From Deltaproteobacteria bacterium (lineage in GTDB: Bacteria > Desulfobacterota > Desulfomonilia > UBA1062), in assembly GCA_017992605.1 (NCBI GenBank), contig JAGOOG010000004.1:62001-126000 (forward strand): DNA of 64,000 bases. Reading direction: 5' to 3'. The notes beneath the pieces are model-generated. The model did not search any database. It was given only the letters and a program-made list of their open reading frames with translations, and had not been told where the DNA came from. Numbering within the stretch: position 1 is the stretch's first letter; every line of letters begins with the position of its first letter. Made by a program: the position numbers and the translations under genes. Of this stretch, positions 1 through 64,000 are shown piece after piece.

Positions 1-678
1 GGTGCACTGCTGGCAGTCATACGGTCCAGACCGGACGATGGAGTCCTCCTCATCGAGCAGGCCATCGTGAGCGCCGTGAGGACCCTTACCCGGGAAGGCA
101 TCCTCAGGCAGAACTGCGTGGACCCCCTCACAGAGAAGAACACCGGCGACAACACAGGGGCTCACGTACCCCGGGTACACTTCGAGCCCGCCGACGGACC
201 TCCCCGCATCGGCATCATGCTCAAGGGCGGCGGATCGGAGAACATGAGCACCCAGTACAGCCTCCCCTGCCCCGGGATCGACGCGGCACGCGATCTCGAA
301 GGGGTGCGGCGATGCGTCCTCGATGCCGTGTATCAGGCCCAGGGCCGCGGGTGCGCGCCGGGGATCCTGGGCGTGTGCATCGGGGGAGACCGGGCATCGG
401 GGTATCTCTTGGCCAAGATGCAGCTCTTCCGGGACCTCAAGGATGTCAATCACGTCCCTGTGCTGGCAGCCCTGGAAGAAACGATCCTGCACGAGGCCAA
501 CGGGCTCGGCATCGGCCCCATGGGACTGGGGGGCAAGACGACCCTGCTGGGCTGCAAGATAGGCACCGCGGGCAGGCACCCGGCAAGCTATTTCGTGACC
601 GTGAGCTACTCGTGCTGGGCAACCAGGCGTTACCGGGTGGAGCTCGACGGGCGTGGAGACATCAGGCAATGGATCTGA
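1..678 (+). CDS. Class I fumarate hydratase alpha subunit (5' partial)
   Basis: Alpha subunit of the two-subunit, [4Fe-4S]-dependent fumarase/tartrate dehydratase family, interconverting fumarate and malate in the cytoplasm. The reading frame is open from base 1, so about 225 residues are visible and roughly 60-70 N-terminal residues, including the first cluster cysteine of the family, lie outside the window. Visible signatures are KNTGDNT, KGGGSEN and the GVCIGGDRASGYLLAK block that supplies a second cluster cysteine, with further Cys near the C-terminus. It overlaps the beta subunit start by 10 nt, as expected for co-translated subunits. L-tartrate dehydratase is the main alternative; sequence alone does not settle the substrate. 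Confidence 0.93.
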   Translation, partial: GALLAVIRSRPDDGVLLIEQAIVSAVRTLTREGILRQNCVDPLTEKNTGDNTGAHVPRVHFEPADGPPRIGIMLKGGGSENMSTQYSLPCPGIDAARDLEGVRRCVLDAVYQAQGRGCAPGILGVCIGGDRASGYLLAKMQLFRDLKDVNHVPVLAALEETILHEANGLGIGPMGLGGKTTLLGCKIGTAGRHPASYFVTVSYSCWATRRYRVELDGRGDIRQWI

Positions 679-1268
679 AGCGCATCTCGTCCCCTCTTTC
701 CGCTGAGGTCATCGGGGGTCTCGCCGTCGGTGACATGGTGAGCCTGTCCGGTACCGTCGTCACGGGCCGCGACCAGGTCCACAAGTACCTGGCATCCGGA
801 GGTACGCCGCCCGTGGATCTCGAGGGCCTGGTGATCTATCACTGCGGCCCGGTCGTGATCGAAGAGAAGGGCGCCTGGAAAATCACGGCCGCAGGGCCTA
901 CCACCTCCATACGGGAGGAACCCTACGAGCCCGAGGTCATTGCCCGGTTCAGGCCCGGCGCCATCATGGGAAAGGGCGGCATGGGCGGGAACACACGAGC
1001 CGCGCTGAAGGAGCATGGCTGCGTATACCTCCACGTTGTCGGCGGCGCCGCCCAGTACCTGGCCGAGCGTATCGTGCGGGTTCAGGCCGTTCACCTGGAG
1101 GAATTCGGACAGCCCGAGTCCCTGTGGGTACTCTCCGTACAGGACCTGCCCGCCCTGGTGACCATGGACGCCCGGGGCGGTTCTCTCCACGACGCCATCC
1201 AGACTGAATCCCTTCGCAGATTGCATGCGCTGTTCGAGCACAGGTTCGCAGGCAGCGACCCCCTATGA
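669..1268 (+). CDS. Class I fumarate hydratase beta subunit
   Basis: Beta subunit (199 residues), equivalent to the C-terminal half of single-chain class I fumarases. The ATG at 669 lies inside the last codons of the alpha gene; an upstream extension of the frame would only read through the alpha gene. Family features are the N-terminal LSAEVIGGLAVGDMVSLSG segment, the ARD-like TGRDQVHK motif, the YHCGPVV strand, GPTTSIREEPY and the IMGKGGMG loop, which bind substrate and close the active site. Together with the alpha subunit it forms the cluster-dependent enzyme. An SDR gene follows 31 nt downstream and may share the transcript. Function as fumarase is the best call, tartrate dehydratase the alternative. 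Confidence 0.93.
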   Translation: MDLKRISSPLSAEVIGGLAVGDMVSLSGTVVTGRDQVHKYLASGGTPPVDLEGLVIYHCGPVVIEEKGAWKITAAGPTTSIREEPYEPEVIARFRPGAIMGKGGMGGNTRAALKEHGCVYLHVVGGAAQYLAERIVRVQAVHLEEFGQPESLWVLSVQDLPALVTMDARGGSLHDAIQTESLRRLHALFEHRFAGSDPL

Positions 1269-1299
1269 TCGAAACCAACCACCACAAGGAGGATATTCC

Positions 1300-2085
1300 A
1301 TGAACGTGAAAGAGATGTACGACCTCAAGGGCAAGGTCGCCATCGTCACCGGCGGCGGCAGAGGTTTGGGCAGGTTCATCGCGGAAGGCCTGGCGGAAGC
1401 GGGAGCAAGCGTCGTCATCGCCTCACGCAAGCTGGCGAACTGCGAGAAGGCGGCCGGGGAGATCGCCAAGCTCGGCGTGAAGACACTGGCCGTCAAGTGC
1501 GACACCGCGTCCGCCGAGGATATCGACAACCTGGTGAACGCCGCCATGAAGGAATTCGGCGCCATCGACATCCTGGTGAACAATGCCGGCATCACCTGGG
1601 GCGCCCCGACCCTGGATTTTCCCCTGGACAAGTGGGACAAGATCTTCGCCGTGAACGTCCGGGGCGTGTGGATCCTCACCCAGAAGGTCGCCAACATCAT
1701 GAAGGACAAAGGCGGCGGCAAGGTCATCAACATATCGTCCATCTTCGGGTCGCGCGGCTCCATCGAGGAGGGTCACCCGGCTGTTGCCTACAACCCCTCC
1801 AAGGCCGCCATCGAGGTGCTCACCAAGAACCTCGCCGTGAAGCTCGCCCGTCACAACATCATGGTCAACTGCATCGCCCCGGGCTTCTTCCGCACCGACA
1901 TGATGGAATACATCTTCAAGCCGGAGATGAAACCCATCCTCGACCTGACCATCGCCCAGATCCCTCTCCTGAAGTACGGAGAGGAAGACCATATCAAGGG
2001 CCTGGCCGTGTTCCTTGCGTCAAAGGCATCGGATTTCATGACCGGGACGGTCATACCCCTGGACGGCGGGATGGCAGCGAAGTGA
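1300..2085 (+). CDS. Short-chain dehydrogenase/reductase (SDR)
   Basis: Classical SDR of 261 residues, an NAD(P)-dependent oxidoreductase. The Rossmann nucleotide motif TGGGRGLG, the NNAG structural motif, the catalytic Ser of NISSIFGS and the YNPSK catalytic pair (YxxxK) are all present, and the C-terminus ends in the usual DGGM. The ATG at 1300 follows an AAGGAGG ribosome site; a longer upstream start would overlap the fumarase gene and lacks such a site. It resembles gluconate 5-dehydrogenase/3-oxoacyl-ACP-reductase-like SDRs, but substrate cannot be assigned. Placement after fumarase suggests one transcription unit, ended by the hairpin at 2093-2120. Confidence 0.9.
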   Translation: MNVKEMYDLKGKVAIVTGGGRGLGRFIAEGLAEAGASVVIASRKLANCEKAAGEIAKLGVKTLAVKCDTASAEDIDNLVNAAMKEFGAIDILVNNAGITWGAPTLDFPLDKWDKIFAVNVRGVWILTQKVANIMKDKGGGKVINISSIFGSRGSIEEGHPAVAYNPSKAAIEVLTKNLAVKLARHNIMVNCIAPGFFRTDMMEYIFKPEMKPILDLTIAQIPLLKYGEEDHIKGLAVFLASKASDFMTGTVIPLDGGMAAK

Positions 2086-2092
2086 CTTTCAA

Positions 2093-2120
2093 GGGCGGGG
2101 GGCATTCGCCCCCCCTGCCC
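2093..2120. terminator. GC-rich hairpin between convergent genes
   Basis: An inverted repeat (GGGC plus a run of six G, then C, loop ATT/C, then GCCCCCC...GCCC) lies between the SDR stop and the stop of the minus-strand patatin. There is no clear T-tract on either side, so it may act as a bidirectional transcription barrier rather than a textbook intrinsic terminator. Confidence 0.5.
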
Positions 2121-2133
2121 GGGACGGCGCCGT

Positions 2134-3027
2134 TCAGAACCAGAGCCAGAAGACCTTCTTCCTGATCCGGGGCACCATCTCCATGGCGGCCTTGTACCCC
2201 TCTTCGATGAAGGTGTCGAAGTTGTTGAAATCCGACCATGGGAAGGACCCGATGTTCGGCCTAACGATGCAGTCCATCTCCCTGGCGAGATAGATATTCA
2301 TGTATTCCTTGGAGATGTCATAACAGCGGAACACCACGTCCAGGCTGTGGTGGATGTCCTCATCGGCGTTGATGAGGTCGATGCTCCGTGACACGTCGAC
2401 CCCGATGACGTAGTCGGGATGAAAGGTCCTGACCGTATAGTACGGGATCATCTCCGCCACCCCGCCGTCCACCAGCTGCATGCCGTGCAGCTTGACCGGG
2501 GGGAAGAAACCCGGTGTGGCGCAGCTTGCCGTGAGCGCCCGGTGGAGATCCCCTTCGGTGAAGATGATCGGTTCACCAGAGACGAGATCCACGCTCATGC
2601 ACTTGAAGGGGAGGCGCAGGTCTGAGAACTGCTTGTCTCCCACCAGGGACTTCATGTGCAGGACAAAGGTCTCGGGCGTGACAAAGGACTTCCTCAACAG
2701 TGCGCGCGTATAGAAGTACCCGTGCTTGATCGTTGCCTGCACCTGCTCGAGGAAGGAGCGGGACTTCTCGGCTTCGGGAAGCTCCATGTCCTGCATGGTC
2801 TCCTTGAACAGCGGTGAGTCCATGTACTCCCTGAGGCTCCTCTCCACTTCGTCGATATCCAGGCAGAGGCAGTAGAGTGCCCCGATGATGGAGCCGAAGG
2901 AGACGCCCGCGATACAGTCGATGGGGATGCCGGCATCCTCCAGGGCACGGATCACCCCGATGTGGGCAAGGCCCCGCGATCCGCCCGCCCCGAGCGCAAG
3001 CGCCACCTTCTTTTTTCTCCTGAGCAT
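2134..3027 (-). CDS. Patatin-like phospholipase
   Basis: Patatin-family serine acyl hydrolase of 297 residues (NTE/RssA type), expected to cleave acyl chains from phospholipids with a Ser-Asp dyad. The oxyanion-hole loop GAGGSRG lies at residues 13-19, the nucleophile elbow GVSFG puts Ser at residue 43, and the dyad Asp sits in VDGG near residue 187. There is no signal peptide; the N-terminus is basic (MLRRKKK). The chosen ATG shares its A with the stop of the upstream deacetylase gene (TGATG), so translation is coupled. Longer starts would lie inside that gene. It is the last gene of a three-gene minus-strand operon. Confidence 0.9.
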   Translation of the reverse strand: MLRRKKKVALALGAGGSRGLAHIGVIRALEDAGIPIDCIAGVSFGSIIGALYCLCLDIDEVERSLREYMDSPLFKETMQDMELPEAEKSRSFLEQVQATIKHGYFYTRALLRKSFVTPETFVLHMKSLVGDKQFSDLRLPFKCMSVDLVSGEPIIFTEGDLHRALTASCATPGFFPPVKLHGMQLVDGGVAEMIPYYTVRTFHPDYVIGVDVSRSIDLINADEDIHHSLDVVFRCYDISKEYMNIYLAREMDCIVRPNIGSFPWSDFNNFDTFIEEGYKAAMEMVPRIRKKVFWLWF

Positions 3028-4334
3028 CAGGGCTTCCTTGTCTTGTACGTGTCCTGGTCCATGTCCTGCAGGAAGACGGCATAGTAGCTCTCGTCGGTGT
3101 TCTCGTACCAGTCCATGCCCTGATCCCTGCAGGCGCGGCAGGCACCGTGCGGCACGTGAACGCCGAGGATGCGGTATCCCGTGGATGCCGACGAGTCGAT
3201 CCTGAACGCACCGGGGCATTCCTCGCAGTACCGGAAGACCTCCTGCTGGTTCTCGGAGATGCCGTCCGTGTCGTAATAGATGCTCCTGAACCTCTCGACG
3301 AAGGGCTTCCGTTCAGGCTTCAGGGCGGCCCGTGTGCGCCACATCCCATAGATCTGTTCACACAGCCGCTTGATGTAGTCGGTGACCTGGGGATCCTGTC
3401 TGAGGCTCTCCGGGTCGAAGTCTGGTTCCCGGATATACGAATAGTCGACCCCCGCCAGGGCGAGGATGATCCCGGTATTGACGTACGGCAGGGCACCCTC
3501 GATGGAGTACCCGCCCTCGAGCACGCAGATGTGGGGGCTGAGCATCTCGTTGAGCCGGGCATACCCCCCCGCCGAGAACGACATGTTGGTGATGGGATCG
3601 GTATAGTGGTTGTCCTGGCCCGCCGAATTGATGACGAGGTCCGGCTTGAAGTCGGCGAGAACCGGCATCACGACGTTCTCCATGGCGCACAGGATGCCCT
3701 CGTCGCTGGTCTTCGGCGGCAGCGGGATGTTCAGCGTAAGCCCTGCCGCATTGGGGCCGCCGTATTCGGCAGGGAAGCCGGACCCGGGATACAGGGTCCT
3801 GCCGTCCTGGTGGATGGATATGTAGAGCACATCCGGGTCGTGCCAGTAGATGTCCTGGGTGCCGTCTCCGTGGTGGCAGTCGGTGTCGACGATGGCGATC
3901 TTTTTTATTCTCGGGTAGTGCTTCCTCACCCACTCCACCATGACCGCCTCGATGTTTATGTTGCAGAAACCACGGGCGCCCTGGACCACCCTCATGGCAT
4001 GGTGGCCCGGGGGCCTCACGAGGGCGAACGCGTTGTCCACGATGCCGTCGAGCACGTGCCTGGCCGCTTCGATACATCCCCCCGCGGAGACGTTATGGGA
4101 CGGGGTGATGCAGGAGGCGACATCGGGGACGCAGAAGTGTGTCCTGGCGATGTCGTGCTCCCCGGCGAGGCCGGTCTTGAACTCGCTGATCCCCTCGATG
4201 TCGAGGATCCCCTCCTCCAGGACCTGGTCCTGCGTATAGAGGAGCCGCTCCTTGCGCTCCGGATGGGTGGGCGAGATCTCCCAGTCGTATGCCGGGAAGA
4301 ATATCAGCCCCGTCTTTCTGCGAGCCCTGATCAT
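3027..4334 (-). CDS. Histone-deacetylase-family amidohydrolase with C-terminal Cys-rich tail
   Basis: Zinc-dependent deacetylase of the HDAC/AcuC/acetylpolyamine amidohydrolase superfamily, 435 residues. Visible signatures in order are RPPGHHA, FCNINI, DTDCHHGDGTQ near residues 149-159 (metal-binding Asp/His), YPGSG, NSAGQDNHYTDP (second metal Asp) and LEGGY near residue 275 (catalytic Tyr). The substrate may be an acetylated polyamine, small amide or lysine. Past the catalytic fold there is an extra region of about 120 residues ending in a CEEC...CRAC pattern (about residues 369-400), a likely zinc ribbon. The start overlaps the preceding gene's stop (ATGA) and is preceded by a GGAG site; the stop overlaps patatin. 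Catalytic residues look intact. Confidence 0.9.
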   Translation of the reverse strand: MIRARRKTGLIFFPAYDWEISPTHPERKERLLYTQDQVLEEGILDIEGISEFKTGLAGEHDIARTHFCVPDVASCITPSHNVSAGGCIEAARHVLDGIVDNAFALVRPPGHHAMRVVQGARGFCNINIEAVMVEWVRKHYPRIKKIAIVDTDCHHGDGTQDIYWHDPDVLYISIHQDGRTLYPGSGFPAEYGGPNAAGLTLNIPLPPKTSDEGILCAMENVVMPVLADFKPDLVINSAGQDNHYTDPITNMSFSAGGYARLNEMLSPHICVLEGGYSIEGALPYVNTGIILALAGVDYSYIREPDFDPESLRQDPQVTDYIKRLCEQIYGMWRTRAALKPERKPFVERFRSIYYDTDGISENQQEVFRYCEECPGAFRIDSSASTGYRILGVHVPHGACRACRDQGMDWYENTDESYYAVFLQDMDQDTYKTRKP

Positions 4335-5983
4335 AGTCCTCTCCATTCCTGCAGGATTCCCGGCGTGGTCTGGATCTTGACCCTGAGGTTCCGTCCCACG
4401 GTGGAAAACCCTCGCACCATGTTGAAGCTCTGTTCCTCGATCACCTGGGCATCCACGCCGCTGGATAGACCGAGCTCTGCGGCGTGTTCCCGTATCGCGT
4501 CGAATCCCACGGCCTTGAGCTCCTCGATGCTCATGGTCCTGGGGACATCCTTGTGCAGGTTGAGCTCGGGACAGACCATCGTGCCGATCTGCGTGTCCGC
4601 GTGCAGGGTGATCTGGGCCGTGGTCCTGGCAAGCGCCGCCCCCAGGGCGTTGGCCACCATGGCATGGTCCGGCACCTTGCACTCCAGTCCGAAGGCATCG
4701 GCTATGTACGGCCTGAGAATGGCGGCCGGGCCGCCGATGAGGATCACCCGGTCGGGCCGCACAAGATCGGGATGGAGCATCTCATAGATGGTGTAGACGG
4801 GGTGGCTGTTCACCTCTTCGATGAATCGCAAGACCCCTTGCCTGATGGTTTCGACCATGGTTTCTATGGCCCTGCGGCTGAGCGTCTCGACATCCATGGA
4901 CAGCTGTTCGGCAAGGGGCGAGAGGGACTGCCTTGCCTTGAGCTCATCCCCTTCGAACGCCCCGAGCACCGCGAAGGCATCCGTTGGCGTCGGTGACGGC
5001 CCCCCCACGCAGACCGGCGGACCGCTCCTGCCGGGGCCTACGCGCAGTTCACCGTCTTCGACGGTTATGCACGAATCACCTCCCGCACCGACCGAGACGA
5101 CCCTGAGCCCGCGCACCAGGGTCCTGACTCCCCCGATATCGATACCCTTGGGCTCCAGCAGGGGTGTGCCGTTGACGAGGACCCCGATGTCGGTGGTCGT
5201 TCCGCCCACGTCCAGCACCAGGGCCGTTCCCTCGTGGCTTCGGTTCAGCGCCACCGCGCCCATGATGCTCGCCGCAGGGCCTGACAGGATGGTCTCCACC
5301 GGGAGCCTTCCTGCCGCAGCCGCTGCATAGGTACCCCCGTCGGCCTTGAGAAAGAACAGGGGGGCGCTGATGCCCAGGTCCTCGAGGGCCTGGGTGACGG
5401 CGGACATGAACCGCTCCTGCACGGGCATGACCGCCGTATTGAAATAGGTGGTGTTCAGCCGCCGGGGGAAATTGAGGCCCCCGCTCATGGTGTGCCCGAG
5501 GCAGACATGACGGAAATCATCCCTGATCAACGCGGCAATGGCAGCCTCATGGGCAGGATTCCTCACCGAGAACTTGGACACGACCCCTACCCCGACGCAG
5601 CCTGCCTCCCTCATGAGACGCGCGGCATCGCGCACCTCGTCCCGGTCGACGGGTATGTACTCCCGGCCCCGGTGGTCCAGCGCCCCCTGTACGTGATGAA
5701 ATGCCTCACCGATGAAGAACAGCTTCGGGTCGATGCCCGGGCCTGCCGAGCATATCATGCCGGTCTTCGGGTACTTTTTCTCCACAATGGCATTGGTGGA
5801 CAGGGTGGTGGACAGAACCACCCGCTTGATGCCGTCATGCTGCATGCCCAGAGCGTTGATGGCACCCAGGATGGAGCCGACCAGATCTTCCCGGGTCAGG
5901 GTTTTTGAAGTCGAAACGATGGAGCTTCCTCGAAGGCAGACCGCGTCGGTATGCGTGCCGCCGATGTCGATACCCAGTATCAT
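4331..5983 (-). CDS. Hydantoinase/oxoprolinase family protein (HyuA-like)
   Basis: Protein of 550 residues with the N-terminal hydantoinase-A fold and the ATPase-type core of the hydantoinase/5-oxoprolinase/acetone carboxylase beta superfamily. The phosphate-binding motifs of the actin-like ATPase fold are visible as GIDIGGTHTDAV at the N-terminus and LDVGGTTTDIGV in the middle, with a SGPAASIMGA segment between. The ATG at 5983 has a good AAAGGAG site; a longer frame upstream has none. Normally an HyuB partner is found nearby, but none is present here. The gene instead overlaps the deacetylase gene by 4 nt. A role in ATP-dependent opening of a cyclic amide or carboxylation is known for the family; the substrate here is unknown. 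Confidence 0.85.
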   Translation of the reverse strand: MILGIDIGGTHTDAVCLRGSSIVSTSKTLTREDLVGSILGAINALGMQHDGIKRVVLSTTLSTNAIVEKKYPKTGMICSAGPGIDPKLFFIGEAFHHVQGALDHRGREYIPVDRDEVRDAARLMREAGCVGVGVVSKFSVRNPAHEAAIAALIRDDFRHVCLGHTMSGGLNFPRRLNTTYFNTAVMPVQERFMSAVTQALEDLGISAPLFFLKADGGTYAAAAAGRLPVETILSGPAASIMGAVALNRSHEGTALVLDVGGTTTDIGVLVNGTPLLEPKGIDIGGVRTLVRGLRVVSVGAGGDSCITVEDGELRVGPGRSGPPVCVGGPSPTPTDAFAVLGAFEGDELKARQSLSPLAEQLSMDVETLSRRAIETMVETIRQGVLRFIEEVNSHPVYTIYEMLHPDLVRPDRVILIGGPAAILRPYIADAFGLECKVPDHAMVANALGAALARTTAQITLHADTQIGTMVCPELNLHKDVPRTMSIEELKAVGFDAIREHAAELGLSSGVDAQVIEEQSFNMVRGFSTVGRNLRVKIQTTPGILQEWRGL

Positions 5984-6206
5984 GCGTGACTCCTTTACGA
6001 GCGTGAGCGAGCATCCCGGAACGATCACAGGCCGGATGACAGCTCGGAGAATGCCTTGGCTGATCATACCAACTCATGGCCGAAAATTCAATCGCCCCGG
6101 GGCATCGGTGGGCGTTCCCGCCATGGATGAGATACGGTCCTCGGTCTCCTTGCACTCCTGCGATGGATCTGGTAGATCACGAATGGAAGAATTCCCGGAG
6201 GTTTCA

Positions 6207-7340
6207 TTGAAGAGACTACTGTGCGCATGCGTGGCCATGCTTCTCATCCTGGGATGCTCCACGACCGATCCCGAACTGACGGATGCGAGCATAACCGACG
6301 ACAACCCCGTGGTCGGTCAGCGGGTCTATGCCCAGGTCTATGCCATAACGGACGATCCGCCCATGACCTACGAGTGGTCGGCCAGCGGCGGGACGCTCGA
6401 TGTGGATGGAGACTTCCCGTACACGACCTACTGGACGGCGCCGATGACCTCCGGACCATATACCATAACCTGCAGGATTCTCGACAACGACGGGAACCAG
6501 GCTCTGTACACCTACAGGATCGAGGTGCGTGAGCGGTCGCTTCAAGGCGACGTCATCGGTGGTGGCAGGAAGGCCATCACCATGACCAAGCAGTCCGACT
6601 CCAGCATCGGGGGCATCTGGGTCTCCGTCAGGGACGACGCGCTGCGGTTCGTCTCTTCCAGGTCCAACGAGGGCAGCGTATGGAGCAAGAACTTCTTCAC
6701 CATGCTCGCCAGGACCGATTCCTATACCGGCTATTACACCATATGGGGTGCAGCGGCGCAGGGCAGGGACATCTCCGTTCTCACATCGGACGTTGATGCG
6801 ACGCTGGCCTGCGGGACATGCCTCGCCACCGATACGATACAGGCCCTGGCCAAGGATGTCCTCGATGACACCATTCTCTGGGTGGGCACGGATTCGAGCC
6901 TGAGTTACTATGACCAGGTCAACGACTTCTGGGGCACATTCCTGTTCGTGAATGTCCATGACCTTTCCGAGGGTCCTGACTATGTCTATGCGGCGACGGG
7001 CAGCGGCATATACCGGCTCGATGGTCGACTGGAGCCTGTCTACAGCGGGGATTCCCGGGCGGTTCTCGCCGTGGGGAACGACGGCGTCACGGATGTATGG
7101 TCAGTCACCCAGGGAAAGATCAGGAAGAACGGGCAGAACCTCGCTTCGCAGCCGTCGTCGGTGGTGAGCAGCCTGGATCTGGACATTTCGGGAAACGTCT
7201 GGTGCGGGAAATACCGGTGGGACGGCAGCCGGTGGCATCAGGTCCCGGGACTGGAACGCGTGACCGTGGTCAAATCGGTCGCGAGCACGGAAGGTCTGAT
7301 CTATTTCCTGTCCGATTCAGGGATTCTGTACCGCTGGTGA
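6207..7340 (+). CDS. Lipoprotein with Ig/PKD-like domain and propeller-like repeats
   Basis: Predicted outer-envelope lipoprotein, 377 residues. The TTG start at 6207 has GGAGG five bases upstream and gives a compact signal sequence ending in the lipobox LILGC; an in-frame ATG at 6183 is the alternative. Residues about 20-105 look like an Ig/PKD-type beta domain (TYEWSASGG, GPYTITCRI). The rest contains recurring strands such as ILWVGTDSSLSYYD, YVYAATGSGIYRLDG and IYFLSDSGILYRW, the spacing and wording of two-component-regulator or YVTN-type beta-propeller blades. No catalytic motif is visible. Its 3' end overlaps the convergent lipoprotein gene by 24 nt. Confidence 0.75.
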   Translation: MKRLLCACVAMLLILGCSTTDPELTDASITDDNPVVGQRVYAQVYAITDDPPMTYEWSASGGTLDVDGDFPYTTYWTAPMTSGPYTITCRILDNDGNQALYTYRIEVRERSLQGDVIGGGRKAITMTKQSDSSIGGIWVSVRDDALRFVSSRSNEGSVWSKNFFTMLARTDSYTGYYTIWGAAAQGRDISVLTSDVDATLACGTCLATDTIQALAKDVLDDTILWVGTDSSLSYYDQVNDFWGTFLFVNVHDLSEGPDYVYAATGSGIYRLDGRLEPVYSGDSRAVLAVGNDGVTDVWSVTQGKIRKNGQNLASQPSSVVSSLDLDISGNVWCGKYRWDGSRWHQVPGLERVTVVKSVASTEGLIYFLSDSGILYRW

Positions 7341-7877
7341 GTGTGTCCTGGAGGCGATGTCGTTTGCGACGGCCTTCAGGGCGCTGTTCATGACCTCTTC
7401 GATATAAGGCGAGGGTACATCCACCCTGCGAAGCCATGCCAGGTGGAAGGCGCTCTTTTCGGACGAGGCCTTCACAGAGCGCTGGAACCTCACCCGGGAG
7501 TCCGAGGTGCTGACCACCCTGATGGTCAGGAATACCGTGGTGGGGCCCTCGTTCCCCCCAAAGAAGAGATGTTCGAGGGTTCCGTCCACGACGTAGTTCG
7601 TATCGGGGACCGCGCCCTGTGCGACGGTGACCTGACCGAAGGCCCTGTTCTCCATGAGGTAATCCGCCAGCTTCCGGGAAGCATACGTTCCCCATGATTC
7701 ATCGCCCGCCGCGTGAAAGGGGACGACCGCGGCGGAGCCCAGATAAGCACCGGGAAGCCCCGCGTCCACCTGGGTGGACACCTCGGTGACTCGGGTGGGT
7801 TTCACGAGGGCGCAGCCGGCGATAACCAGAAGGAGAAGAAAGAGAAGAAAGAAGATGAGCGCTGATCGTCTCGGCAT
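7317..7877 (-). CDS. Lipoprotein of unknown function
   Basis: 186-residue lipoprotein: a basic start (MPRR), a long Leu-rich core and the lipobox VIAGC. The mature part contains AAVVPF, a LADYLMENRAFGQVTV segment and VDGTLEHLFFGG, a pattern seen in periplasmic TolB-N/LpoB-like or transport-auxiliary lipoproteins in which a Rossmann-like half domain follows the lipid anchor. I cannot name a specific function. It converges on the preceding propeller lipoprotein with a 24-nt overlap, and it follows the minus-strand pilin gene with a 51-nt gap, so the two may be cotranscribed. Confidence 0.7.
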   Translation of the reverse strand: MPRRSALIFFLLFLLLLVIAGCALVKPTRVTEVSTQVDAGLPGAYLGSAAVVPFHAAGDESWGTYASRKLADYLMENRAFGQVTVAQGAVPDTNYVVDGTLEHLFFGGNEGPTTVFLTIRVVSTSDSRVRFQRSVKASSEKSAFHLAWLRRVDVPSPYIEEVMNSALKAVANDIASRTHSPAVQNP

Positions 7878-7928
7878 GCTATCTTTCCCTACCTATGCCT
7901 CCCTATGGCAAGCAACGGATCCGGCCTG

Positions 7929-8363
7929 TCATCTCAATGTGTTCCACAGCTCCGTGTTAGCGGCAACGGCGCCGCCGTTGAGCGTCCCGCGGTTCCCGTT
8001 GGAATCGATGGCAAAGGTGTAGACATCGCCGGCCTGGGCATTGATAGGAGCGGCTGACGCTATGAATCCCTGGCTGTACGCGGGAAGAGGTCCGACATTT
8101 ATCGTGTAGTGCCTGTCCGGGTCGGCGTTCGGGTCGGGAAGTCCACGATTGGCGACAAGGTTGGCAAGGCTCTCGTAGGAGTTCGTCTCCGCAAAGGCCT
8201 TTTCCTGATAGAGGGCCACGGTCTCCAGCATGGTGACGGCGTCGGCCCGTCTCGTTCTGGTCACGTATCCCGTATACGATGGAATTGCAATTGCGGCTAT
8301 GATACCGACAATGACCACGGTGATCATGAGTTCCATAAGGGTCAAACCTTTATTGTTGTTCAT
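7929..8363 (-). CDS. Type IV pilin (PilA/PilE-like)
   Basis: Major or minor type IV pilin, 144 residues. A short leader MNNNKG is followed by LTLMELMITVVIVGIIAAIAIPSY, the N-terminal helix that packs in the pilus core (given here only as a family pattern). The prepilin peptidase site is G6/L7; Leu rather than the usual Phe occupies mature position 1, while Glu5 of the mature protein is kept. The C-terminal domain has the YTINVG...YTFAIDSNGNRGT strands of PilE-type pilins. AAAGGAG precedes the start. No GG-N10-GC sigma-54 promoter was found directly upstream. It may function in twitching, attachment or as a pseudopilin; no assembly genes lie nearby. Confidence 0.88.
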   Translation of the reverse strand: MNNNKGLTLMELMITVVIVGIIAAIAIPSYTGYVTRTRRADAVTMLETVALYQEKAFAETNSYESLANLVANRGLPDPNADPDRHYTINVGPLPAYSQGFIASAAPINAQAGDVYTFAIDSNGNRGTLNGGAVAANTELWNTLR

Positions 8364-8503
8364 GCCCTCGTCTCCTTTATCGGGTAGGACTCACCTAACC
8401 TTATCGGCTGATCCGCCCGGTTGCAATAGTGGATTTCACCGCACCCTCTCAGGTCAGCGCGAACCCCTTGACTCGCCCCGGACCACCATATATGGAGGGT
8501 CAC

Positions 8504-9817
8504 ATGAAGGGCCGCGCCAAGATATTCACCTATGGCTGCCAGATGAACGACCTGGACAGCCAGAAGATGTATTCCGAACTTTCAAGGATCGGCTATCTCC
8601 CGACCGGTCAGACCAGGGAGGCCGACATCATAGTCATCAACACCTGCTCGGTAAGGCAGAAGGCCTATGAAAAGGCCATCAGCAATCTGGGCAGGCTCGG
8701 GACCCTCAAGAGGGGAAAACCATCGCTCGTCATCGTCGTGGCCGGCTGCGTGGCCCAGCAGGAAGGCGAGAGGCTCAGGGAGCGGATGCCTCTTGTGGAC
8801 ATCGTCCTGGGCACCCATCAGCTCCATCGCCTCCCCGAACTGATCGAACAGGTCCGTGCACATCCCGGACCGCGGGTCGAAACCGGCTTCACCGACTGCA
8901 TCCCGTCCATGGACATCGTTCCCGACCCGGTGTACACAGACCATCCCCATCGTTCCTTCATCAACATCATGCAGGGCTGCGACAACTACTGCTCGTACTG
9001 CATCGTCCCCTACGTCCGGGGCCGCGAGATCAGCAGGGACAGCACGAAGATACTCGAAGAGGTACGCATCCATGCAGAAAGGGGCGTCAAGGAGATCTTC
9101 CTGCTCGGCCAGAACGTCAATTCCTACACGGGAGGCATGGACTTCCCGGAACTCCTCAGGAACATCCACCGGATCGAGGGCATCGAACGCATCCGGTTCA
9201 CCACCTCCCATCCCAAGGACGTCAGCGGCGGCCTCATCTCCTGTTTCCGAGACCTCGACAGGCTCTGCAGCCACATCCACCTCCCCTTCCAGTCGGGGTC
9301 CGACAGGGTGCTCGCGGCCATGAACAGGCACTATACCCACGGATCCTACCTCGAGCTCATCTCGAGGCTCAGGGATGCACGTCCCGACATCGCACTCAGC
9401 TCGGACGTGATGGTGGGCTTCCCGAGCGAGACTCAAGGCGACTTTAAGGACACCCTGGATCTGATGGAAGCGGTCAGGTTCGACGTGCTCTATTCCTTCA
9501 AGTACTCGGTCAGGCCGGGGACCGCGGCGGCCGCCCTCGAGGACGACATAACCCCTGGAGAGAAGGCCGAGAGGTTGATGGCGCTCCAGACCTTGCAGAA
9601 GAAGATCACCATGGAGAACAACCGGAACCGCGTCGGCAGATCGTATGCGGTCCTGGTGGATGGAACGAGCCTCAGGAACCCGGATCAGGTCCATGGCAGG
9701 ACGAGCCACAACACCATCGTGAATTTCCCGGGAGAGCGCTCCCTCGTCGGGAGGATCGCTGCGGTAAGGATAACAAGGGCAAACCAGAACTCGCTGACAG
9801 GAGAAATCGTACCCTAG
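8504..9817 (+). CDS. miaB: tRNA-2-methylthio-N6-dimethylallyladenosine synthase MiaB
   Basis: Radical SAM methylthiotransferase of 437 residues that adds the 2-methylthio group to i6A37 of tRNAs reading UNN codons. The N-terminal UPF0004 domain carries its three cluster cysteines in YGCQMN, NTCSVR and AGCVAQ. The radical SAM cluster motif CDNYCSYC is at about residues 159-166. The C-terminal TRAM domain ends in the GRTSHNTIVNF and LTGEIV strands typical of MiaB rather than RimO or MtaB. The ATG at 8504 follows GGAGGG; an ATG 12 nt upstream has no ribosome site. It stands alone, with the pilin divergent upstream and a two-component pair downstream. Confidence 0.95.
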   Translation: MKGRAKIFTYGCQMNDLDSQKMYSELSRIGYLPTGQTREADIIVINTCSVRQKAYEKAISNLGRLGTLKRGKPSLVIVVAGCVAQQEGERLRERMPLVDIVLGTHQLHRLPELIEQVRAHPGPRVETGFTDCIPSMDIVPDPVYTDHPHRSFINIMQGCDNYCSYCIVPYVRGREISRDSTKILEEVRIHAERGVKEIFLLGQNVNSYTGGMDFPELLRNIHRIEGIERIRFTTSHPKDVSGGLISCFRDLDRLCSHIHLPFQSGSDRVLAAMNRHYTHGSYLELISRLRDARPDIALSSDVMVGFPSETQGDFKDTLDLMEAVRFDVLYSFKYSVRPGTAAAALEDDITPGEKAERLMALQTLQKKITMENNRNRVGRSYAVLVDGTSLRNPDQVHGRTSHNTIVNFPGERSLVGRIAAVRITRANQNSLTGEIVP

Positions 9818-9840
9818 ACACCCACCCCTCGACATTCCCC

Positions 9841-9870
9841 TTGGACACCCCCTCGCAGTGATGCTATGAG
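9841..9870 (+). promoter_or_regulatory. Candidate promoter placing the TSS next to the kinase ATG
   Basis: TTGGAC at 9841-9846, an 18-nt spacer and TATGAG at 9865-9870, with a TGC extended -10 just before it. The predicted start of transcription is about 9877 and the kinase ATG is at 9880, so the message would be practically leaderless. No Shine-Dalgarno sequence is visible. Confidence 0.4.
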
Positions 9871-9879
9871 CGTACCATC

Positions 9880-10794
9880 ATGGAACAGCCCAGACGGTGG
9901 CCTACCATACTGATACTGGTCGCTATCCAGACCGCCTGGATCATCGTCGTGATCCTGTGGGTCGTATGGTACGTTCACTACCGCCAGGTCAGGATGCACC
10001 CGTTCGGCATGTGGGATGTGGTCATCATCACCGAGGTCGCCGTGCTCTTCACCCTCATCCTCGCAGGCATATATGTCCTTTTCATCCTCTACCAGCGGCA
10101 GCTCACCCTCATGAGGACCCAGATGCATATCATCCAGTCGGTCACCCACGCATTCAAGACACCCATCGCCACCATGCAACTCTTCCTCGAGACCATGACG
10201 AAGCGAGACCTCCCTGAGCAGACCAGGTCAGAACTCATTAGCGGTATGGTCGTGGCGAACCAGCGGCTCAAGTCTCTCGTCTTCAATTTCCTGGAGGGCG
10301 CCCGCCTGAGCACCAGCCGGAACCAGTACAGCTTCTCTGTCGTATCGGCCCCCCAGCTCATAGCCACGTACGTCGCCAATCACGAGGTCTTCTTCAAGAA
10401 CGTGGCCATCAGTATCCACGCAGAGGAAGACCACATACCCATTTCCGTCGATGCCGATGCCTTCGAGATGGTCTTCTCGAACCTGGTGGAGAACGCCATG
10501 CACTACTCCACGACGACCCCCCGGGTAGACATCAGGCTCTGGAAGGATGAGAAGTGGGCTTTCATGCTTTTTTCTGATACAGGCATAGGCATCCCCAAAG
10601 ACCGCCACCGGGATATCTTCGGGATGTTCAAGAGACTCCCCGACGCGGTGATCATGTGGGGATCCGGTACCGGCATGGGGCTGTACGTGGTGAAAGGCAT
10701 CATCAAGGCACATGGGGGGACGATACGGGTGAAACCCACGGAACCCGGAAGCGGCAGTTCGTTCAGCATCAGGCTGCCCCTGGCACGCTCATGA
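9880..10794 (+). CDS. Membrane sensor histidine kinase
   Basis: 304-residue sensor kinase. Two membrane helices (about residues 9-31 and 46-70) enclose only a short periplasmic loop, so sensing is probably within or near the membrane. The phosphoacceptor His is residue 90 in VTHAFKTPI, followed by the N box NLVENAMHYS, the G1 box DTGIGIP, an F-box-like FGMFKR and the G2 box GTGMGLYVVK. The H-box has AF in place of the usual EL (HAFKTP rather than HELKTP), so the phosphatase-related acidic residue after His is missing. It overlaps the downstream response regulator by 4 nt (ATGA), which identifies its partner. The stimulus is unknown. Confidence 0.92.
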   Translation: MEQPRRWPTILILVAIQTAWIIVVILWVVWYVHYRQVRMHPFGMWDVVIITEVAVLFTLILAGIYVLFILYQRQLTLMRTQMHIIQSVTHAFKTPIATMQLFLETMTKRDLPEQTRSELISGMVVANQRLKSLVFNFLEGARLSTSRNQYSFSVVSAPQLIATYVANHEVFFKNVAISIHAEEDHIPISVDADAFEMVFSNLVENAMHYSTTTPRVDIRLWKDEKWAFMLFSDTGIGIPKDRHRDIFGMFKRLPDAVIMWGSGTGMGLYVVKGIIKAHGGTIRVKPTEPGSGSSFSIRLPLARS

Positions 10795-11480
10795 CCATCA
10801 AGTGGCGCATACTCATCATCGAAGACGACCAGGCCCTTGCATTGGGGCTGCGAATCAACCTTGAGGCAGAAGGTTACGAGGTCATCCATGCGATGAATGC
10901 GGAGGACGGGCTCTCGGCCCTCGACACCGCGAGTGTCGACCTGGTGGTTCTGGACCTCATGCTTCCGGGCATCGATGGAATCGAGGCCCTCCGGCGCATC
11001 AGGAGCGAGAACCTCAAGCTCCCCGTCCTCATTCTCACGGCACGTTCCACCATGGACGACAAGGTGGAGGGATTGAAGGCCGGTGCCGATGATTATCTCA
11101 CCAAGCCATTCAACCTGGAGGAATTCCTCCTGAGGGTGCACCGGATGCTCGACCGATACCAGTGGTACAGGCCGGAAGACATATTGCAACTCGGCGAGAC
11201 CCGGATCGACTTCAACACGCTCGAGATCTCGGACACGAACGGAAAGGTCGCTCGCATCACCCCGCACGAGGCGAATCTCATCCAGTACCTCACCATGCAC
11301 CAGGGGCGGATCGTGACGCGCGGAGAGCTGCTGAAGAACGTCTGGGGGCTCGACCCGGACATCGAGACGAGGACCGTGGACACGTTCATCTCCCGCATCA
11401 GGCGCTATATCGAACAGGACCCCTCAAGACCGGAGCACATCATAAGCATCAGGGGCAAGGGGTACCGCCTCATGCCCTAG
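10791..11480 (+). CDS. OmpR/PhoB-family response regulator
   Basis: 229-residue DNA-binding response regulator. The receiver domain has acidic residues EDD at 11-13, phosphoacceptor Asp55 in VVLDLMLPG, the TARS switch residue and Lys in TKPF. A winged-helix effector domain follows (from about residue 130), with the ETRTVDTFISRIRRYIE recognition helix and the IRGKGYRL wing typical of OmpR/PhoB proteins. The ATG overlaps the kinase stop, so both proteins are made from one message in coupled fashion. Target genes cannot be deduced; the M48 protease gene 114 nt downstream is in the same direction and is a possible target. Confidence 0.95.
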   Translation: MTIKWRILIIEDDQALALGLRINLEAEGYEVIHAMNAEDGLSALDTASVDLVVLDLMLPGIDGIEALRRIRSENLKLPVLILTARSTMDDKVEGLKAGADDYLTKPFNLEEFLLRVHRMLDRYQWYRPEDILQLGETRIDFNTLEISDTNGKVARITPHEANLIQYLTMHQGRIVTRGELLKNVWGLDPDIETRTVDTFISRIRRYIEQDPSRPEHIISIRGKGYRLMP

Positions 11481-11594
11481 ATATATCCCGGCCGGGGTCT
11501 GCACAACCGCGCCCGGGAGATTTGCCTGTTGAAATTGCATGGCGGTTCTTCTACCATAAGCTTTCATCTCACCCAGACAGAAGGAGGTGCAGGG

Positions 11595-12386
11595 ATGAAT
11601 ACGCGACTTCTCGCTCTATCGATCCTCTTCGTTGGCCTTACCGCATCGATAGTCTTCACCATCCTTGGATGCGCCACCGCCCCATACACCGGAAGACAGC
11701 AGCTCCTCCTCATTTCCGAAGCGGAAGAGACGGCACTTGGCGTAAAGGCCTACCAGGATGTGCTCAAGAAAGAAAAGATCTCCAAGGACAAGAAGACCAA
11801 TGACATGGTCAAGCGCGTCGGCTCGCGCATCGCGGCTGCCGCGAAGAAACCGGGTTACGCCTGGGAATTCACGGTGATCGACGCACCGAAGACCGTCAAC
11901 GCCTTTGCCCTGCCCGGTGGAAAGATAGCGGTATACACGGGAATCCTTCCCTACACCCAGACTGAAGACGGCCTTGCCTTCGTCCTCGCCCACGAGGTCG
12001 GCCATGTCCTGGCACGGCACGGAGCCGAACGGATGAGCCAGCAGCTCCTGCTCCAGCTCGGCCAGCAGGGGCTCAACATAGCCATCGCCAACAGGAGCCC
12101 CGTGGCCATCGACGCGATCAACACGGGGTATGGCCTGGCCACTGCCGTCGGTCTCTCGCTGCCGTTCAGCAGGAAGCACGAGTATGAGGCCGACAAGATC
12201 GGCCTGATGCTCATGGCACAGGCCGGCTATGATCCGCGGGTGGCCCCTTCGTTCTTCGAACGCATGATGCGGGATTCCAAGCAGGCAAAACCCCCCGAGT
12301 TCCTCTCGACACACCCGGCCGACCAGAGCCGCATCCGCGAGATCAACGCCATGATCCCCGAGGCCATGAAGTATTACAGGAAGTGA
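11595..12386 (+). CDS. M48-family zinc metalloprotease lipoprotein
   Basis: 263-residue periplasmic protease of the M48 (BepA/LoiP/Oma1-like) family, probably anchored by lipid: signal sequence ending in TILGC. Zinc is bound by HEVGH at residues 133-137 and a third ligand Glu in HEYEADKIG near residue 198; these also contain the catalytic Glu. The family acts in outer-membrane protein quality control. AAGGAGG lies just upstream of the ATG at 11595. The C-terminal STHPADQSRIREI segment is characteristic of BepA/LoiP-like members; the TPR domain of BepA is absent, making it closer in size to LoiP (YcaL/YggG). Confidence 0.92.
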   Translation: MNTRLLALSILFVGLTASIVFTILGCATAPYTGRQQLLLISEAEETALGVKAYQDVLKKEKISKDKKTNDMVKRVGSRIAAAAKKPGYAWEFTVIDAPKTVNAFALPGGKIAVYTGILPYTQTEDGLAFVLAHEVGHVLARHGAERMSQQLLLQLGQQGLNIAIANRSPVAIDAINTGYGLATAVGLSLPFSRKHEYEADKIGLMLMAQAGYDPRVAPSFFERMMRDSKQAKPPEFLSTHPADQSRIREINAMIPEAMKYYRK

Positions 12387-12388
12387 TT

Positions 12389-12404
12389 TCCACGGGCCCG
12401 TGGA
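12389..12404. repeat. Perfect 16-bp palindrome
   Basis: TCCACGGGCCCGTGGA starts three bases after the M48 protease stop codon. It may fold into the core of a terminator hairpin for that gene (no T-tract follows) or be a protein-binding site upstream of the MerR promoter, whose -35 box begins 78 nt further on. Confidence 0.5.
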
Positions 12405-12481
12405 GGGTCATCCCCGCCCCTCGCAGCTGCATCTTCCCATTGCGTCGTGGATCCGGGGAGTCGCTGCCGTGCAGGTCACCT

Positions 12482-12541
12482 TTGACATCCCCGAAGGAAT
12501 GTTCTATAGAGTCCATCTTATAGTTTAACTTCATGCTTAAG
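12482..12541 (+). promoter_or_regulatory. Promoter and operator-like site of the MerR regulator gene
   Basis: TTGACA at 12482-12487, a 17-nt spacer and TATAGA at 12505-12510 form a strong sigma-70 promoter. An AT-rich element, CTTATAGTTTAACTTCAT, begins at 12517 at the predicted transcription start and has the core GTTTAAC at 12523-12529, followed by CTTAAG. The same core lies in the promoter regions at 14981, 17289 (minus) and 31487 (minus), so this is a candidate autoregulatory operator. Confidence 0.6.
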
Positions 12542-12552
12542 AGAGGCAGGCA

Positions 12553-13248
12553 ATGGGCCTGAAGATCGGTGAGATAGCGAAGAAGAGCGGCGTGGCGCCT
12601 TCGACCATACGATACTATGTGCGCCAGGGACTCCTGCCTGAACCGGACAAGGTCAACAAGAGCATGGCCTACTATGACGAGAGATGCATCGAGAAGATCC
12701 ATGCCGTCAGGCACCTCCAGGAACGGAAGTATTTCCCCCTCTCGGTCATCAAGAACATACTCCGGAGAATGGACCAGGGGATGAGTCTCGACGAGGCCGA
12801 GTCCATAGAGGATGCCGTTTTCGGCGCCCAGGAGGGAATGCCCGAAAAGGTCATGGACAAGGCCGGATTCATGGAGGCCACCGGACTCACCAGGGAGGAG
12901 CTGCAGACTGCATCGAGGATCGGGCTCCTCATACCCTATCATCAGGAAAAGGGCCGCACCCTTTATAATCAGGAAGACGTTCTGTTTGCCAGGGAGGTTC
13001 TCAAGAAGATCATCTCCTTTGGACAGGACCTGCATGAGCTGAGCTTCTACGTCGATCTCGGCAGGCAGATTGTCGAATGCGAGATGAACCTGCGGAGGTC
13101 GGCGGTCAAGAACAGGTCCGCCCAGGAAAACATACGCATCACGGCCGAAATCTCAAAGATGGCCGACATGCTGCGGGGCTACATCCTCAGGAGACTCTTC
13201 CAGAGAAAGGTTCAGGCCGCCATACAAAAAAGCCTCAGCGACTCATGA
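12553..13248 (+). CDS. MerR-family transcriptional regulator with a second MerR-like segment
   Basis: 231-residue regulator. Residues about 3-72 form a MerR winged helix: IGEIAKKSGVAPSTIRYYVRQGLL is the helix-turn-helix pattern and the next segment (YDERCIEKIHAVRHLQE) matches the wing and second helix pair. Residues about 105-160 repeat the pattern in decayed form (GFMEATGLTREELQTASRIGLL, then GRTLYNQEDVLFAREVL), suggesting a tandem MerR fold. No Cys-based metal site is evident, so an organic ligand is more likely than a metal. The gene has its own strong promoter and a candidate operator also seen at three flavoenzyme/AOR promoters nearby. Confidence 0.85.
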   Translation: MGLKIGEIAKKSGVAPSTIRYYVRQGLLPEPDKVNKSMAYYDERCIEKIHAVRHLQERKYFPLSVIKNILRRMDQGMSLDEAESIEDAVFGAQEGMPEKVMDKAGFMEATGLTREELQTASRIGLLIPYHQEKGRTLYNQEDVLFAREVLKKIISFGQDLHELSFYVDLGRQIVECEMNLRRSAVKNRSAQENIRITAEISKMADMLRGYILRRLFQRKVQAAIQKSLSDS

Positions 13249-13600
13249 TCACCCCCGGGGGGGTCCCCGGGGTCTCGTCTATGAGTGAATGCTGCGAATT
13301 CGTGCCGGGCAAGGATATTTTCTTTCCACAGGACAGGGTAATTCTTTTCCAATTGATTGCTGATCCGGATCCCGTTATTCCATAACTCATGGATTTTTCA
13401 CACGCGCATCATGAGCATGAATTTTGCAACATAAGTATTTAATTCTATTTTTTATTTATAGCGATTGCATGGCACGTGTGGTTCTCGCTGCGGGGGAAGG
13501 TCCACCGGCAACGTTCACCATCCGGTCACCTGCTCCCCAGGAAGAGCGCCCGAGCCCGCCAAGGGCACCGGGATAAAGACACAGGCGAGGGATAGATAGA
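13249..13600. other. Intergenic region, AT-rich toward the end
   Basis: 352 bases without a supported gene. Right after the MerR stop there is a C/G-rich block (13251-13273, ACCCCC...GGGGT) that could form a short hairpin. Bases about 13421-13465 are very AT-rich, with a T-run at 13446-13451, as in an UP element or bent DNA upstream of the lipoprotein gene, but I could not identify a convincing -35/-10 pair. A 34-codon frame at 13281-13385 lacks a ribosome site and is not called. Confidence 0.5.
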
Positions 13601-14917
13601 ATGAGAAGAAACCTGAGAGACACACTTGTCCACCGGGAGCACCATGGACGCGGCACACGTCCTTTTACCCACCGGCGCCCGTGCTCTATGCTCTTGACCC
13701 TGGCCATGGCGCTCCTCCTCGTAGCGGGGTGTCACAGCGGAGGCGGTGCCGGGCCCGTCGCGGCAGAGGAAGGAACCTACAAAATCGGATACTTCATAGA
13801 CAGCCCGGTCGAGGGCCTGGAATACTCCTCCATAACCTTTGCAGGCGTCACGGACAGCCAGGGGGGGTTCTACTATAACGGGAACGAGGAAATGACGTTC
13901 TTTCTCGGCGGCGTCGTCATCGGACGCATCAATGCCCAGAGAATCGTCACCCCGGTGGACCTCGGGGGCGTGCTGGCTGACACCTCCAGCACAAGGGTCA
14001 TCAATATCGCCCGCTTTCTGCAATCCCTTGATGATGACCTCATCGCGGCAAACGGGATCAGGATTCCCGAGGAAGTTCGCGAGGCCCTGCAAGGAATCCG
14101 CGTGGACTTCAACAACCCCGAACTCGACAACGATGCAGGGGTGAAGGAACTTTTCGACCGGCTCAACGACATGGGCATTTACCCGGAAGAGGTTGAACGG
14201 GACCTCCTCCCCACCGCACAGACCCAGCTCCACCTGGAGAACACCATAACCCGGATCGAACAGGAGGAAGCAGACACCGAGGAGGCACTGAAGAATCTCG
14301 AGCTGTCCGCGTCCATCGGCTTTCCGTATGCAAGCGTCCTCTTGACACAGGGGCAGGTCATACCTCTGCAGGGATATGTCTACGGCGGCAAGCCGCCGTA
14401 TACCTACTCATGGCGGATCGACGACGGGGCTCCTTTCTCCTCCCGGCTGAGCCCGGGCAACTATCGCTTCAGAAACCAGGGTGCCTATACCGTAACCTTC
14501 ACCGCAACCGACAGATCCGGGGATACCAGCACAGACATCCGTCATGTCAATGTCGTCGACCCTGAAACACAGGCGGGCGATTTTCCCCCAGATTCGATCC
14601 CCACGGTCGGGATCGTCTCCCCTTCTCCCGGGAACGCGACGTTTGCGGCAGGCGACACCGTGACCTTCGAGGCCTTCATCAACAACGGGAACACCCCCCT
14701 GTACTATGGATGGTCCGTGGGTGCCGTGCCGGGCAACACGCACGACCCGAGGACCGAGAGCATAACCTACATCTCGCCGCGGACCTTTATCATCTCTCAG
14801 GACATCACGCTCAATTCTCGGGGAGACTACTACATCTACATCTCCACCCGGGACACATCGTACGCGGGAAAGGGGCCTGACCAGCACGCTGCAAGCATGA
14901 AGGTCACGGTGAAGTGA
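13601..14917 (+). CDS. Lipoprotein with carboxypeptidase-like repeat and PKD-type domains
   Basis: 438-residue predicted lipoprotein. An unusually long basic n-region (about 29 residues) precedes the hydrophobic core and the lipobox LLVAGC; an ATG at 13688 would give a conventional signal but has no ribosome site. The first mature domain carries the pattern SPVEGLEY...GVTDSQGGFYYNGNEEMTFFLGG, a beta module common in envelope lipoproteins of proteobacteria. A helical, acidic middle follows, then PKD-like domains (about residues 260-325: YTYSWRIDDG, GAYTVTFTATD) and a second beta domain at the C-terminus (YYGWSVGAVPG). Such proteins are surface or periplasmic binding/scaffold proteins; the ligand is unknown. 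Confidence 0.78.
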   Translation: MRRNLRDTLVHREHHGRGTRPFTHRRPCSMLLTLAMALLLVAGCHSGGGAGPVAAEEGTYKIGYFIDSPVEGLEYSSITFAGVTDSQGGFYYNGNEEMTFFLGGVVIGRINAQRIVTPVDLGGVLADTSSTRVINIARFLQSLDDDLIAANGIRIPEEVREALQGIRVDFNNPELDNDAGVKELFDRLNDMGIYPEEVERDLLPTAQTQLHLENTITRIEQEEADTEEALKNLELSASIGFPYASVLLTQGQVIPLQGYVYGGKPPYTYSWRIDDGAPFSSRLSPGNYRFRNQGAYTVTFTATDRSGDTSTDIRHVNVVDPETQAGDFPPDSIPTVGIVSPSPGNATFAAGDTVTFEAFINNGNTPLYYGWSVGAVPGNTHDPRTESITYISPRTFIISQDITLNSRGDYYIYISTRDTSYAGKGPDQHAASMKVTVK

Positions 14918-14943
14918 TTGCGCCGGAACCCTGGAATTCCGTC

Positions 14944-15000
14944 TTGACAAACACGGGCACCCTCCTGTATTAACCTTATAGCTTAACTTTAATCTTTAAT
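14944..15000 (+). promoter_or_regulatory. Promoter and operator-like site of flavoprotein gene 1
   Basis: A perfect TTGACA (14944-14949) is followed 18 nt later by TATTAA (14968-14973). CCTTATAGCTTAACTTTAAT starts at 14974, with the core GCTTAAC at 14981-14987 near the predicted transcription start. The layout matches the MerR gene promoter at 12482-12541 closely (CTTATAG-TTAACTT shared). Confidence 0.6.
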
Positions 15001-15061
15001 AATTCATGGGGAGTTATCGCAAGGTAGTCCTCAGCACAATACCATTCACAGGGAGTCATGT

Positions 15062-16186
15062 ATGAAGACACGCATTACCGAGCTCTTCGGCATCAAGCAC
15101 CCCATCGTTCTCTCAGGCATGAGCTGGATAAGTGTGCCCAAGATGGTTGCGGCGGTTTCCAATGCCGGCGGTCTCGGCATTCTTGCCACCGGCCCATTCG
15201 ATGCCCAGCAGACACGGGCCGCCATCAAGGAGATCAAGTCGCTCACCAGCAAGCCCTTCGGGACCAACACCACCCTGCTCTTTCCTGGGGCCGCCGAGAA
15301 TGCGATGGTCGCCCTGGAGGAAAAGGTTCCGGTCATCAACTTCTCGCTGGGCAAGGGAGACTGGATCGTGAAGGCAGCCCATCAGTACGGCGGCAAGGTC
15401 GTCGCCACGGTCGTCAATGCACGCCACGCCAAGCGCGCCCAGGATTACGGCTGCGATGCGCTCCTGGTGACCGGTCACGAGGCCGCTGCCCACGGCGGTG
15501 ACGCCACCACCTTCTGCCTCGTGCCGAGCATAGGCAACGCGGTCACTATACCCATCATCGCAGCAGGCGGCATCGCGGACGGGAGGGGCCTCGCAGCAGC
15601 CCTTGCCCTGGGCGCGGAAGGGGCCGCCATGGGCACACGGCTCATGGCCACCAAGGAAAGCCCTCTGCATGAGAACTACAAGCAGCTCTCCATCCAGAAA
15701 GAGGTGTATGACACGCTCTATTCAACCCGCTTCGACGGCCTCGGGTGCAGGGTGCTCGACACCAAGGCGGCACGGAGCGCTATTCGCCAGGGGCTGAATA
15801 TCAGGAAGCTCATAGAAGCGCTGCCGAACTCCATGGTCATCGCAAACCAGCTGCACCTGCCCTATTTCAAGCTGTTCCTCGGCGTCCTGGCCTCGGGGTG
15901 GAAGAATGCCAGGCAGCTTGCCTTCATGGCCAATGCCTTCAAGGCCATCCGCGTGGCCACCGAGGACGGCGACATCACCACGGGCGTCCTTCCCGTGGGG
16001 CAGGCAACCGGCCTGATGAGGGACATCCCCACCGTTGCCGAGGTCATCGAGAGGACCGTCAAAGAGGCGGAAGCGATCACCATCGGGCTCGCGCAGAAGG
16101 CAGGCGGGGCCGCAAAGACCCGGCCGGCCACGAAGGCACGGCCAAAGGCACCCCGGACCACACGCAAGACACCACCGAAGAAGTAG
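15062..16186 (+). CDS. Nitronate monooxygenase-family flavoprotein with basic tail
   Basis: 374-residue FMN-dependent TIM-barrel protein of the nitronate monooxygenase/2-nitropropane dioxygenase and FabK (enoyl-ACP reductase II) superfamily. Features are FGIKHPIVLSGM at the N-terminus, GGLGILATG, the active-site loop TGHEAAAHGG (His about residue 144), and the FMN-phosphate sites AAGGIADGRG and GAEGAAMGTR. In an anaerobe an NAD(P)H-linked reductase role is as likely as nitronate oxidation. The last 30 residues are a Lys/Arg/Pro/Ala-rich tail (KTRPATKARPKAPRTTRK), similar to histone H1-like tails and not part of the fold. GGGAGT precedes the start. Confidence 0.88.
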   Translation: MKTRITELFGIKHPIVLSGMSWISVPKMVAAVSNAGGLGILATGPFDAQQTRAAIKEIKSLTSKPFGTNTTLLFPGAAENAMVALEEKVPVINFSLGKGDWIVKAAHQYGGKVVATVVNARHAKRAQDYGCDALLVTGHEAAAHGGDATTFCLVPSIGNAVTIPIIAAGGIADGRGLAAALALGAEGAAMGTRLMATKESPLHENYKQLSIQKEVYDTLYSTRFDGLGCRVLDTKAARSAIRQGLNIRKLIEALPNSMVIANQLHLPYFKLFLGVLASGWKNARQLAFMANAFKAIRVATEDGDITTGVLPVGQATGLMRDIPTVAEVIERTVKEAEAITIGLAQKAGGAAKTRPATKARPKAPRTTRKTPPKK

Positions 16187-16216
16187 CGGGCTCTGTCACA
16201 AGCTCCTGACGCGAAC

Positions 16217-16250
16217 GAGCGGTCACGCCCCGTCCCGGGCGCGACCGCTC
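16217..16250. terminator. Bidirectional hairpin terminator between two convergent flavoprotein genes
   Basis: GAGCGGTC (16217-16224) pairs with GACCGCTC (16243-16250); inside it CGCCC pairs with GGGCG after one mismatch, leaving a six-base loop. The + side continues into GCTTCTTGGTTT. It separates the stops of two convergent paralogous genes. Confidence 0.8.
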
Positions 16251-16268
16251 GCTTCTTGGTTTCCTGTG

Positions 16269-17258
16269 TTACTGGATCAGGCTGACTGTCTTCTTCAGGT
16301 GGGCCACCGCGTCATCATGCATCTTCTCGAGGAGTTCCTTGCAGCTCACGATACCACGGATGTGACCGATGGACTGGCCTACCATCAGGGGGGCGTCCTC
16401 GACATCCCCGGTCTCCCATGCCCGCTTGATGCGCTGGCCTGCAATGAGCGGGATGAGTGCCTCGATACCCTTCCCCTCGCCCTCGGCCCTGAGTACTTCC
16501 GAGATGATCTTGTTCCTGAGCGCCCTGCCCTGGAGGCCGATGGTCTTGCAGAAGAGGGTGGTCTCGTTCTCCTGGCGCTTGACGAGCTCCTGCTTGATGT
16601 TCTCGTGCACGACGCAGTCGGTGGTGGCGATGAACCTGCTCGCCATCATGACGCCCTGCGCGCCGAGCGTCAGTGCGGCGGCCATAGACCTGCCGTCGGC
16701 AATGCCGCCCACCGTGACGACGGGGATCTTCACGGAATCGGCGATCCTGGGGGTGAGCACCATGGTGGTCACGTCATCGCTCAGGGGGTGTCCCCCCTCC
16801 TCGAATCCCGCCGCATAGACACCGTCATACCCGGCCTTTTCCGCGTGCATGGCATGCCTGACCGAGCCGACCTTGTGAAAGAGCCTCACTCCCGCATCCT
16901 TCAACTCCCCGAATGCCTTATTTCCCAGGGCCTTGTCCAGGGGAGAACCTGACACCTCGATGCCCGCCACCCGCTCCTGGGCGCATACCCGGGCATACAT
17001 CGCGTGATGCTCGGAGGTGATGCGAACCGAGGGCAGAATGGTGATGCCCACCATGAAGGGCTTGTCGGTGAGCCTCTTCGTCTCGCCGATGGCTGCGCGG
17101 AACTCCTCCTCGGTCTCGAAGTTTCCGGCCGTGAGGTTTCCCATGCCCCCCGCGTTCGAGACGGCTGCACAGAGCTTCGGCGTACAGAGCCACATCATGG
17201 CGCCGCAGATGACCGGGTACTTGATACCGAACATTTCCGTGATCGCGGTCTTGATCAT
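16269..17258 (-). CDS. Nitronate monooxygenase-family flavoprotein 2
   Basis: 329-residue paralogue of the gene at 15062-16186, convergent with it. Same superfamily marks: FGIKYPVICGAM, SNAGGMGNLTAG, active-site loop AAGFEEGGHPL (His about residue 157) and FMN site VGGIADGRSMAAALTLGAQGVMM. It lacks the basic tail. It could be a nitronate monooxygenase or an enoyl-thioester reductase-like flavoenzyme; the family does not allow a firm substrate. Its promoter (17281-17338) contains the same AT-rich core as the regulator gene and flavoprotein 1, so the pair is probably co-regulated. Confidence 0.88.
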   Translation of the reverse strand: MIKTAITEMFGIKYPVICGAMMWLCTPKLCAAVSNAGGMGNLTAGNFETEEEFRAAIGETKRLTDKPFMVGITILPSVRITSEHHAMYARVCAQERVAGIEVSGSPLDKALGNKAFGELKDAGVRLFHKVGSVRHAMHAEKAGYDGVYAAGFEEGGHPLSDDVTTMVLTPRIADSVKIPVVTVGGIADGRSMAAALTLGAQGVMMASRFIATTDCVVHENIKQELVKRQENETTLFCKTIGLQGRALRNKIISEVLRAEGEGKGIEALIPLIAGQRIKRAWETGDVEDAPLMVGQSIGHIRGIVSCKELLEKMHDDAVAHLKKTVSLIQ

Positions 17259-17280
17259 GTTTTCCCCCTGTAGTGATGAA

Positions 17281-17338
17281 AGGTTAAAGTTAAACTTTAT
17301 ACTTTATAACAGGTACATGCTTCCGTTTCCCATGTCAA
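17281..17338 (-). promoter_or_regulatory. Promoter and operator-like site of flavoprotein gene 2
   Basis: On the minus strand TTGACA (17338-17333) is followed by the AT-rich run TTATAAAGTATAAAGTTTAAC. A perfect palindrome, AAAGTTAAACTTT, lies at 17286-17298 and contains the core GTTTAAC (minus, 17295-17289). A -10 at normal spacing is poor, which would fit an activator-dependent promoter. Confidence 0.55.
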
Positions 17339-17462
17339 CACATTTCTTGTCATCCAAAGGCAGGCTGCATCTGAACGACGGGCCGCCCTCCAGAGAAGCT
17401 TGTCCTTTCCCTGCCCCTGTGATAGGTATACCACCGCACGCCAGATAACAAGGAGGTATGCC

Positions 17463-18671
17463 TTGCAGTATACGTTCAACAAGCACGACTACCTGATATT
17501 TCTGATCAGCTATGTCTTCTTTTTCCTTTATATTGCGCAATCCCTTGCTTTGCTTTCCATTCCCGGACTCGAGGCCCTGCCCTCATGGATCTATCTCATC
17601 GTTGCCGTCGTGCTGAACGTGTGGGTCCTTCCCCTGCCCGGGATCCATCCCAGATTGCCCGGCAAGCCCGAGACCCCGTCACTTCCTGCTCCGGCCGAAG
17701 CCCTGCCTGTGCCGGGGAAACCGGCGAAGCCCGTCCCGAAGGAGGCCCCCCCTGCGCCGACACTTGAGGAAAGGCTCGGCAGGGGACTGTCCAAGACCCA
17801 CAAAGGATTTATTGACCGGATCGCCGCCGTCTTCAAGCGTTCTTCGTCCTTCGACGCTCACGTGCTCAATGAGCTGGAAGAGACCCTGGTCGGCACCGAC
17901 ATAGGCGTCCGGACCGCCTACGCACTCTTCGAGTCGGTCCAGAAGAAGGCCCCGTCTCTGAACAGCCCCGACTCCGCCATAAACGCCATACGGGAAGAGG
18001 TGGAGGCCATCCTCCTCCGTCGCGAGTCACCCCTCGTCATACCCGAGGGCAAGAAACCTTACGTGATCATGGTGACCGGCGTGAACGGGTCGGGAAAGAC
18101 CACCACCATTGCCAAGATCGCCCATCACCTGAAGAGCGAGGGTAAATCAGTCATCATCGCATCCGGAGACACCTTCCGTGCAGCCGCCATCGAACAGCTG
18201 GAGCACTGGGCGAACAGAGCCGGTGCCGATTTCGTCAAGGCCCAGGAGGGAGCGGATCCCTCCGCCGTCGCCTTCGACGGACTTCAGGCCGCCATGGCGC
18301 GAGGGCATGACGTGCTCATCATCGATACGGCAGGCCGGCTCCACACCAAGGAAAACCTCATGGAGGAACTCAAGAAGACCAGCCGCGTCCTGGACAAGAA
18401 ACTCGAGGGGGCTCCCCACGAGATACTCCTCGTTCTCGATGCCACCATCGGCCAGAACGCCATCGAGCAGACCCGGCAGTTCAACAATGCCCTGGGTATC
18501 ACGGGCATCGCCCTGACCAAGCTCGACGGCTCGTCCAAGGGCGGAGTCATCGTGGGCATTGCCAACGAGTTTCCCATACCCATCCGCTACGTGGGCATCG
18601 GCGAGGACATGGACGACCTCCAGCCGTTTAACGCGAAGAGTTTCGTGAATGCCCTTTTCCTTGACAATTAG
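17463..18671 (+). CDS. ftsY: Signal recognition particle receptor FtsY with two N-terminal membrane segments
   Basis: SRP receptor GTPase (402 residues), docking ribosome-SRP complexes at the translocon. NG-domain motifs are GVNGSGKTTT (about 206-215), DTFRAAA, DTAGR and TKLDGSSKGG, all intact. The N-terminus departs from the soluble acidic A domain of E. coli: two hydrophobic stretches (about residues 9-30 and 41-58) are followed by a Pro-rich linker (60-98), so the receptor appears integrally membrane-anchored. The start is TTG at 17463, preceded by AAGGAGG; the nearer ATG at 17458 is out of frame. rfaE1 begins 24 nt downstream. Confidence 0.95.
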   Translation: MQYTFNKHDYLIFLISYVFFFLYIAQSLALLSIPGLEALPSWIYLIVAVVLNVWVLPLPGIHPRLPGKPETPSLPAPAEALPVPGKPAKPVPKEAPPAPTLEERLGRGLSKTHKGFIDRIAAVFKRSSSFDAHVLNELEETLVGTDIGVRTAYALFESVQKKAPSLNSPDSAINAIREEVEAILLRRESPLVIPEGKKPYVIMVTGVNGSGKTTTIAKIAHHLKSEGKSVIIASGDTFRAAAIEQLEHWANRAGADFVKAQEGADPSAVAFDGLQAAMARGHDVLIIDTAGRLHTKENLMEELKKTSRVLDKKLEGAPHEILLVLDATIGQNAIEQTRQFNNALGITGIALTKLDGSSKGGVIVGIANEFPIPIRYVGIGEDMDDLQPFNAKSFVNALFLDN

Positions 18672-18689
18672 GCAAGCCTCTTCCATTGT
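18661..18689 (+). promoter_or_regulatory. Weak candidate promoter inside the end of ftsY for rfaE1
   Basis: A perfect TTGACA at 18661-18666 overlaps the last codons of ftsY; 17 nt later is CATTGT, a poor -10. It would place the transcription start at about 18696, the A of the rfaE1 ATG. That ATG has no Shine-Dalgarno sequence. Only the -35 is convincing. Confidence 0.3.
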
Positions 18690-18695
18690 TATCCG

Positions 18696-19694
18696 ATGCT
18701 GAAGATCGACGATAAAAGGCTGAAGCTCATCTTCGATGCCATGAAGACGAGGAGCATCATGGTCATCGGAGATCTCATGCTCGATGAGTACATCTGGGGG
18801 AAAGTCGAGCGCATCTCCCCCGAGGCCCCCGTCCCTGTGGTGGAGGTGTCCAGCGAACTCTTCAAGCTCGGTGGCGCCGGGAACGTCGCCAACAATCTCC
18901 TGAGCCTCGGTGCCAGGGTCATCGTCAATGCGGTCAGGGGGAACGACCGTCATGGCCACATCCTCAAGGACATCCTCGACGAGATGAACATCCCTTCGGA
19001 CTCCGTCTTCATGGACTCGAGAAGAGGCACCACGGTGAAGACGCGCATCATAGCTCACACCCAGCAGGTGGCACGGATCGACAAGGAGGACAGGACCCCC
19101 ATCACGGAGTCCATGCTCAAGAAGATCGTTTCGTCGTTCACGGGAGCCCTGAAGGATATCGATGCGCTCATCATTTCCGATTATGGAAAGGGCGTGGTGA
19201 GCAGGAACCTCCTCGGCAAGGTGGTCCCTTTCGCGAGGGCGAACGGTATCCCCGTGTGCGTCGATCCGAAGGAGAGGAACTTTCCGCACTACAAGAAGGC
19301 GAGCGTCATCACGCCCAATGTCAAGGAACTCAGCTTCGGCGCGGGAATAAAGATCGAGGAATACGCCGATATCGTCAGGGCGGCCCGTAAGGTGAAGGCC
19401 ATGCTGGACTGCGACATGGTCCTGGTGACCCGGGGAGAGCACGGGATGAGTCTCTTCGGACAGGACAGCACTCCCATCGACATACCGACCAATGCCAAGG
19501 CCGTCTTCGACGTCACAGGCGCAGGGGACACGGTCATCGCCTGCTTTTCTCTCGCCCTGGCCGCAGGTGCCACCCCGAAAGAGGCTGCCGTCATCGCGAA
19601 CGTGGCAGCCGGTCTGGTGGTCGCCGAAGTCGGCGCCGCGAGCGTCTCCCGGGACAGGCTCTATGCCGTGTGCAGGGAGGAGATCGGTGGGTAG
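18696..19694 (+). CDS. rfaE1: D-glycero-beta-D-manno-heptose-7-phosphate kinase
   Basis: PfkB/ribokinase-family sugar kinase (332 residues) that phosphorylates heptose-7-phosphate at O1 in ADP-heptose synthesis for the lipopolysaccharide core. Typical marks are GDLMLDEYIWGKVERISPEAPVPV at the N-terminus (shortened here as a family block), LGGAGNVANNL, DYGKGV, PNVKE and the catalytic DVTGAGDTV near the C-terminus. It corresponds to the first domain of HldE only; the nucleotidyltransferase domain is absent, so a separate partner is expected elsewhere. Presence of this gene indicates a heptose-containing LPS. It is followed with an 8-nt overlap by the DUF4416 gene. Confidence 0.92.
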   Translation: MLKIDDKRLKLIFDAMKTRSIMVIGDLMLDEYIWGKVERISPEAPVPVVEVSSELFKLGGAGNVANNLLSLGARVIVNAVRGNDRHGHILKDILDEMNIPSDSVFMDSRRGTTVKTRIIAHTQQVARIDKEDRTPITESMLKKIVSSFTGALKDIDALIISDYGKGVVSRNLLGKVVPFARANGIPVCVDPKERNFPHYKKASVITPNVKELSFGAGIKIEEYADIVRAARKVKAMLDCDMVLVTRGEHGMSLFGQDSTPIDIPTNAKAVFDVTGAGDTVIACFSLALAAGATPKEAAVIANVAAGLVVAEVGAASVSRDRLYAVCREEIGG

Positions 19695-20220
19695 TGCATC
19701 CGCCCCGGACAGCGCCCTGCTCTTCTGCAGCGCCCTGTATCATGCCGAGGCCCCCCTGGACGAGGCAATCCGGACTCTAATCGGCGAGTTCGGGGACACG
19801 CTTAACGAGTCCGAGCCCATGGACTTCACCTTCACGGACTACTACCACCGTGAAATGGGCAGGCCGCTGCACCGCATGATCATCGCCTTCTCGACCCTCG
19901 TGGAGCGCGACTGTCTCCCCGAGGTCAAGACCAGGACCAACGACGTCGAGGACTCGTATCGCCTCAACGGAAAGAGAAGGATAAACCTCGATCCCGGCAT
20001 CCTGACCCTCGAGAATGTCTGCCTGGCCACCACCAAGCCCTACAGTCACCGATTGTATCTGGGAAAAGGCATCTGGGCCGAGATCACCCTTATCTACAAG
20101 GGCAGCTCCTATCAGAAACTCGACTGGACATACCCGGACTATGCGTCGGAACCCCTCATAAGGATCTTCAACGGCCTGCGGGAGGACTACAAAAGGAGGG
20201 TACCATGCCGTCAAGCATGA
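19687..20220 (+). CDS. DUF4416 family protein
   Basis: 177-residue cytoplasmic protein matching the DUF4416 family, found mostly in Desulfobacterota and related anaerobes. Recognisable segments are LLFCSALYH, the central FTFTDYYHREMG and a C-terminal segment with LDPGILTLENVCLATTK and the YPDYAS motif. No catalytic function is established for the family. The GTG start at 19687 has GGAGGAG upstream and overlaps the rfaE1 stop; the end overlaps yicC by 16 nt, so it is translated within the same operon. The YicC-RemA-Gmk neighbourhood is conserved for this family, which hints at RNA or nucleotide metabolism, by inference only. Confidence 0.82.
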   Translation: MGSASAPDSALLFCSALYHAEAPLDEAIRTLIGEFGDTLNESEPMDFTFTDYYHREMGRPLHRMIIAFSTLVERDCLPEVKTRTNDVEDSYRLNGKRRINLDPGILTLENVCLATTKPYSHRLYLGKGIWAEITLIYKGSSYQKLDWTYPDYASEPLIRIFNGLREDYKRRVPCRQA

Positions 20221-21068
20221 CCGGATTCGGCCAGGCCGACGCTCACGGATACCATGTAGAGATCAAGAGCGTGAACCATCGCTACAAGGATATCAGGGTG
20301 AAGATGCCCAGAGATCTGGCAGCCTTCGAAATGTCGGTACGCGACATGGTTTCCGAAGCGGTCCATCGGGGCAAGGTCGATGTCACCGTGAGCCGGACGC
20401 CATCCATGGAGGCCCATGAAAAGATGGCCGTCAACTGGGACCTTGCCAAGGCATACTACGATGACCTCTGTATCATGGCCCGGGACTTCGGCGGCGAGGT
20501 TTCTTTCCGTGACATACTCCTCGTTCCGGGTGTCCTCAGCGAGGGCCCTGCCCAGAGGGACGACCAGCAGCCACTGGTGAGGGAGGCGGTGCACGAGGCG
20601 CTCGTTTCCTTTTCACGGGCCCGCGAGAACGAGGGCAGGAACCTGGCCCGTGACATTGTCGACCGGGCAGCGGCGCTCACGAGAATGACCGGGGCCATGA
20701 AAGACCTTGCAAGGCACATGACAAGCGTATATAAAGACAGGCTGCATGCCAGTCTGAGCGCACTTCTCGCAGGGAAGACCTCCATGATCGATGAAGTGCG
20801 GCTGGAGCAGGAGGTCGCACTGCTCGCGGACAAGAGCGACATCACCGAGGAATTGGTGAGACTCGAAAGTCATCTCCGCATGCTTGAGGAGACGATCAAC
20901 GGCCGGGGCGCCCCCATAGGAAGACAGGCCGACTTCATCCTCCAGGAGATCAACCGTGAGATCAACACGATCGGCTCCAAGAGTCAGGTGAGTGCCTTGA
21001 GCCGTCTGGTGATCGATGCCAAGACAGAACTCGAGAAGATCAGGGAGCAGGTACAGAATATCGAATAG
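20205..21068 (+). CDS. yicC: YicC-family endoribonuclease
   Basis: 287-residue YicC/YloC protein, a family shown to contain endoribonucleases acting on small RNAs. It starts with the invariant MTGFGQ segment (here SSMTGFGQADAHG) and has the SVNHRYKDIRVKMP block, the RGKVDVTVS strand and the C-terminal domain KSDITEELVRLESHL, GRQADFILQEINREINTIGSK, which are the most conserved parts. AAAGGAGG lies upstream of the ATG. It sits between DUF4416 and remA in the tight run leading to guanylate kinase, the usual order in Firmicutes and Desulfobacterota. Confidence 0.93.
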   Translation: MPSSMTGFGQADAHGYHVEIKSVNHRYKDIRVKMPRDLAAFEMSVRDMVSEAVHRGKVDVTVSRTPSMEAHEKMAVNWDLAKAYYDDLCIMARDFGGEVSFRDILLVPGVLSEGPAQRDDQQPLVREAVHEALVSFSRARENEGRNLARDIVDRAAALTRMTGAMKDLARHMTSVYKDRLHASLSALLAGKTSMIDEVRLEQEVALLADKSDITEELVRLESHLRMLEETINGRGAPIGRQADFILQEINREINTIGSKSQVSALSRLVIDAKTELEKIREQVQNIE

Positions 21069-21098
21069 CGAACGGGACACGGAGAAAGGAGAGCGGGT

Positions 21099-21383
21099 AT
21101 GAGCAAACATGACACCAGACTTCTCAATATCGGCTTCAACAACGGGGTCGTTGCATCGAGAATCATCGCCATCGTCAATCCATCATCATCCCCGATGAAA
21201 CGCCTCAGAGAGGAAGCCAAGGAGAGAGGACAGCTGATCGACGCAACCCAGGGAAGGAAGACCAGGTCGATCATCATAACAGACAGTTCCCACGTCATCC
21301 TCAGTGCCATACAGGCAGAGACCATCTCGAACCGGCTGTCCGACGGCGGCGGCCCGAAAGAGGCGTCCATCCCGAAGGAGTAG
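21099..21383 (+). CDS. remA: RemA/DUF370 family regulatory protein
   Basis: 94-residue member of the RemA (DUF370) family. In Bacillus, RemA is a DNA-binding regulator of matrix genes; outside Bacillus its role is little known. The conserved core is [26 protein letters not shown], a [14 protein letters not shown] strand and [14 protein letters not shown] short polar C-terminal extension follows. It has a GGAGAG ribosome site and lies 30 nt after yicC and 2 nt before gmk, so it is cotranscribed with them. Confidence 0.9.
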
Positions 21384-21385
21384 CG

Positions 21386-21982
21386 GTGAGGATCTTCGTC
21401 TCCGGCCCTTCCGGGGTCGGAAAATCCACGATCATCAAGGAGATAGTGAAGAGGAAGACCGACATCGTTCTCTCCGTCTCCTACACGACCAGGGCGCCGC
21501 GCCCGTGCGAACAGGACGGCATCGATTATTTCTTCATCAGCAGGCCGGTTTTTGAACGGATGATCCGGTCAGATGCCTTCCTGGAATGGGCGCAGGTCCA
21601 TGAAAACCTCTACGGCACCTCCCTGGCGTGGATAGAAAGAGAAGAGCGGCAAGGACACCATGTCCTGTTCGATATCGATGTCCAGGGTGTCATCCAGGCA
21701 AAGGAGAAGGGATCCCCGGGCTGTTTCATCCTTATCCTGCCCCCCAGCATGGACGAGCTCGAACGGAGGTTGAGCGAGCGGGGGACGGAGGATCCGCAGG
21801 CGCTGATTCTGCGGACCCAGAATGCGAAGAACGAGCTCAGCAACTGGGCACTGTACGACTACCTCGTGGTGAACGAATCCCTGGAACAATGCATCGATGA
21901 TATCGCAACCATCATCGATGCCTACAGATCATCGCGAGAGGTGGTCATCGGAGAGCTGCCATGGCTGAAAGCGATCGCATAG
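21386..21982 (+). CDS. gmk: Guanylate kinase
   Basis: 198-residue guanylate kinase converting GMP to GDP with ATP. The P-loop is SGPSGVGKST at the extreme N-terminus, followed by SVSYTTRAPRPCEQDGIDYFFIS, the GMP-binding block (family pattern), EWAQVHENLYGTS, and FDIDVQGVIQAK. The start is GTG, with GAAGGAG upstream. The length is normal for the family. It ends by overlapping pyrF by 22 nt, so the two pyrimidine/purine enzymes are made from one message. Confidence 0.95.
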   Translation: MRIFVSGPSGVGKSTIIKEIVKRKTDIVLSVSYTTRAPRPCEQDGIDYFFISRPVFERMIRSDAFLEWAQVHENLYGTSLAWIEREERQGHHVLFDIDVQGVIQAKEKGSPGCFILILPPSMDELERRLSERGTEDPQALILRTQNAKNELSNWALYDYLVVNESLEQCIDDIATIIDAYRSSREVVIGELPWLKAIA

Positions 21983-22683
21983 TATTCGCCCTCGACGTGG
22001 GTGATGCGGCCTCTGCGGAGAAATGGGTCCATCTCCTCAAAGGTTCGGTGGGCTGGTTCAAGGTGGGGCTCGAACTCTTCACCGCGGTGGGGCCAGACGT
22101 GGTCAAGCTCGTGAGGGACCAGGGAATCAAGTGCTTTCTCGATCTCAAACTCCATGACATACCCAACACCGTGGCAGGAGCCGTTCGCAGCATATCCAGG
22201 ATCGGTGCGGACATGATGACCGTCCACCTGTCGGGTGGAAGAGCCATGATTGAGGCGGCACTCAAGGCCGCCGGAGAGGAATCCCGGGTTCTGGGCAACG
22301 AGAGGCCGAGGATAGTCGGGGTAAGCGTCCTGACATCGTTGAGTGGCGACGACCTCGAAGACGTCGGCATTCACAGAACACCATCGGAACAGGTTGCCCA
22401 TCTCGCCCGGTTCGCCGCTTCCTGCGGCACTGACGGCATGGTATGTTCGGCGGAGGACCTCGCTCGGATCCGGCCGGAGGTACCGACATCCCTCATGCTC
22501 ATCACCCCGGGCATCAGACCGGACTGGTCCGGCGCCGGTGACCAGAAGAGAATAGCCACGCCTGGGGCGGCCATCAGAGCCGGGGCCGACCTCCTGGTCA
22601 TCGGGAGACCCATCAGCGAGGCACCCGATCCCCTTGAGGCCGTGGGCCGGATTGTGGCCGAAATGAAGGCCGCTCTCCAGTAG
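21961..22683 (+). CDS. pyrF: Orotidine 5'-phosphate decarboxylase
   Basis: 240-residue OMP decarboxylase, last step of UMP synthesis. The catalytic DLKLHDIPNT block (residues 61-70) contains the Lys-Asp pair of the active site, preceded by FALDVG with the substrate-binding Asp. The phosphate-binding end is seen in LITPGIRPDWSGAGDQKRIATPGAAIRAGADLLVIGRPI (family block, GADLLVIGR). The ATG lies inside the end of gmk. It is the last gene of the yicC-pyrF run; the next gene, rsmD, has its own promoter. Confidence 0.95.
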   Translation: MAESDRIVFALDVGDAASAEKWVHLLKGSVGWFKVGLELFTAVGPDVVKLVRDQGIKCFLDLKLHDIPNTVAGAVRSISRIGADMMTVHLSGGRAMIEAALKAAGEESRVLGNERPRIVGVSVLTSLSGDDLEDVGIHRTPSEQVAHLARFAASCGTDGMVCSAEDLARIRPEVPTSLMLITPGIRPDWSGAGDQKRIATPGAAIRAGADLLVIGRPISEAPDPLEAVGRIVAEMKAALQ

Positions 22684-22734
22684 ACCGCTTCCGGGACATG
22701 GCTGGGAAAACCAGGGTTCGCCACCCCTCCCATG

Positions 22735-22763
22735 TTGACCTTGTGCCTTTTCTCGCCTATCTT
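22735..22763 (+). promoter_or_regulatory. Promoter of rsmD giving a near-leaderless mRNA
   Basis: TTGACC (22735-22740), a 17-nt spacer and TATCTT (22758-22763). The predicted transcription start is about 22770, two bases before the rsmD ATG at 22772. No ribosome-binding site is present. Confidence 0.55.
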
Positions 22764-22771
22764 AAGCGACC

Positions 22772-23302
22772 ATGTCCATCAGAATATGCGGAGGCAGGTT
22801 CCGCTCCATCCGGCTCGCGAGCCCTGGCCTTCACGTGCGCCCCACCACCGACCGGGTCAAGGAGGCCATCTTCTCGACGCTCATGCTCGACCTTGAGAAC
22901 TCACACGTCCTCGACCTCTTCGCAGGCAGCGGGGCCCTGGGGTGTGAGGCGCTGAGCAGGGGGGCTGCCCGGGTGACCTTTGTCGAACAATCGAGGGAGT
23001 GCGTCGCCGTCATAAAGAGGAACACAGCAACCCTGCAGGCACACGACGTGGTCACCGTCATCAAGGGAGACGCAAGGGCGTTTGTCAATGCATGCAGGGA
23101 AACCTATGACCTCATCTTCATGGATCCACCTTACCACAAAGGCCTTGCCTCGGATTTGGCCCCTCATGTATATAACCTCCTCAACACAGGAGGAATACTG
23201 GTAGTTGAACATGAACGCGGCGCAGAGATCCCGTTGATGCCGTGGAAGCACAGGCATTACGGGGACACCACCATCTCCTACTTTACCAGGAGTGAGCGAT
23301 GA
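22772..23302 (+). CDS. rsmD: 16S rRNA (guanine966-N2)-methyltransferase RsmD
   Basis: 176-residue SAM-dependent methyltransferase acting on G966 of 16S rRNA. It begins with the conserved SIRICGGRFRSIRL and RPTTDRVKEAIFSTL segments, then the SAM-binding LDLFAGSGALGCEALSRGA and the catalytic DPPYHKG (NPPY-type) motif. The start is fixed by the family N-terminus, yet it lacks any Shine-Dalgarno sequence and lies about 2 nt from the predicted transcription start. It overlaps coaD by 4 nt, the usual rsmD-coaD pairing. Confidence 0.95.
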   Translation: MSIRICGGRFRSIRLASPGLHVRPTTDRVKEAIFSTLMLDLENSHVLDLFAGSGALGCEALSRGAARVTFVEQSRECVAVIKRNTATLQAHDVVTVIKGDARAFVNACRETYDLIFMDPPYHKGLASDLAPHVYNLLNTGGILVVEHERGAEIPLMPWKHRHYGDTTISYFTRSER

Positions 23303-23805
23303 GGAAGGAAAAGATAGCGGTCTGTCCGGGATCCTTCGATCCCATCACCCATGGCCACCTCGACATCGTACGCCGCGGCCTGTGTGTCTTCGACAAGGTC
23401 ATCGTCGCCGTGGGCCACAACCCCCTGAAGCAGGACCTGTTCACTACCAACGAGAAGCTCGACATGATCCGGCGTTCCGTTGAGGGGAATCCCAGGATCG
23501 ATGTGGATTCCTTCGAAGGCCTGCTCGTGGACTACATAAGGAGGGTTGGCGCCTGTGCCATCCTGAGGGGCCTGCGGGTCATCTCGGATTTCGAGCTGGA
23601 GATGCAGCTTGCCCTCATGAACCGGAGACTCTGCGCCGAGGTCGAGACCTTCTTCCTCATGACCGACTACAACCATCTCTTCGTCAGCTCGACCATCGTC
23701 AAGGCCACGGCTGCCGCAGGAGGATCCGTGGAGGGCCTGGTTCCGCAACCGGCACTCGAGAAGCTCCTTGAAAAATATCCCCGCATGAAGAACTCTCATC
23801 CTTAG
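23299..23805 (+). CDS. coaD: Phosphopantetheine adenylyltransferase
   Basis: 168-residue PPAT, penultimate step of coenzyme A synthesis. Nucleotidyltransferase motifs are PGSFDPITHGHLDI (with the HxGH sequence), RRGLCVFDKVIVAVG, RGLRVISDFELEMQLA and the C-terminal VSSTIVK (ISSSxVR-type). AGGAG precedes the ATG, which overlaps the rsmD stop. All active-site residues appear conserved. It is followed by an aminotransferase gene 12 nt later. Confidence 0.95.
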   Translation: MRKEKIAVCPGSFDPITHGHLDIVRRGLCVFDKVIVAVGHNPLKQDLFTTNEKLDMIRRSVEGNPRIDVDSFEGLLVDYIRRVGACAILRGLRVISDFELEMQLALMNRRLCAEVETFFLMTDYNHLFVSSTIVKATAAAGGSVEGLVPQPALEKLLEKYPRMKNSHP

Positions 23806-23817
23806 GGAGGTTTTGCA

Positions 23818-24993
23818 TTGAAGATATCACAACTCGTATCCAAGATCCCGGGTTCGGCCACGCTCGCCCTGACGGCCAAGGTCAACGAGCTCAAGGCACA
23901 GGGCAAGGATGTCATCGGCTTCACCGCCGGCGAACCTGACTTCGACACCCCGGAGAACATCAAGAGTTCTGCCATTGATGCCCTGCACCGCGGCAGTACC
24001 AAGTATACCCCGGTAGGAGGTACCCCGAAGCTCAAGGAGGCCATCTGTGCGAACATCAAGAAAGACTACGGGATCGCCGTGGAACCGGAGAATGTCATCG
24101 TCTCGTGCGGTGCCAAACACAGCCTGTACAATCTCTTCCTGACCCTCTTCGAGGCAGGAGATGAGGTGATCTGTCCCGGGCCTTACTGGGTGTCCTACCC
24201 TCCCATGGTGGAGATGACCGGTGCCAAGGCGGTCATCATAGACACCAGGCCGACCGGCATGAAGCTCCATGCCGACATGGTTGCCGAGGCGATCACGAGC
24301 CGCACGAGGGGCCTCATCATCAATTCGCCATGCAATCCGACGGGCATGGTTTTCGAGAGGGCCGAGCTGGAGAAGATCGCCGAGCTCTGTGTCGAGCACG
24401 ATATATCCATTATCTCCGATGACATCTATCGCAAGATAATCTTCGACAACATGGAGTTCTTCAGCGTCGCGAGCATCTCGCCCGAGATCGCCAGGAAGAC
24501 CTTTATCGTGGACGGATCATCCAAGACCTATGCCATGACCGGATGGCGCATCGGATACTGCATCGGAGACAGCACGGTCATCAAGGCTATGGAGAGACTC
24601 CAGAGCCAGAGCACCTCGAACCCGGTGAGCTTCGCCCAGGACGGTGCCGTGGCCTCGCTCATCAATGACGAGACCCAGAAGGTGGTGGAGGATCGCAGGC
24701 AGATCTTCGAAAAGAGACGAGACCTCATCGTGGAGAAGCTCCGGGAGATCCCCGGGATCGGTGTCATCCCCCCCAACGGGGCCTTCTACGCGTTCCCTTC
24801 CATCAACGGATACATGGAACGGTTCGGCAATGCATCGGCATTCGCCGAGTACCTCATCGAGCATGCTCTGGTGGCCATGGTCCCGGGAGGTGAGTTCGGT
24901 GCCCCTGATCACGTGAGGTTATCCTTCGCCACATCCGACCAGAACATCATCAAAGGCCTTGAGCGCATAAAGGAATCGCTCGCGGCACTCTAG
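23818..24993 (+). CDS. Class I aspartate aminotransferase-type PLP enzyme
   Basis: 391-residue fold-type I aminotransferase of subgroup Ib (AspB/AspC of thermophiles, rhizobia and Desulfobacterota). It has FTAGEPDFDTPENI at the N-terminus, KYTPVGGTPKLKEAI, the NSPCNPTG cofactor motif, SDDIYRK, and the Schiff-base Lys at residue 236 in DGSSKTYAMTGWRIGY, followed by RLSFATS near the C-terminus. The start is TTG at 23818 with GGGAGG upstream. Aspartate:2-oxoglutarate transfer is most likely; prephenate or other amino acids cannot be excluded. Confidence 0.93.
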   Translation: MKISQLVSKIPGSATLALTAKVNELKAQGKDVIGFTAGEPDFDTPENIKSSAIDALHRGSTKYTPVGGTPKLKEAICANIKKDYGIAVEPENVIVSCGAKHSLYNLFLTLFEAGDEVICPGPYWVSYPPMVEMTGAKAVIIDTRPTGMKLHADMVAEAITSRTRGLIINSPCNPTGMVFERAELEKIAELCVEHDISIISDDIYRKIIFDNMEFFSVASISPEIARKTFIVDGSSKTYAMTGWRIGYCIGDSTVIKAMERLQSQSTSNPVSFAQDGAVASLINDETQKVVEDRRQIFEKRRDLIVEKLREIPGIGVIPPNGAFYAFPSINGYMERFGNASAFAEYLIEHALVAMVPGGEFGAPDHVRLSFATSDQNIIKGLERIKESLAAL

Positions 24994-25097
24994 GCGGCCA
25001 AGGGGCTGGCAGGCGCCACCGTGCGCGTCAGCCCTTCCGGACCGTCCATGTCCCGTCTCGGCACGGTACCGTCGTGTCCTGACATGGGGTCCACAGG

Positions 25098-25111
25098 GGA
25101 ACCTGCATTGC
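25098..25111 (+). promoter_or_regulatory. Candidate sigma-54 promoter upstream of fliS
   Basis: GGAACCTGCATTGC: GG at 25098-25099 and GC at 25110-25111 are exactly ten bases apart, with TTGCA at the -12 side, as in sigma-54 promoters (TGGCAC-N5-TTGCW). Predicted start about 25122, 62 nt before fliS. Flagellar genes in this group are often sigma-54 dependent. Confidence 0.45.
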
Positions 25112-25183
25112 ATGGAAATCATTCTAAAGAAAAAAGTTCCGTCACCGATATGGGTAGTAGGATGCAATGGGGAGGGGTCCTAC

Positions 25184-25561
25184 ATGAACATGAACATTCA
25201 CGGCTACCAGACATACAAGAGAACCCAGATCCAGACGGCGGACCAGGGCAGGCTCATACTCATGTGCTACGACGGGGCCATCGGATTCCTCAAGCAGGCA
25301 CAGAAGGCCCATGCAGACAAGAACTACAAGCTTGTGAATGAACTGCTCAACAGGACCCAGAATGTTCTGTGGGAGCTTACCAACGGCCTGAATTACGAGG
25401 CGGGTGAGGTCGCGTATCACCTCGACTCGCTCTACAACTACATGATCAGGCGGATCGTCGATGCCGCTTACAACAACACCATAGAACCGGCCCATGAGGT
25501 CGTCGGCTACCTCGAGGAGCTCCGCGAGACATGGCAGAACATACTGCAGAAGCAGTCCTGA
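25184..25561 (+). CDS. fliS: Flagellar export chaperone FliS
   Basis: 125-residue FliS, the cytoplasmic chaperone that binds the C-terminal helices of flagellin and keeps it export-competent. Characteristic segments are YKRTQIQTADQGRLILMCYDGAIGFLKQA (family block QTADQGRLILMLYDG) and the helical LLNRTQNVLWELTNGLNYEAGE, YNYMIRRIVDAAYNN. The ATG at 25184 follows GGGGAGG; an upstream in-frame start would add a non-conserved 24-residue stretch. It overlaps the next gene by 31 nt. No flagellin or other flagellar structural gene is in the window. Confidence 0.92.
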   Translation: MNMNIHGYQTYKRTQIQTADQGRLILMCYDGAIGFLKQAQKAHADKNYKLVNELLNRTQNVLWELTNGLNYEAGEVAYHLDSLYNYMIRRIVDAAYNNTIEPAHEVVGYLEELRETWQNILQKQS

Positions 25562-25899
25562 ACCTCCTGAAATCTTGGCGGGAGGCCATCTGCACGCAGG
25601 TCAAGGCACTTCAAGAGGGGAACATTGAAACACTGGAAGGCTTCATGCAGCAGTCCTCCAAAATTCAGCTCCACCTTCAGGAGATCTTCAAGACCTCGCC
25701 CCGGGTTCTCCGTGACAGACAGATTGCCGGACTTCTCAGGGAGCTTCACCAGGACCAGGGGAGCATCATAGAATATCTCAAAGGCCAGACCGATGAGCTT
25801 GCCCGCGAGATCGCCACGCTCCGCAGAAACAGGACGTCCCTGGGCGGATACAAAAAGAAGAAAGATCCGTCCCCGCGGTTCATGAGCAAGCGTACCTGA
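25531..25899 (+). CDS. Small helical protein, FlgN/FliT-like flagellar chaperone candidate
   Basis: 122-residue all-helical, charged protein (long heptad-like stretches: LNLLKSWREAICTQVKALQEGN, LQEIFKTS, ELHQDQGSIIEYLKGQTDELAREIATLRRN) ending in a basic tail (GGYKKKKDPSPRFMSKR). Length, helix pattern and 31-nt overlap with fliS match FliT or FlgN chaperones, which commonly follow fliS. The primary sequence is too diverged to choose between them. It is probably cotranslated with FliS. Confidence 0.65.
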   Translation: MAEHTAEAVLNLLKSWREAICTQVKALQEGNIETLEGFMQQSSKIQLHLQEIFKTSPRVLRDRQIAGLLRELHQDQGSIIEYLKGQTDELAREIATLRRNRTSLGGYKKKKDPSPRFMSKRT

Positions 25900-25909
25900 C
25901 GTGCATACG

Positions 25910-25938
25910 TTGACAGACGCGCTGTTTTCTCCTAGTCT
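25910..25938 (+). promoter_or_regulatory. Promoter of maf giving a near-leaderless mRNA
   Basis: A perfect TTGACA (25910-25915), a 17-nt spacer and TAGTCT (25933-25938). The predicted start is about 25945; the maf ATG is at 25947 and lacks a Shine-Dalgarno sequence. Confidence 0.5.
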
Positions 25939-25946
25939 GTGAGCCT

Positions 25947-26535
25947 ATGCAGGTACTTCTGGCATCCGGATCACCACGAAGAAAAGAGCTCCTCTCCCTT
26001 CTCGGCATCCCCTTTCTGATACAGATCCCGAACATACCCGAAACGAGACACGAGGGTGAGTCGCCCCGTCGGTACTGCGCCCGCATCAGTAGGGAGAAGG
26101 CCCTGGAGATGGCCAGGCAGCATCCTGAGGCGCTCGTCATCGGGGCCGACACGATAGTGGTCGTCGGCGACATGATCCTCGGAAAACCGCTGGATCCAGA
26201 TCAGGCGAGGGAATATCTCCTGCTCCTCCAGGGCAGGACCCACGATGTATTCACCGGATATACGATCGTTCTCGGAGACCGCGCGGAATCCAGGGTGATC
26301 CGGACCAGGGTACGCTTCAGACCCATGACGCATGAAGAGATAGTGTGGTATATTGCAAGCGGTGAACCCATGGACAAGGCGGGGGCCTACGCCCTCCAGG
26401 GCATCGCCTCGATCTTCATCACCGGCATTCGGGGGTCATACACCAATGTCATAGGGTTGCCCCTCTCGGAGCTCTATGATGACCTGAAACAGTTCGGGCT
26501 TCGGTTCGAGGGCATTGAAGGAGGAGGTCCGGCTA

Positions 26536-26561
<26 letters not shown>
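25947..26561 (+). CDS. maf: Maf-family nucleoside triphosphate pyrophosphatase
   Basis: 204-residue Maf/YhdE protein hydrolysing dTTP/UTP or modified nucleotides to monophosphates. It starts with the invariant LLASGSPRRKELL loop, then ADTIVVVG with the metal-binding Asp, GRTHDVFTGY, and the DKAGAYALQGIAS block near the C-terminus, which is the YhdE-type (dTTP/UTP) signature. About 20 extra C-terminal residues overlap the glpK start by 26 nt. It is the first gene of the maf-glpK-mlaE run. Confidence 0.93.
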
Positions 26562-28027
<1,466 letters not shown>

Positions 28028-28041
<14 letters not shown>

Positions 28042-28795
28042 AAATATCGGGAGGATGACCCTCTCCTTTCTAGAGGAGCTGGGGGCATTCTTCATCTTCT
28101 TATTCCAGGCGGTCTCCCACCTGGCAAGGCCACCGGTCTTTGTGAAGCAGTATTTCAAGCAGATGGAGTTCATCGGTATCCGCTCGACCCCGGTGGTCAT
28201 GCTGACCGGTGTTTTCACCGGCATGGTGAGCGCCCTGCAGACCTACCACGGATTCAGCCTCTTCGGCGCCGAGTCCCTCGTGGGATCCACAACGGCCCTG
28301 GGACTTCTCAGGGAACTCGGTCCCGTGCTGGCGGCACTCATGGTGACGGCCCGTGCGGGTTCCGCCATGACCGCCGAGATCGGCATCATGCAGGTGACCC
28401 AGCAGGTCGACGCCCTCGTCGTCATGGGGGTGAATCCGTTCAAGTACCTGATCATCCCCCGCGTGGTGGCCACCATCGTCATGATGCCCATGCTGACCCT
28501 TGCCTTCGATGCGATCGGCATGGTCGGGTCGTACATCGTGGGGACCATCGTCCTCGACATAGACAGGGGGGTCTTCATGGCGCGTATCGTGGAGTACGTG
28601 GCCTACGACGACCTCTTTTCCGGCCTTATCAAGAGCTGCTTCTTCGGGGGGATCCTGGCGGTGGTCTGCTGCTTCAAGGGTTACAGCACCAGCGGAGGGG
28701 CCGAGGGCGTGGGCAAGTCCGCCACACAGTCCGTGGTCATCTCATCGGTCAGCATCCTGATCGCGGACTACATCCTGACCGCGATCATGTTCTAG
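28028..28795 (+). CDS. mlaE: MlaE-family ABC transporter permease
   Basis: 255-residue permease of the phospholipid/Mce transport family (MlaE), inner-membrane subunit of the retrograde lipid exporter/importer. The family core SLVGSTTALGLLRELGPVLAALMVTARAGSAMTAEIG (short signature RELGPVLAAL, ARAGSAM) and the C-terminal FGGILAVVCCFKGY are clear, with about five hydrophobic segments. The usual partners MlaF (ATPase) and MlaD (MCE protein) are missing: the next gene is on the opposite strand. The ATG at 28028 or 28034 overlaps the end of glpK. It must therefore pair with ATPase subunits encoded elsewhere. Confidence 0.9.
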
Positions 28796-29214
28796 GTGGC
28801 CGGCGAGGTCATGGTGATCGCCCCGACCGGACACTCCAGTGCGCAGAAGCCACACCCGATGCATGCCCTCCCGTCCTTGAGGTACGGGAATCCATGCGGG
28901 TTTCCGCTGTCGTGAGGCTGGGACAGGTCAAGACAGTTCGCCGGGCACGTCTCTATGCATATGTTGCACGACATGCACCCGTCGTTGTTCACCCGGGGTT
29001 TCTTCCACCGGGATCTCTTCACCATGGCGCACAAGGCCCCGAAGGAGTCGAGAACCGAGGCGTGGGGGCATATACGGCCGCAGGCACCGCATTCGATACA
29101 GAGATCCTGGTCGATGACGTGGATCTCCTTCTTCTGACCGGTTATGGCGCTCACGGGGCATACCTTCGTGCATGCCTGACATCCGACACACGATTGCGTA
29201 ATACTGAAGGGCAT
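28792..29214 (-). CDS. Polyferredoxin with four 4Fe-4S motifs
   Basis: 140-residue electron-transfer protein with four CxxCxxCxxxCP sets: CVGCQACTKVCP, CIECGACGRICP, CMSCNICIETCP and CIGCGFCALECP, enough for four [4Fe-4S] clusters in two bacterial-ferredoxin-like halves. It starts 20 nt after the aldehyde:ferredoxin oxidoreductase gene and has its own AGGAGGAA ribosome site, so it is the likely electron partner of that enzyme. Cytoplasmic; no signal sequence. It converges on mlaE with a 4-nt overlap. Confidence 0.9.
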   Translation of the reverse strand: MPFSITQSCVGCQACTKVCPVSAITGQKKEIHVIDQDLCIECGACGRICPHASVLDSFGALCAMVKRSRWKKPRVNNDGCMSCNICIETCPANCLDLSQPHDSGNPHGFPYLKDGRACIGCGFCALECPVGAITMTSPAT

Positions 29215-29234
29215 CTCTGTTCCTCCTGCAGATC

Positions 29235-31196
29235 TCAGCTCGTCTCGATGCCAAGCCGGGACATGGTCTGAGGGGTCGGCTTTCCCGTCGACGGATCCCA
29301 TCCGAACTGCTTCCAGTAGTCGCTCATCATCTTCTCGATGTTCACCGTCCTTCCCTTGTTGGCGCCGCGGGTCTGCGGGGGTCTCCCCACGGCCCGGTCG
29401 TGAAGCTTGTTGTTCATCGGCTCTATGCCGTGCTTCACGTTGAAGGCCTGCTTGATGGTCTGGATGCGCTCACCGATCTCCATATACTCTTCGGGGGTCC
29501 TGTTCCAGCCGGTCACGGCATTGAGCCAGTCGAAGGTCGGGGTCCTCGTGACCCCGAGGAAGGCCCCGAACATGCAGAGCCCCGCCCCATTGACGACGGC
29601 GATGTATTTGCTGCAGGATGCCTCCTCCCGGGCCTTCCCGTCATCGGCGACATACCTGCTGTTCTTGGAGTAGATCTGGAAGGGCAGCTTCTTCGGGATG
29701 CCCTTCACCTTTTTCCAGAGCTGGAACATCTCGTAGTAGAGCTGTGAACCTATGGTGTGCCTGCCGGGTGTGGGCTCCACCGAATAGTGGACCGCGAATC
29801 CCGGGTCCATCCTGCCGTCGTGCATGGCAGGCTCCTGCCCCCCGGCATGGATGGCATATTTCTCAGATCCCCTTCCGATCTTCCGGGCAGCCACCCTCAC
29901 GCCGTCCGCCAGGACGTCACCGATCCCCTCGCGTCTCACCATCCTGTGGACAAGCTCGGCCATGGATACGGCATCACCCCAGGAGAGGTCGAGGCCGCCG
30001 GTGTCCTCCTTCGTGAGGATGCCGCGCTCATAGCACTCCATGGCAAAGGCCACCGTGGACCCTGCGGATATGGTGTCCATGCCCGCACGGTTGAGATACT
30101 CGTTGAGCTCGAACATGCTGTCCGTGTTCTCGTTCATGCAGAGGCCGCCCAGGGCAAGGACCGATTCATACTCCGGTTTGTGTCCCTCCGGATACTTGCC
30201 GGGATACCTGCAGATACCACCGCAGCCCAGCGGACACGAGTAGCAGTGGTACTTGAGGACCTCGTAGCCCTTGACAAGATCGGGGTGGGCTGACCTGGAC
30301 TTGCTCATGGGCCAGTCCACGTTGCTGCCCTTCCAGTTCTTGATGGGCGAGTCTCCCCACTCGGGAGACATCTGGTTGAGCCCGCCGGTACCCCACTTCC
30401 TGAGAATGTTCTTGTACACATACCCGTCCATGGCCATTGCCGTGGGAAGTACCCTGAGCAGCACGCCCAGGAGACCCATGCCGGTGCCGGGCCCCAGGGG
30501 CAGCTGGGTCCGGACCCACCGGTTGCAGATCCTGCTCAGGCGGTTGACCTCTTGACGATCATGCACCTGGATGCGCTTTTTCCCGTCGAGGACCAGGGCC
30601 TTGAGCCTCTTGGAGCCCATGACAGCGCCGAGTCCCGAGCGCGCGGCGAGCCTGCCCCTATCGTTGCACACCCCCGATATGAGCGAGAGATTCTCTCCTG
30701 CCGGGCCTATCACGGCCACACTGACATGCTCGCCGAATTCCTTCTTCAGGATCTCCTCGGTCTCGATGGCATCCTTGCCCCAGAGGTGGGCTGCATCGCG
30801 CAGTTCGGGTTTCCCGTTCTTCACATAGAGCAGCACCGGCTTCTCGCTGATTCCGGAGAAAAAGATGCCGTCATAGCCCGAGCGTTTCATGGCAGGCGAC
30901 AGGGTACCCCCGCAGTTGGCGTCACCCCACCCGCCGGTCAACGGAGACTTGGCCACCACCATCCACCGGCCGGCAAAGAGGCTCCCGGTCCCGGTCAGGA
31001 GCCCCGAAACAAACCCGAGAATATTGTCCGGGCCGAGAGGGTCTGCACCCGCTGGAATTCTGTGGAACAGGATGTGCGCTGCAAGCCCCATTCCAGAGAG
31101 GTGCCTCTCGTAGAGAGCATCGGGGATAATCTCGTCTTCAAACGATGACCTTCCCAGGTCAACCTTCAGGATCCTGCCCATGTATCCTCGGCCCAT
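29235..31196 (-). CDS. Aldehyde:ferredoxin oxidoreductase (tungsten enzyme)
   Basis: 653-residue AOR-family oxidoreductase with tungsten-bispyranopterin and one [4Fe-4S] cluster, interconverting aldehydes and carboxylic acids using ferredoxin. N-terminal domain features are GRILKVDLG, LGPDN, GPAGEN and GRLAARSGLGAVMGSKRLKA (family block). The cluster ligands are CYSCPLGC in the middle (CxxCxxxC) and a distal Cys in GLCMFG. The ATG at 31196 has AAGGAGGG; a later ATG (31181) is possible. It pairs with the downstream polyferredoxin. In syntrophic or aromatic-degrading anaerobes such enzymes reduce or oxidise benzoate or fatty-acid aldehydes; substrate not inferable. Confidence 0.93.
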   Translation of the reverse strand: MGRGYMGRILKVDLGRSSFEDEIIPDALYERHLSGMGLAAHILFHRIPAGADPLGPDNILGFVSGLLTGTGSLFAGRWMVVAKSPLTGGWGDANCGGTLSPAMKRSGYDGIFFSGISEKPVLLYVKNGKPELRDAAHLWGKDAIETEEILKKEFGEHVSVAVIGPAGENLSLISGVCNDRGRLAARSGLGAVMGSKRLKALVLDGKKRIQVHDRQEVNRLSRICNRWVRTQLPLGPGTGMGLLGVLLRVLPTAMAMDGYVYKNILRKWGTGGLNQMSPEWGDSPIKNWKGSNVDWPMSKSRSAHPDLVKGYEVLKYHCYSCPLGCGGICRYPGKYPEGHKPEYESVLALGGLCMNENTDSMFELNEYLNRAGMDTISAGSTVAFAMECYERGILTKEDTGGLDLSWGDAVSMAELVHRMVRREGIGDVLADGVRVAARKIGRGSEKYAIHAGGQEPAMHDGRMDPGFAVHYSVEPTPGRHTIGSQLYYEMFQLWKKVKGIPKKLPFQIYSKNSRYVADDGKAREEASCSKYIAVVNGAGLCMFGAFLGVTRTPTFDWLNAVTGWNRTPEEYMEIGERIQTIKQAFNVKHGIEPMNNKLHDRAVGRPPQTRGANKGRTVNIEKMMSDYWKQFGWDPSTGKPTPQTMSRLGIETS

Positions 31197-31478
31197 ACAC
31201 CCTCCTTCTGGTGTTCGGTAAATCAACGCCCATGGATATATCCCGTCATGTTCTCCTGTGACCATGATCTCTTACCGGCGCGTTGATGTATCCCGGTAAT
31301 AGATGAAGGTACCAGGTAGGTGGAACAACGTGCCTCTCATGGAAAGAATTCTCCGGGGAACAGGATCCGGGCCACCATAAAACACGACCATCTCTGCAGT
31401 ACCGGCTCAAAGGTCACCATGCACCATACCGATCATCACACCCCCGCATGAGAGGGCCACAAGAACGATACGAGTACC
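31197..31478 (-). other. Long untranslated leader/intergenic stretch upstream of AOR
   Basis: About 280 bases between the AOR start and the promoter/operator at 31479-31522. Apart from the AOR ribosome site I find no open frame with a ribosome site and no obvious riboswitch fold. A closer, undetected promoter is possible. The remaining 31523-31621 segment toward trxC contains an inverted repeat TCCCGG...CCGGGA (31586-31603), possibly the trxC terminator stem, without a T-tract. Confidence 0.4.
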
Positions 31479-31522
31479 TTAACAATGTTAAACTTATATG
31501 CCAAAGGGTTCTTTACGGTCAA
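31479..31522 (-). promoter_or_regulatory. Promoter with palindromic operator upstream of AOR
   Basis: Minus strand: TTGACC (31522-31517), 18-nt spacer, TATAAG (31498-31493), a strong sigma-70 promoter. It runs directly into TTAACATTGTTAA, a perfect inverted repeat (31491-31479). The core GTTTAAC (31493-31487) matches the sites before the MerR regulator and the two flavoproteins. Confidence 0.6.
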
Positions 31523-31621
31523 GGGGACTTCATGCCCGTTCAGGGCGAGTCTCGCGTACCGCTCTCTCCAGAGGACACAACTGCATCCCGGCGCACACCG
31601 GGAATCGGTATCCGTGAATGA

Positions 31622-32071
31622 TCACGGTATGAAGCGGTCGACCTGGGTCTGCAGCTGCTGAAGAGGAAGTGCGCCGTGCAGTGTGGTTACCACAGCCCCG
31701 TCCCTGAAAAGGAACAGGCTCGGGATCGACCGGATACCGTATCTCGATGCCGTGACGGGATTTTCATCCACATTGACCTTCACGACCTTGAGCCTGCCGG
31801 CATATCTTGCTGCAAGTTCGTCCAGCACCGGGGCCAGGCTCCTGCACGGCCCGCACCACGGGGCCCAGAAGTCAACGAGAACAGGAGTGCCGCTGTCGAT
31901 CACCTCGGAACCGAAGGTGGAATCGGTCGCTGCGAGCGGTCTGTCGAAACGCTCAAAGACCAATCGAGCATGGCACTTTCCACACAAGGCATTGTCATGA
32001 ACACGCGTTCGGGGAATCCTGTTCTTTGTTCCGCATCTCTTGCAGGAAACAGTCAGTGCATCAGCAACCAT
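31622..32071 (-). CDS. trxC: Thioredoxin 2 (zinc-ribbon thioredoxin)
   Basis: 149-residue thioredoxin with an N-terminal zinc ribbon (CKRC at residues 10-13 and CGKC near 30-33) and the WCGPC active site, as in E. coli TrxC. Other family residues are the buried Asp in LVDFWAPWCGPC, the cis-Pro in IRSIPSLFLF and Gly in the final strand. It reduces protein disulphides in the cytoplasm. It is a single-gene unit flanked by intergenic regions of about 425 and 301 bases. Confidence 0.93.
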   Translation of the reverse strand: MVADALTVSCKRCGTKNRIPRTRVHDNALCGKCHARLVFERFDRPLAATDSTFGSEVIDSGTPVLVDFWAPWCGPCRSLAPVLDELAARYAGRLKVVKVNVDENPVTASRYGIRSIPSLFLFRDGAVVTTLHGALPLQQLQTQVDRFIP

Positions 32072-32372
32072 ATCCTGGGTCTCCCTTCTGTATGGATCTT
32101 ACAGCCATCGGCCATGGGCGAACTCACCTTCCTCATCTGTAGTGACTCAGCGTGTCCATTCCAAGGTCATGCGCCGACTCTTCGATCGTTCCGGTAAATG
32201 AATACCTGCGTGCAGTGCGCACCATCAAATATATATTGACACCTGTATCAACGGGTGCTACACGTTCTACCGATATGTATGTCAATAACGATTGTCTAAT
32301 TGTATGTTATTCTTTAGAATCCGTATCACATCGTCCGCCAGGGATCGAGCGTACGGCAAAGGAGATTGAGCC
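32072..32372. other. Divergent intergenic region (trxC / acyl-CoA synthetase)
   Basis: 301 bases with no supported gene. A perfect TTGACA at 32236-32241 is followed at 17 nt by TACACG (32259-32264) with an extended TGC, a candidate promoter for the acyl-CoA synthetase. An inverted repeat AATAAC (32284-32289) / GTTATT (32306-32311), spaced by 16 nt, lies just downstream and could bind a TetR-type repressor. A CACC...GGGTG repeat (32239-32257 region) overlaps the promoter spacer. Confidence 0.4.
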
Positions 32373-34013
32373 ATGACAGCCTTCAGAGAGATCACCATGG
32401 GAAACCTCGTACGGGAAACTGTATCAAGGTTTCCTGAGAACGATGCACTGATTTTCCCCGAAACAGGCCTCCGCCTGAGCTACAGGGAGCTGCTCTCAAG
32501 GTGTACAGACGTTGCGAAGGGGTTCATGGCTCTTGGGGTGAAGAAGGGAGACCATGTCTCGGTCTGGACCACGAACATACCCGAGTGGGTCTATCTGCAG
32601 GCCGGTCTCGGCATGATCGGCGCAGTTCTGGTCACGGTGAACACCAACTACAAGACGAACGAGCTCGAATACATCCTCAACCAGTCCGACTCCACCACCC
32701 TCGTCATCATGGAAGGGTATCGCGACACGAACTTTTACGCCATCACGAGGGAGGTCATTCCGGAACTCGACTCCTCTGAACCAGGAAAGATCGAGGCCTC
32801 GAAGCTTCCCCTGCTCAGAAACGTGGTGTTCATCGGTGACCGGAAAGAAACCCCCGGCATGTTTTCATTCGATGCGGTCACTGCCCTGGGGAAAAAGATT
32901 TCCGATGAGGAACTCGCCGAACGGGAGAAGGCGGTACAGGTGCACGATGTCCTCAACATGCAGTACACTTCAGGTACCACAGGGTTTCCCAAGGGCGTAA
33001 TGCTGACCCACTACAACATCATCAACAACGCGCGGATGGTCGGCGACGTCATGGGCATGACCGAGAAAGACCGTCTGCTGATCCAGGTTCCTGTGTTCCA
33101 CTGCTTCGGCTGCGTGATGAGCACTCTGAACTGCATGGTACACGGGTCAACCATGGTGCTCGTCGAGGCCTTCGACCCCCTGAAGGCACTGAAATATATC
33201 GAACAGGAGAAGTGCACCGCCATCAACGGCGTCCCCACCATGTTCATCGCCATACTGGGGCACGAGGACTTCAGCGCGTACTCGACCAAGTCCCTCAGGA
33301 CCGGCATCATGGCCGGGGCCCCATGCCCCGTGGACACCATGAATCAGGTCAGGGACATCATGCACTGCCCCGAGATCGTCATCGCCTTCGGCCAGACTGA
33401 ATCGTCGCCGGTCATGACCATGACCCGCCGTGATGACCCGGTCGAACTCAGGGTGTCCACCGTGGGAAGGCTGCTGCCCGACATCGAGGGCAAGATCGTC
33501 GATCCCGGCACCGGAGAGGATCTGCCCTGCAACGTGCAGGGGGAAATCGTTACCAGGAGTTCCTGTGTCATGAAGGGCTACTACAAGATGCCCGAAGATA
33601 CGAAAAAGGCCATCGACAAAAATGGCTGGCTCCACACCGGGGACCTGGGTACTGTGGATGGAAACGGTTATTTCAAGGTGACGGGCCGAATCAAGGAGAT
33701 GATCATCCGCGGCGGCGAGAATATCTATCCCCGCGAGATCGAGGAGTTCCTCCGTAAGAATCAGAAGGTGCGGGACGTGTACGTGGTGGGCATCCCGGAC
33801 AAGAAATACGGCGAACAGGTCCTTGCGGCCGTCATACTGAAACCGGGCACGACGGCTTCTCATGATGAGTTCATCTCATTCTGTCAGGGAAAGATCGCAC
33901 GCCACAAGATACCCAGATACTGGGAGTTCGTCGACTCCGTCCCCATGACCGCCAGCGGCAAGGTGCAGAAGTTCAAGATGGTGGAGCAGTACGCCCGGAA
34001 ATACGGGAGTTGA
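32373..34013 (+). CDS. Long/medium-chain acyl-CoA synthetase (AMP-forming)
   Basis: 546-residue ANL-superfamily acyl-CoA ligase activating a carboxylic acid through an acyl-AMP. Motifs are YTSGTTGFPKG (P-loop-like, ATP binding), the A5-type YGQTE-like segment IAFGQTESSP, HTGDLGTVDGNGYFKVTGRIKEMIIRGGENIYPREIE (short marks TGDLG, GRIKEMIIRGG) and the catalytic Lys of TASGKVQK near the C-terminus. The overall layout is that of FadD/AMP-binding proteins using fatty or benzoic acids. GGAGA precedes the ATG. It converges on an acyl-CoA dehydrogenase gene across a strong terminator. Confidence 0.93.
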   Translation: MTAFREITMGNLVRETVSRFPENDALIFPETGLRLSYRELLSRCTDVAKGFMALGVKKGDHVSVWTTNIPEWVYLQAGLGMIGAVLVTVNTNYKTNELEYILNQSDSTTLVIMEGYRDTNFYAITREVIPELDSSEPGKIEASKLPLLRNVVFIGDRKETPGMFSFDAVTALGKKISDEELAEREKAVQVHDVLNMQYTSGTTGFPKGVMLTHYNIINNARMVGDVMGMTEKDRLLIQVPVFHCFGCVMSTLNCMVHGSTMVLVEAFDPLKALKYIEQEKCTAINGVPTMFIAILGHEDFSAYSTKSLRTGIMAGAPCPVDTMNQVRDIMHCPEIVIAFGQTESSPVMTMTRRDDPVELRVSTVGRLLPDIEGKIVDPGTGEDLPCNVQGEIVTRSSCVMKGYYKMPEDTKKAIDKNGWLHTGDLGTVDGNGYFKVTGRIKEMIIRGGENIYPREIEEFLRKNQKVRDVYVVGIPDKKYGEQVLAAVILKPGTTASHDEFISFCQGKIARHKIPRYWEFVDSVPMTASGKVQKFKMVEQYARKYGS

Positions 34014-34043
34014 CCGTTTCAGCGAACCATTGCCAGCGCTTTA

Positions 34044-34077
34044 GCGGGTGCAGGGCATGAAACCGCCCTGCACCCGC
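34044..34077. terminator. Strong bidirectional intrinsic terminator
   Basis: GCGGGTGCAGGGC (34044-34056) pairs perfectly with GCCCTGCACCCGC (34065-34077) around an eight-base loop; TTTGTTT follows on the + strand. It lies between the convergent acyl-CoA synthetase and dehydrogenase genes. Confidence 0.9.
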
Positions 34078-34083
34078 TTTGTT

Positions 34084-35949
34084 TCATGACGCGAAACTCT
34101 CTTCGGGAATCTCGACGACAGACATGTCCTCGGTCTTCGCCGCCTTGGCTGCAGCCTCCACTTCGGGCAGGACATTCCTGATGAAATACTGTGCGGATGC
34201 TATCTTGCCGAGATAGAATGCCGCATCCTTGCTGGTCTTCGCAAGGCCGGCCAGGGCTGCGTGGTCTGAACCGCTCACGCCCCCCTTCTTGGCAAGGGCA
34301 TCGAGCTTTTCCCCGGCGATGCCGGCCTGCCAGAACAGGAACCAGCCCGACACGACCTTGCCCATCATCATGAGGAACGGATAGGCATTGTTGACGGGGA
34401 CAAGGAACTTTCCCGTCTTGCCGCAGGAGGCGAAGAACATCGCCGTGTCTGCCAGGATGTTCACGCTCGTCTGCACCGCTTCCCCGAGATCCCTGAGTCC
34501 CTCCTGGCCCTTGTACCTGGCCACGGTGTCTCCCATGAGGCCCAGCAGGTTCATGAAGTAGGCCCCCTTCTTCATGCCGAGCTTCCTGCCCACAAGATCC
34601 AGTGCCTGGATGCCGTTGGCCCCCTCATAGATCGAGGCGATCTTCTCGTCCCGCATGAACTGCTCCACCGGGTACTCGCTGCAGAAACCGTATCCACCAT
34701 AGATCTGCATGGCATACTCGGTCACACGGAACCCGATGTCGGAACAGTAGGCCTTCACGATGGGGGTGAGGACCTCGGCATATCCTATCCATTTGTCCTT
34801 TTCCGCATCGTCGTTCCCCGCGTGATGCATGTCGAAGCAGAGCGCGACGAAATAGGCCAGGGCACGCATGCTCTCGACGCTCGACTTCATCCACAGGAGC
34901 ATCCTGCGCACGTCGGGATGCTGAATAATGGCCACCCGGGGAGCCTCGGGATTCTTCATCTCCATGATGGACGATCCCTGGAACCTTTCCTTGGCGTACT
35001 TCAGCGCATGCAGGTAGGCTATGGAAGCGCTCGCGAGCCCCTGCATGCCGACGGCGAGGCGCGCCTCGTTCATCATCTGGAACATGATCTTCATGCCCTC
35101 GCGCTCGTTGCCAAGGAGCTCCGCATAGCAGTCATTGTTGTCGCCGAAGTTGATGAGGCAGGTGGCGCTTCCGTGGATGCCCATCTTCTCCTCGATCTTG
35201 GCGATCTCGTAGTCGTTGCGCCTGCCCAGCGAGCAGTCGGCGTTGACGAGGTACTTGGGGACGATGAAGATGGAGATGCCCTTGGTCCCTGCAGGGTCAC
35301 CCTCGATCCTTGCCAGGACTGGATGGATGACGTTCTCGACCAGATCATGGTCTCCGCCGGTGATGAAAATCTTGGTCCCCTGGAGCTTGAAGGTCCCGTC
35401 CGGCTGCCTTATTGCCCTGGTGCTGAGGTTGCCCACATCCGAGCCCGCCCCGGGCTCGGTGAGTGCCATGGTGCCACCCCAGACGCCCTGCATCATCTTT
35501 TCCGCATACTTCTTCTTCTGCCCGTCAGTACCGTAGTTCAGGATGAGGTGCGCTGCCCCCTCGGTGGCGAATGGATACGCGATGAAGGCAAAGTTGTGAT
35601 AGAACCATTCGATGGCCGCGAACTTCACGCTCTCCGGCAGCCCCTGACCGCCGTCATCCGGGCAGAAGGACATCCCGATCCAGCCGCCTTCACAGAAAAG
35701 CTTGTACGCACGCTTGAAGCAATCCGGCACATGAACCTGGCCGTCCACGAGCCTGCACCCCTGCCGGTCGCTGTCCACCAGCGTGGGGTGGATCTCCTCC
35801 TCGGCTATTTTCTGCGCCTCGGTGAGGATCATGTTGAAGGTCTCCCTTGAAAAGTCGGCGAACTTCTCGTGCCCGCAGATCTTTTCGACATCGAGCATCT
35901 CAAAGAGCACAAACTGCTGATCCCGTTCATCTACGATCATGCTTGCCAT
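34084..35949 (-). CDS. Acyl-CoA dehydrogenase, large (about 620-residue) type
   Basis: 621-residue FAD-dependent acyl-CoA dehydrogenase of the long form that carries a C-terminal helical domain, as in 3-methylmercaptopropionyl-CoA dehydrogenase and similar FadE proteins. Marks are the substrate/FAD segment LTEPGAGSDVGN, KIFITGGDHD, the central GIHGSATCLINF, the QIYGGYGFCSEYPVEQFMRDEKI (short signature GGYGF) and the active-site Glu in SIYEGANGIQ. Electron transfer to ETF is expected. The ATG at 35949 has a GAGGGGG site. With the convergent synthetase it suggests beta-oxidation of fatty or aromatic-derived acids. Confidence 0.93.
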   Translation of the reverse strand: MASMIVDERDQQFVLFEMLDVEKICGHEKFADFSRETFNMILTEAQKIAEEEIHPTLVDSDRQGCRLVDGQVHVPDCFKRAYKLFCEGGWIGMSFCPDDGGQGLPESVKFAAIEWFYHNFAFIAYPFATEGAAHLILNYGTDGQKKKYAEKMMQGVWGGTMALTEPGAGSDVGNLSTRAIRQPDGTFKLQGTKIFITGGDHDLVENVIHPVLARIEGDPAGTKGISIFIVPKYLVNADCSLGRRNDYEIAKIEEKMGIHGSATCLINFGDNNDCYAELLGNEREGMKIMFQMMNEARLAVGMQGLASASIAYLHALKYAKERFQGSSIMEMKNPEAPRVAIIQHPDVRRMLLWMKSSVESMRALAYFVALCFDMHHAGNDDAEKDKWIGYAEVLTPIVKAYCSDIGFRVTEYAMQIYGGYGFCSEYPVEQFMRDEKIASIYEGANGIQALDLVGRKLGMKKGAYFMNLLGLMGDTVARYKGQEGLRDLGEAVQTSVNILADTAMFFASCGKTGKFLVPVNNAYPFLMMMGKVVSGWFLFWQAGIAGEKLDALAKKGGVSGSDHAALAGLAKTSKDAAFYLGKIASAQYFIRNVLPEVEAAAKAAKTEDMSVVEIPEESFAS

Positions 35950-36071
35950 ACAAACCCCCTCTTTCTTGTCGATAATGTGATACACCGCATGCTGGTGTTC
36001 GTTCGCTGCTTCGCTCCGTCACGGGAAAAGACGCGCCAGCCCTGTGTCCTGGACCATCCTCATGGAGACCC

Positions 36072-36518
36072 TCAGAACCTCCTCAGTTGCCAGGTCCCAC
36101 GCACAGCGCAGCAGACCTGCCCTTCTGAATCCTTTATCTCGAGGTCCATGGTCCAGTCCTGCTTGCCTTGAGCCGCCGCCGATTTCTGGATCTCGTCGAC
36201 CTGCTGCTCAGAGAGCCCGACCTCGAGGAAGACGTCTCCTGTGGCCGGCCTGCGATATTTTATGAAGACCTCCTTCACGATGGGGTAGAACTTCGTGTGG
36301 TCGAAAGATACGAAATAGATCACCCCGCCAGAGAATTCGGCCAGGATGAAGAGCGAGCCCCCGTAGACTGTCCCGATGTGGTTGATATTCGGTTCGAAGG
36401 GGAGCATGATCTTGGCATACCGCTCCCTCAGCGAGACGATCCTCACCCCCGTCTGGCGGATGATGCTGACCGCCTGCTCGAGAAAAGCAGCCCCCTCTCG
36501 GTAACGCTCTTCAATCAT
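36072..36518 (-). CDS. Hotdog-fold thioesterase-like protein (DUF4442/YiiD-like)
   Basis: 148-residue protein with a single hotdog domain (PaaI/DUF4442-like). Recognisable parts are a central helix segment NHIGTVYGGSLFILAEFSGG and the strand FIKYRRPATGDVFLEV. This helix (hydrophobic plus GG) resembles acyl-CoA thioesterases, though the usual Asp or Glu of the hotdog active site is replaced, so catalysis is unproven. AAGGAG precedes the start. It lies downstream of the acyl-CoA dehydrogenase in opposite order (36072 begins 122 nt beyond that gene's start), so they may be separate units. Confidence 0.75.
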   Translation of the reverse strand: MIEERYREGAAFLEQAVSIIRQTGVRIVSLRERYAKIMLPFEPNINHIGTVYGGSLFILAEFSGGVIYFVSFDHTKFYPIVKEVFIKYRRPATGDVFLEVGLSEQQVDEIQKSAAAQGKQDWTMDLEIKDSEGQVCCAVRGTWQLRRF

Positions 36519-36724
36519 ATGACTCCTTGACTGTCGCCAAGCGATCTACAAGGCTCTATCATAAGACAGACTTACCATGATATTTTATCAACTACCCCAT
36601 GAACGAATCAAGCACACATTTCAGGACCTTTCATTCCGTTCCGTGCGCCTAAAGGAGGCCCCTCACGCATAGCACGGGATAAGGCACTGGGTGATACCTT
36701 TATGAAGGGTGCTCCTGTATCGAA

Positions 36725-37621
36725 TCAGAGACCCTCGAGGATAGCGGCCTTCTTCTTCTCGTAGTCATCCCGCGTGATGAGGTTCTTGTCCAGAAGATCC
36801 TTGAGAACCTTGAGCCTGTTCTCGATGCTTTCGGGATGTCCCATCGTCTCCGTCACAGGAGGTATGACATCTGCCGGTTCTTTCTTGCTGTCCTTGGGTT
36901 TCACATACTTGGAGGTAGCGTCGAAAATCTTCTTGGATTCCATGAAACTGATGGCCTGGTAACTCCTCCCGTCAAAACCACCGAGGACCTGCTTCCTCCT
37001 CGATTCGTCCCCGGAACCCTGCAGGCATGCATCGCATGCGCTATTCGAGCATTCCGACGATGCATTCTCGAAATAGTATATCTGTACATGGGACTTGTTT
37101 CCCAGGCCGGCTTTCTTTTCGAGAAGCTTGACGAGATAGCAGGGTGCCGTGGACCCCTTGAAAAGGATCCTTTCTTCTTCGAAAAGGAGGGCGGTGCTGG
37201 TAAAGAGAAGGAAGTCATACACATCATCGAGTATCTTCACAGCCCCCGAGTCCAGGGGGGCCTTCGCCTTGCCGGCAGACATCCCGTCCCGGGCCTTGCC
37301 CGGGTCGCCTCTGACCACGGTCAAGCGTATGAGGATTCCTTTCTGGAGTATGCCTGCAGGATCGAGGTTCCCGAAGAGATACGATGAGGTGCTGTCCATA
37401 AGATCTCTCTCGTTTGGGTGAACAGGTGTGTCCTTTCCCGAGATCTCGGAGCTTCCAAGGTAGGATAGTTCCTGATCTACCTTCACCTTAAGCTCGGGGA
37501 AAGAAGAGGAAAGCTGGTTTCCCTCGACCGATCTCTGGATCTCGTACCGGTTCAGCTCAGCACAGGCTGCAAGGACGATGGCTACAAGAACAAGGAGAAT
37601 GTTTCGCGCATATGTCTTCAT
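36725..37621 (-). CDS. Lipoprotein with C-terminal SHOCT domain
   Basis: 298-residue protein with a signal peptide ending in the lipobox VLAAC, a long beta/alpha region of unknown fold and a C-terminal SHOCT helix pair (IENRLKVLKDLLDKNLITRDDYEKKKAAILEGL; short mark LITRDDYEKKKAAIL). A cysteine-rich patch (CSNSACDAC) lies near residues 190-200. The ATG at 37621 follows GAGGAAAG; a further upstream start has none. SHOCT domains promote oligomerisation; the central domain is not recognised. A Lys/Ser/Pro-rich linker precedes SHOCT. Confidence 0.7.
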   Translation of the reverse strand: MKTYARNILLVLVAIVLAACAELNRYEIQRSVEGNQLSSSFPELKVKVDQELSYLGSSEISGKDTPVHPNERDLMDSTSSYLFGNLDPAGILQKGILIRLTVVRGDPGKARDGMSAGKAKAPLDSGAVKILDDVYDFLLFTSTALLFEEERILFKGSTAPCYLVKLLEKKAGLGNKSHVQIYYFENASSECSNSACDACLQGSGDESRRKQVLGGFDGRSYQAISFMESKKIFDATSKYVKPKDSKKEPADVIPPVTETMGHPESIENRLKVLKDLLDKNLITRDDYEKKKAAILEGL

Positions 37622-38089
37622 ATGATCTTTCCTCTTGCCAGGGAAAATACGATGCGAATACACCTTAAAAACCCGCACTGTTCACTGGGAGACTTCTACC
37701 CGCTTTCAAAGGAAGCGGTCAAGGTTGATTTCACGCGCCGGTCATTACGCAGCGGCATTTCCGTCTCAAGATGTCCTGGCCATGACATGATGAAAGGCCG
37801 TGACTCCCCCGAAGAAGCCCTTCGAAAGCTGTTGTATTTACTACACCATGAGAAATATAAACGATGCAGATTTGCAACATGTCTCGTGACCCCGATTCGG
37901 TAATCCATTAATTTTCGGTTAATTTTGATCATGGTACAATTATTGTATTGACGTACATAAAAATTTCATGAGTAAGATACTGTTCAGGGTATGAGGGCAC
38001 TTCATTTAGGTAATGTGAAAATGGGTTCAGTACATATATGCGCTGACCTATTCTCCAGAAATCGATCAAAACCATTGTAGGAGGAAATC
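37622..38089. other. Intergenic region with porin promoter elements
   Basis: 468 bases between divergent genes. Bases from about 37850 on are AT-rich. I found no supported gene in it. It carries a tandem repeat and an extended -10 promoter (next entry) and a possible second promoter TTGACG (37948-37953) with TAAGAT (37973-37978) at 19-nt spacing. The leader to the porin ATG would be about 100-145 nt. Confidence 0.5.
37908..37940 (+). promoter_or_regulatory. Candidate activator-type porin promoter
   Basis: Two direct copies of TTAATTTT at 37908-37915 and 37919-37926 are spaced 11 nt, one helical turn apart, as in OmpR/PhoB-type response-regulator sites. They lie directly upstream of TGGTACAAT, an extended -10 (TACAAT, 37935-37940), with no good -35 box. 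Confidence 0.4.
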
Positions 38090-39349
38090 ATGAGGAAATT
38101 TATGATGTTTCTGATGGTGTTGGCTCTGGCATTCACCTTTGCCGTACCGGCATTCGCCTTTGAGAACATCTTTGGCGGGTACTGGAGAACCAGGATGTAC
38201 ATGGACAAGAACTTCACCGGTGAGGACGAGACCGAGGCGGCTGATGTGACCCAGGTCGACACGAGGACCAGGCTGTACTACACCGCGAAGTTCAGCGACA
38301 ACTTCAAGTTCGTCAACAAGTTCGAGATGGACGCAGTCTGGGGCGACTCCGCTTATGGCGACATCGGTGCCGACGGCGTCAAGGTCGAGGTAAAGAACTC
38401 CTATGCTGATATGACGTTTGACAGGACCAACGTAAAACTGGGTGTACAGGGGACCACGCTCTGCCGCGGCTTCCTCTTCGACGATGACTTTGCCGGCGCG
38501 GTCGTGACCGTCAAGGCCAGCGACACCCTGTCCATCCCCTTCATCTGGATCAAGGCCTTTGAGGGTGGCTATGGCCTCGATGCCAACGATGCGGATTTCG
38601 ATTACTACGCCATCTACCCGACCATGAGCCTTGGCAAGGCAACGGTGAAGCCGATCTTCCTGTATGCTTACTCCAAGGATTCATCCAACTTTGACAACTT
38701 CTACACCAATCCCTTCGGCGAGGATCTCACGGAGATCGGCCTTTTCTTCCTGGGTGCCGATGTCGATGTGAACGTGGGACCGGCAAGCGTGTGGTTCACC
38801 GGTATCTATGAGGGTGGGTCAGTTGATATCGAGACCGAAGTAGAGACCGACAGTGTCGATGTCAAGGCATACCTCCTTGCACTTGGCGCCAGCACCGACG
38901 TCGACAAGCTGAGCATTCATGGTCAGGCCTTCTATGCCAGCGGGTACGACTCCGGCAGCGACTACGAGGGGTTCTGGGTTCCCGCAGGCCAGAGCTACTA
39001 CTGGGCCGAGATCATGGGTTATGGACTGATTGACAACCAGGTTTCCGCCGGATCATGCGCCGACCAGATCAGCAACATCATGGCGCTCAACCTCGGGGCA
39101 TCCATGAAGGCCACCGACAAGCTGACCCTGGGCGCAGACCTCTGGTTCGCACAGCTCGCAGAAGACGATGCCAACGGCAACAGCGATCTGGGCACCGAAA
39201 TCGACCTCAGCGCCAACTATGCACTTCTCGACAACGTGTCCCTGGATGTCGTGGCCGCCTACCTCTTAGCCGGCGATGCGACCACCATGGAATCAGCCGA
39301 CGATGCAGACCCGATGGAAATCGGGGCTCAGGTCTCCTTCAGCTTCTAA
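38090..39349 (+). CDS. Outer-membrane porin-like beta-barrel protein
   Basis: 419-residue protein with a cleaved signal peptide (ends VPAFA before FENIF). The mature part has alternating aromatic/polar beta strands, few Cys, high Asp/Gly/Thr content, and a terminal Phe in QVSFSF, the C-terminal signature recognised by BamA. Sequence resembles general diffusion porins of Desulfobacterota (GGYWRTRMYMDK start, TRTRLYYTAKF). Pore specificity is not predictable. GTAGGAGG precedes the ATG, and a strong terminator follows at 39370. Confidence 0.85.
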   Translation: MRKFMMFLMVLALAFTFAVPAFAFENIFGGYWRTRMYMDKNFTGEDETEAADVTQVDTRTRLYYTAKFSDNFKFVNKFEMDAVWGDSAYGDIGADGVKVEVKNSYADMTFDRTNVKLGVQGTTLCRGFLFDDDFAGAVVTVKASDTLSIPFIWIKAFEGGYGLDANDADFDYYAIYPTMSLGKATVKPIFLYAYSKDSSNFDNFYTNPFGEDLTEIGLFFLGADVDVNVGPASVWFTGIYEGGSVDIETEVETDSVDVKAYLLALGASTDVDKLSIHGQAFYASGYDSGSDYEGFWVPAGQSYYWAEIMGYGLIDNQVSAGSCADQISNIMALNLGASMKATDKLTLGADLWFAQLAEDDANGNSDLGTEIDLSANYALLDNVSLDVVAAYLLAGDATTMESADDADPMEIGAQVSFSF

Positions 39350-39369
39350 GGTCATCGTTCCTGTTTATC

Positions 39370-39403
39370 ACAAGGGGGCTGGTTCATCGAACCAGCCCCT
39401 TGT
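39370..39403 (+). terminator. Intrinsic terminator after the porin gene
   Basis: ACAAGGGGGCTGGTTC pairs with GAACCAGCCCCTTGT (one bulged G) around a three-base loop (ATC). No long T-tract follows, but the stem of about 15 bp is strong. Confidence 0.75.
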
Positions 39404-39863
39404 CCCCTTCTGAACGACACCGTGATTCCATGGCCGGAATGCAATGCGCCGGGGTCTGATCCCGTGATACATCCCTGACAAAACACCCTGACGATCGATG
39501 CATTTGTGCATAGACTGTGCAGGTATGCATCACCAGGGTCTGTCGACAGGTACGCATCAATCCTGTAATCCCTCCATTCATGAACTGCTGGCAGGTATGA
39601 TGACCCCTTCGAAGGCCTCGGCCACTGCTTCGGAACGATCTTATCCACCGCTGCCGGTTTGGTCCGGGTATAGCCGCACTGCAGAGATCCATGACGAGGT
39701 ACCCCCTTCCGGCAGACAATCGAAGATCAAGCATGAATCACGAGGGCATGGTACCGCAGGTTCTTGACATGATCCCGACTATCCTGCATATCCCAGGGCA
39801 GTGAACATGCGGCGGGTCCAGGATCAAGAGCCTGGCCGGCGGAATTGTCCCCGGGGGGCACGG
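39404..39863. other. Intergenic region with short direct repeats
   Basis: 460 bases with no supported gene. Three copies of a short motif occur: CAGGTATGCATCA (39520-39532), CAGGTACGCATCA (39547-39559) and the degenerate CAGGTATGATGA (39592-39603). They precede the cutA gene and may be a regulatory protein site; the two best copies are 27 nt apart. Confidence 0.4.
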
Positions 39864-40199
39864 ATGAGTGGCGAAAAGGCATACTGCATGGTCATGTGCG
39901 CATGCCCGGACAGCGTTCTCGCTGAGAAGCTCGCTGGATCGCTCGTGGCCAACAAGTTCGCGGCCTGTGTTCAGATACTCCCCATACGGAGCTTTTACCA
40001 GTGGAAGGGAGCCGTCTGCCGCGACGAGGAAGTGCTTCTTCTCATCAAAACGAGGGGCTCCCTCTACGGGGAGGTCGAGGCCTTCATCGCGCGGTCCCAT
40101 CCCTATGAGGTTCCTGAAATCGTGAGATGCGAGATCACGGGCGGTCTTCAGAGATACCTCGCATGGATCGACGACGTGACCAGCCAGGACCTTGGATAA
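39864..40199 (+). CDS. cutA: Divalent-cation tolerance protein CutA
   Basis: 111-residue CutA1, a trimeric PII-like ferredoxin-fold protein. It shows ACPDSVLAEKLAGSLVANKFAACVQILPI, the loop FYQWKGAVCRDEEVLLLIKT and the C-terminal HPYEVPEIV, all defining for CutA. Its biological role, classically metal tolerance, is uncertain. The ATG at 39864 was chosen for the family start; an upstream frame adds unrelated sequence. A ParA promoter begins two bases after its stop. Confidence 0.93.
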   Translation: MSGEKAYCMVMCACPDSVLAEKLAGSLVANKFAACVQILPIRSFYQWKGAVCRDEEVLLLIKTRGSLYGEVEAFIARSHPYEVPEIVRCEITGGLQRYLAWIDDVTSQDLG

Positions 40200-40200
40200 A

Positions 40201-40236
40201 GTGTCATTGACACACGGGTAAGGTTTTACGTATCGT
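40201..40236 (+). promoter_or_regulatory. parA promoter with palindrome over the -35 box
   Basis: A perfect palindrome GTGTCATTGACAC (40201-40213) includes the -35 TTGACA (40207-40212); 18 nt later TATCGT (40231-40236) is the -10. A strong hairpin (GGTGC-CGC-GGG-GCG-GCACC, 40240-40260) then lies in the leader. The layout suggests autorepression. Confidence 0.55.
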
Positions 40237-40297
40237 TGAGGTGCACGCGGGGCGAGCACCGTGTGCAGTGCAGTGATTTCCTTATGCAGGGGCGGCC

Positions 40298-41047
40298 ATG
40301 ATCATCAGCTTTGTCCAGACCAAGGGCGGTACGGGGAAGAGCACGCTTGCCCTCAACACGGCATTCTCGAACCATATGAACCGGGTCTTCACGTCGGTGG
40401 CCCTGGTGGAACTCGACCCCCAGGGGACCCTGAGGACCTGGTGGCACGAACGGTCGGAACTCGGCAGAGACCCGGGCAGGGTATCGTTCCACCATATCTC
40501 GAGCAGCCAGAAGGAGGTCTTTGCCGACGGCATCAAGGCGATCGCCGCACACAACGACCTGATCGTCATGGATATCCCCGGGGAGAGCACGGGCAAGCTC
40601 CATACGCGTTTTGCCTGCGCCGTGTCCGACCTCGTCATCATCCCCATGAGGACCTCCACCAATGACGAGGCTGCCTTTGCAGACAACCTCTACCCCATCA
40701 TCAAGGAGGTGATCAAGATCGACCCCGGGAAGAAGGGAGGCTTCCACGTTCTGCCCTCCTTCACTCATCCCAAGGCGAACAGGGACACCATCGTGGGATA
40801 CTTCACCGATATCCTCCCGCCCCACGTGGGTTGTCTGCGGGCCATTTATCCGGACAGGTCGGTCTATGAAAACTTCAATCGTGACGGCGCGACCCTGTAC
40901 GAGTACGCCGATTCGGTGAAGGAGAACAAACGGTATTCAAAGCAGGCGCTTTCGGCCGCAGGGGATGTCGAACAGATCGCACAGATCATAACGCAGATGC
41001 TGGAGAACAACCATGTCTCTTCCCAGAAAAAGAAAAAGGCTCTATGA
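40298..41047 (+). CDS. ParA/MinD-family ATPase (orphan)
   Basis: 249-residue deviant Walker A ATPase. The P-loop is KGGTGKST with the signature lysine, Walker A' is VELDPQGTLRTWW (switch I), and MDIPGES corresponds to the Walker B side. Family members form dynamic gradients on nucleoid or membrane and position plasmids, chromosomes, chemoreceptor arrays, flagella or carboxysomes. No ParB gene follows; instead a small basic protein overlaps it by 35 nt. The N-terminus lacks a DNA-binding HTH, as in small ParA (type Ib-like). A palindrome over the -35 box implies self-regulation. Confidence 0.88.
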   Translation: MIISFVQTKGGTGKSTLALNTAFSNHMNRVFTSVALVELDPQGTLRTWWHERSELGRDPGRVSFHHISSSQKEVFADGIKAIAAHNDLIVMDIPGESTGKLHTRFACAVSDLVIIPMRTSTNDEAAFADNLYPIIKEVIKIDPGKKGGFHVLPSFTHPKANRDTIVGYFTDILPPHVGCLRAIYPDRSVYENFNRDGATLYEYADSVKENKRYSKQALSAAGDVEQIAQIITQMLENNHVSSQKKKKAL

Positions 41048-41447
41048 GAACCAGGTCCCGGTCGAGGAGAATCAGTCCGGCCGGCACACAAAGAAATCTT
41101 CGGGAAATCCTTCATCCGGGGTGTCGGCAAGGACCACCCAGATGCAGAAGGCCTTCGAGATCGTGGACCACATCGAGCACACGCACGATGCCCCTGAAGT
41201 GCCGGAAACCGCAGCACCCCGTCGGCCGCCGGTCCGCGGAGAATCGCCCGACCCGGAAGGATTCAGGATGAAGGTGTCTCTCGGGACCGACCCCGGCGTA
41301 CCCCAGACCGGCGACAACGGCCCCGGGGGTCCAGCGGAACCGTTCATCGAGGTGAGGCTCACGATCCCGGCCTTCCTCTGGAAGGTGCCTGTCCTGGGGG
41401 GCGTCGCCAGGAGTCTTGTCCGGAGGATCTCGAAGGAACAGGCCTGA
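41013..41447 (+). CDS. Small basic protein, candidate ParA partner
   Basis: 144-residue protein of no recognised family, overlapping the parA gene by 35 nt in another frame, hence probably co-expressed. The N-terminus is strongly basic (PRKRKRLYEN), as in the ParA-stimulating tails of ParB and of cargo adaptors. The middle is low-complexity, rich in Pro, Gly, Glu and Lys. The C-terminal 35 residues (IEVRLTIPAFLWKVPVLGGVARSLVRRI) form an amphipathic, partly hydrophobic segment that could bind membrane or cargo. No catalytic motif is seen. Confidence 0.6.
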   Translation: MSLPRKRKRLYENQVPVEENQSGRHTKKSSGNPSSGVSARTTQMQKAFEIVDHIEHTHDAPEVPETAAPRRPPVRGESPDPEGFRMKVSLGTDPGVPQTGDNGPGGPAEPFIEVRLTIPAFLWKVPVLGGVARSLVRRISKEQA

Positions 41448-41520
41448 TCGACCGGCGCCGTGCCCCTCGACCCCTGGATAGGTCGGTTCCCGGCCCTTTT
41501 CGAAAGACCCGAGACCACCA

Positions 41521-41549
41521 TTGAGTTTTCCCTGGAGACTTGCTATAAA
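41521..41549 (+). promoter_or_regulatory. Promoter of the Prc-type protease gene
   Basis: TTGAGT (41521-41526), a 17-nt spacer and TATAAA (41544-41549); predicted start about 41556, 25 nt before the ATG at 41581. This excludes the upstream in-frame ATG at 41521 as the start. Confidence 0.55.
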
Positions 41550-41580
41550 CCCAGACACTGAACTCTCACAAAGCAGGCAC

Positions 41581-43707
41581 ATGGGCACGAAGACACGATA
41601 TACAGGCATCCTCTTCCTTGCATGGTTCATTACCGTAGCGGCCTGCCAGAGCTCACGTGCAGCCCCTGAATCCCTGGGCCCGTCCGACTACATCAAGGTC
41701 ATCACACCCCTTGCCGAGCACAGCCGGGTGGCCGTCGAGATCATCAAGGATCTCAAGAGGAATCACTTCCGCAAGGTATCCATCGACGATGCCCTCTCCA
41801 GCAAGGTCTTCGAACGGCTGCTGAGCGACATCGACGCTTCTCGGCTCTACTTCCTCGCATCAGACATCAAGGAATTCGAACCCTACCGCAACCGCCTCGA
41901 TGACGCCTTCCTCAGGGGGGACATGAAGCCGCCCTTCAGGATCTTCAACCGATATCAGGAAAGGCTGGCCCAACGCCTCATCTTCACCATCAAGCATGCG
42001 GACAGTGGGCTCAAGGACCTGAACCTCGAAAAGGACGAGTTCTTCGAGACCGATCGGGAAAAAGCACCCTGGCCTTCATCTCAGGCCGAGCTCGAAGGGC
42101 TGTGGCTCAAGGCCCTCAAGCACGAGGTCATCAACATGAGGCTCGAAGGCACGCAGATGGACGAGATCGCTCGGACCTTGTCCAAGCGTTACTGGAACCA
42201 GCTCAGACGTCTCCGGCAGAACACCAGCGAGGATGTCTTCCAGATATCCGTGAACGCTCTTACAGCCTGCTATGATCCCCACACCTCGTATTTCTCGCCC
42301 CGATCATCCGAGAACTTCAACATCAACATGAGCCTGTCTCTGGAAGGTATCGGCGCCATGCTCACGGCGGACAACGAATATACCAAGGTCGTCCACCTGG
42401 TGCCTGGCGGGCCTGCCGACAAGTCCGGCCTCATCAAACCCAATGACCGTATCCTCGGAGTCGGCCAGGGTTCCGAGGGAGAGATCGTCGACGTGGTGGG
42501 ATGGCGGCTCGATGACGTTGTGGACCTCATCCGCGGTCCCAAGAACACAATGGTCAGACTCAAGGTCATCCCCGCCTCCGCCAGCGATGAGCACCAGACC
42601 AAGGTCATCAGGCTGGTACGGAGCACCGTCAGGCTGGAGGACCAGGCAGCGAGCAAGGACATCATCGATATCAAGAGGAAAGACCGGACCTACAGAATAG
42701 GCGTCATCCACGTCCCCACGTTCTACCTCGACATCAAGGCGATGCAGTCCTACACGAACAACTACAAGAGCACCACGCGTGACGTGAAACGCATCCTGAA
42801 CGAGCTGTCCATGCAGAAGGTGGATGGAGTGGTCGTCGATCTCAGGGACAACGGCGGCGGCCTGCTCCACGAGGCGAACACCCTGACGGGCCTGTTCATA
42901 AAGGGCGGCCCCACGGTACAGATCCGCTCGGCCGACGGCGATACCGAGACCCTCTATGACCGGGATCCGAGTATTTCCTACACGGGTCCTCTCGCGGTGA
43001 TCATCAGCAGGATGAGCGCCTCCGCCTCGGAGATATTTGCCGGCGCCATCCAGGATTACGGCAGGGGGATCATCATAGGAGACAACAGTTTCGGCAAGGG
43101 CACGGTCCAGACGCTGCTCTCCCTGTCCAGGGGACAGATCAAGGTGACCACGTCGAAGTTCTACCGCATCTCCGGCGAGAGCACCCAGCATCGCGGTATC
43201 GTGCCGGACCTGGAGTACCCGGACATGTACGACAGAGAGAGCATAGGCGAAAGCACCCTCAAGGACGCGCTGCCCTGGGATGTCATCGGGGCAGTGCCCC
43301 ATTTCACCTATGGCGATATCGCCTCATACAAGGCTCAGCTCAGGTCCTCGTACAAGGCCCGTATGGAACGTGATCCCGACTACGTGTACATGAACGAGAT
43401 GAATGAATATCTGAAGGCATCCCGGGAAAAGACACGGGTGTCACTGAAGCTGTCCACGCGGATCAAGGAAAAGAAGAAGGCCGAGGACGACAGGCTGGCC
43501 ATTGAGAACAGGCTTCTCAAGGCCAAGGGCTTGAAGCCCGTCACGAGCGTCGATGACCTCGACGAGGACAAGGATGACGCCCAGCAGAGGACCAAACCGA
43601 CCAAGCAAGACGCGGAACTGGTCGAGAGCGGGAACATACTGGTCGACTTCATCACGCTCAGGGGCAAGAAAAACGGGTCAGGAGCCCTCAGGATAGGCAT
43701 ACAATAG
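41581..43707 (+). CDS. prc: Carboxy-terminal processing protease (Prc/Tsp, S41)
   Basis: 708-residue S41A protease of the long E. coli Prc/Tsp type. N-terminal signal ends in VAAC, a possible lipobox. After a helical N-terminal domain (about 35-230) comes a PDZ domain (GIGAMLTADNEYTKVVHLVPGGPADKSGL). The Ser-Lys dyad is Ser481 in SASASEIF and Lys506 in FGKGTVQ, 25 residues apart as in E. coli. A C-terminal DUF3340-like tail follows, with a Lys/Glu-rich linker. It degrades or trims periplasmic proteins by recognising nonpolar C-termini, and in E. coli acts with NlpI on Spr. Confidence 0.94.
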   Translation: MGTKTRYTGILFLAWFITVAACQSSRAAPESLGPSDYIKVITPLAEHSRVAVEIIKDLKRNHFRKVSIDDALSSKVFERLLSDIDASRLYFLASDIKEFEPYRNRLDDAFLRGDMKPPFRIFNRYQERLAQRLIFTIKHADSGLKDLNLEKDEFFETDREKAPWPSSQAELEGLWLKALKHEVINMRLEGTQMDEIARTLSKRYWNQLRRLRQNTSEDVFQISVNALTACYDPHTSYFSPRSSENFNINMSLSLEGIGAMLTADNEYTKVVHLVPGGPADKSGLIKPNDRILGVGQGSEGEIVDVVGWRLDDVVDLIRGPKNTMVRLKVIPASASDEHQTKVIRLVRSTVRLEDQAASKDIIDIKRKDRTYRIGVIHVPTFYLDIKAMQSYTNNYKSTTRDVKRILNELSMQKVDGVVVDLRDNGGGLLHEANTLTGLFIKGGPTVQIRSADGDTETLYDRDPSISYTGPLAVIISRMSASASEIFAGAIQDYGRGIIIGDNSFGKGTVQTLLSLSRGQIKVTTSKFYRISGESTQHRGIVPDLEYPDMYDRESIGESTLKDALPWDVIGAVPHFTYGDIASYKAQLRSSYKARMERDPDYVYMNEMNEYLKASREKTRVSLKLSTRIKEKKKAEDDRLAIENRLLKAKGLKPVTSVDDLDEDKDDAQQRTKPTKQDAELVESGNILVDFITLRGKKNGSGALRIGIQ

Positions 43708-43734
43708 GGCGCGCTGCCTGCATCGAGGTAGGTG

Positions 43735-44742
43735 ATGCGAATACTGGTTACAGGTGGAGCCGGGTACATCGGGAGCCATACCTGTGTCGAACTTCTCGAC
43801 GCCGGTCATGAGGTCACCGTCGTAGACAACCTGATGAACTCGAAGGAGGAGGCGCTGCGGAGGGTGCAGGAGATCGCCGGCAGATCGCTGACCTTCCACC
43901 GGGCGGACCTCCTCGATCGCCGGGCCGTCAGGGAAATCTTCTCCTCGGGACAGATCGACGCCGTGATACACTTCGCCGGGCTGAAGGCGGTGGGGGAATC
44001 GGTCCAGGTCCCGCTCTCTTACTACCACAACAACATCACGGGCACCCTCGTCCTCTGCGAGGTCATGGCGGAGCACGCGGTCAGGAATATCGTGTTCAGC
44101 TCTTCCGCCACGGTCTACGGCGACCCGTCGTCGGTGCCGATACGGGAGGACTTCCCCCTGGGACCAACGAATCCCTACGGCCGCACCAAGTGGATGATCG
44201 AGGAGATCCTCAGGGATCTCCATACCTCGGACCCGTCCTGGAATATGGTGCTCCTGCGCTACTTCAACCCCATCGGGGCCCACGGCAGCGGCCGCATCGG
44301 CGAGGACCCCCAGGGCATTCCCAACAACCTGCTGCCGTTCATCGCCCAGGTGGCCGTCCAGAGGCTGCCGGAGCTCAAGGTCTTCGGCAACGACTACCCC
44401 ACCCCGGACGGCACCGGCGTGCGCGACTACATCCATGTGGTGGATCTTGCCAGGGGTCATCTCGCCGCACTCAGATGTCTCTCGGCAAGGGGCGGGGTCA
44501 AGGTCTACAACCTCGGGACCGGCCGCGGATACAGCGTCCTCGAGATCGTGAAGGCCTTTGAACAGGCCTCCGGCAGGAAGATCCCCTACTCCGTCGTCGG
44601 CAGGAGAGAGGGCGACATCGCAACCTGCTATGCCGATCCGTCCAGCGCGAACAGGGAGCTCGGGTGGAAGGCCGAATACGGTATCGACGTCATGTGTTCA
44701 GACACCTGGAGATGGCAGTCCGGCAACCCTGAAGGGTACTGA
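43735..44742 (+). CDS. galE: UDP-glucose 4-epimerase
   Basis: 335-residue extended SDR. The Rossmann motif GGAGYIGSH is at the N-terminus, followed by DNLMNS (NAD ribose Asp), [19 protein letters not shown] and the YGRTK pair (Tyr148, Lys152). [19 protein letters not shown] and [10 protein letters not shown] place it with GalE epimerases of UDP-glucose/UDP-galactose (or UDP-GlcNAc). The ATG at 43735 was preferred over GTG at 43732; GAGGTAGG lies upstream. It supplies UDP-galactose for surface polysaccharide. A 116-residue gene follows 8 nt later. Confidence 0.95.
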
Positions 44743-44750
44743 AGACCGGC

Positions 44751-45101
44751 ATGGGTCTCATCAAGGGAACCTTCAGCACTGCGAGGGACAGGGCCTCTTC
44801 AGCCCTTCTCCGCCAGCTCGCCGAAACATACATGAGGAAGTACGGCAGAGTCGAGGGTATCGATATCGATTCCTCACGGAAGACGATCGATGCGAAGATC
44901 CTCCTTTACGGCGAAACAGAACCCATAACCCTGAGCATCTCCCGGTACGAGATCATCCACGTGGACGGCCATCACAGCGTCATAGCACACGGAGTCAGTG
45001 CATCCAGGGAATGGATCGGGTTGCTCGCGAGGGACTGCATCGAGGGCCGCCCGATACGAATCCCGTCATCCCTGGCGCGGGCCCTGTCGTTTCTTGCATG
45101 A
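44751..45101 (+). CDS. Hypothetical protein
   Basis: 116-residue cytoplasmic protein of no recognised family. It has an N-terminal helix (FSTARDRASSALLRQLAETYMRKYG) and a compact beta domain (VEGIDIDSSRKTIDAKILLYGE, TLSISRYEII, HHSVIAHGVSASREWIGLLARDCIEG). The length and 8-nt spacing after galE imply one transcript. The pattern of strands resembles small DUF-type domains that bind an unknown ligand; nothing more can be said. Confidence 0.65.
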   Translation: MGLIKGTFSTARDRASSALLRQLAETYMRKYGRVEGIDIDSSRKTIDAKILLYGETEPITLSISRYEIIHVDGHHSVIAHGVSASREWIGLLARDCIEGRPIRIPSSLARALSFLA

Positions 45102-45180
45102 AGCGATCCTTGCAATTCATCAGGAACTTTTATAGGGTGAGTGGCCAGTTGGCCCTTACGGGTGGGAGGTTTCATCCGAC

Positions 45181-46071
45181 ATGCTGCTGAAAAATATCCT
45201 GAGCTGCACACCGACCACGTTCAGCTTCGAATTCTTCCCACCCAAGACCGATACGGCATGGGAGCACCTCTTCCACACCATTGCCGACCTCATGCCGCTG
45301 AGTCCTTCCTGGGTCAGCGTCACCTACGGTGCCGGTGGGACCACCAGGGAAAATACGCACAGGCTCGTCGTACGGCTGAACAAGCAGACCGACCTCACCG
45401 TGGTCTCCCACCTCACCTGCGTCGCATCCACCAGAGAGGACATCCACGCGATCCTCGACCACTACGAAGCCAACGGCATCGATAACATCCTCGCGTTACG
45501 GGGAGATCCCCCCGCGGGACAGACACGGTGGACGGCGGCCCCCGGCGGATTCCGCTATGCATCCGACCTGGTCTCCTTCATCAAGGACCATTTTCCCCGC
45601 ATGTGCATCGGGGTTGCCGGTTTCCCTGAGGGCCACCCGGAGACCCCGAACCGACTCAGGGAGATCGACTATCTCAAGGCCAAGGTCGATGCAGGGGCGG
45701 ACTTCATCATCACGCAGCTCTTCTTCGACAACCGGGATTTCTATGATTTCCGTGAACGTTGTGAACTCGCAGGCATCACCGTCCCCATCATCGCGGGCAT
45801 CATGCCCATCATCACGAGAAGCGGTATGATCCGCATGGCCGAACTGGCGGCCGGATCGCGATTCCCCGCCGGACTGCTGCGCGCCCTGAACGGCGCTCGT
45901 TCACCCGAAGATATCGAACGGGTGGGAGTGGAATGGGCCACGGACCAGGTGCGCGACCTCCTTGAAAACAGTGCCAGAGGTATCCATTTCTACACGCTCA
46001 ACAATGCCCGCGCCACCCTGAGGATCTATGAAGGGCTCGGCCTATCCGGGGCCTGCCGCACGGGTGCGTGA
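45181..46071 (+). CDS. metF: 5,10-Methylenetetrahydrofolate reductase
   Basis: 296-residue FAD-dependent MTHFR (MetF fold, TIM barrel) making 5-methyl-THF for methionine synthesis, and possibly part of the methyl branch of the Wood-Ljungdahl pathway. It shows SFEFFPPKT at the N-terminus, VSVTYGAGG, NILALRGDPP, FPEGHPE, KVDAGADFIITQLFFDN and the C-terminal FYTLNNA. No MetV or MetH is nearby. The leader has a GGCCA-GT-TGGCC repeat at 45143-45154 near a weak promoter (TTGCAA at 45110, TATAGG at 45131, spacing 15). Confidence 0.93.
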   Translation: MLLKNILSCTPTTFSFEFFPPKTDTAWEHLFHTIADLMPLSPSWVSVTYGAGGTTRENTHRLVVRLNKQTDLTVVSHLTCVASTREDIHAILDHYEANGIDNILALRGDPPAGQTRWTAAPGGFRYASDLVSFIKDHFPRMCIGVAGFPEGHPETPNRLREIDYLKAKVDAGADFIITQLFFDNRDFYDFRERCELAGITVPIIAGIMPIITRSGMIRMAELAAGSRFPAGLLRALNGARSPEDIERVGVEWATDQVRDLLENSARGIHFYTLNNARATLRIYEGLGLSGACRTGA

Positions 46072-46104
46072 GAATCAACCTGATCCAGGAAAGGGAGGGT
46101 GGTC

Positions 46105-46455
46105 ATGGGACATGATGAGGACGGTGCCGGGCCGGATCCGGAGCATGACACCGCCGACCAGGAAGAGTACCACGAGCTCATCGTCGACGGAACCCTCGAC
46201 CTCCACATGTTCAGCCCGAGAGATACGAAGCGACTGGTCCCTGACTATCTGGAGGAGTGCCGGGAAAAGGGGATCCTCTCCGTCCGGATCATCCACGGCA
46301 AGGGAACCGGTGCCCTGCGCAGGACCGTGCACGCCATCCTCCAGCGACTTCCCTGGGTCGTATCGTACAGGCTCGCCTCCGACTGGGAGGGAGGCTGGGG
46401 TGCGACGGTCGTGTCCCTGGAACCCTGCGGTGACACGTCACCAGGGAAGAAATAG
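46105..46455 (+). CDS. Smr domain protein
   Basis: 116-residue protein with a single Smr (small MutS-related) domain: DGTLDLHMFSPRDTKRLVPDYLEECREKG, the HGKGTGALRRTVHAIL loop and the C-terminal GWGATVVSLE strand. Smr domains act as nicking endonucleases or bind RNA/ribosomes (for example in collided-ribosome cleavage by SmrB). The N-terminal 30 residues are acidic and disordered. The ATG at 46105 follows GGGAGGG; a GTG six bases upstream is also in frame. It is 33 nt after metF. Confidence 0.85.
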   Translation: MGHDEDGAGPDPEHDTADQEEYHELIVDGTLDLHMFSPRDTKRLVPDYLEECREKGILSVRIIHGKGTGALRRTVHAILQRLPWVVSYRLASDWEGGWGATVVSLEPCGDTSPGKK

Positions 46456-46539
46456 TTGCCGCTTGATCATTCGCCACCAAAAGGAGTAGTATCTTCACGA
46501 GGAAAAGAAACCATCATCATCACAATACAGGAGGGTTCT

Positions 46540-47103
46540 ATGGTTATGAGAAAAGCTTTCGTAGTGGTGTTCGCACTGTTCTTCCTCGCATCCTCGGTAT
46601 ATGCTGCGGATGTGGCCGGCGTCACGATGCCCGATACCATGAAGGCCGGCGACACTGATCTTGTCTTCAACGGCGGCGGGAAACGCACCAAGTTCATGAT
46701 GAAGGTCTATGCGGTGGGGCTTTACCTCAAGCAGAAGAGCTCCGACGCCGATGCGATCATGAATGCGGACGAGCCCATGGCCATCAGGCTTCAGATCACC
46801 TCGGGCCTGGTGACACCGGACAAGATGAAGTCTGCCATCGATGAGGGCTTCGAGAATGCAACCGGCGGCAATGTGGCTCCGATCCAGGCCAAGGTCGATG
46901 CCTTCACCGCCATCTTCAAGGATCTTTCGAACGGCACTGTCTACAATTTCATCTATGTACCCGGCAAGGGTGTGGAAGTCTACAAGGGAGACAATCTCTC
47001 GTCCGTGATCCAGGGGCTGGACTTCAAGAAGGCGCTGTTCGGCATCTGGCTCGGCAAGAAACCGGCCCAGAACGACCTGAAGGCACTGATGCTCGGAAAA
47101 TAA
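46540..47103 (+). CDS. Chalcone isomerase-like secreted protein
   Basis: 187-residue protein with a signal peptide (ASSVYA before ADVAG) and the CHI-like (chalcone isomerase-like) fold: VTMPDTMKAGDTDLVFNGGGKRTKFMMKVYAVGLYLKQK, and FNFIYVPGKGVEVYKGDNL near the end. Bacterial members are periplasmic lipid- or ligand-binding proteins; catalysis is not expected because the plant active-site residues are not kept. AGGAGGG lies upstream. It is a single-gene unit with a strong terminator at 47123. Confidence 0.85.
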   Translation: MVMRKAFVVVFALFFLASSVYAADVAGVTMPDTMKAGDTDLVFNGGGKRTKFMMKVYAVGLYLKQKSSDADAIMNADEPMAIRLQITSGLVTPDKMKSAIDEGFENATGGNVAPIQAKVDAFTAIFKDLSNGTVYNFIYVPGKGVEVYKGDNLSSVIQGLDFKKALFGIWLGKKPAQNDLKALMLGK

Positions 47104-47122
47104 CCCTTCCATGAAGATCTCG

Positions 47123-47150
47123 GGCCTGTGGTCTCGAACGACCACAGGCC
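47123..47150 (+). terminator. Intrinsic terminator
   Basis: GGCCTGTGGTC (47123-47133) pairs perfectly with GACCACAGGCC (47140-47150) with a six-base loop (TCGAAC), followed by TTTCTTCTCTT. It ends the chalcone-isomerase-like gene. Confidence 0.92.
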
Positions 47151-47200
47151 TTTCTTCTCTTCGGAGATCCGCCGTGCGTATCCTGTACCCGTGAGAAGCC

Positions 47201-48295
47201 ATGAAGAACATCCTGCGCAGATGGGCAAAGCACTATTTCTCGGATCCCCAGTTCATGATCCTGGTCATGCTGCTCCTGGGCGGGTTCCTGATCATCCTTT
47301 TCTTCGGCGGGATGCTCATCCCTGTATTCGTCTCCATCATTGTCGCACTGCTGCTGGACAGCCTCATCAACTGGCTTACCCGTTATAACGTGCGCAGGAA
47401 TGTCGCGGTCTATCTGGTCTTCATCCTCTTCCTCATCCTTTTCCTTGATCTGTTGGTCATCATGCTCCCCATCATCTCGCACCAGATAGCCGAACTGATG
47501 CAGGATCTCCCTGTCATGATCGGCAGGATGAAGGCCGAGCTGCTTCTGCTTCCACAGAAGTTACCCGGGGTCATTTCGGAAGAACGGATTGCACGGACCA
47601 TCTCCATGCTCAGCGCTGAATTCCAAGGCCTGGGAAAAAACATCATCAAGATATCCGTCTCTTCGGTGCGCGGCATGATCGAGGTCCTCGTCTATATCAT
47701 CCTCGTGCCCTTCCTTGTTTTCTTCTTTCTGAAGGACAAGGAAGCCATCCTCGACTGGTTCAGAAAGCTCATGCCTGAAGAACGCGGGCTAGCCGTCATC
47801 GTTTGGGATGAGGTCTATGACCAGTTCTTCAACTACCTGAGAGGCAAGATCCTCGAAATCCTGTTCGTCTGGGCCATCAACTACGCTGCCTTTGCCTTTC
47901 TCGGGCTCAAATACTCCATCATCCTCTCAATGCTGGTCGGTGTGGCGGTACTGGTTCCCTACATCGGTTCGGCCGTTATGTTCGTGCCCGTCGTCCTCGT
48001 AGCCTTCTTCCAATGGGGCATCAGCGCAAACATGATATCCATCGTCATCGCATATGCCGTCATGCATGCCCTCGACGGCAATCTCATAGCACCGCTCCTG
48101 CTCTCAAAGGTCGTCAAGATGCACCCCATCGCCATCATCATCGCGATTCTCATCTTCGGGGGCCTCTGGGGCTTCTGGGGGCTGGTCTTTGCCATACCTA
48201 TAGCCACACTGCTGCACGCCGTGCTCAAGGCATGGATCGGAACAGCCACTGCACTGGAGAAATTGTCGTCCTCCGTTTCACCCTTCGACCGGTAA
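47201..48295 (+). CDS. AI-2E-family (PerM) membrane transporter
   Basis: 364-residue inner-membrane protein of the AI-2E/PerM (UPF0118) family with about seven to eight membrane segments (LVMLLLGGFLIILFFGGML, LVFILFLILFLDLLVIMLP, VLVYIILVPFLVFFFLKD, LFVWAINYAAFAFLGL and the terminal LIFGGLWGFWGLVFAIPIA). The family includes sodium/proton antiporters and the AI-2 exporter TqsA; substrate is not predictable. PYIGSAV and DGNLIAPLLL are conserved signature segments. The ATG at 47201 is preceded only by a weak site. Confidence 0.88.
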   Translation: MKNILRRWAKHYFSDPQFMILVMLLLGGFLIILFFGGMLIPVFVSIIVALLLDSLINWLTRYNVRRNVAVYLVFILFLILFLDLLVIMLPIISHQIAELMQDLPVMIGRMKAELLLLPQKLPGVISEERIARTISMLSAEFQGLGKNIIKISVSSVRGMIEVLVYIILVPFLVFFFLKDKEAILDWFRKLMPEERGLAVIVWDEVYDQFFNYLRGKILEILFVWAINYAAFAFLGLKYSIILSMLVGVAVLVPYIGSAVMFVPVVLVAFFQWGISANMISIVIAYAVMHALDGNLIAPLLLSKVVKMHPIAIIIAILIFGGLWGFWGLVFAIPIATLLHAVLKAWIGTATALEKLSSSVSPFDR

Positions 48296-48493
48296 CCTAT
48301 CGCTTCGTAGAACAGCCGTGCACATGGTCCCAGTCGTCTTCTCAGGGCACCTACCCCTGAGCGGAGGATCAATTTATGGAATGCATCCTTCCTTCCGATA
48401 GAGAAAAAGAGGTGTGGATAGGGTGTGTTTTTGAATGGTTATGCGTTATATCGCTTATGGCGGAAGATCCCCTGAAAAGGAAGGCCCGAGATC

Positions 48494-49963
48494 GTGAGCA
48501 GTGCATACGACCTTCCTAAAGGGATCCACATTCTCATTGCCGATGCAAGCGCAGTCGTGCGCCGCATCCTGTCCCGAGAACTCGAGAGGTCCGGGGCGGT
48601 GATCTCCCTCGTCGATGACGGGGAGAAGGCCCTCAAAAGGACGACGACGGGCGAGTTCGACCTGGTCATAGCTGACATGGATCTCCCCGGTATCGGGGGA
48701 ATCGAACTGTGCAGAAGGCTCAAGGCAAACCAGCGAACCCAGCAGATTCCCGTCGTCATCATGGACTCGCAGGAGTCGGAAGACGCCGTCAAGAGAGGGT
48801 ACCATGCCGGGGCCACTGCATGCATATCCAAGATACAGCCCAAGGACACCCTGCTCGACGACATCGCCAATGTCCTGAAAAAGGCCACCTTCCAGAAAGG
48901 TCGCCTGATCCTGGTCGTCGACGACTCGCTCACGGTGCGGTCTCTGGTGAGCAAGAGCCTCAAGGGCGCTGGCTTCTCGATCATTCAGGCGGAAAACGGC
49001 AGGGTGGCCATGGAGATCATGAGACATGAGAAGCCGGATCTCATCCTCAGCGATATCGACATGCCGGAAATGAGCGGTGAGGCCTTCTGCCAGGCAGTTC
49101 ATGCAGACCCTGTATTCGCTTCCATACCATTCGTTGTCATGAGCGCCAACAACCAACGACCCATCATGAGGCGCATGCTTCAGCTCGGGGCCGACTCCTA
49201 CCTGGTGAAACCCTTCAATGTGGAACAGCTCGTTATCACGGTGGAGAAACTGCTCTCGGACCAGCTGCTCCTCCTTCACAAGGAAAAGGAACGTCTCGAG
49301 ATCGAACAGAGGCTCATCCTGGCGAGCATAACGAGCCTGTGCAACGCCCTGGAGGCACGGGATTCGTATACCAGGGGGCACTCGGAAGCGGTCTCGGACA
49401 TCGCCAGCAGGATTGCCCTGCAGATGGGTATCCCCCGTGAGGAGGTCGAACTGATCCGTCTCGGCGGGAAGCTCCACGACCTGGGAAAGATTGGTGTCAT
49501 CGACAGTGTCCTGCTGAAGCCAGGCAAGCTCTCCGACGAAGAGTTCGCCATCATTAAACGGCATCCCGTCATCGGAGGGGAGATCCTCAGGCCCGTTCCT
49601 TCAATGGCACCCATCCTCCCCATCGTCCTGTACCACCACGAACGCATCGACGGGAAAGGATACCCCGAAGGCCTCACGGGGTCATCGATACCCCTGTGGG
49701 CACGGATCACCGCGGTAGGCGATACCTACCACGCCCTCACGAGCGACCGGCCCTACCGCAAGGGTATGCCCCGGGACAAGGCCCTCGAGATTATCCAGCA
49801 GGCGAGTGGAACCCAGCTTTGTCCGGACTGCGTGGACGCCTTCATGGCCATGGAGTTTCGGGACGGCCTGCCTGTCTGCCCGGAGAAGGCATCTTCCGAC
49901 ACTGACATCGATTCCCCCGAGGAGGAGGCGACAGGGTCCTGCAGGGATGCCCGTGCATCCTGA
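48494..49963 (+). CDS. Dual-receiver HD-GYP response regulator
   Basis: 489-residue protein. Two REC domains occur in tandem: REC1 (about 10-135, Asp in VIADMDLPG) and REC2 (about 138-260, acceptor Asp in LILSDIDMPEMSG, YLVKPF). An HD-GYP domain follows, with RGHSEAVSDIA, HDLGKIG, YHHERIDGKGYPEG and RPYRKGMPRDKALE, giving the HD and GYP ligands of a cyclic-di-GMP phosphodiesterase. REC1 has K in a position before IQP, as in active receivers. The start is GTG at 48494. It is a single-gene unit and should lower c-di-GMP; no cognate kinase is adjacent. A short Asp/Glu-rich tail ends it. Confidence 0.93.
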   Translation: MSSAYDLPKGIHILIADASAVVRRILSRELERSGAVISLVDDGEKALKRTTTGEFDLVIADMDLPGIGGIELCRRLKANQRTQQIPVVIMDSQESEDAVKRGYHAGATACISKIQPKDTLLDDIANVLKKATFQKGRLILVVDDSLTVRSLVSKSLKGAGFSIIQAENGRVAMEIMRHEKPDLILSDIDMPEMSGEAFCQAVHADPVFASIPFVVMSANNQRPIMRRMLQLGADSYLVKPFNVEQLVITVEKLLSDQLLLLHKEKERLEIEQRLILASITSLCNALEARDSYTRGHSEAVSDIASRIALQMGIPREEVELIRLGGKLHDLGKIGVIDSVLLKPGKLSDEEFAIIKRHPVIGGEILRPVPSMAPILPIVLYHHERIDGKGYPEGLTGSSIPLWARITAVGDTYHALTSDRPYRKGMPRDKALEIIQQASGTQLCPDCVDAFMAMEFRDGLPVCPEKASSDTDIDSPEEEATGSCRDARAS

Positions 49964-50060
49964 GAAAACCTGTCTTCACGCAGGATTTATCTCAAGAAAT
50001 ACGTTGCATTCACCCGATCTTTTGATTATGTATCCTCAAGGAAACCCTAAGACGTATTGT

Positions 50061-50084
50061 CCTGCGCCTCCTCGGAGACGCAGG
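50061..50084 (+). promoter_or_regulatory. Hairpin in the aminotransferase leader
   Basis: CCTGCGCCTC (50061-50070) pairs with GAGACGCAGG (50075-50084) with a four-base loop and one mismatch. It ends 13 nt before the ATG at 50098 and lies immediately upstream of the GAGGGG ribosome site, so it could affect translation. Confidence 0.4.
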
Positions 50085-50097
50085 GAATGAGAGGGGT

Positions 50098-51429
50098 ATG
50101 AGAAGGAACATCGTACACGAGGGAGCGGAGCAGCTCACCTACGAAATTCGGCAGATCGTCGCTGTCGCGGAAGACCTCCAGAGGCTCGGGGTGGAGATCA
50201 CCTGGGAGAATATCGGTGATCCCATAGCAAAAGGGGAAAAGCTTCCCTCGTGGATGAAGGACATCATCAGTTCCCTGGTATCGGATGACAAGACCTTTGG
50301 GTACGTGGCCACCCAGGGTGTGGCCACCTCACGCCAGTTCCTGGCCGACATGGTGAACCGGCGCGGCGGGTACCAGGTGACAAGGGATGACATAATCTTC
50401 TTTGACGGCATCGGCGATGCCATCGCCAAGATCTTCGGCTACCTCAAGCGTGAGGCCCGGGTCATCGGCCCCTCCCCTGCCTATTCAACCCATTCGTCCG
50501 CCGAGGCGGCACATTCAGGGTACGAACACCTCACCTATGAACTCGACCCGAACAACAAATGGATGCCCGACCTTACGGACCTCGAGAACAAGATCAGGTA
50601 CAACGACTCCATCGCGGGTATCCTCATCATCAACCCTGACAACCCCACCGGGGCGGTCTATCCCAAGGACCTCCTCCAGAAGATGGTGGATATCGCGCGC
50701 CGCTACAGGGTGTTCATGATCTGTGACGAGACCTACATGAGGCTCGTCTACGGCGGCGTGAGGACAGCCCACCTGAGCGAGGTCATCGCAGACGTGCCCG
50801 GGATCGCCCTGCGAGGCATCTCGAAGGAATATCCCTGGCCTGGAGCACGCTGCGGCTGGATCGAGGTCTTCAACCAGGACAAGCTGAATTTCAAGCGCTA
50901 CATCAAGAGCCTTGTCAATGCCAAGATGCTGGAGGTCTGCTCCACGAGCCTGCCCCAGTACTCCATCCCCCTGGTCATGGGCGATCCCCGCTACGAGGAA
51001 CACCTTGCCTCACGAAGGGCTGAATACGAGCGCAGGGCCCTGGAGGCGTGGGAAATCTTTTCCGGGGTGGAGGGGATCCGCGTGAACAAGCCCCAGGGAG
51101 CGTTCTACATGTCGGTGCTCTTCGAGGACAGCGTGCTGAACAACCGGCAGACCCTCCCCATCGAGAACCCCAGGGCGCTGGAATACGTGGAGAACAAGGT
51201 GAAGGGCGTGGAGGTGGACAAACGCTTCGTATACTATCTGCTGGGCTCCAAGGGTATCTGCGTGGTGCCCCTGACCGGTTTCTGCTGCAACAGGAAGGGG
51301 TTCAGGGTCACGCTGCTCGAAACCGACGATGCAAAGCGCAGATGGACCTTCCAGACCATCGCTGACGGGATACGGGAGTATATCGCGTCCACGGGCACGA
51401 CCCTGTTCTCGACCCGGTCCGCTGTCTGA
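50098..51429 (+). CDS. Class I/II aminotransferase
   Basis: 443-residue fold-type I PLP aminotransferase. The cofactor motifs are IINPDNPTG (Asn-Pro), CDETYMRLVYGG and the Schiff-base Lys243 in GISKEYPWPGARCGW, with FRVTLLE near the end. It differs from the subgroup-I enzyme at 23818 and resembles alanine/valine-type or unclassified aminotransferases of Desulfobacterota with an N-terminal extension (AEQLTYEIRQIVAVAEDLQ). Amino donor and acceptor are unknown. GAGGGG lies directly upstream, and a hairpin occurs in the leader. Confidence 0.88.
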   Translation: MRRNIVHEGAEQLTYEIRQIVAVAEDLQRLGVEITWENIGDPIAKGEKLPSWMKDIISSLVSDDKTFGYVATQGVATSRQFLADMVNRRGGYQVTRDDIIFFDGIGDAIAKIFGYLKREARVIGPSPAYSTHSSAEAAHSGYEHLTYELDPNNKWMPDLTDLENKIRYNDSIAGILIINPDNPTGAVYPKDLLQKMVDIARRYRVFMICDETYMRLVYGGVRTAHLSEVIADVPGIALRGISKEYPWPGARCGWIEVFNQDKLNFKRYIKSLVNAKMLEVCSTSLPQYSIPLVMGDPRYEEHLASRRAEYERRALEAWEIFSGVEGIRVNKPQGAFYMSVLFEDSVLNNRQTLPIENPRALEYVENKVKGVEVDKRFVYYLLGSKGICVVPLTGFCCNRKGFRVTLLETDDAKRRWTFQTIADGIREYIASTGTTLFSTRSAV

Positions 51430-51457
51430 GGCCCTTTCCAGCAGAATGATGACCCGG

Positions 51458-51481
51458 GAGCGGGGGGGCAATCCCCCGCTC
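51458..51481 (+). terminator. GC-rich hairpin terminator
   Basis: GAGCGGGGG (51458-51466) pairs with CCCCCGCTC (51473-51481) around a six-base loop, followed by TTCCTC. It lies in the gap after the aminotransferase gene. Confidence 0.55.
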
Positions 51482-51500
51482 TTCCTCGATGAGGAGAGGC

Positions 51501-52367
51501 ATGAAAGCCCGCTCCAGAACGATATCCCTGGTGTCCCGGTCCGAGATCGTCTCCGGGATACTGTCTCTCCCCGATGCACGGGAACCATCGCCGGCCCTCA
51601 TAGTCTGCCACGGCGCCCTTGATTTCAAGGAGAACTTCGCCGAACTCTGCGAATACCTGGGCGCCCGGGGCATGGCGACCCTGGCCCTGGACATGCATGG
51701 CCACGGGGCGAGCGGCGGCAAACGGTACCACGTGAACATGCACGACTGGGTTTCCGATATCGGCACCGCACTCGATCATCTCGTCGCATTGCCTGAGATC
51801 AGGGAGAACGGCATAGGCGCTTTCGGTTTTTCCTCTGGTGGGACGGCTGTCCTGGAGGCAGCGGCCCTCGACCGGAGGATCCGGTGTCTCATCACGCTGG
51901 ATGCCACGGTGAACAACACCCTGGGCCTCCTTGACACCTGCGTCGTCTCCTTCCTGAACGCCCTGGGGTGGGTTAAGCGAGCCGTCACCGGGGAAGACCT
52001 CAGGCTCTCCCTGACTAAGGCATTCAGCAAGGTGCCTGCGACATCCGATCCCGTGTTCAACAGGTCATGGCAGGATGACCCCAGGGTCCGCAGGATGTGG
52101 TCCTCGGTGCCGTTTCCCGGGTTCAAGGCATCCTTCATGGTGGACACCATCAGGAGGGTGCACCGGATCCAGGCCCCCGTCCTGGTGATCCATGGCGAAA
52201 ACGACCAGGTGGACCGCCCTGAATCGGCCAGGATGCTTTACGAGTCCCTGACGTGCCCCAAGGGACTCTCCATCATCCCGGGTAACGGCCACATGGGCCA
52301 TCGGGACCTGAACAGGGCTGCAGTGTTCAACCTGACCGCACAGTGGGCGCTGACATACCTTCTTTGA
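51501..52367 (+). CDS. Alpha/beta hydrolase
   Basis: 288-residue alpha/beta-hydrolase-fold esterase-like protein. The oxyanion-hole motif is CHGALD, the nucleophile elbow is GFSSG with Ser111, the acid is Asp in HGENDQVD and the His is in PGNGHMGH, giving a complete triad. The LDMHGHGAS segment is also typical. It resembles monoacylglycerol-lipase/peptidase-like hydrolases but has no diagnostic substrate motif. The ATG at 51501 with AGGAGAGG was preferred over 51489. Its end overlaps the ygiQ promoter. Confidence 0.88.
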   Translation: MKARSRTISLVSRSEIVSGILSLPDAREPSPALIVCHGALDFKENFAELCEYLGARGMATLALDMHGHGASGGKRYHVNMHDWVSDIGTALDHLVALPEIRENGIGAFGFSSGGTAVLEAAALDRRIRCLITLDATVNNTLGLLDTCVVSFLNALGWVKRAVTGEDLRLSLTKAFSKVPATSDPVFNRSWQDDPRVRRMWSSVPFPGFKASFMVDTIRRVHRIQAPVLVIHGENDQVDRPESARMLYESLTCPKGLSIIPGNGHMGHRDLNRAAVFNLTAQWALTYLL

Positions 52368-52392
52368 GATAATGCCCCTGCTGTGATATCTT
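52364..52392 (+). promoter_or_regulatory. Promoter of ygiQ with near-zero leader
   Basis: TTGAGA (52364-52369) begins one codon before the end of the hydrolase gene; 17 nt later TATCTT (52387-52392), the same -10 as at rsmD. The predicted start is about 52399 and the ygiQ ATG is at 52405, with no Shine-Dalgarno sequence. Confidence 0.5.
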
Positions 52393-52404
52393 TCCTGTCA
52401 ACCC

Positions 52405-54117
52405 ATGTTCCTCCCTGTGACCAGAGAAGAGATGCACGCCCTCGGCTGGGAACGGCTCGATGTCATCCTGGTCACCGGGGACGCCTATATCGACAGCCCC
52501 CACATCGGGATCGCCGTGGTGGGCAAGGCCCTTCTCGGGGCAGGGTTCCGGGTGGGCATCATCCCCCAGCCGGATACTGCCACTGATGCGGATATCCTCA
52601 GGCTCGGCGAACCGGCCCTGTTCTGGGGCGTCACCGGCGGGAGCATCGACTCCATGGTGGCCAACTACACCCCCCTGAAGAAACGGAGGAGGTCTGACGA
52701 TTACACGCCCGGAGGCATGAACACGAAACGCCCCGACAGGGCGGTCATCGCCTACACCAACCTCATCAGGAGGTTCTCCCGCGCGAGGGTGCCCGTCGTG
52801 CTCGGAGGCATCGAGGCGAGCCTGCGGCGCATAGCCCACTACGACTTCTGGTCGGACAGCATCCGCAGATCGATCCTCTTCGACGCGAAGGCAGACATCC
52901 TCATCTACGGCATGGGTGAATACCCGGCCGTGGACCTGGCCCGGGCGCTCTCGTCCGGCCATGAGTACAAAGACATGAGAGGGATCTGTCGCATCGGCAG
53001 AGACAGGCCTGCCGGGTACGTGGAGCTGCCTGCCTACGAGGCCGTCCGTGACGACATGGACGCCTTTACCGAGATGTTCCTCGCATTCTCGCGCGGCACC
53101 GGCCGGGGCATGTACCAGCGGCACGCCGACCGTTTCCTGATCCACAACCCGCCATGGCCGGTACTGTCGGAGAAGGAACTGGACGACGTCTTCGCCCTCG
53201 ACTTCGAGCGGGAGGTTCACCCCCACGACCGTGCCCGAGGCGTTGTGAAGGCCGTCGAAACCATCCGGTTCTCCATCACCACCCACCGGGGGTGCATGGG
53301 TAAATGCAACTTCTGCTCCATCAGCGCCCATGAAGGTCCTGCCGTGATCTCGCGCAGCGAGGCATCCATTCTGTATGAAGCACGACGGCTCGCCGGGCAT
53401 CCTCTCTTCAAGGGCACCATTCAGGACGTGGGTGGACCCACTGCCAACATGTACAAGGCGACGTGCTCCAGAAGGGCCGCAGGGATGTGCCAGGACCGGA
53501 GATGCCTGTACCCGGAACCATGTCCCTATCTCGACATCGACCACCAGCCACAGACCGAGCTCCTGCGGCGACTGCGTTCTCTCGATGGTATCGGAAAGGT
53601 TTTCGTGGCATCGGGCATCAGACACGACCTGGTGTGTTCTGATGCAAGACACAAGACGGCATACCTCGAGGAACTTGTCTCGCACCACGTGTCCGGCCAG
53701 CTGAAGCTCGCTCCGGAGCACTGCGTACCGACCGTGCTGGAGAAGATGGGCAAACCGGGCACCGACTCGTTGCTCGAGTTCAGGGATCACTTTTCCAGGA
53801 TTTCCCGTCAGGCGGGCAGGAGACAGTTCCTCACCTATTACTTCCTCGCCGCACACCCGGGGTGTACGGAGTCCGACATGAGACGACTCAGGGCATACAT
53901 CGACAGGCACCTGAAGCTCACCCCGGAGCAGGTTCAGATCTTCACACCCACCCCGTCGACCGTCTCGACGCTCATGTACTGCACGGGAAAGGACCCCTTC
54001 ACCGGGGACCGGATCTATGTGGAGAGGGACCCTGTCCGCAAGCAGCGGCAGAAGGATATCCTCACGAAAAAGGAGGAGAGACCGGATCATGAGAGACGAC
54101 CACGGCCCCGACGATGA
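52405..54117 (+). CDS. ygiQ: YgiQ-family radical SAM protein
   Basis: 570-residue radical SAM enzyme. N-terminal marks are FLPVTREEMHALGWERLDVILVTGDAYIDSPHIG (short signature LVTGDAYIDSP), the YTPLKKRRRSDDYTPGG segment, the radical SAM cluster CMGKCNFC (CxxxCxxC) near residue 295-303 and the second half with LKLAPEHC and QIFTPTPST. The family is widespread but its reaction is not established. The start is fixed by the family N-terminus. It overlaps the following darP-like gene by 29 nt. Confidence 0.93.
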   Translation: MFLPVTREEMHALGWERLDVILVTGDAYIDSPHIGIAVVGKALLGAGFRVGIIPQPDTATDADILRLGEPALFWGVTGGSIDSMVANYTPLKKRRRSDDYTPGGMNTKRPDRAVIAYTNLIRRFSRARVPVVLGGIEASLRRIAHYDFWSDSIRRSILFDAKADILIYGMGEYPAVDLARALSSGHEYKDMRGICRIGRDRPAGYVELPAYEAVRDDMDAFTEMFLAFSRGTGRGMYQRHADRFLIHNPPWPVLSEKELDDVFALDFEREVHPHDRARGVVKAVETIRFSITTHRGCMGKCNFCSISAHEGPAVISRSEASILYEARRLAGHPLFKGTIQDVGGPTANMYKATCSRRAAGMCQDRRCLYPEPCPYLDIDHQPQTELLRRLRSLDGIGKVFVASGIRHDLVCSDARHKTAYLEELVSHHVSGQLKLAPEHCVPTVLEKMGKPGTDSLLEFRDHFSRISRQAGRRQFLTYYFLAAHPGCTESDMRRLRAYIDRHLKLTPEQVQIFTPTPSTVSTLMYCTGKDPFTGDRIYVERDPVRKQRQKDILTKKEERPDHERRPRPRR

Positions 54118-54400
54118 ATCCCGGCAGCCGGAGGAGCTCAAGAAGAGCAAGACCATGCGCAAGAAGGAGATGCTCGAGCTGCAGAAGCTCGGGGAGCGGC
54201 TGATCGACCTCCCCGCGAGCTATCTGAAGAAGTCGGGCATCCCCGGCGAACTGCTGGAGGCCGTACTCGCGGCGAAGAAGATCTCCACCTTCGGTGCAAG
54301 AAAGAGGCAGAGGCAGTACATCGGCGCCATCATGCGAGAAGTGGACCCCGATCTCATCAGGCGCACGCTGGACGAGTTCGGACAGACGGCAATGAAATGA
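54089..54400 (+). CDS. darP: DarP (YjgA, DUF615) ribosome-associated protein
   Basis: 103-residue member of DUF615, whose E. coli member DarP (YjgA) assists 50S assembly. The conserved blocks are KSKTMRKKEMLELQKLGERLIDLPASYLKKSGIPGELLEAVLAAKKI (short signature LQKLGERLIDLP) and ARKRQRQYIGAIMREVD. It is shorter than the gammaproteobacterial type, ending soon after the second block. The start has AGGAGGAG and lies within the end of ygiQ, so the two are translationally coupled. Confidence 0.85.
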   Translation: MRDDHGPDDESRQPEELKKSKTMRKKEMLELQKLGERLIDLPASYLKKSGIPGELLEAVLAAKKISTFGARKRQRQYIGAIMREVDPDLIRRTLDEFGQTAMK

Positions 54401-54435
54401 GAAACCGACGGGGGAGATACCGGAAGGAGGAGGCA

Positions 54436-54699
54436 ATGAAGAGCATTCCACGAACGGCGCTGGCCGCAGCGATCGTCCTGACATGCATGTTCGTCCTTGC
54501 CCTGTGCGGGTGCGAGGGCAGCGATGCACGGAAGTCCATCACCGGCACCGTGGAGGACCTTGTCGGCACGAAGGCCATCGAGAGGGGTGAACGGATGAAG
54601 AAGGACATGGACCGTGCCATGGAGGAGGAGGCCCGGAGACTCCTCAAGGTGGACGGTAGCGATCCGGGAGAATCGTCACGGGGGCAGCATGAAGAGTAG
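54436..54699 (+). CDS. Small lipoprotein
   Basis: 87-residue protein with a signal sequence ending in the lipobox LALCGC and a charged helical mature part rich in Lys/Glu/Arg (ERGERMKKDMDRAMEEEARRLLK). AAGGAGGAG lies upstream of the ATG. No domain is recognised. It follows darP by 35 nt and precedes the promoter at 54728 in opposite or separate regulation, so it probably belongs to the ygiQ transcript. Confidence 0.7.
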   Translation: MKSIPRTALAAAIVLTCMFVLALCGCEGSDARKSITGTVEDLVGTKAIERGERMKKDMDRAMEEEARRLLKVDGSDPGESSRGQHEE

Positions 54700-54727
54700 G
54701 ACATGTTCCTCCGTACATGAAGCCAGC

Positions 54728-54756
54728 TTGCCCCGTGGTCGAGCAGGCGGTATAAT
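54728..54756 (+). promoter_or_regulatory. Promoter of the five-gene SDR-to-crotonase operon
   Basis: TTGCCC (54728-54733), a 17-nt spacer and a perfect TATAAT (54751-54756). Predicted start about 54763; the SDR ATG with GAGGAGGG site is at 54801. Confidence 0.65.
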
Positions 54757-54800
54757 GACGGGGACACATCGCATCACCATGCACTGAGGAGGGAACCACC

Positions 54801-55592
54801 ATGTCCTACAACGGCAAGGTCGTCTGGATAACCGGCGCTTCCTCGGGCATAGGCGAGGCCCTGGCGTATGCACTCGCAGCCACGGGAGCGAAACTCGTCC
54901 TGTCCGCCCGAAACGAAAAGAGACTCGACGAGGTCAGACTCGGGTGCCCGTCGCCGGACAGCCACCTCGTCCTCCCCCTCGACCTCGAACGATCCGGGGA
55001 CTTTGATTCGTGCGCACGAACCGTGCTCGACAGGTACGGGCAGATCGACGTTCTCGTCAACAACGGCGGCATATCGCAGAGGAGCCTGGCCGCGGACACG
55101 AACATGGAAACGGTCCGACGGATCATGGAGACGGACTTCTTCGGGGCCGTGGCACTGACCAGGGCCGTCCTGCCTGCCATGTTCAGGCAGAATTCCGGCC
55201 ATATCGTGGTCGTCAGCAGCCTCATGGGCAAATTCAGCACGCCGCTGCGCTCCGCGTACGCCGCGGCCAAGCATGCCCTCCACGGGTTCTTCAACAGCCT
55301 GCGGGCCGAAGTCCGGGACAGGGGCATCAAGGTCACCATCGTGTGTCCCGGGTTCATCCGTACCGGCATCTCCATCAATGCCCTGTGCGCGGACGGTTCA
55401 TGCCACGGGATCATGGATGAAGCCCAGGCCGCCGGCATGTCGCCCTCCGGTTGCGCCGAACGGATCATCCAGGCCATGGGAAAGGGCAAGGACGAGGTCC
55501 TCGTAGGCGGCAAGGAGGTCATCGGGGTGTACCTGAACCGATTCGTGCCGGGCCTCTTCAACCGCATCATCGCCAGGGCCAAGGTAACCTGA
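54801..55592 (+). CDS. Short-chain dehydrogenase/reductase, operon gene 1
   Basis: 263-residue SDR of the YqjQ/DHRS-like type: NAD(P) motif TGASSGIG, NNGG (Ala to Gly variant of NNAG), the SSLMGK strand with catalytic Ser and YAAAK as YxxxK. The C-terminus (LNRFVPGLFNRIIARAKV) is hydrophobic, as in SDRs that act on lipids or long-chain ketones. It is the first gene of a tight operon with four downstream genes (gaps 13, 10, 12 and 9 nt). Confidence 0.9.
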   Translation: MSYNGKVVWITGASSGIGEALAYALAATGAKLVLSARNEKRLDEVRLGCPSPDSHLVLPLDLERSGDFDSCARTVLDRYGQIDVLVNNGGISQRSLAADTNMETVRRIMETDFFGAVALTRAVLPAMFRQNSGHIVVVSSLMGKFSTPLRSAYAAAKHALHGFFNSLRAEVRDRGIKVTIVCPGFIRTGISINALCADGSCHGIMDEAQAAGMSPSGCAERIIQAMGKGKDEVLVGGKEVIGVYLNRFVPGLFNRIIARAKVT

Positions 55593-55605
55593 AAAGACCG
55601 GAGCC

Positions 55606-56538
55606 ATGATGAGACCTCGCATCCTCGTCATCGGTGCAGGCATGGTGGGCTCCACGAGCGCCGCCTCCATTGCGTCCAGGCGCCTGGGCACGGTGTACCT
55701 CCACGACGTCGTGGAAGATCTCGCCCTCGGCAGGGCCATGGACATCAACCACTCGCTGCCCTCGAGCAGCAGCGACTCCCGCGTCGTCGGGTGCAACACA
55801 CTGGCCGAGGCGGGCAGGGCAGACATCGTGGTCATAACGGCAGGCATGGCGCGCACGGCAGGCATGAGCAGGCTCGATCTGCTCCGCAGCAATGCCGCCG
55901 TCATCTCCTCCCTGGCACCGGTTCTCTACGACCAGTGCCCCGATGCACAGGTGCTGCTGGTGACCAATCCCGTCGACGTCCTCACCTGGCACCTCAAGAG
56001 CCTCTGTCCGTCCATGCACGTCGCGGGGCTCGGGTGCTCACTGGACATGATCCGTCTCAGGTACCTCATCGCACAGGCTGCGGGCGTATCGGCGGACAGC
56101 GTGGGGGCCATGGTGATCGGCACCCACGACGACAACATGGTGCCGCTGGTGAACAGGGCGTCCATAGCCGGGATCCCGGCGAGGGCCTACCTGACCACGG
56201 ATGATGTCCAGGGGATCGTGAGGATGACGAAGAGCGCCGGGAGCACCATCGTCAACTACATGAAGACCCACAGCGGCCACTATGCTGCCGGAGAAGTGAT
56301 CGCACTGATCGTTGAGTCCATGGTGCTGGACCGGGGGTTCGTGTTCCCGGTGAGCGTCTGTCTGAAGGGGGAATACGGCTACCGGGACACGTGTCTTGCC
56401 CTGCCCTGCATCGTGGGGGCAGAAGGGGTGCGCCGTGTCCTCGAGATGGATCTCGATGGCCAGGAAAAGGCCTCGCTCGACGCGTGCGCCAGGTCCATGG
56501 CCGGACAGATCCGCTCATTGATCCCGGTTCGCTCCTGA
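55606..56538 (+). CDS. Lactate/malate dehydrogenase-family protein, operon gene 2
   Basis: 310-residue NAD-linked 2-hydroxyacid dehydrogenase of the LDH/MDH family. The nucleotide motif GAGMVGS is at the N-terminus; TNPVDVLTW and the Asp-Arg pair LDMIRLR are present. The catalytic His is residue 174 in IGTHDDNMVPL; the family Gly after it is replaced by Asp. The active-site loop GMARTAGMSRLDLL keeps Arg residues of the malate type but not the usual ARKPGM. The substrate could therefore be malate-like or another 2-hydroxyacid. It sits 13 nt after the SDR. Confidence 0.82.
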   Translation: MMRPRILVIGAGMVGSTSAASIASRRLGTVYLHDVVEDLALGRAMDINHSLPSSSSDSRVVGCNTLAEAGRADIVVITAGMARTAGMSRLDLLRSNAAVISSLAPVLYDQCPDAQVLLVTNPVDVLTWHLKSLCPSMHVAGLGCSLDMIRLRYLIAQAAGVSADSVGAMVIGTHDDNMVPLVNRASIAGIPARAYLTTDDVQGIVRMTKSAGSTIVNYMKTHSGHYAAGEVIALIVESMVLDRGFVFPVSVCLKGEYGYRDTCLALPCIVGAEGVRRVLEMDLDGQEKASLDACARSMAGQIRSLIPVRS

Positions 56539-56548
56539 AAGGGATGTC

Positions 56549-57370
56549 ATGACGGTGAACGTCCGCTGGCTCGGTACGGCAGGAGTCGAGTTCAACCACG
56601 AGGGCCGGGTCATCCTCGTCGATCCCTATCTCTCGAGATTGGGAAAGGTCGATATCTTCTTCAGGCCGCTCGTTCCCCTCGAGGGGGCCCTGGACACATA
56701 CCTCGAAGGCATGACGGGCGACCTCGAGGCGATCGTGTGCGGCCACACCCACTTCGACCACGCCCTGGACATCCCGGGCCTTGCCCGGCGCACGAAGGTG
56801 CCTGTCCTGGGGTGCGACAGCCTGGACGCTCTTATGGACATTTCCGGACTTCAGGGCCGGGTCACGGTCTGCAGACCCCACGAGCCGGTGTCTCTCGACA
56901 GCGGAGCGACAGTGACCCTCATCCCTTCCCTGCACGGTCTGGTCCTTGGCAGGCTGCTTCTTTTCCTCGGGAACATCGACAGGTCGCTCTCCCCGCCGCT
57001 GCGTGCCCACCGGTACCGGCTCGGGTCCATGCACACGGTGAAGGTGGAGCTGGGCGGCACCACGTTCATGCACGTCGGGAGTGCGGGCTTCCTGGAGCGT
57101 GACCTCGAGGGCCATCGGTGTGACGTACTGTTTCTCTGTGCCGCGGGCTGGAGGAACACCCCCGGATACCCTGAACGTGTCATCGAGATTCTCAGGCCGT
57201 CCATCGTGGTGCCTATCCACTACGACGACTTCTCCCTGCCTCTCGAGCCGGGCAAGGGAATCAGGATACTCAGGTCAGCCGATATCGGCACCTTCACGGA
57301 GAGAGTGAGGGCGGCAAGGCATCCCCTCACGACACGACGGATCGAGCCGTGGGTGAAGACTTCATTCTGA
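56549..57370 (+). CDS. Metallo-beta-lactamase-fold hydrolase, operon gene 3
   Basis: 273-residue MBL-fold protein of the UlaG/YcbJ-like group. The metal site is CGHTHFDHA (HxHxDH), with VDPYLSR at the N-terminus, the later Asp or His of a second metal site (MHVGSAGF) and PIHYDD near the C-terminus. Such enzymes hydrolyse lactones, thioesters or phosphodiesters. No signal sequence. It lies 10 nt after gene 2 of the operon. Confidence 0.85.
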   Translation: MTVNVRWLGTAGVEFNHEGRVILVDPYLSRLGKVDIFFRPLVPLEGALDTYLEGMTGDLEAIVCGHTHFDHALDIPGLARRTKVPVLGCDSLDALMDISGLQGRVTVCRPHEPVSLDSGATVTLIPSLHGLVLGRLLLFLGNIDRSLSPPLRAHRYRLGSMHTVKVELGGTTFMHVGSAGFLERDLEGHRCDVLFLCAAGWRNTPGYPERVIEILRPSIVVPIHYDDFSLPLEPGKGIRILRSADIGTFTERVRAARHPLTTRRIEPWVKTSF

Positions 57371-57382
57371 AGGGAGTGCATC

Positions 57383-58267
57383 ATGGAAAGGGACAGGATC
57401 GGCTGGATCGGAACCGGGGTCATGGGCGCGCCCATGTGCGCCCATCTCATGGGGGCAGGGCATGAGGTCCATGTCTACACGCGTACAAAAAGCAAGGCAT
57501 CACGCCTGGTCGATCAGGGCGCCGGGTGGTGCGAGTCCCCCGGGGAGGCGGCCCACGGTGCGGAGTTCGTCTTCACCATGGTGGGTTATCCCGCAGACGT
57601 GGAGGAGGTCTATTTCTCGGGGAGTGGGATCCTGGAAAATGCCGAGAGAGGTGCCGTCCTCGTAGACATGACCACATCAGAACCCTCCCTGGCCGGGAGG
57701 ATCAGCGAGGCGGCACAAGAAAGAGGTCTTTACAGCCTGGATGCACCGGTGTCGGGTGGTGACGTGGGTGCCCGGCAGGCCACGCTTGCCATCATGGTGG
57801 GCGGAGACCCCGGTGTTTTTGAGAAGACCCTGCCCCTGCTGGAAACGCTCGGGAAAACCATCTCCCTCATGGGAGGGCCCGGTGCAGGCCAGCACACCAA
57901 GATGGCCAACCAGATCGCCATCGCCTCCGGCATGATCGGGGTCGTGGAGTCCCTGCTCTACGGCATGAAGGCCGGGCTCGACCCCACAGCGGTCATCGAC
58001 ATCATCGGCACCGGGGCGGCAGGGTCATGGTCGCTGAACAACCTGGGCAGGAGGATCGTGAGCAACGACTTCGACCCGGGTTTCTTCGTCAAACACTTCA
58101 TAAAGGACCTGGGCATAGCGCTGGAGGAGGCCAGGCGCATGCGTCTCGCCCTTCCCGGCCTCGCCCTTGCCCACCAGCTCTACATCGCCGCCTCCGCGCT
58201 CGGCCTCGACGAGCTGGGAACTCAGGGCCTCTACAAGGTGTTCGAACAGATGAATGGCGTGGACTGA
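57383..58267 (+). CDS. Beta-hydroxyacid dehydrogenase (HIBADH-type), operon gene 4
   Basis: 294-residue NAD(P)-dependent beta-hydroxyacid dehydrogenase (3-hydroxyisobutyrate/tartronate semialdehyde reductase family). It shows WIGTGVMGAPM (Rossmann), the DAPVSGGDVGARQATL substrate loop and the catalytic Lys in GAGQHTKMANQ (about residue 175). Likely substrates are 3-hydroxyisobutyrate, tartronate semialdehyde, gamma-hydroxybutyrate-type or other 3-hydroxyacids; not resolvable here. Gap to the next gene is 9 nt. Confidence 0.88.
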   Translation: MERDRIGWIGTGVMGAPMCAHLMGAGHEVHVYTRTKSKASRLVDQGAGWCESPGEAAHGAEFVFTMVGYPADVEEVYFSGSGILENAERGAVLVDMTTSEPSLAGRISEAAQERGLYSLDAPVSGGDVGARQATLAIMVGGDPGVFEKTLPLLETLGKTISLMGGPGAGQHTKMANQIAIASGMIGVVESLLYGMKAGLDPTAVIDIIGTGAAGSWSLNNLGRRIVSNDFDPGFFVKHFIKDLGIALEEARRMRLALPGLALAHQLYIAASALGLDELGTQGLYKVFEQMNGVD

Positions 58268-58276
58268 GGAGAGCCC

Positions 58277-59044
58277 ATGAACGTGCTCGTTGCCAGAAAG
58301 GACCGCATCACCACCATCACCATCAACCGGCCCGAGGTGCGCAATGCGGTGGACGGCCCCACTGCCGCCGAGCTCGCAGACGCGTTCAGGTCCTTTGACG
58401 CGGATGAGGGTTCCGACGTGGCCGTCCTGACGGGGGCCGGGGGCCATTTCTGCGCCGGTGCCGACCTCAAGGCCATCAGCGCCGGCACTCTCCCCAACCG
58501 CATCGAGGAGACCGGCGACGGCCCCATGGGCCCGTCCCGCATGCTGCTGAGCAAGCCGGTCATCGCCGCGGTTGCCGGCTATGCCGTGGCAGGGGGTCTC
58601 GAGCTCGCCTGCTGGTGCGACCTTCGGGTGGTGGAAAGGAGCGCCGTGTTCGGCGTCTTCTGCAGGAGGTGGGGCGTGCCGCTCGTCGACGGCGGCACCA
58701 TACGGCTTCCCCGGCTCATCGGGCTCGGCCGGGCCCTGGACCTTATCCTGACCGGGAGGCCCGTATCCGCAGACGAGGCACTGTCCATGGGACTGGCCAA
58801 CCGCGTCGTTCACGACGGCACCGCCCTGCTGGAGGCGGAGAGAATCGCTTCCTCACTGTCGGCATTTCCCCAGGTCTGCCTCAGGAATGACCGCAGGAGC
58901 GCCTACGAGCAGTTCGACCTCGGCATGGAACAAGCACTGCTCCACGAATTCCGGCTCGGCATGGAAACCATCATGAGCAGCGAGACCCTGGCAGGGGCAC
59001 AAAGGTTCGCCGGCGGCACGGGCAGGCACGGCAGTTTCGAGTAG
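58277..59044 (+). CDS. Crotonase-family enoyl-CoA hydratase-like protein, operon gene 5
   Basis: 255-residue crotonase. The N-terminal NRPEVRNAVDG, the oxyanion-hole GGHFCAGADLKAI and VAGYAVAGGLELA (second oxyanion Gly) are intact. The residues that serve as the catalytic Glu pair in rat enoyl-CoA hydratase are changed: the FGxPE region reads FGVFCRRWG and the second site has Asp in ALDLILTG. This is the FCRRWGVPLVDGG subgroup, whose reaction is not well defined. It ends the operon. Confidence 0.86.
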   Translation: MNVLVARKDRITTITINRPEVRNAVDGPTAAELADAFRSFDADEGSDVAVLTGAGGHFCAGADLKAISAGTLPNRIEETGDGPMGPSRMLLSKPVIAAVAGYAVAGGLELACWCDLRVVERSAVFGVFCRRWGVPLVDGGTIRLPRLIGLGRALDLILTGRPVSADEALSMGLANRVVHDGTALLEAERIASSLSAFPQVCLRNDRRSAYEQFDLGMEQALLHEFRLGMETIMSSETLAGAQRFAGGTGRHGSFE

Positions 59045-59179
59045 CTGCCGGGACCGGCGATATCTGAATCCTTCCCGTTCCCGCCGAAATCCTTCGGGGG
59101 CCCGCTCACGGGGGGATTCGAGTCATGTTTCGTGATCGATGTGTCGATGAGAACGGCAGGTTGAAACAGGGAGCACTCC

Positions 59180-59968
59180 ATGAAGAATCTCTTCCCCGTC
59201 ATGATGGTCATCCTCGGGTTCACGATCCTCTCCTGCGGTGGAGGGGGCGGCGGCGGGTCCGGGGACAGCCCGAGCAGCCGTACGTTCGATGCCCTGGAGT
59301 ACTTCCTGAGGGATACCACGAAGTCGTACACCTTCCAGGAAACGCAGACCGCCACGGGGAACGGTCAGACCAGGTCGATGACCCTGACGAAGACCTTCTC
59401 CTATGAGTTGGCGGACACGATCCCCCAGGGGTATGGAGACTTCTCCGATTATCCCGGACCATATCGTCTCGAAATTGTCTCGAAAGACGGCCAGGACCAT
59501 GAACTCACCTACACGGATTCCGGGAACACCATCGTGCTGGAGGCCGACGTGAACACGTTCAACAGGATCTATGACAACACGTCTTCCGGTGGCGGCATTC
59601 CATCCCAGGCCGTCCTCGGACAGTCCTATTCCTCCACTGCGAGAAAGACGATATACAATGCCGACCCCGACGCCGGATACTGGGGCGAGGAACTGGGCTT
59701 TTCCGTCATAACGTCAGTCCAGAAACCCTTGGCTGTCGAGGAGATCACCGTCCCTGCCGGCACATTCACTGCGCTGAAGATCCAGACGACCGATACCATA
59801 ACCAACACCATAGACGGCCAGACGAGCTCCACGGTTTACACGGGGTATCGATGGTACAGCGAGGATCACGGCCTGATAAGGTTTTCCCTGTCTTTTTCTG
59901 TCTCCACCAACGAGGTTTCCGTCCAGTACACCATAACGGACGAACTCGTCTCAGTGACCGAAGGGTGA
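59180..59968 (+). CDS. Lipoprotein of unknown function
   Basis: 262-residue lipoprotein: signal peptide ending in TILSC followed by a seven-Gly tether, then a beta-rich mature part with repeated Tyr/Thr-rich strands (SYTFQETQTATG, FSYELADT, GYRWYSEDHGLIRFSLSFSV). No known domain. The ATG at 59180 has a plausible site. A single-gene unit, with the next lipoprotein about 106 nt downstream. Confidence 0.7.
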   Translation: MKNLFPVMMVILGFTILSCGGGGGGGSGDSPSSRTFDALEYFLRDTTKSYTFQETQTATGNGQTRSMTLTKTFSYELADTIPQGYGDFSDYPGPYRLEIVSKDGQDHELTYTDSGNTIVLEADVNTFNRIYDNTSSGGGIPSQAVLGQSYSSTARKTIYNADPDAGYWGEELGFSVITSVQKPLAVEEITVPAGTFTALKIQTTDTITNTIDGQTSSTVYTGYRWYSEDHGLIRFSLSFSVSTNEVSVQYTITDELVSVTEG

Positions 59969-60074
59969 TGTCCGGGGCAGAGAAATTACCCCATGCACGT
60001 TTCGGCAAAAGAGTGTATAACAACCGCAGTGGTCATGCCCTCAGGCGATGTGCTCTGACCCGGGAGGACACAAG

Positions 60075-60518
60075 ATGAAAGCACTATCCTACAGGACCAT
60101 CGTCATCACTCTCATCGCCGGTTGCCTCGTGCCCTTCATGCTCACCTCCTGCCTAGACGTCGGCGGCGATGGGGACAGGCCGCCCTTCGGCATATACGAC
60201 ACGTCTCCCACGGATCTTGAAGAAGGCGTCACCATGGACTCCGTTATCGTGGTTACCTTCGAGTGCGATGTCGAAGGCTCCACCGTGACCACGCAGACCT
60301 TCAGGCTGCTGGACGACTCGGGTTCGGCAGTGGCAGGCGACATCTTTGCCGGCGGGGTCACGGCGAACTTCACCCCCGATGAGAGGCTCCTCCCCGATAC
60401 CGACTACACCGTCATCCTGGACGAGGATATCCTGGACATCTACGGCAGGAAACTGGGTTCCTACACGGGCGGTGATTACGAGTTCATGTTCACCACGGGG
60501 AGCGACGTCTCGGATTGA
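60075..60518 (+). CDS. Lipoprotein with Ig-like (Big_5-type) domain
   Basis: 147-residue lipoprotein with lipobox MLTSC and one bacterial Ig-like domain: IYDTSPTDLEEGVTMDSVIVVTFECDVEGSTVTTQTFRLLDDSG (short mark SPTDLEEGV), FTPDERLLPDTDYTVIL and YEFMFTTG, the usual Big_5/SbsA-like pattern. GGGAGGA lies upstream. Function unknown; such domains occur in surface structural proteins. It converges on the EamA transporter gene, with 33 nt between the stops. Confidence 0.8.
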   Translation: MKALSYRTIVITLIAGCLVPFMLTSCLDVGGDGDRPPFGIYDTSPTDLEEGVTMDSVIVVTFECDVEGSTVTTQTFRLLDDSGSAVAGDIFAGGVTANFTPDERLLPDTDYTVILDEDILDIYGRKLGSYTGGDYEFMFTTGSDVSD

Positions 60519-60551
60519 GGGTAAAGGCCGAGACAAGGGTCCGGCTGGTCG

Positions 60552-61457
60552 CTAAACCGTCTCCATCTTCCTGTCCCTGCCCAGGGCCGCATCCTGGCTC
60601 ATCACCACTCCGGCGATCACCAGGGCCGACGCCACGTACTGCATCGGCGTGAATCGTTCTCCCAGGATGATCCACCCGAGGATCACCGTGAGTACCGGGA
60701 TGAGATTGACGAAGGCCGATGCCTGGCTTGCCGGGATCTTGCTCACCGCATAGTTGTACAGGCCGTAGGCACCCATGGTGACGAAGAAGCCGAGATAGAG
60801 GATGCTCAACGCAGGGATCGCCACAAACTGTGAAGGCAGGTCGGTGGAGGGGAGGACAAGGAACGGGAGGAAGAATACACTCCCCGCACAGGCCTGCAGG
60901 GCCGTGAGGAACAAGGGTTCGTATCGCTCTGAGAGCCGCTTGAGAGAAACGGTGTAGCCGGTGGCGCACACCATGGCGATGAACTCGTAGAAGTTGCCCA
61001 GCGCAGGGTTGGGTGCGGCATGATTCGACCGGGCGGCGAGGCTCAGCACGCATGCGCCTATGATGGCGAGGAGGAACCCGAGGACCGTCTTCACGGTGAT
61101 CCGTTCCTTGAGATAGAGGCCCGCCGTGATAGCCACCATGAGGGGGAGCATGGCCGTGATCATGCCTGCCTGGGATGCCGTCGTGTTCTTGAGGGCCGCG
61201 GCCTCGAACAGGAAATAGAGGCACGGTTCGCACCCGAGCATGAAGAGGATGGTCGGGATGTCCTCCTTCCTCGGGATGTTCCGCTTGACCATGCCCGCAA
61301 AGGGCAGGAACCCGACAAAGGCGGTCACCATCCTGCCGAAGATCACCACCATGGGGTCATAGGCGCTGAAGGCAAGCTTGAGGGCTATAAAGGAGCTCGC
61401 CCAGAGAACCATGGCGCCGAGGAGGGCAAAGACGGGAACAAGGGCTTTTTTCTCCAT
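60552..61457 (-). CDS. EamA/DMT-superfamily exporter
   Basis: 301-residue inner-membrane transporter with ten hydrophobic segments in two EamA repeats (GAMVLWASSFIALKLAF, GRMVTAFVGFLPF; LGFFVTMGAYGLYNYAVSKIPASQASAFVNLIPVLTVILGWIILGE, short mark NLIPVLTVILGWIILGE). The family exports amino acids or metabolites. The ATG at 61457 was chosen because the hydrophobic core begins just after it; longer frames add polar sequence. It is divergent from the NUDIX gene. Confidence 0.9.
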   Translation of the reverse strand: MEKKALVPVFALLGAMVLWASSFIALKLAFSAYDPMVVIFGRMVTAFVGFLPFAGMVKRNIPRKEDIPTILFMLGCEPCLYFLFEAAALKNTTASQAGMITAMLPLMVAITAGLYLKERITVKTVLGFLLAIIGACVLSLAARSNHAAPNPALGNFYEFIAMVCATGYTVSLKRLSERYEPLFLTALQACAGSVFFLPFLVLPSTDLPSQFVAIPALSILYLGFFVTMGAYGLYNYAVSKIPASQASAFVNLIPVLTVILGWIILGERFTPMQYVASALVIAGVVMSQDAALGRDRKMETV

Positions 61458-61615
61458 GCATCTGTCCTGTGCAAGGGGACATAGCATGAGCCGGGCCTGC
61501 AGGGGTACTGCAATCTTCGCCGGGAACGATTCCATTGCAGCACGGATGCAACTCATTGTATACAGGGTACCCATGTTCCTCACGACATCCCCCTGTGAGC
61601 AGAGGTGAGACTGCC

Positions 61616-62095
61616 ATGAAATACTGCCCCCTGTGCGGCAAGGATCTGCTGTCCCGGGAAATAGACGGCACCGTGCGCCCGTGTTGCTCGTCAGACGAGT
61701 GCAGCTACGTGTTCTGGGACAATCCCACACCGGTGGTGGCCGCCATCGTGGAGCTCGACGGCAGCGTCGTCCTCGTGCGGAACAGGCTCTGGCCCGAGGG
61801 GATGTTCGGACTCGTCACCGGGTTTCTCGAACGCGGTGAAACACCCGACAGCGCCGTGATCCGCGAGGTCAGGGAGGAGCTCGGGCTGGGCGGCGTCATC
61901 GCGGGTTTCGTGGGCTACTACAGTTTCTTCGAGATGAACCAGCTCATCCTCGCCTTCCATGTCCGCGCCACGGGATCGGTCGCCCTCGGGGAAGAGCTCT
62001 CAGAGGTGCGGTATGTGAGCCCCGACAGGCTCAGACCATGGCCGTTCGGAACCGGCCATGCAGTGAAGGACTGGCTCGAGAGGAGAACAGCGTAG
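61616..62095 (+). CDS. NUDIX hydrolase with N-terminal zinc ribbon
   Basis: 159-residue NUDIX protein. An N-terminal zinc ribbon (CPLCGKDL...[12 protein letters not shown]) is followed by the NUDIX box [23 protein letters not shown] (family pattern G-x5-E-x7-REUXEE). This layout is that of NADH pyrophosphatase NudC or ADP-ribose hydrolases, but NudC has a longer C-terminal part, so the substrate is open. TGAGCAGAGG precedes the ATG. The gap to the peptidyl-prolyl isomerase is 55 nt. Confidence 0.9.
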
Positions 62096-62150
62096 CACCG
62101 GCCCAGACGGCCGGATCGTTTTGAACTGCCACCGAACAAGGAGAAAAGCA

Positions 62151-62729
62151 ATGGAAAGGAGCGTGTTGTTTATCATGATGATCATGTTGACTCTGCTCAG
62201 CACACCGGCACCGGCCGAAGAGAACCCCAGGGTGGTCCTGGAGACGGGCATGGGGAACATCACCCTTGAACTCTATCCGACGCAGGCACCGCTCACGGTC
62301 AAGAATTTCCTCACCTATGTGGACGAGAAGTTCTACGAAGGCACCATATTCCACCGGGTGATCCGTGGCTTCATGATCCAGGGCGGCGGGATGACCGCCG
62401 ACATGGGCGAAAAGCCCACCCACACCCCCATCAGGAACGAGGCCAACAACGGCCTGAAGAACGACCGCGGCACCATCGCCATGGCCCGCACCCAGGTCCC
62501 CGACTCGGCCACGGCCCAGTTCTTCATCAACGCCAAGGACAACGCCTTCCTGAACTTCAGGTCGAAGACCGTGGAGGGATACGGATACTGCGTCTTCGGA
62601 AAGGTGATCAAGGGCATGGACGTGGTGGATGCCATCGAGGCCGTCGCAACGGGCAACAAGGGATACCACCAGGACGTCCCGCTCAAACCCGTGGTGATCC
62701 TCAAGGCATACCGTCTCAGGGAGAAATAG
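62151..62729 (+). CDS. Cyclophilin-type peptidyl-prolyl isomerase, secreted
   Basis: 192-residue periplasmic cyclophilin. The signal peptide ends in TPAPA before EENP. Cyclophilin motifs are [49 protein letters not shown] with the active Arg-Phe-Gln set, [13 protein letters not shown] and [10 protein letters not shown]. This is the compact PpiA/PpiB type. It may be cotranscribed with the NUDIX gene. The next gene begins at or just past its stop. Confidence 0.94.
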
Positions 62730-62748
62730 GACGCATTCCCGGAAGACC

Positions 62749-64000
62749 ATCCTTGCCTGGGCGTTCTACGACTGGGGAAACTCGGCCTTTGCCACGACGG
62801 TCATGGCCGGGTTCTTCCCGGTCATGTTCAAGGAATACTGGAGCGCAGGGGTCGACGCGTCCATAAGCACGGCCCGGCTCGGTTTTGCCAACTCCCTGGC
62901 CGGGATACTCGTCGCACTGGCTGCCCCCCTGCTCGGGGCCGTTGCGGACAGGACATCGGCAAAGAAACGGTTTCTCTTCGCCTTTGCAGCCATGGGAATA
63001 GCCTCCACGGTATGCCTGCCCATGGCGGGTCACGGTCAATGGGGCCTGGCGGGACTCCTCTATGCCCTGGCCCTCGCGGGTTTTCTGGGCGGGAACGTGT
63101 TCTATGACTCACTCCTCAAGACCGTTTCAGAGGGGCCCAGCATGGACAGGGTCTCCTCCCTGGGGTACGCCATGGGATACCTGGGCGGCGGGCTTCTCTT
63201 TTCCGTCAACGTCTGGATGACGCTCTCACCAGGCACCTTCGGACTGGGCGGGGCCGTGGATGCAGTCCGCTTCTCCTTCTTCACCGTGGGTATCTGGTGG
63301 GCACTGTTCAGCCTGCCGCTCCTGACCCTGGTGCATGAGCCCCGCGCCGTTTCCATGGGTCTCGGCCGCATGGCAGCCGAAGGGATGGCTCAGCTCTGGG
63401 GCACATTCAGGGAGATACGGCACCTGAAGGTCATCATGGTGTTCCTCCTGGCATACTGGCTCTACATCGACGGGGTGGGAACGATCATCGTGATGGCCGT
63501 GGACTACGGGCTCTCCCTCGGCTTCGAGCAGAAGGACCTCATCCTCGCCCTGCTCATGGTCCAGTTCACCGGCTTCCCCTGCGCCATCGGCTTCGGCCGG
63601 CTTGCAGGCTATACGGGCACGAAACCGGCCATCCTCATAGCCCTGGGCGTGTACCTCTTCGTGACCCTCTGGGGTGCCTTCATCGAGAGCCGCCACGAGT
63701 TCTACATCATGGCGCTGCTCATCGGCATGGTACAGGGCGGCGTCCAGGCACTCTCCAGATCCCTCTACGCGAGGATCATCCCCGCCGACAAGGCTGCCGA
63801 GTTCTTCGGCTTCTACAACGTGATCGGCAAGTTCGCCACCATCATGGGCCCGGTGCTGGTCGCCGCCACCGTGCTCGTGGCCCGCGCGTGGGGTGCGGGG
63901 CCCGACCTAGCGCCCCGGATCAGCATCTCCTCCATAGCGGTGCTCTTCCTGGCGGGCGGAGCCCTGCTGCTCTTCGTCGACGAGAAAAAAGGCCTCAGCG
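62749..64000 (+). CDS. UMF1/Atg22-type MFS transporter (3' partial, start unclear)
   Basis: At least 417 codons of a membrane transporter of the MFS UMF1 (Atg22-like) family, running off the right edge. It begins with the family block WAFYDWGNSAFATTVMAGFFP and continues through about ten membrane segments (ANSLAGILVALAAPLLGAVAD, GYLGGGLLFSVNVWM, LLIGMVQGGVQALSRSLYARIIP), with FGFYNVIGKFATIMGP near the end. No ATG, GTG, TTG or CTG occurs in frame between the stop at 62695 and the ATG at 62803, which is inside the conserved N-terminus; the coordinate 62749 (ATC) is only the first plausible position. Confidence 0.85.
   Translation, partial: MLAWAFYDWGNSAFATTVMAGFFPVMFKEYWSAGVDASISTARLGFANSLAGILVALAAPLLGAVADRTSAKKRFLFAFAAMGIASTVCLPMAGHGQWGLAGLLYALALAGFLGGNVFYDSLLKTVSEGPSMDRVSSLGYAMGYLGGGLLFSVNVWMTLSPGTFGLGGAVDAVRFSFFTVGIWWALFSLPLLTLVHEPRAVSMGLGRMAAEGMAQLWGTFREIRHLKVIMVFLLAYWLYIDGVGTIIVMAVDYGLSLGFEQKDLILALLMVQFTGFPCAIGFGRLAGYTGTKPAILIALGVYLFVTLWGAFIESRHEFYIMALLIGMVQGGVQALSRSLYARIIPADKAAEFFGFYNVIGKFATIMGPVLVAATVLVARAWGAGPDLAPRISISSIAVLFLAGGALLLFVDEKKGLS

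Follow-up and report, generated by a model that had tools for sequence, protein, structure and literature searches.

Canonical MerR proteins bind sites of 21–22 bp that sit inside a 19–20 bp promoter spacer (PMC5045206, PMC9909328). FtsR of Actinobacteria binds a 25-bp inverted repeat, AACCCTAAAGTAAAGGTTGAGGGTA, and activates ftsZ from an upstream site at -73 (PMC6683498). For Rv1828, the FtsR orthologue, a review lists fatty acids (PMC9909328). In the open-access literature on the phylum Thermodesulfobacteriota, we found structural mentions only and no description of a MerR/nitronate-monooxygenase or fatty-acid regulon. Here we analyse a 64,000-nt stretch of a Deltaproteobacteria genome (2.71 Mb, 98% complete), referred to throughout as the window; among named genomes, those closest to it are Thermodesulfobacteriota/Deltaproteobacteria MAGs. 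Three of its promoters carry elements that we take, at a probability of about 85%, to be operators of the protein encoded by the adjoining merR gene. This protein would repress merR itself, two genes of the nitronate monooxygenase (NMO) family and a distant CrtI-like operon until a ligand releases it (Table 1).

Table 1. Promoter elements, candidate operators and genes of the merR–NMO locus (R1, profile of merR promoters only; R2, profile of all sites)
Feature	Position	Strand	Basis
merR promoter -35, TTGACA	12482..12487	+	sequence; kept in orthologues
merR promoter -10, TATAGA, spacer 17	12505..12510	+	sequence
merR operator, centre 12526: inner palindrome and right outer box CTTAA	12512..12540	+	orthologue conservation; R1 and R2 profile matches
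merR, 231-aa regulator with predicted tandem MerR-type winged helices (~3-75, ~100-158) and C-terminal helical tail	12553..13248	+	Pfam, AlphaFold2, Foldseek
NMO1 promoter -35, TTGACA	14944..14949	+	sequence; conserved
NMO1 promoter -10, TATTAA, spacer 18	14968..14973	+	sequence
NMO1 operator, centre 14984: inner palindrome and right outer box CTTTA	14970..14998	+	conservation; R1 (merR-only) match
NMO1, 374-aa nitronate monooxygenase / FabK-like flavoprotein	15062..16186	+	Pfam NMO E 8e-63
NMO2, 329-aa NMO-superfamily flavoprotein, nearest PA1024	16269..17258	-	Pfam NMO E 7e-54
NMO2 operator, centre 17292: left outer TAAAG, inner palindrome AAAGTTTAACTTT, right box CTTTC	17278..17306	-	conservation; R2 matches, both strands
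NMO2 promoter -10-like TACCTG, weak, spacer 17	17310..17315	-	sequence; missed by automatic promoter scan
NMO2 promoter -35, TTGACA	17333..17338	-	sequence

The three promoters share a short motif. The original prediction wrote it as TATA(A)GYTTAACTT, and it is present at all three: exactly at merR (TATAGTTTAACTT, 12519-12531, plus strand) and NMO1 (TATAGCTTAACTT, 14977-14989, plus strand), and at NMO2 as TAAAGTTTAACTT (17299-17287, minus strand), which has one mismatch to the 13-mer and does not strictly read TATA(A)G. A perfect TTGACA stands upstream of each, as had been claimed. The motif follows it by 31 nt at merR and 33 nt at NMO2, inside the predicted range of 31–37 nt, and by 27 nt at NMO1, outside it. 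Within the window, TATAAGYTTAACTT at up to three mismatches has six matches against 0.63 expected, a number reached in none of 100 shuffles. A search of the whole genome for TATAGYTTAACTT at zero or one mismatch returned the three promoter sites and nothing else. At two mismatches the 13-mer is not enriched over a reversed control in the 2.71 Mb genome, and the short motif alone therefore makes a weak to modest case. One further candidate, TATAAGTTTAACAT before an aldehyde:ferredoxin oxidoreductase gene (31485-31498, minus strand), was rejected as chance: it scored -5.7 with the matrix, and 16 orthologues have no site in front of them.

The 13-mer is a fragment of a larger and better conserved operator. 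In gene orientation, the consensus of 65 sites is TAAAGCTTAAAGTTTAACTTTAAGCTTTA, a quasi-palindrome of ~29 bp. Counted from its central base, TAAAG boxes lie at -14 and -7, CTTTA boxes at +3 and +10. Nearly all sites have both inner boxes. The left outer box occurs in 35 of the 65 sites and the right outer box in 42, against 0–4 occurrences at neighbouring offsets; in the majority of sites, one box of the four is missing. Which outer box is used depends on the gene: the right at merR and NMO1, the left at the CrtI-like operon, and mostly the left or both at NMO2 and at genes for an OYE-like flavoenzyme. The asymmetric form runs in plus orientation at merR and NMO1; at the CrtI-like and OYE genes and at many NMO2 genes, the orientation is mostly minus.

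This larger element is kept in front of orthologous genes across one order, from which 24 genomes supplied orthologues of merR, NMO1 and NMO2. The merR orthologue promoters read TTTGACA-17-TATAGA-N6-CTTATAGTTTMACTTYATGCTTAAAAG, the NMO1 upstream regions AACCTTGTAGTTTAACTTTAATCTTTA and the NMO2 upstream regions TAAAGYATAAAGTTYAACTTTAA. The element is conserved, unlike the stretch separating -35 from -10. Scores above 17 bits with an iterated matrix were obtained for 17 of 19 merR, 16 of 20 NMO1 and 20 of 21 NMO2 promoters; that matrix had been trained on all these promoters, which makes some of its statistics partly circular. Comparing the three promoters in relatives was the check put forward with the original prediction, which named absence of the motif there as refuting; the operator is present before all three sets of orthologues. 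In addition, merR paralogues lie in operons at two loci whose promoters carry near-perfect versions of the operator.

Genome-wide profiles recover the same genes and extend the regulon. Because the earlier matrix had been trained on all promoters, we built a sequence-only profile, R1, from merR promoters alone and ran it over the 24 whole genomes, free of that circularity. After the merR promoters, its next-best matches lay at 12 sites in promoters of NMO1 or NMO2, spread over 10 genomes; NMO1 in the window was among them. Given this recovery and the conservation of the full ~29-bp element, we regard as settled the observation that the shared TTAAC core exceeds chance. A profile of all sites, R2, was then searched for further sites and the adjoining genes were read. 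About ten genomes, the source genome among them, have a site before the gene of a CrtI-like FAD oxidoreductase, behind which a BenC-like FAD/NAD reductase is encoded; the source genome site lies on another contig (G000:C2:6283-6306, E 0.03). Sites also precede a 666-aa OYE/FadH/BaiCD-like flavoenzyme in six genomes (in one of them convergent with merR), an enoyl-CoA hydratase in one genome and a 4Fe-4S protein in two. One OYE gene site is a perfect 31-bp palindrome, ATAAAGCTTAAAGTTTAACTTTAAGCTTTAT. The predicted autoregulated regulon of merR and two NMO-family genes thus draws support from conservation, the merR-only profile and the co-occurrence of site and regulator described below, but it is not only local: it reaches the CrtI-like operon on another contig and, in relatives, OYE, enoyl-CoA hydratase, Fe-S and acyl-CoA ligase genes.

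Site and regulator co-occur across the phylum. Among 395 genomes of Thermodesulfobacteriota, 18 encode a close orthologue of the MerR protein (E below 1e-60). R2 sites (E <= 0.01) occur in 14 of these 18 and in 9 of the 377 without one (Fisher p 1.1e-16, a value that overstates the evidence because related genomes are not independent). R2 matches in eight genomes without the orthologue look like chance and lie near no recurrent target. Two other genomes have operator-like sites, yet no MerR orthologue was found in their assemblies, both incomplete. Family f32 has two genomes with NMO2 and NMO1 behind merR, and four genomes from families f15 and f12 have CrtI-like genes in that place. Of these six merR promoters, five, in f32 and f15, bear a version of the palindrome. 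Genome-wide matches in family f15 precede NMO-NMO operons in three genomes and an acyl-CoA ligase gene in a fourth. These neighbourhoods and sites indicate that regulator, site and enzyme families remain associated over long distances despite changed gene order.

The regulator is a MerR-superfamily protein of unusual layout. Residues 4-71 match Pfam MerR_1 at E 3.8e-21 (75 bits against a cut-off of 21.6). An AlphaFold2 model of the full-length protein, made with 22 orthologues (pLDDT 88.7), predicts a second winged helix at residues ~100-158 and long C-terminal helices, and residues 98-190 folded alone gave pLDDT 90.9. By Foldseek, the best matches of this second domain are DNA-bound MerR-family domains of TnrA, RacA and GlnR (probability 1.00, though with modest E-values of about 0.003-0.1); it also matches the Rv1828 C-terminal domain 5ydd. 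The models thus give the chain two winged helices of MerR type. Profile-profile comparison detected no internal repeat of the two domains, the alignment being too shallow. Among curated families, the only full-length match is NCBIfam FtsR (NF050798; 54 bits over residues 14-211, cut-off 150).

Its neighbours in the window are predicted flavoenzymes. Both carry the Pfam NMO domain (213 bits for NMO1 and 184 for NMO2, cut-off 28), and both fall short of the FabK enoyl-ACP reductase family (TIGR03151; 246 and 233 bits against a cut-off of 453). The nearest solved relatives of NMO1 are the FabK-type structures 5gvj and 3bo9. NMO2 matches PA1024, an NADH:quinone reductase, at E 9e-57 and retains GFExxGHPxxDD.

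Promoter geometry suggests that the protein would act by blocking initiation and not by MerR-type untwisting of DNA. In 71 callable promoters, the spacer is 17-18 bp in 59 and 19 bp in one, and the operator centre mostly lies 10-16 bp past the -10 element, over the start site. Classical MerR activation would place the operator inside a 19-20 bp spacer separating -35 from -10, which is not the layout seen here. Two groups depart from the common pattern: genus g10 has five NMO1 promoters whose operator is shifted 12 bp towards -35 and overlaps the -10 element, and f15 has four promoters with the operator further downstream. No single fixed geometry therefore holds.

We infer from these data a mode of action. 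A MerR dimer would offer four winged helices to an operator with four TAAAG/CTTTA boxes. Once bound, the dimer would sit on the start site of sigma-70 promoters that are good in other respects, and would repress its own gene, both NMO-family flavoenzyme genes and the CrtI-like FAD oxidoreductase/reductase operon. A ligand would release it; the likeliest is an acyl-CoA or fatty acid on which the target enzymes act. That choice of signal follows from the targets (NMO/FabK-, OYE/BaiCD- and CrtI-like enzymes, enoyl-CoA hydratase, acyl-CoA ligase) and from the fatty acids listed for Rv1828. The main alternative, a quinone or electrophile, follows from the closeness of NMO2 to PA1024.

The sites may belong to the MerR protein and yet serve to activate. 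Canonical MerR proteins activate, so does the relative FtsR at ftsZ (PMC6683498), and the g10 operators overlap the -10 element. We nonetheless consider activation unlikely, given near-consensus TTGACA elements with normal 17-18 bp spacers, an operator mostly downstream of -10, which is the classical place of a repressor and not of an activator, and an operator on merR's own promoter. It is improbable that a different transcription factor reads the operator and that merR is only one of its targets. A site at the regulator's own gene is expected under both readings, but the co-occurrence of site and orthologue across the phylum, the operons that join merR to target enzymes in other families and the near-perfect sites before merR paralogue operons all speak for the MerR protein. 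So does the likeness to the FtsR site, which agrees with the consensus at 15 of 25 positions, best in the same register and with TAAAG at the same -7. Drawn from one published site, this likeness lends modest independent support to the view that a protein of FtsR-like type reads the element.

Two further explanations concern the nature of the element. Its position at or just past the expected transcription start would suit an element acting as RNA in the 5' untranslated region. The asymmetric form, however, can point either way with respect to the gene, as expected of a DNA operator but not of an RNA element, and in g10 it overlaps the -10 element; we give an RNA element very little credence. 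Chance AT-rich likeness among promoter starts would accord with the missing enrichment of the 13-mer at two mismatches, but has a negligible probability in the face of orthologue conservation, genome-wide recovery by an independently trained profile and the co-occurrence (p about 1e-16, inflated by relatedness). Repression by the MerR protein remains our preferred reading.

More tentatively, and with not quite an even chance of holding as a whole, the operators may mark a previously undescribed regulon of phylum-wide reach in Thermodesulfobacteriota. A tandem winged-helix, MerR-like repressor, reading a 29-bp operator of four boxes that covers the start site, would sense an acyl-CoA or a fatty acid and switch on NMO/FabK-like, OYE/BaiCD-like and CrtI-like flavin enzymes, which would form or eliminate C=C bonds in the anaerobic metabolism of acyl-CoAs or terpenoids. 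Within the open-access literature, regulon and operator are new for a MerR-type protein of this layout. They supply a binding motif, a target list and a regulator for uncultured anaerobes in which few regulons have apparently been described. Tying four poorly characterised flavoenzyme families to one signal narrows their function.

The locus departs from each described system in its own way. Like the MerR/CueR/SoxR activators, the regulator has an N-terminal MerR winged helix and a palindromic site; unlike them, its site is 25-29 bp long and downstream of -10, and the protein lacks a short coiled-coil metal-binding end and has a predicted second winged helix. LiuR, a MerR-type regulator near genes of acyl-CoA catabolism, is a short protein whose motif is probably unrelated to this operator. 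HspR is a repressor, and its fused homodimer type (NF047377) likewise has two MerR helices per chain, but the match is weak (26 bits against a cut-off of 300) and limited to the first domain, and operator and targets differ. FtsR/Rv1828 is similar over the full length, and the second domain resembles the Rv1828 C-terminal domain. The protein here nevertheless scores far below the 150-bit FtsR cut-off, and its targets are flavoenzymes and not ftsZ: the inspected genome-wide matches in the source genome were merR, NMO1, NMO2 and the CrtI-like operon, none of them at the ftsZ promoter. Its operator covers the start site instead of lying at -73 and has extra outer boxes, and the regulator is probably autoregulated. 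The locus thus offers a test case of a MerR-type protein with two predicted DNA-reading domains and a four-box operator whose position suits repression rather than the usual activation by untwisting, and the question of how two domains meet four boxes bears equally on FtsR/Rv1828, a regulator of cell division.

Paralogous NMO1-merR operons in three related genomes (L064, L069 and L070 in G013, G023 and G018, respectively) have near-palindromic promoter sites, and the G018 promoter carries a perfect palindrome, ATGAACATTAAAGTTAAACTTTAATGTTCAT. The window's own genome encodes a second NMO1 paralogue (69% identical), at a locus where the putative operator is absent. This gene follows an enoyl-CoA hydratase gene and an apparently AtuA-like gene, a neighbourhood that suggests a connection with the metabolism of terpenoids or branched acyl-CoAs.

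In several genera, an inverted repeat flanks the merR promoter; its upstream arm is CTCTCCTTTGACA, and the other arm, TTAAAAGGAG, lies at the ribosome-binding site (L013, L015-L020, L022, L023 and L025); the window lacks this repeat. The PKD-domain lipoprotein gene keeps its position in relatives, and no operator was seen upstream of it. The sequence near the aldehyde:ferredoxin oxidoreductase gene was rejected as an operator: it resembles the motif but scores low and is not conserved.

Coordinates of features
Feature	Location	Strand	Context
Motif-like TATAAGTTTAACAT	window 31485-31498	-	upstream of aldehyde:ferredoxin oxidoreductase gene (29235-31265)
PKD-domain lipoprotein gene	window 13601-14917		between merR and NMO1
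Same, relatives	L041 5326-6588; L042 9860-11122; L043 9035-10300
NMO1 paralogue	G000:C34:33923-34942 (L224)

In another family of the phylum (f15; L213-L215), merR adjoins two or three consecutive CrtI-like oxidoreductase genes, whose products bear lipoprotein-like signal peptides, and a gene for a small multihaem-type protein.

Follow-up and report, generated by a model that had tools for sequence, protein, structure and literature searches.

A ParA-type ATPase gene and the small gene directly downstream of it form a real and conserved two-gene module in the window, the term used here for the whole 64-kb stretch of DNA that was analysed. We judge, with a probability of roughly three in four, that this module serves to position a cargo, and the general class of mechanism is likely. 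Evident from the comparison of genomes are the pairing itself, its conservation, an N-terminal tag common to the partner proteins, and the replacement of the partner's C-terminal part by a CheW or DUF697 domain in relatives. These swaps, as read from sequence, support a ParA-plus-adaptor module with exchangeable cargo modules, and they make the adaptor reading concrete.

In the proposed mechanism, ParA would bind ATP, dimerise and coat the nucleoid, as expected from its family. The basic tag and a short helix of the adaptor would dock on the ParA dimer, and the docked adaptor would trigger ATP hydrolysis by ParA. The C-terminal strand-helix module of the adaptor, with its Trp-x-x-Pro, would grip the cargo, which would then follow the ParA gradient and be spaced or shared between daughter cells.

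The ParA gene, its partner and their setting

The features of the locus are as follows.

40201-40213, no strand assigned: palindrome GTGTCATTGACAC overlapping the -35 box, an inverted repeat that we attribute to chance (repeat counts and upstream comparison)
40207-40236, + strand: sigma-70-type promoter, TTGACA-18-TATCGT (one site found, 0.4 expected)
40232-40277, + strand: leader hairpin (z = -1.04; 31 of 200 shuffles as stable)
40298-41047, + strand: ParA-type ATPase, 249 aa (ORF call)
41013-41447, + strand: adaptor, 144 aa (ORF call; conserved beside ParA)
41013-41042, + strand: N-terminal tag MSLPRKRKRL, proposed ParA-docking element (tag pattern in relatives' partners)
41151-41177, + strand: helix motif AFEIVDHIE, residues 47-55 (motif counts; helix in a low-confidence model)
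41343-41444, + strand: C-terminal module FIEVRLTIPAFLWKVPVLGG..., proposed cargo-binding part (conserved W-[KRQND]-x-P)

The ATPase lies above the Pfam cut-offs for AAA_31 (8.3e-9), MipZ (1.4e-7) and CbiA. Its best NCBIfam match is NF041546, the ParA family partition ATPase (ParA_partition, 2.7e-24), yet its score of 85.9 bits falls short of the 180 required, which makes it a non-member by that model. The deviant Walker A sequence KGGTGK occupies residues 9-14, each of which (K9, G10, G11, T12, G13 and K14) is invariant among 33 sequences; D40 and D92, which we take to be the Walker A' and Walker B positions, are also invariant. The hallmark of ParA/MinD (A/D) ATPases, a deviant Walker A KGGxxK with the signature lysine, is thus present together with matches to the ParA fold. 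A structure search with an AlphaFold model of moderate quality (pLDDT 74.8, pTM 0.72) returned ParF/TP228 ParA chains as the best matches (Z 20-21).

The pair is chromosomal. It lies between cutA (Pfam 9.4e-34) upstream and a tail-specific protease gene downstream; its neighbours are housekeeping genes, and the GC3 of the ParA gene (0.79) is similar to theirs. We considered and rejected the idea that the window copy came from a phage or plasmid: the plasmid matches listed reach at most 34.6% identity, all 1159 records and all 12 phage records are below 60%, and no viral contig matched. An aldehyde ferredoxin oxidoreductase gene is found about 9 kb upstream in the window, which may mean nothing. 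An earlier note, made from the window's letters, had described this ParA as lacking a ParB, and this is borne out: no ParB gene was found adjoining it, and the single ParB_N match in the genome is on another contig (C53), next to an ORF of 267 aa that resembles Soj. Given this separate parAB, the window's ParA is a second, orphan ParA, and chromosome segregation is already covered.

The adaptor ORF starts 35 nt inside the 3' end of the ParA gene, with a GGAG ending 7 nt ahead of its ATG, and the protein has no match in Pfam (best E 0.15), NCBIfam or PHROG. The claim that a 144-residue protein of no known family begins within ParA therefore holds, as does that of a KR-rich N-terminus, seen as the tag listed above. 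An AlphaFold model of low confidence (mean pLDDT 54) is mostly disordered, with a helix at residues 39-54 and a strand/helix C-terminus. The disordered middle that had been suggested agrees with this low-confidence model; the amphipathic C-terminal segment suggested alongside it does not survive, since 157 of 1000 shuffles gave an equally high hydrophobic moment and the C-terminal helix is thus not significantly amphipathic. Neither Pfam nor NCBIfam places a DNA-binding family in the window adaptor, and Pfam finds no CheW-like (AIF) domain. Its cargo module has no counterpart in Pfam and no PDB match at E < 0.05 (A3 profile); with the A2 profile, no PDB chain matched at E 1e-10. The A-rich overlap of the two genes (41013-41047) is lysine-rich in both frames (QKKKKAL in the ParA tail, PRKRKRL in the adaptor), a feature that is not kept where the genes do not overlap, for example in L006 and L007.

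The same note had proposed that the pair regulates itself through a palindrome over the -35 box and a strong leader hairpin. The palindrome is indeed perfect, yet perfect 6-nt inverted repeats occur 29 times in the window with a spacer of exactly 1 nt and 104 times if the spacer may be 0-3 nt, and the palindrome pattern with two mismatches was found 3 times versus 2.42 expected. TTGACA occurs 80-130 nt before ParA in nine of the ten upstream regions compared (the exception is L150), mostly as TTGACAC; the left arm, GTGTCA, is not kept in the relatives' upstream regions, where only the TTGACA half is conserved. Given a palindrome at chance level, conservation of its TTGACA half only, and a hairpin of the z-score listed above, we regard this as an ordinary promoter with no evidence for an operator. 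Both elements were rejected as regulatory, and with them the proposed self-regulation loses its support. The broader proposal, a ParA-adaptor positioning pair with a possibly new partner family, withstood the refuting conditions that the note had set for it, as described below.

Conservation of the pair and its shared tag

Among the loci read from Thermodesulfobacteriota, SAR324, Leptospiraceae and Gemmatimonadaceae MAGs, almost all have a partner gene after ParA. The exception is L117 (G454; 4268-7817), where a more distant ParA of the SAR324 set has a cNMP-binding hybrid histidine kinase behind it and no adaptor directly downstream. Sequence and order of the pair are kept in f1, family f62, other Desulfobacterales, Leptospiraceae, SAR324 and one Gemmatimonadaceae MAG. 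The earlier note had let its case depend on conservation of the small protein beside ParA and on an intact frame: the pair is kept across families and phyla, and the frame is intact in every close relative examined except one (G003, locus L030).

At E 1e-5, six of 60 genomes gave ParA matches: G000, G003, G011 and G018, together with G016, where it is a remnant, and G020, whose ParA is distant. The adaptor was convincingly matched in G000, G001 (at a contig edge), G003, G011 and G018; 12 of its 17 matching genomes scored weaker than 5e-4 and were treated as chance. A search of genome contigs yielded seven loci with the partner after ParA in all of them, that of L032 being cut by the contig end with its start visible. 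ParA was matched in 3 of 395 genomes of a phylum sample (G000 included), 10 of 52 in the SAR324-phylum set, 19 of 36 in family f62, 1 of 64 among Gemmatimonadota, and 25 of 389 in the order of G425, these being mostly the f62 genomes again. The distribution is patchy. Locus L035 lies on a 5-kb contig and its ParA groups with that of SAR324 locus L063, and misbinning is therefore possible.

The pair is under purifying selection, with dN/dS of 0.07-0.18 for ParA (four pairs of relatives) and 0.30-0.52 for the adaptor (five pairs). Decay exists and is local. In the closest relative, G003, the adaptor has lost its Trp-Pro segment to a deletion that breaks the C-terminus (L030, 980-1444); in G016 a ParA remnant with an in-frame stop, recognisable over residues 27-83 only, sits directly behind cutA (L008, 1434-1768); and no ParA match was obtained in two genomes of the same genus, G002 and G004.

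The adaptors can be divided into three parts, namely the tag, the helix motif and the cargo part. Partners bear the N-terminal tag M-x-[LVI]-P-[KR]-[KR]-x-K and/or the helix motif A-F-E-x-h-[DE]-x-[IL], and their C-terminal halves differ. The tag pattern was found in all short-type partners outside f62 (11/11), all DUF697 types (5/5), all CheW types (5/5) and both plasmid/mobile partners (2/2). It occurs in none of the 19 f62 partners, three of which still start M-x-x-P-[KR]. The helix motif is present in 33 of 37 adaptors versus 47 of 7400 shuffled sequences; L034, L062, L071 and L076 lack it and have near variants, and L061 was left out of this count because it shares a contig with L034. Both patterns were drawn from the same sequences in which they were counted, and therefore these counts describe the family and do not test it. 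Among short-type adaptors, 27 of 28 contain W-[KRQND]-x-P, which only L030, the one with the deletion, lacks, and the W and both P are invariant in the 24 rows of the A3 alignment. The lack of the tag in f62 and the patchy distribution count against the module reading.

Exchanged C-terminal modules and candidate cargo

Behind the tag, the C-terminal forms are CheW within che clusters, DUF697, the short Trp-x-x-Pro module, and the plasmid/mobile partner. CheW-type adaptors (L064-L068) come from five genomes of the SAR324 set; L064 (2.7e-38) and L067 (1.1e-41) match Pfam CheW, and the others were assigned by clustering. All five of these loci run cheA-ParA-adaptor-cheR-cheB and continue with three more clusters common to all of them, taken by eye to be CheD, CheY and CheX/CheC; CheA, CheR and CheB were confirmed by Pfam in L113 only. 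The DUF697 match was obtained in all four adaptors scanned (L034, L035, L063 and L071), and a fifth (L062) was assigned by clustering. The short module is carried by the window, f1, f62, other Desulfobacterales and Leptospiraceae. In the ParA tree, the CheW-type ATPases form one group (95/97) and the DUF697 types another (99/95); the branches of the DNA-type ParAs are very long, and where these ParAs belong is unsure.

These forms may reflect a portable ParA-docking tag that has moved among cargo modules (plasmid partner, CheW, DUF697 and Trp-Pro), two of which would position acyl or polyketide assemblies or their lipid products, with the window as the Trp-Pro form. We offer this extension tentatively and consider it rather unlikely as a whole.

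Its acyl-chemistry part deserves separate treatment as a sub-case of the module reading, in which the adaptor would anchor reductase or synthase complexes for fatty aldehydes or polyketides, or their lipid product, and ParA would spread them. An acyl-thioester reductase, a protein of the 700-aa type, is present in all 19 f62 loci examined. In 16 it precedes ParA in the same orientation, with gaps of -8 to 401 nt; in the other three it is present and the ParA ORF was masked in gene calling. The C-terminal half of the f62 reductase matches PigE-like (1.5e-54) and long-chain acyl-ACP reductase (1.2e-18) models and PDB 6jzq (2e-13). At the Desulfobacterales loci L031 and L036, two reductase copies and an alpha/beta hydrolase are found immediately downstream, convergent on the opposite strand; dehydratases are found at L033, and genes of L149 resemble the Fe-alcohol-dehydrogenase/SCP2 protein that adjoins the reductase in three f62 loci. 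On the DUF697 side, a type I polyketide synthase (PKS) directly follows the adaptor in three of four SAR324 loci (L108, L109 and L116, from two genomes; the Pfam scan covered the first 800 residues of the L109 gene), and L035 has a thioesterase-domain gene 1.3 kb beyond it.

However, L110 has an amylase in place of the PKS, the window's neighbours are cutA and the tail-specific protease, a search at E 1e-10 found no such reductase in G000, G001, G011, G016 or G018, and none is nearby in L147, L149 or L150. The acyl reductase was therefore rejected as a universal partner, being absent from G000, and lipid or aldehyde chemistry is a lead and not a result. An assembly or membrane site of acyl or lipid metabolism is the best lead for the cargo of the window's form, though one on which we would not rely; that the pair serves acyl-thioester assemblies as such strikes us as possible but doubtful.

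Two other cargo candidates were considered. PHA synthase shows no pattern with ParA in the genomes searched: PhaC_N occurs in G000, G003 and G011, not in G001 (G018 was outside this search), and also in G002 and G004, both without ParA. The shell-protein family of bacterial microcompartments (BMC; PF00936) was found in 0 of 25 genomes, G000 included, with E. coli and S. elongatus positive as controls.

Some neighbouring genes are recorded here as observations. A metallo-beta-lactamase-fold protein often follows the f62 adaptor (L043, 7771-8640; YtnP 4.1e-60, below cut-off; 12 of 39 clustered loci) and resembles quorum-quenching lactonases. Divergent to the ParA-DUF697-PKS genes of L109 (6327-8370) and L116 are an SPFH/band-7-like gene (by eye, c60) and a second conserved gene (c59).

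Relation to known ParA systems

The closest system by ATPase structure is ParF/ParG of plasmid TP228 (type Ib partition), in which ParG is a small partner encoded downstream of ParF with a basic N-terminus. The ParA fold and the position and basic N-terminus of the partner are the same in the window. The window pair differs in being chromosomal, in having a partner without a recognised DNA-binding domain, and in an identity of about 24%. A DNA partition pair of this kind, whose small protein would bind a centromere, either close to the pair or carried by a mobile element, while ParA segregates the DNA, gains from this likeness and from sister ParAs in mobile settings. One is found with a tagged partner and a Rep3 initiator on a Rep3 plasmid contig (L148), and another with a small basic partner beside a primase-like gene (L042). 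We nevertheless consider such a function improbable for the window, where no DNA-binding family is seen in the adaptor, a search of 40150-41700 revealed just short two-copy repeats and no iteron-like array, the neighbours are housekeeping genes of similar GC3, and among the plasmid matches listed none exceeds 35% identity, with none in viral contigs. Furthermore, CheW, which replaces the C-terminus in relatives, is not a DNA-binding domain. A ribbon-helix-helix suspected by eye in the plasmid/mobile partners was rejected, with no Pfam match in L148, L042 or L070; L070 has weak PHROG matches and L037 a sub-threshold RHH_3. It is very improbable that what we see is a mobile-element partition module in decay and without present role. 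The broken L030 adaptor, the G016 remnant and the absences from G002 and G004 speak for this reading; the dN/dS values given above speak against it, as do distant families in which the frames are intact and the motifs conserved.

The positioning module has closer parallels among systems with other cargoes. PMC5706961 describes chemotaxis arrays as positioned by ParC/ParP, with ParP consisting of an N-terminal ParC-binding part and a CheW-like AIF domain. The SAR324 relatives pair ParA with a CheW-ending adaptor in a che cluster, whereas the window adaptor lacks CheW; this comparison is one of architecture. The likeness to McdA/McdB of carboxysomes is a small disordered partner with a basic N-terminus. 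The first 20 residues of McdB are reported to be necessary and sufficient for ATPase binding (PMC12204374), and a C-terminal Trp is reported to matter for cargo (PMC11321042). The window differs in the missing BMC shell protein noted above, and McdA (6non) reaches only Z 16.1 against the window ParA model.

More generally, basic-rich N-termini of partners dock ParA-family ATPases, according to PMC10241942 and PMC12204374, and in the account of the former the charged N-terminus of an A/D ATPase partner serves the ATPase while the remainder serves the cargo. The window's partner is likewise encoded by a neighbouring gene and has a basic, disordered N-terminus, the disorder being that of a low-confidence model. 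By analogy, the window ParA family appears to follow this published logic. PMC10241942 also notes that many ParA ATPases are called 'orphan' because their partners are too diverse to recognise.

In the literature searched, we found nothing on ParA with DUF697, nothing relevant by title on DUF697, and, among the papers listed, nothing relevant by title on ParA with polyketide synthase or acyl-ACP reductase; given that 'para' is an ambiguous search word, this absence is weak evidence. With that caveat, what may be new relative to this literature is the partner family, the way a single ParA clade uses one tag over several cargo modules, and the neighbourhoods with PKS or acyl-reductase genes.

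For this single ParA clade, the partner can be read from the genome, since a common N-terminal tag stands before different cargo modules. That arrangement permits a direct test by swapping tags or by placing the tag on GFP. The clade also points to cargo such as polyketide synthases or acyl reductases, which we have not found reported for ParA in the literature searched. If this is true, assemblies that make acyl or polyketide compounds, or their lipid products, would be a cargo class not yet known for ParA systems.
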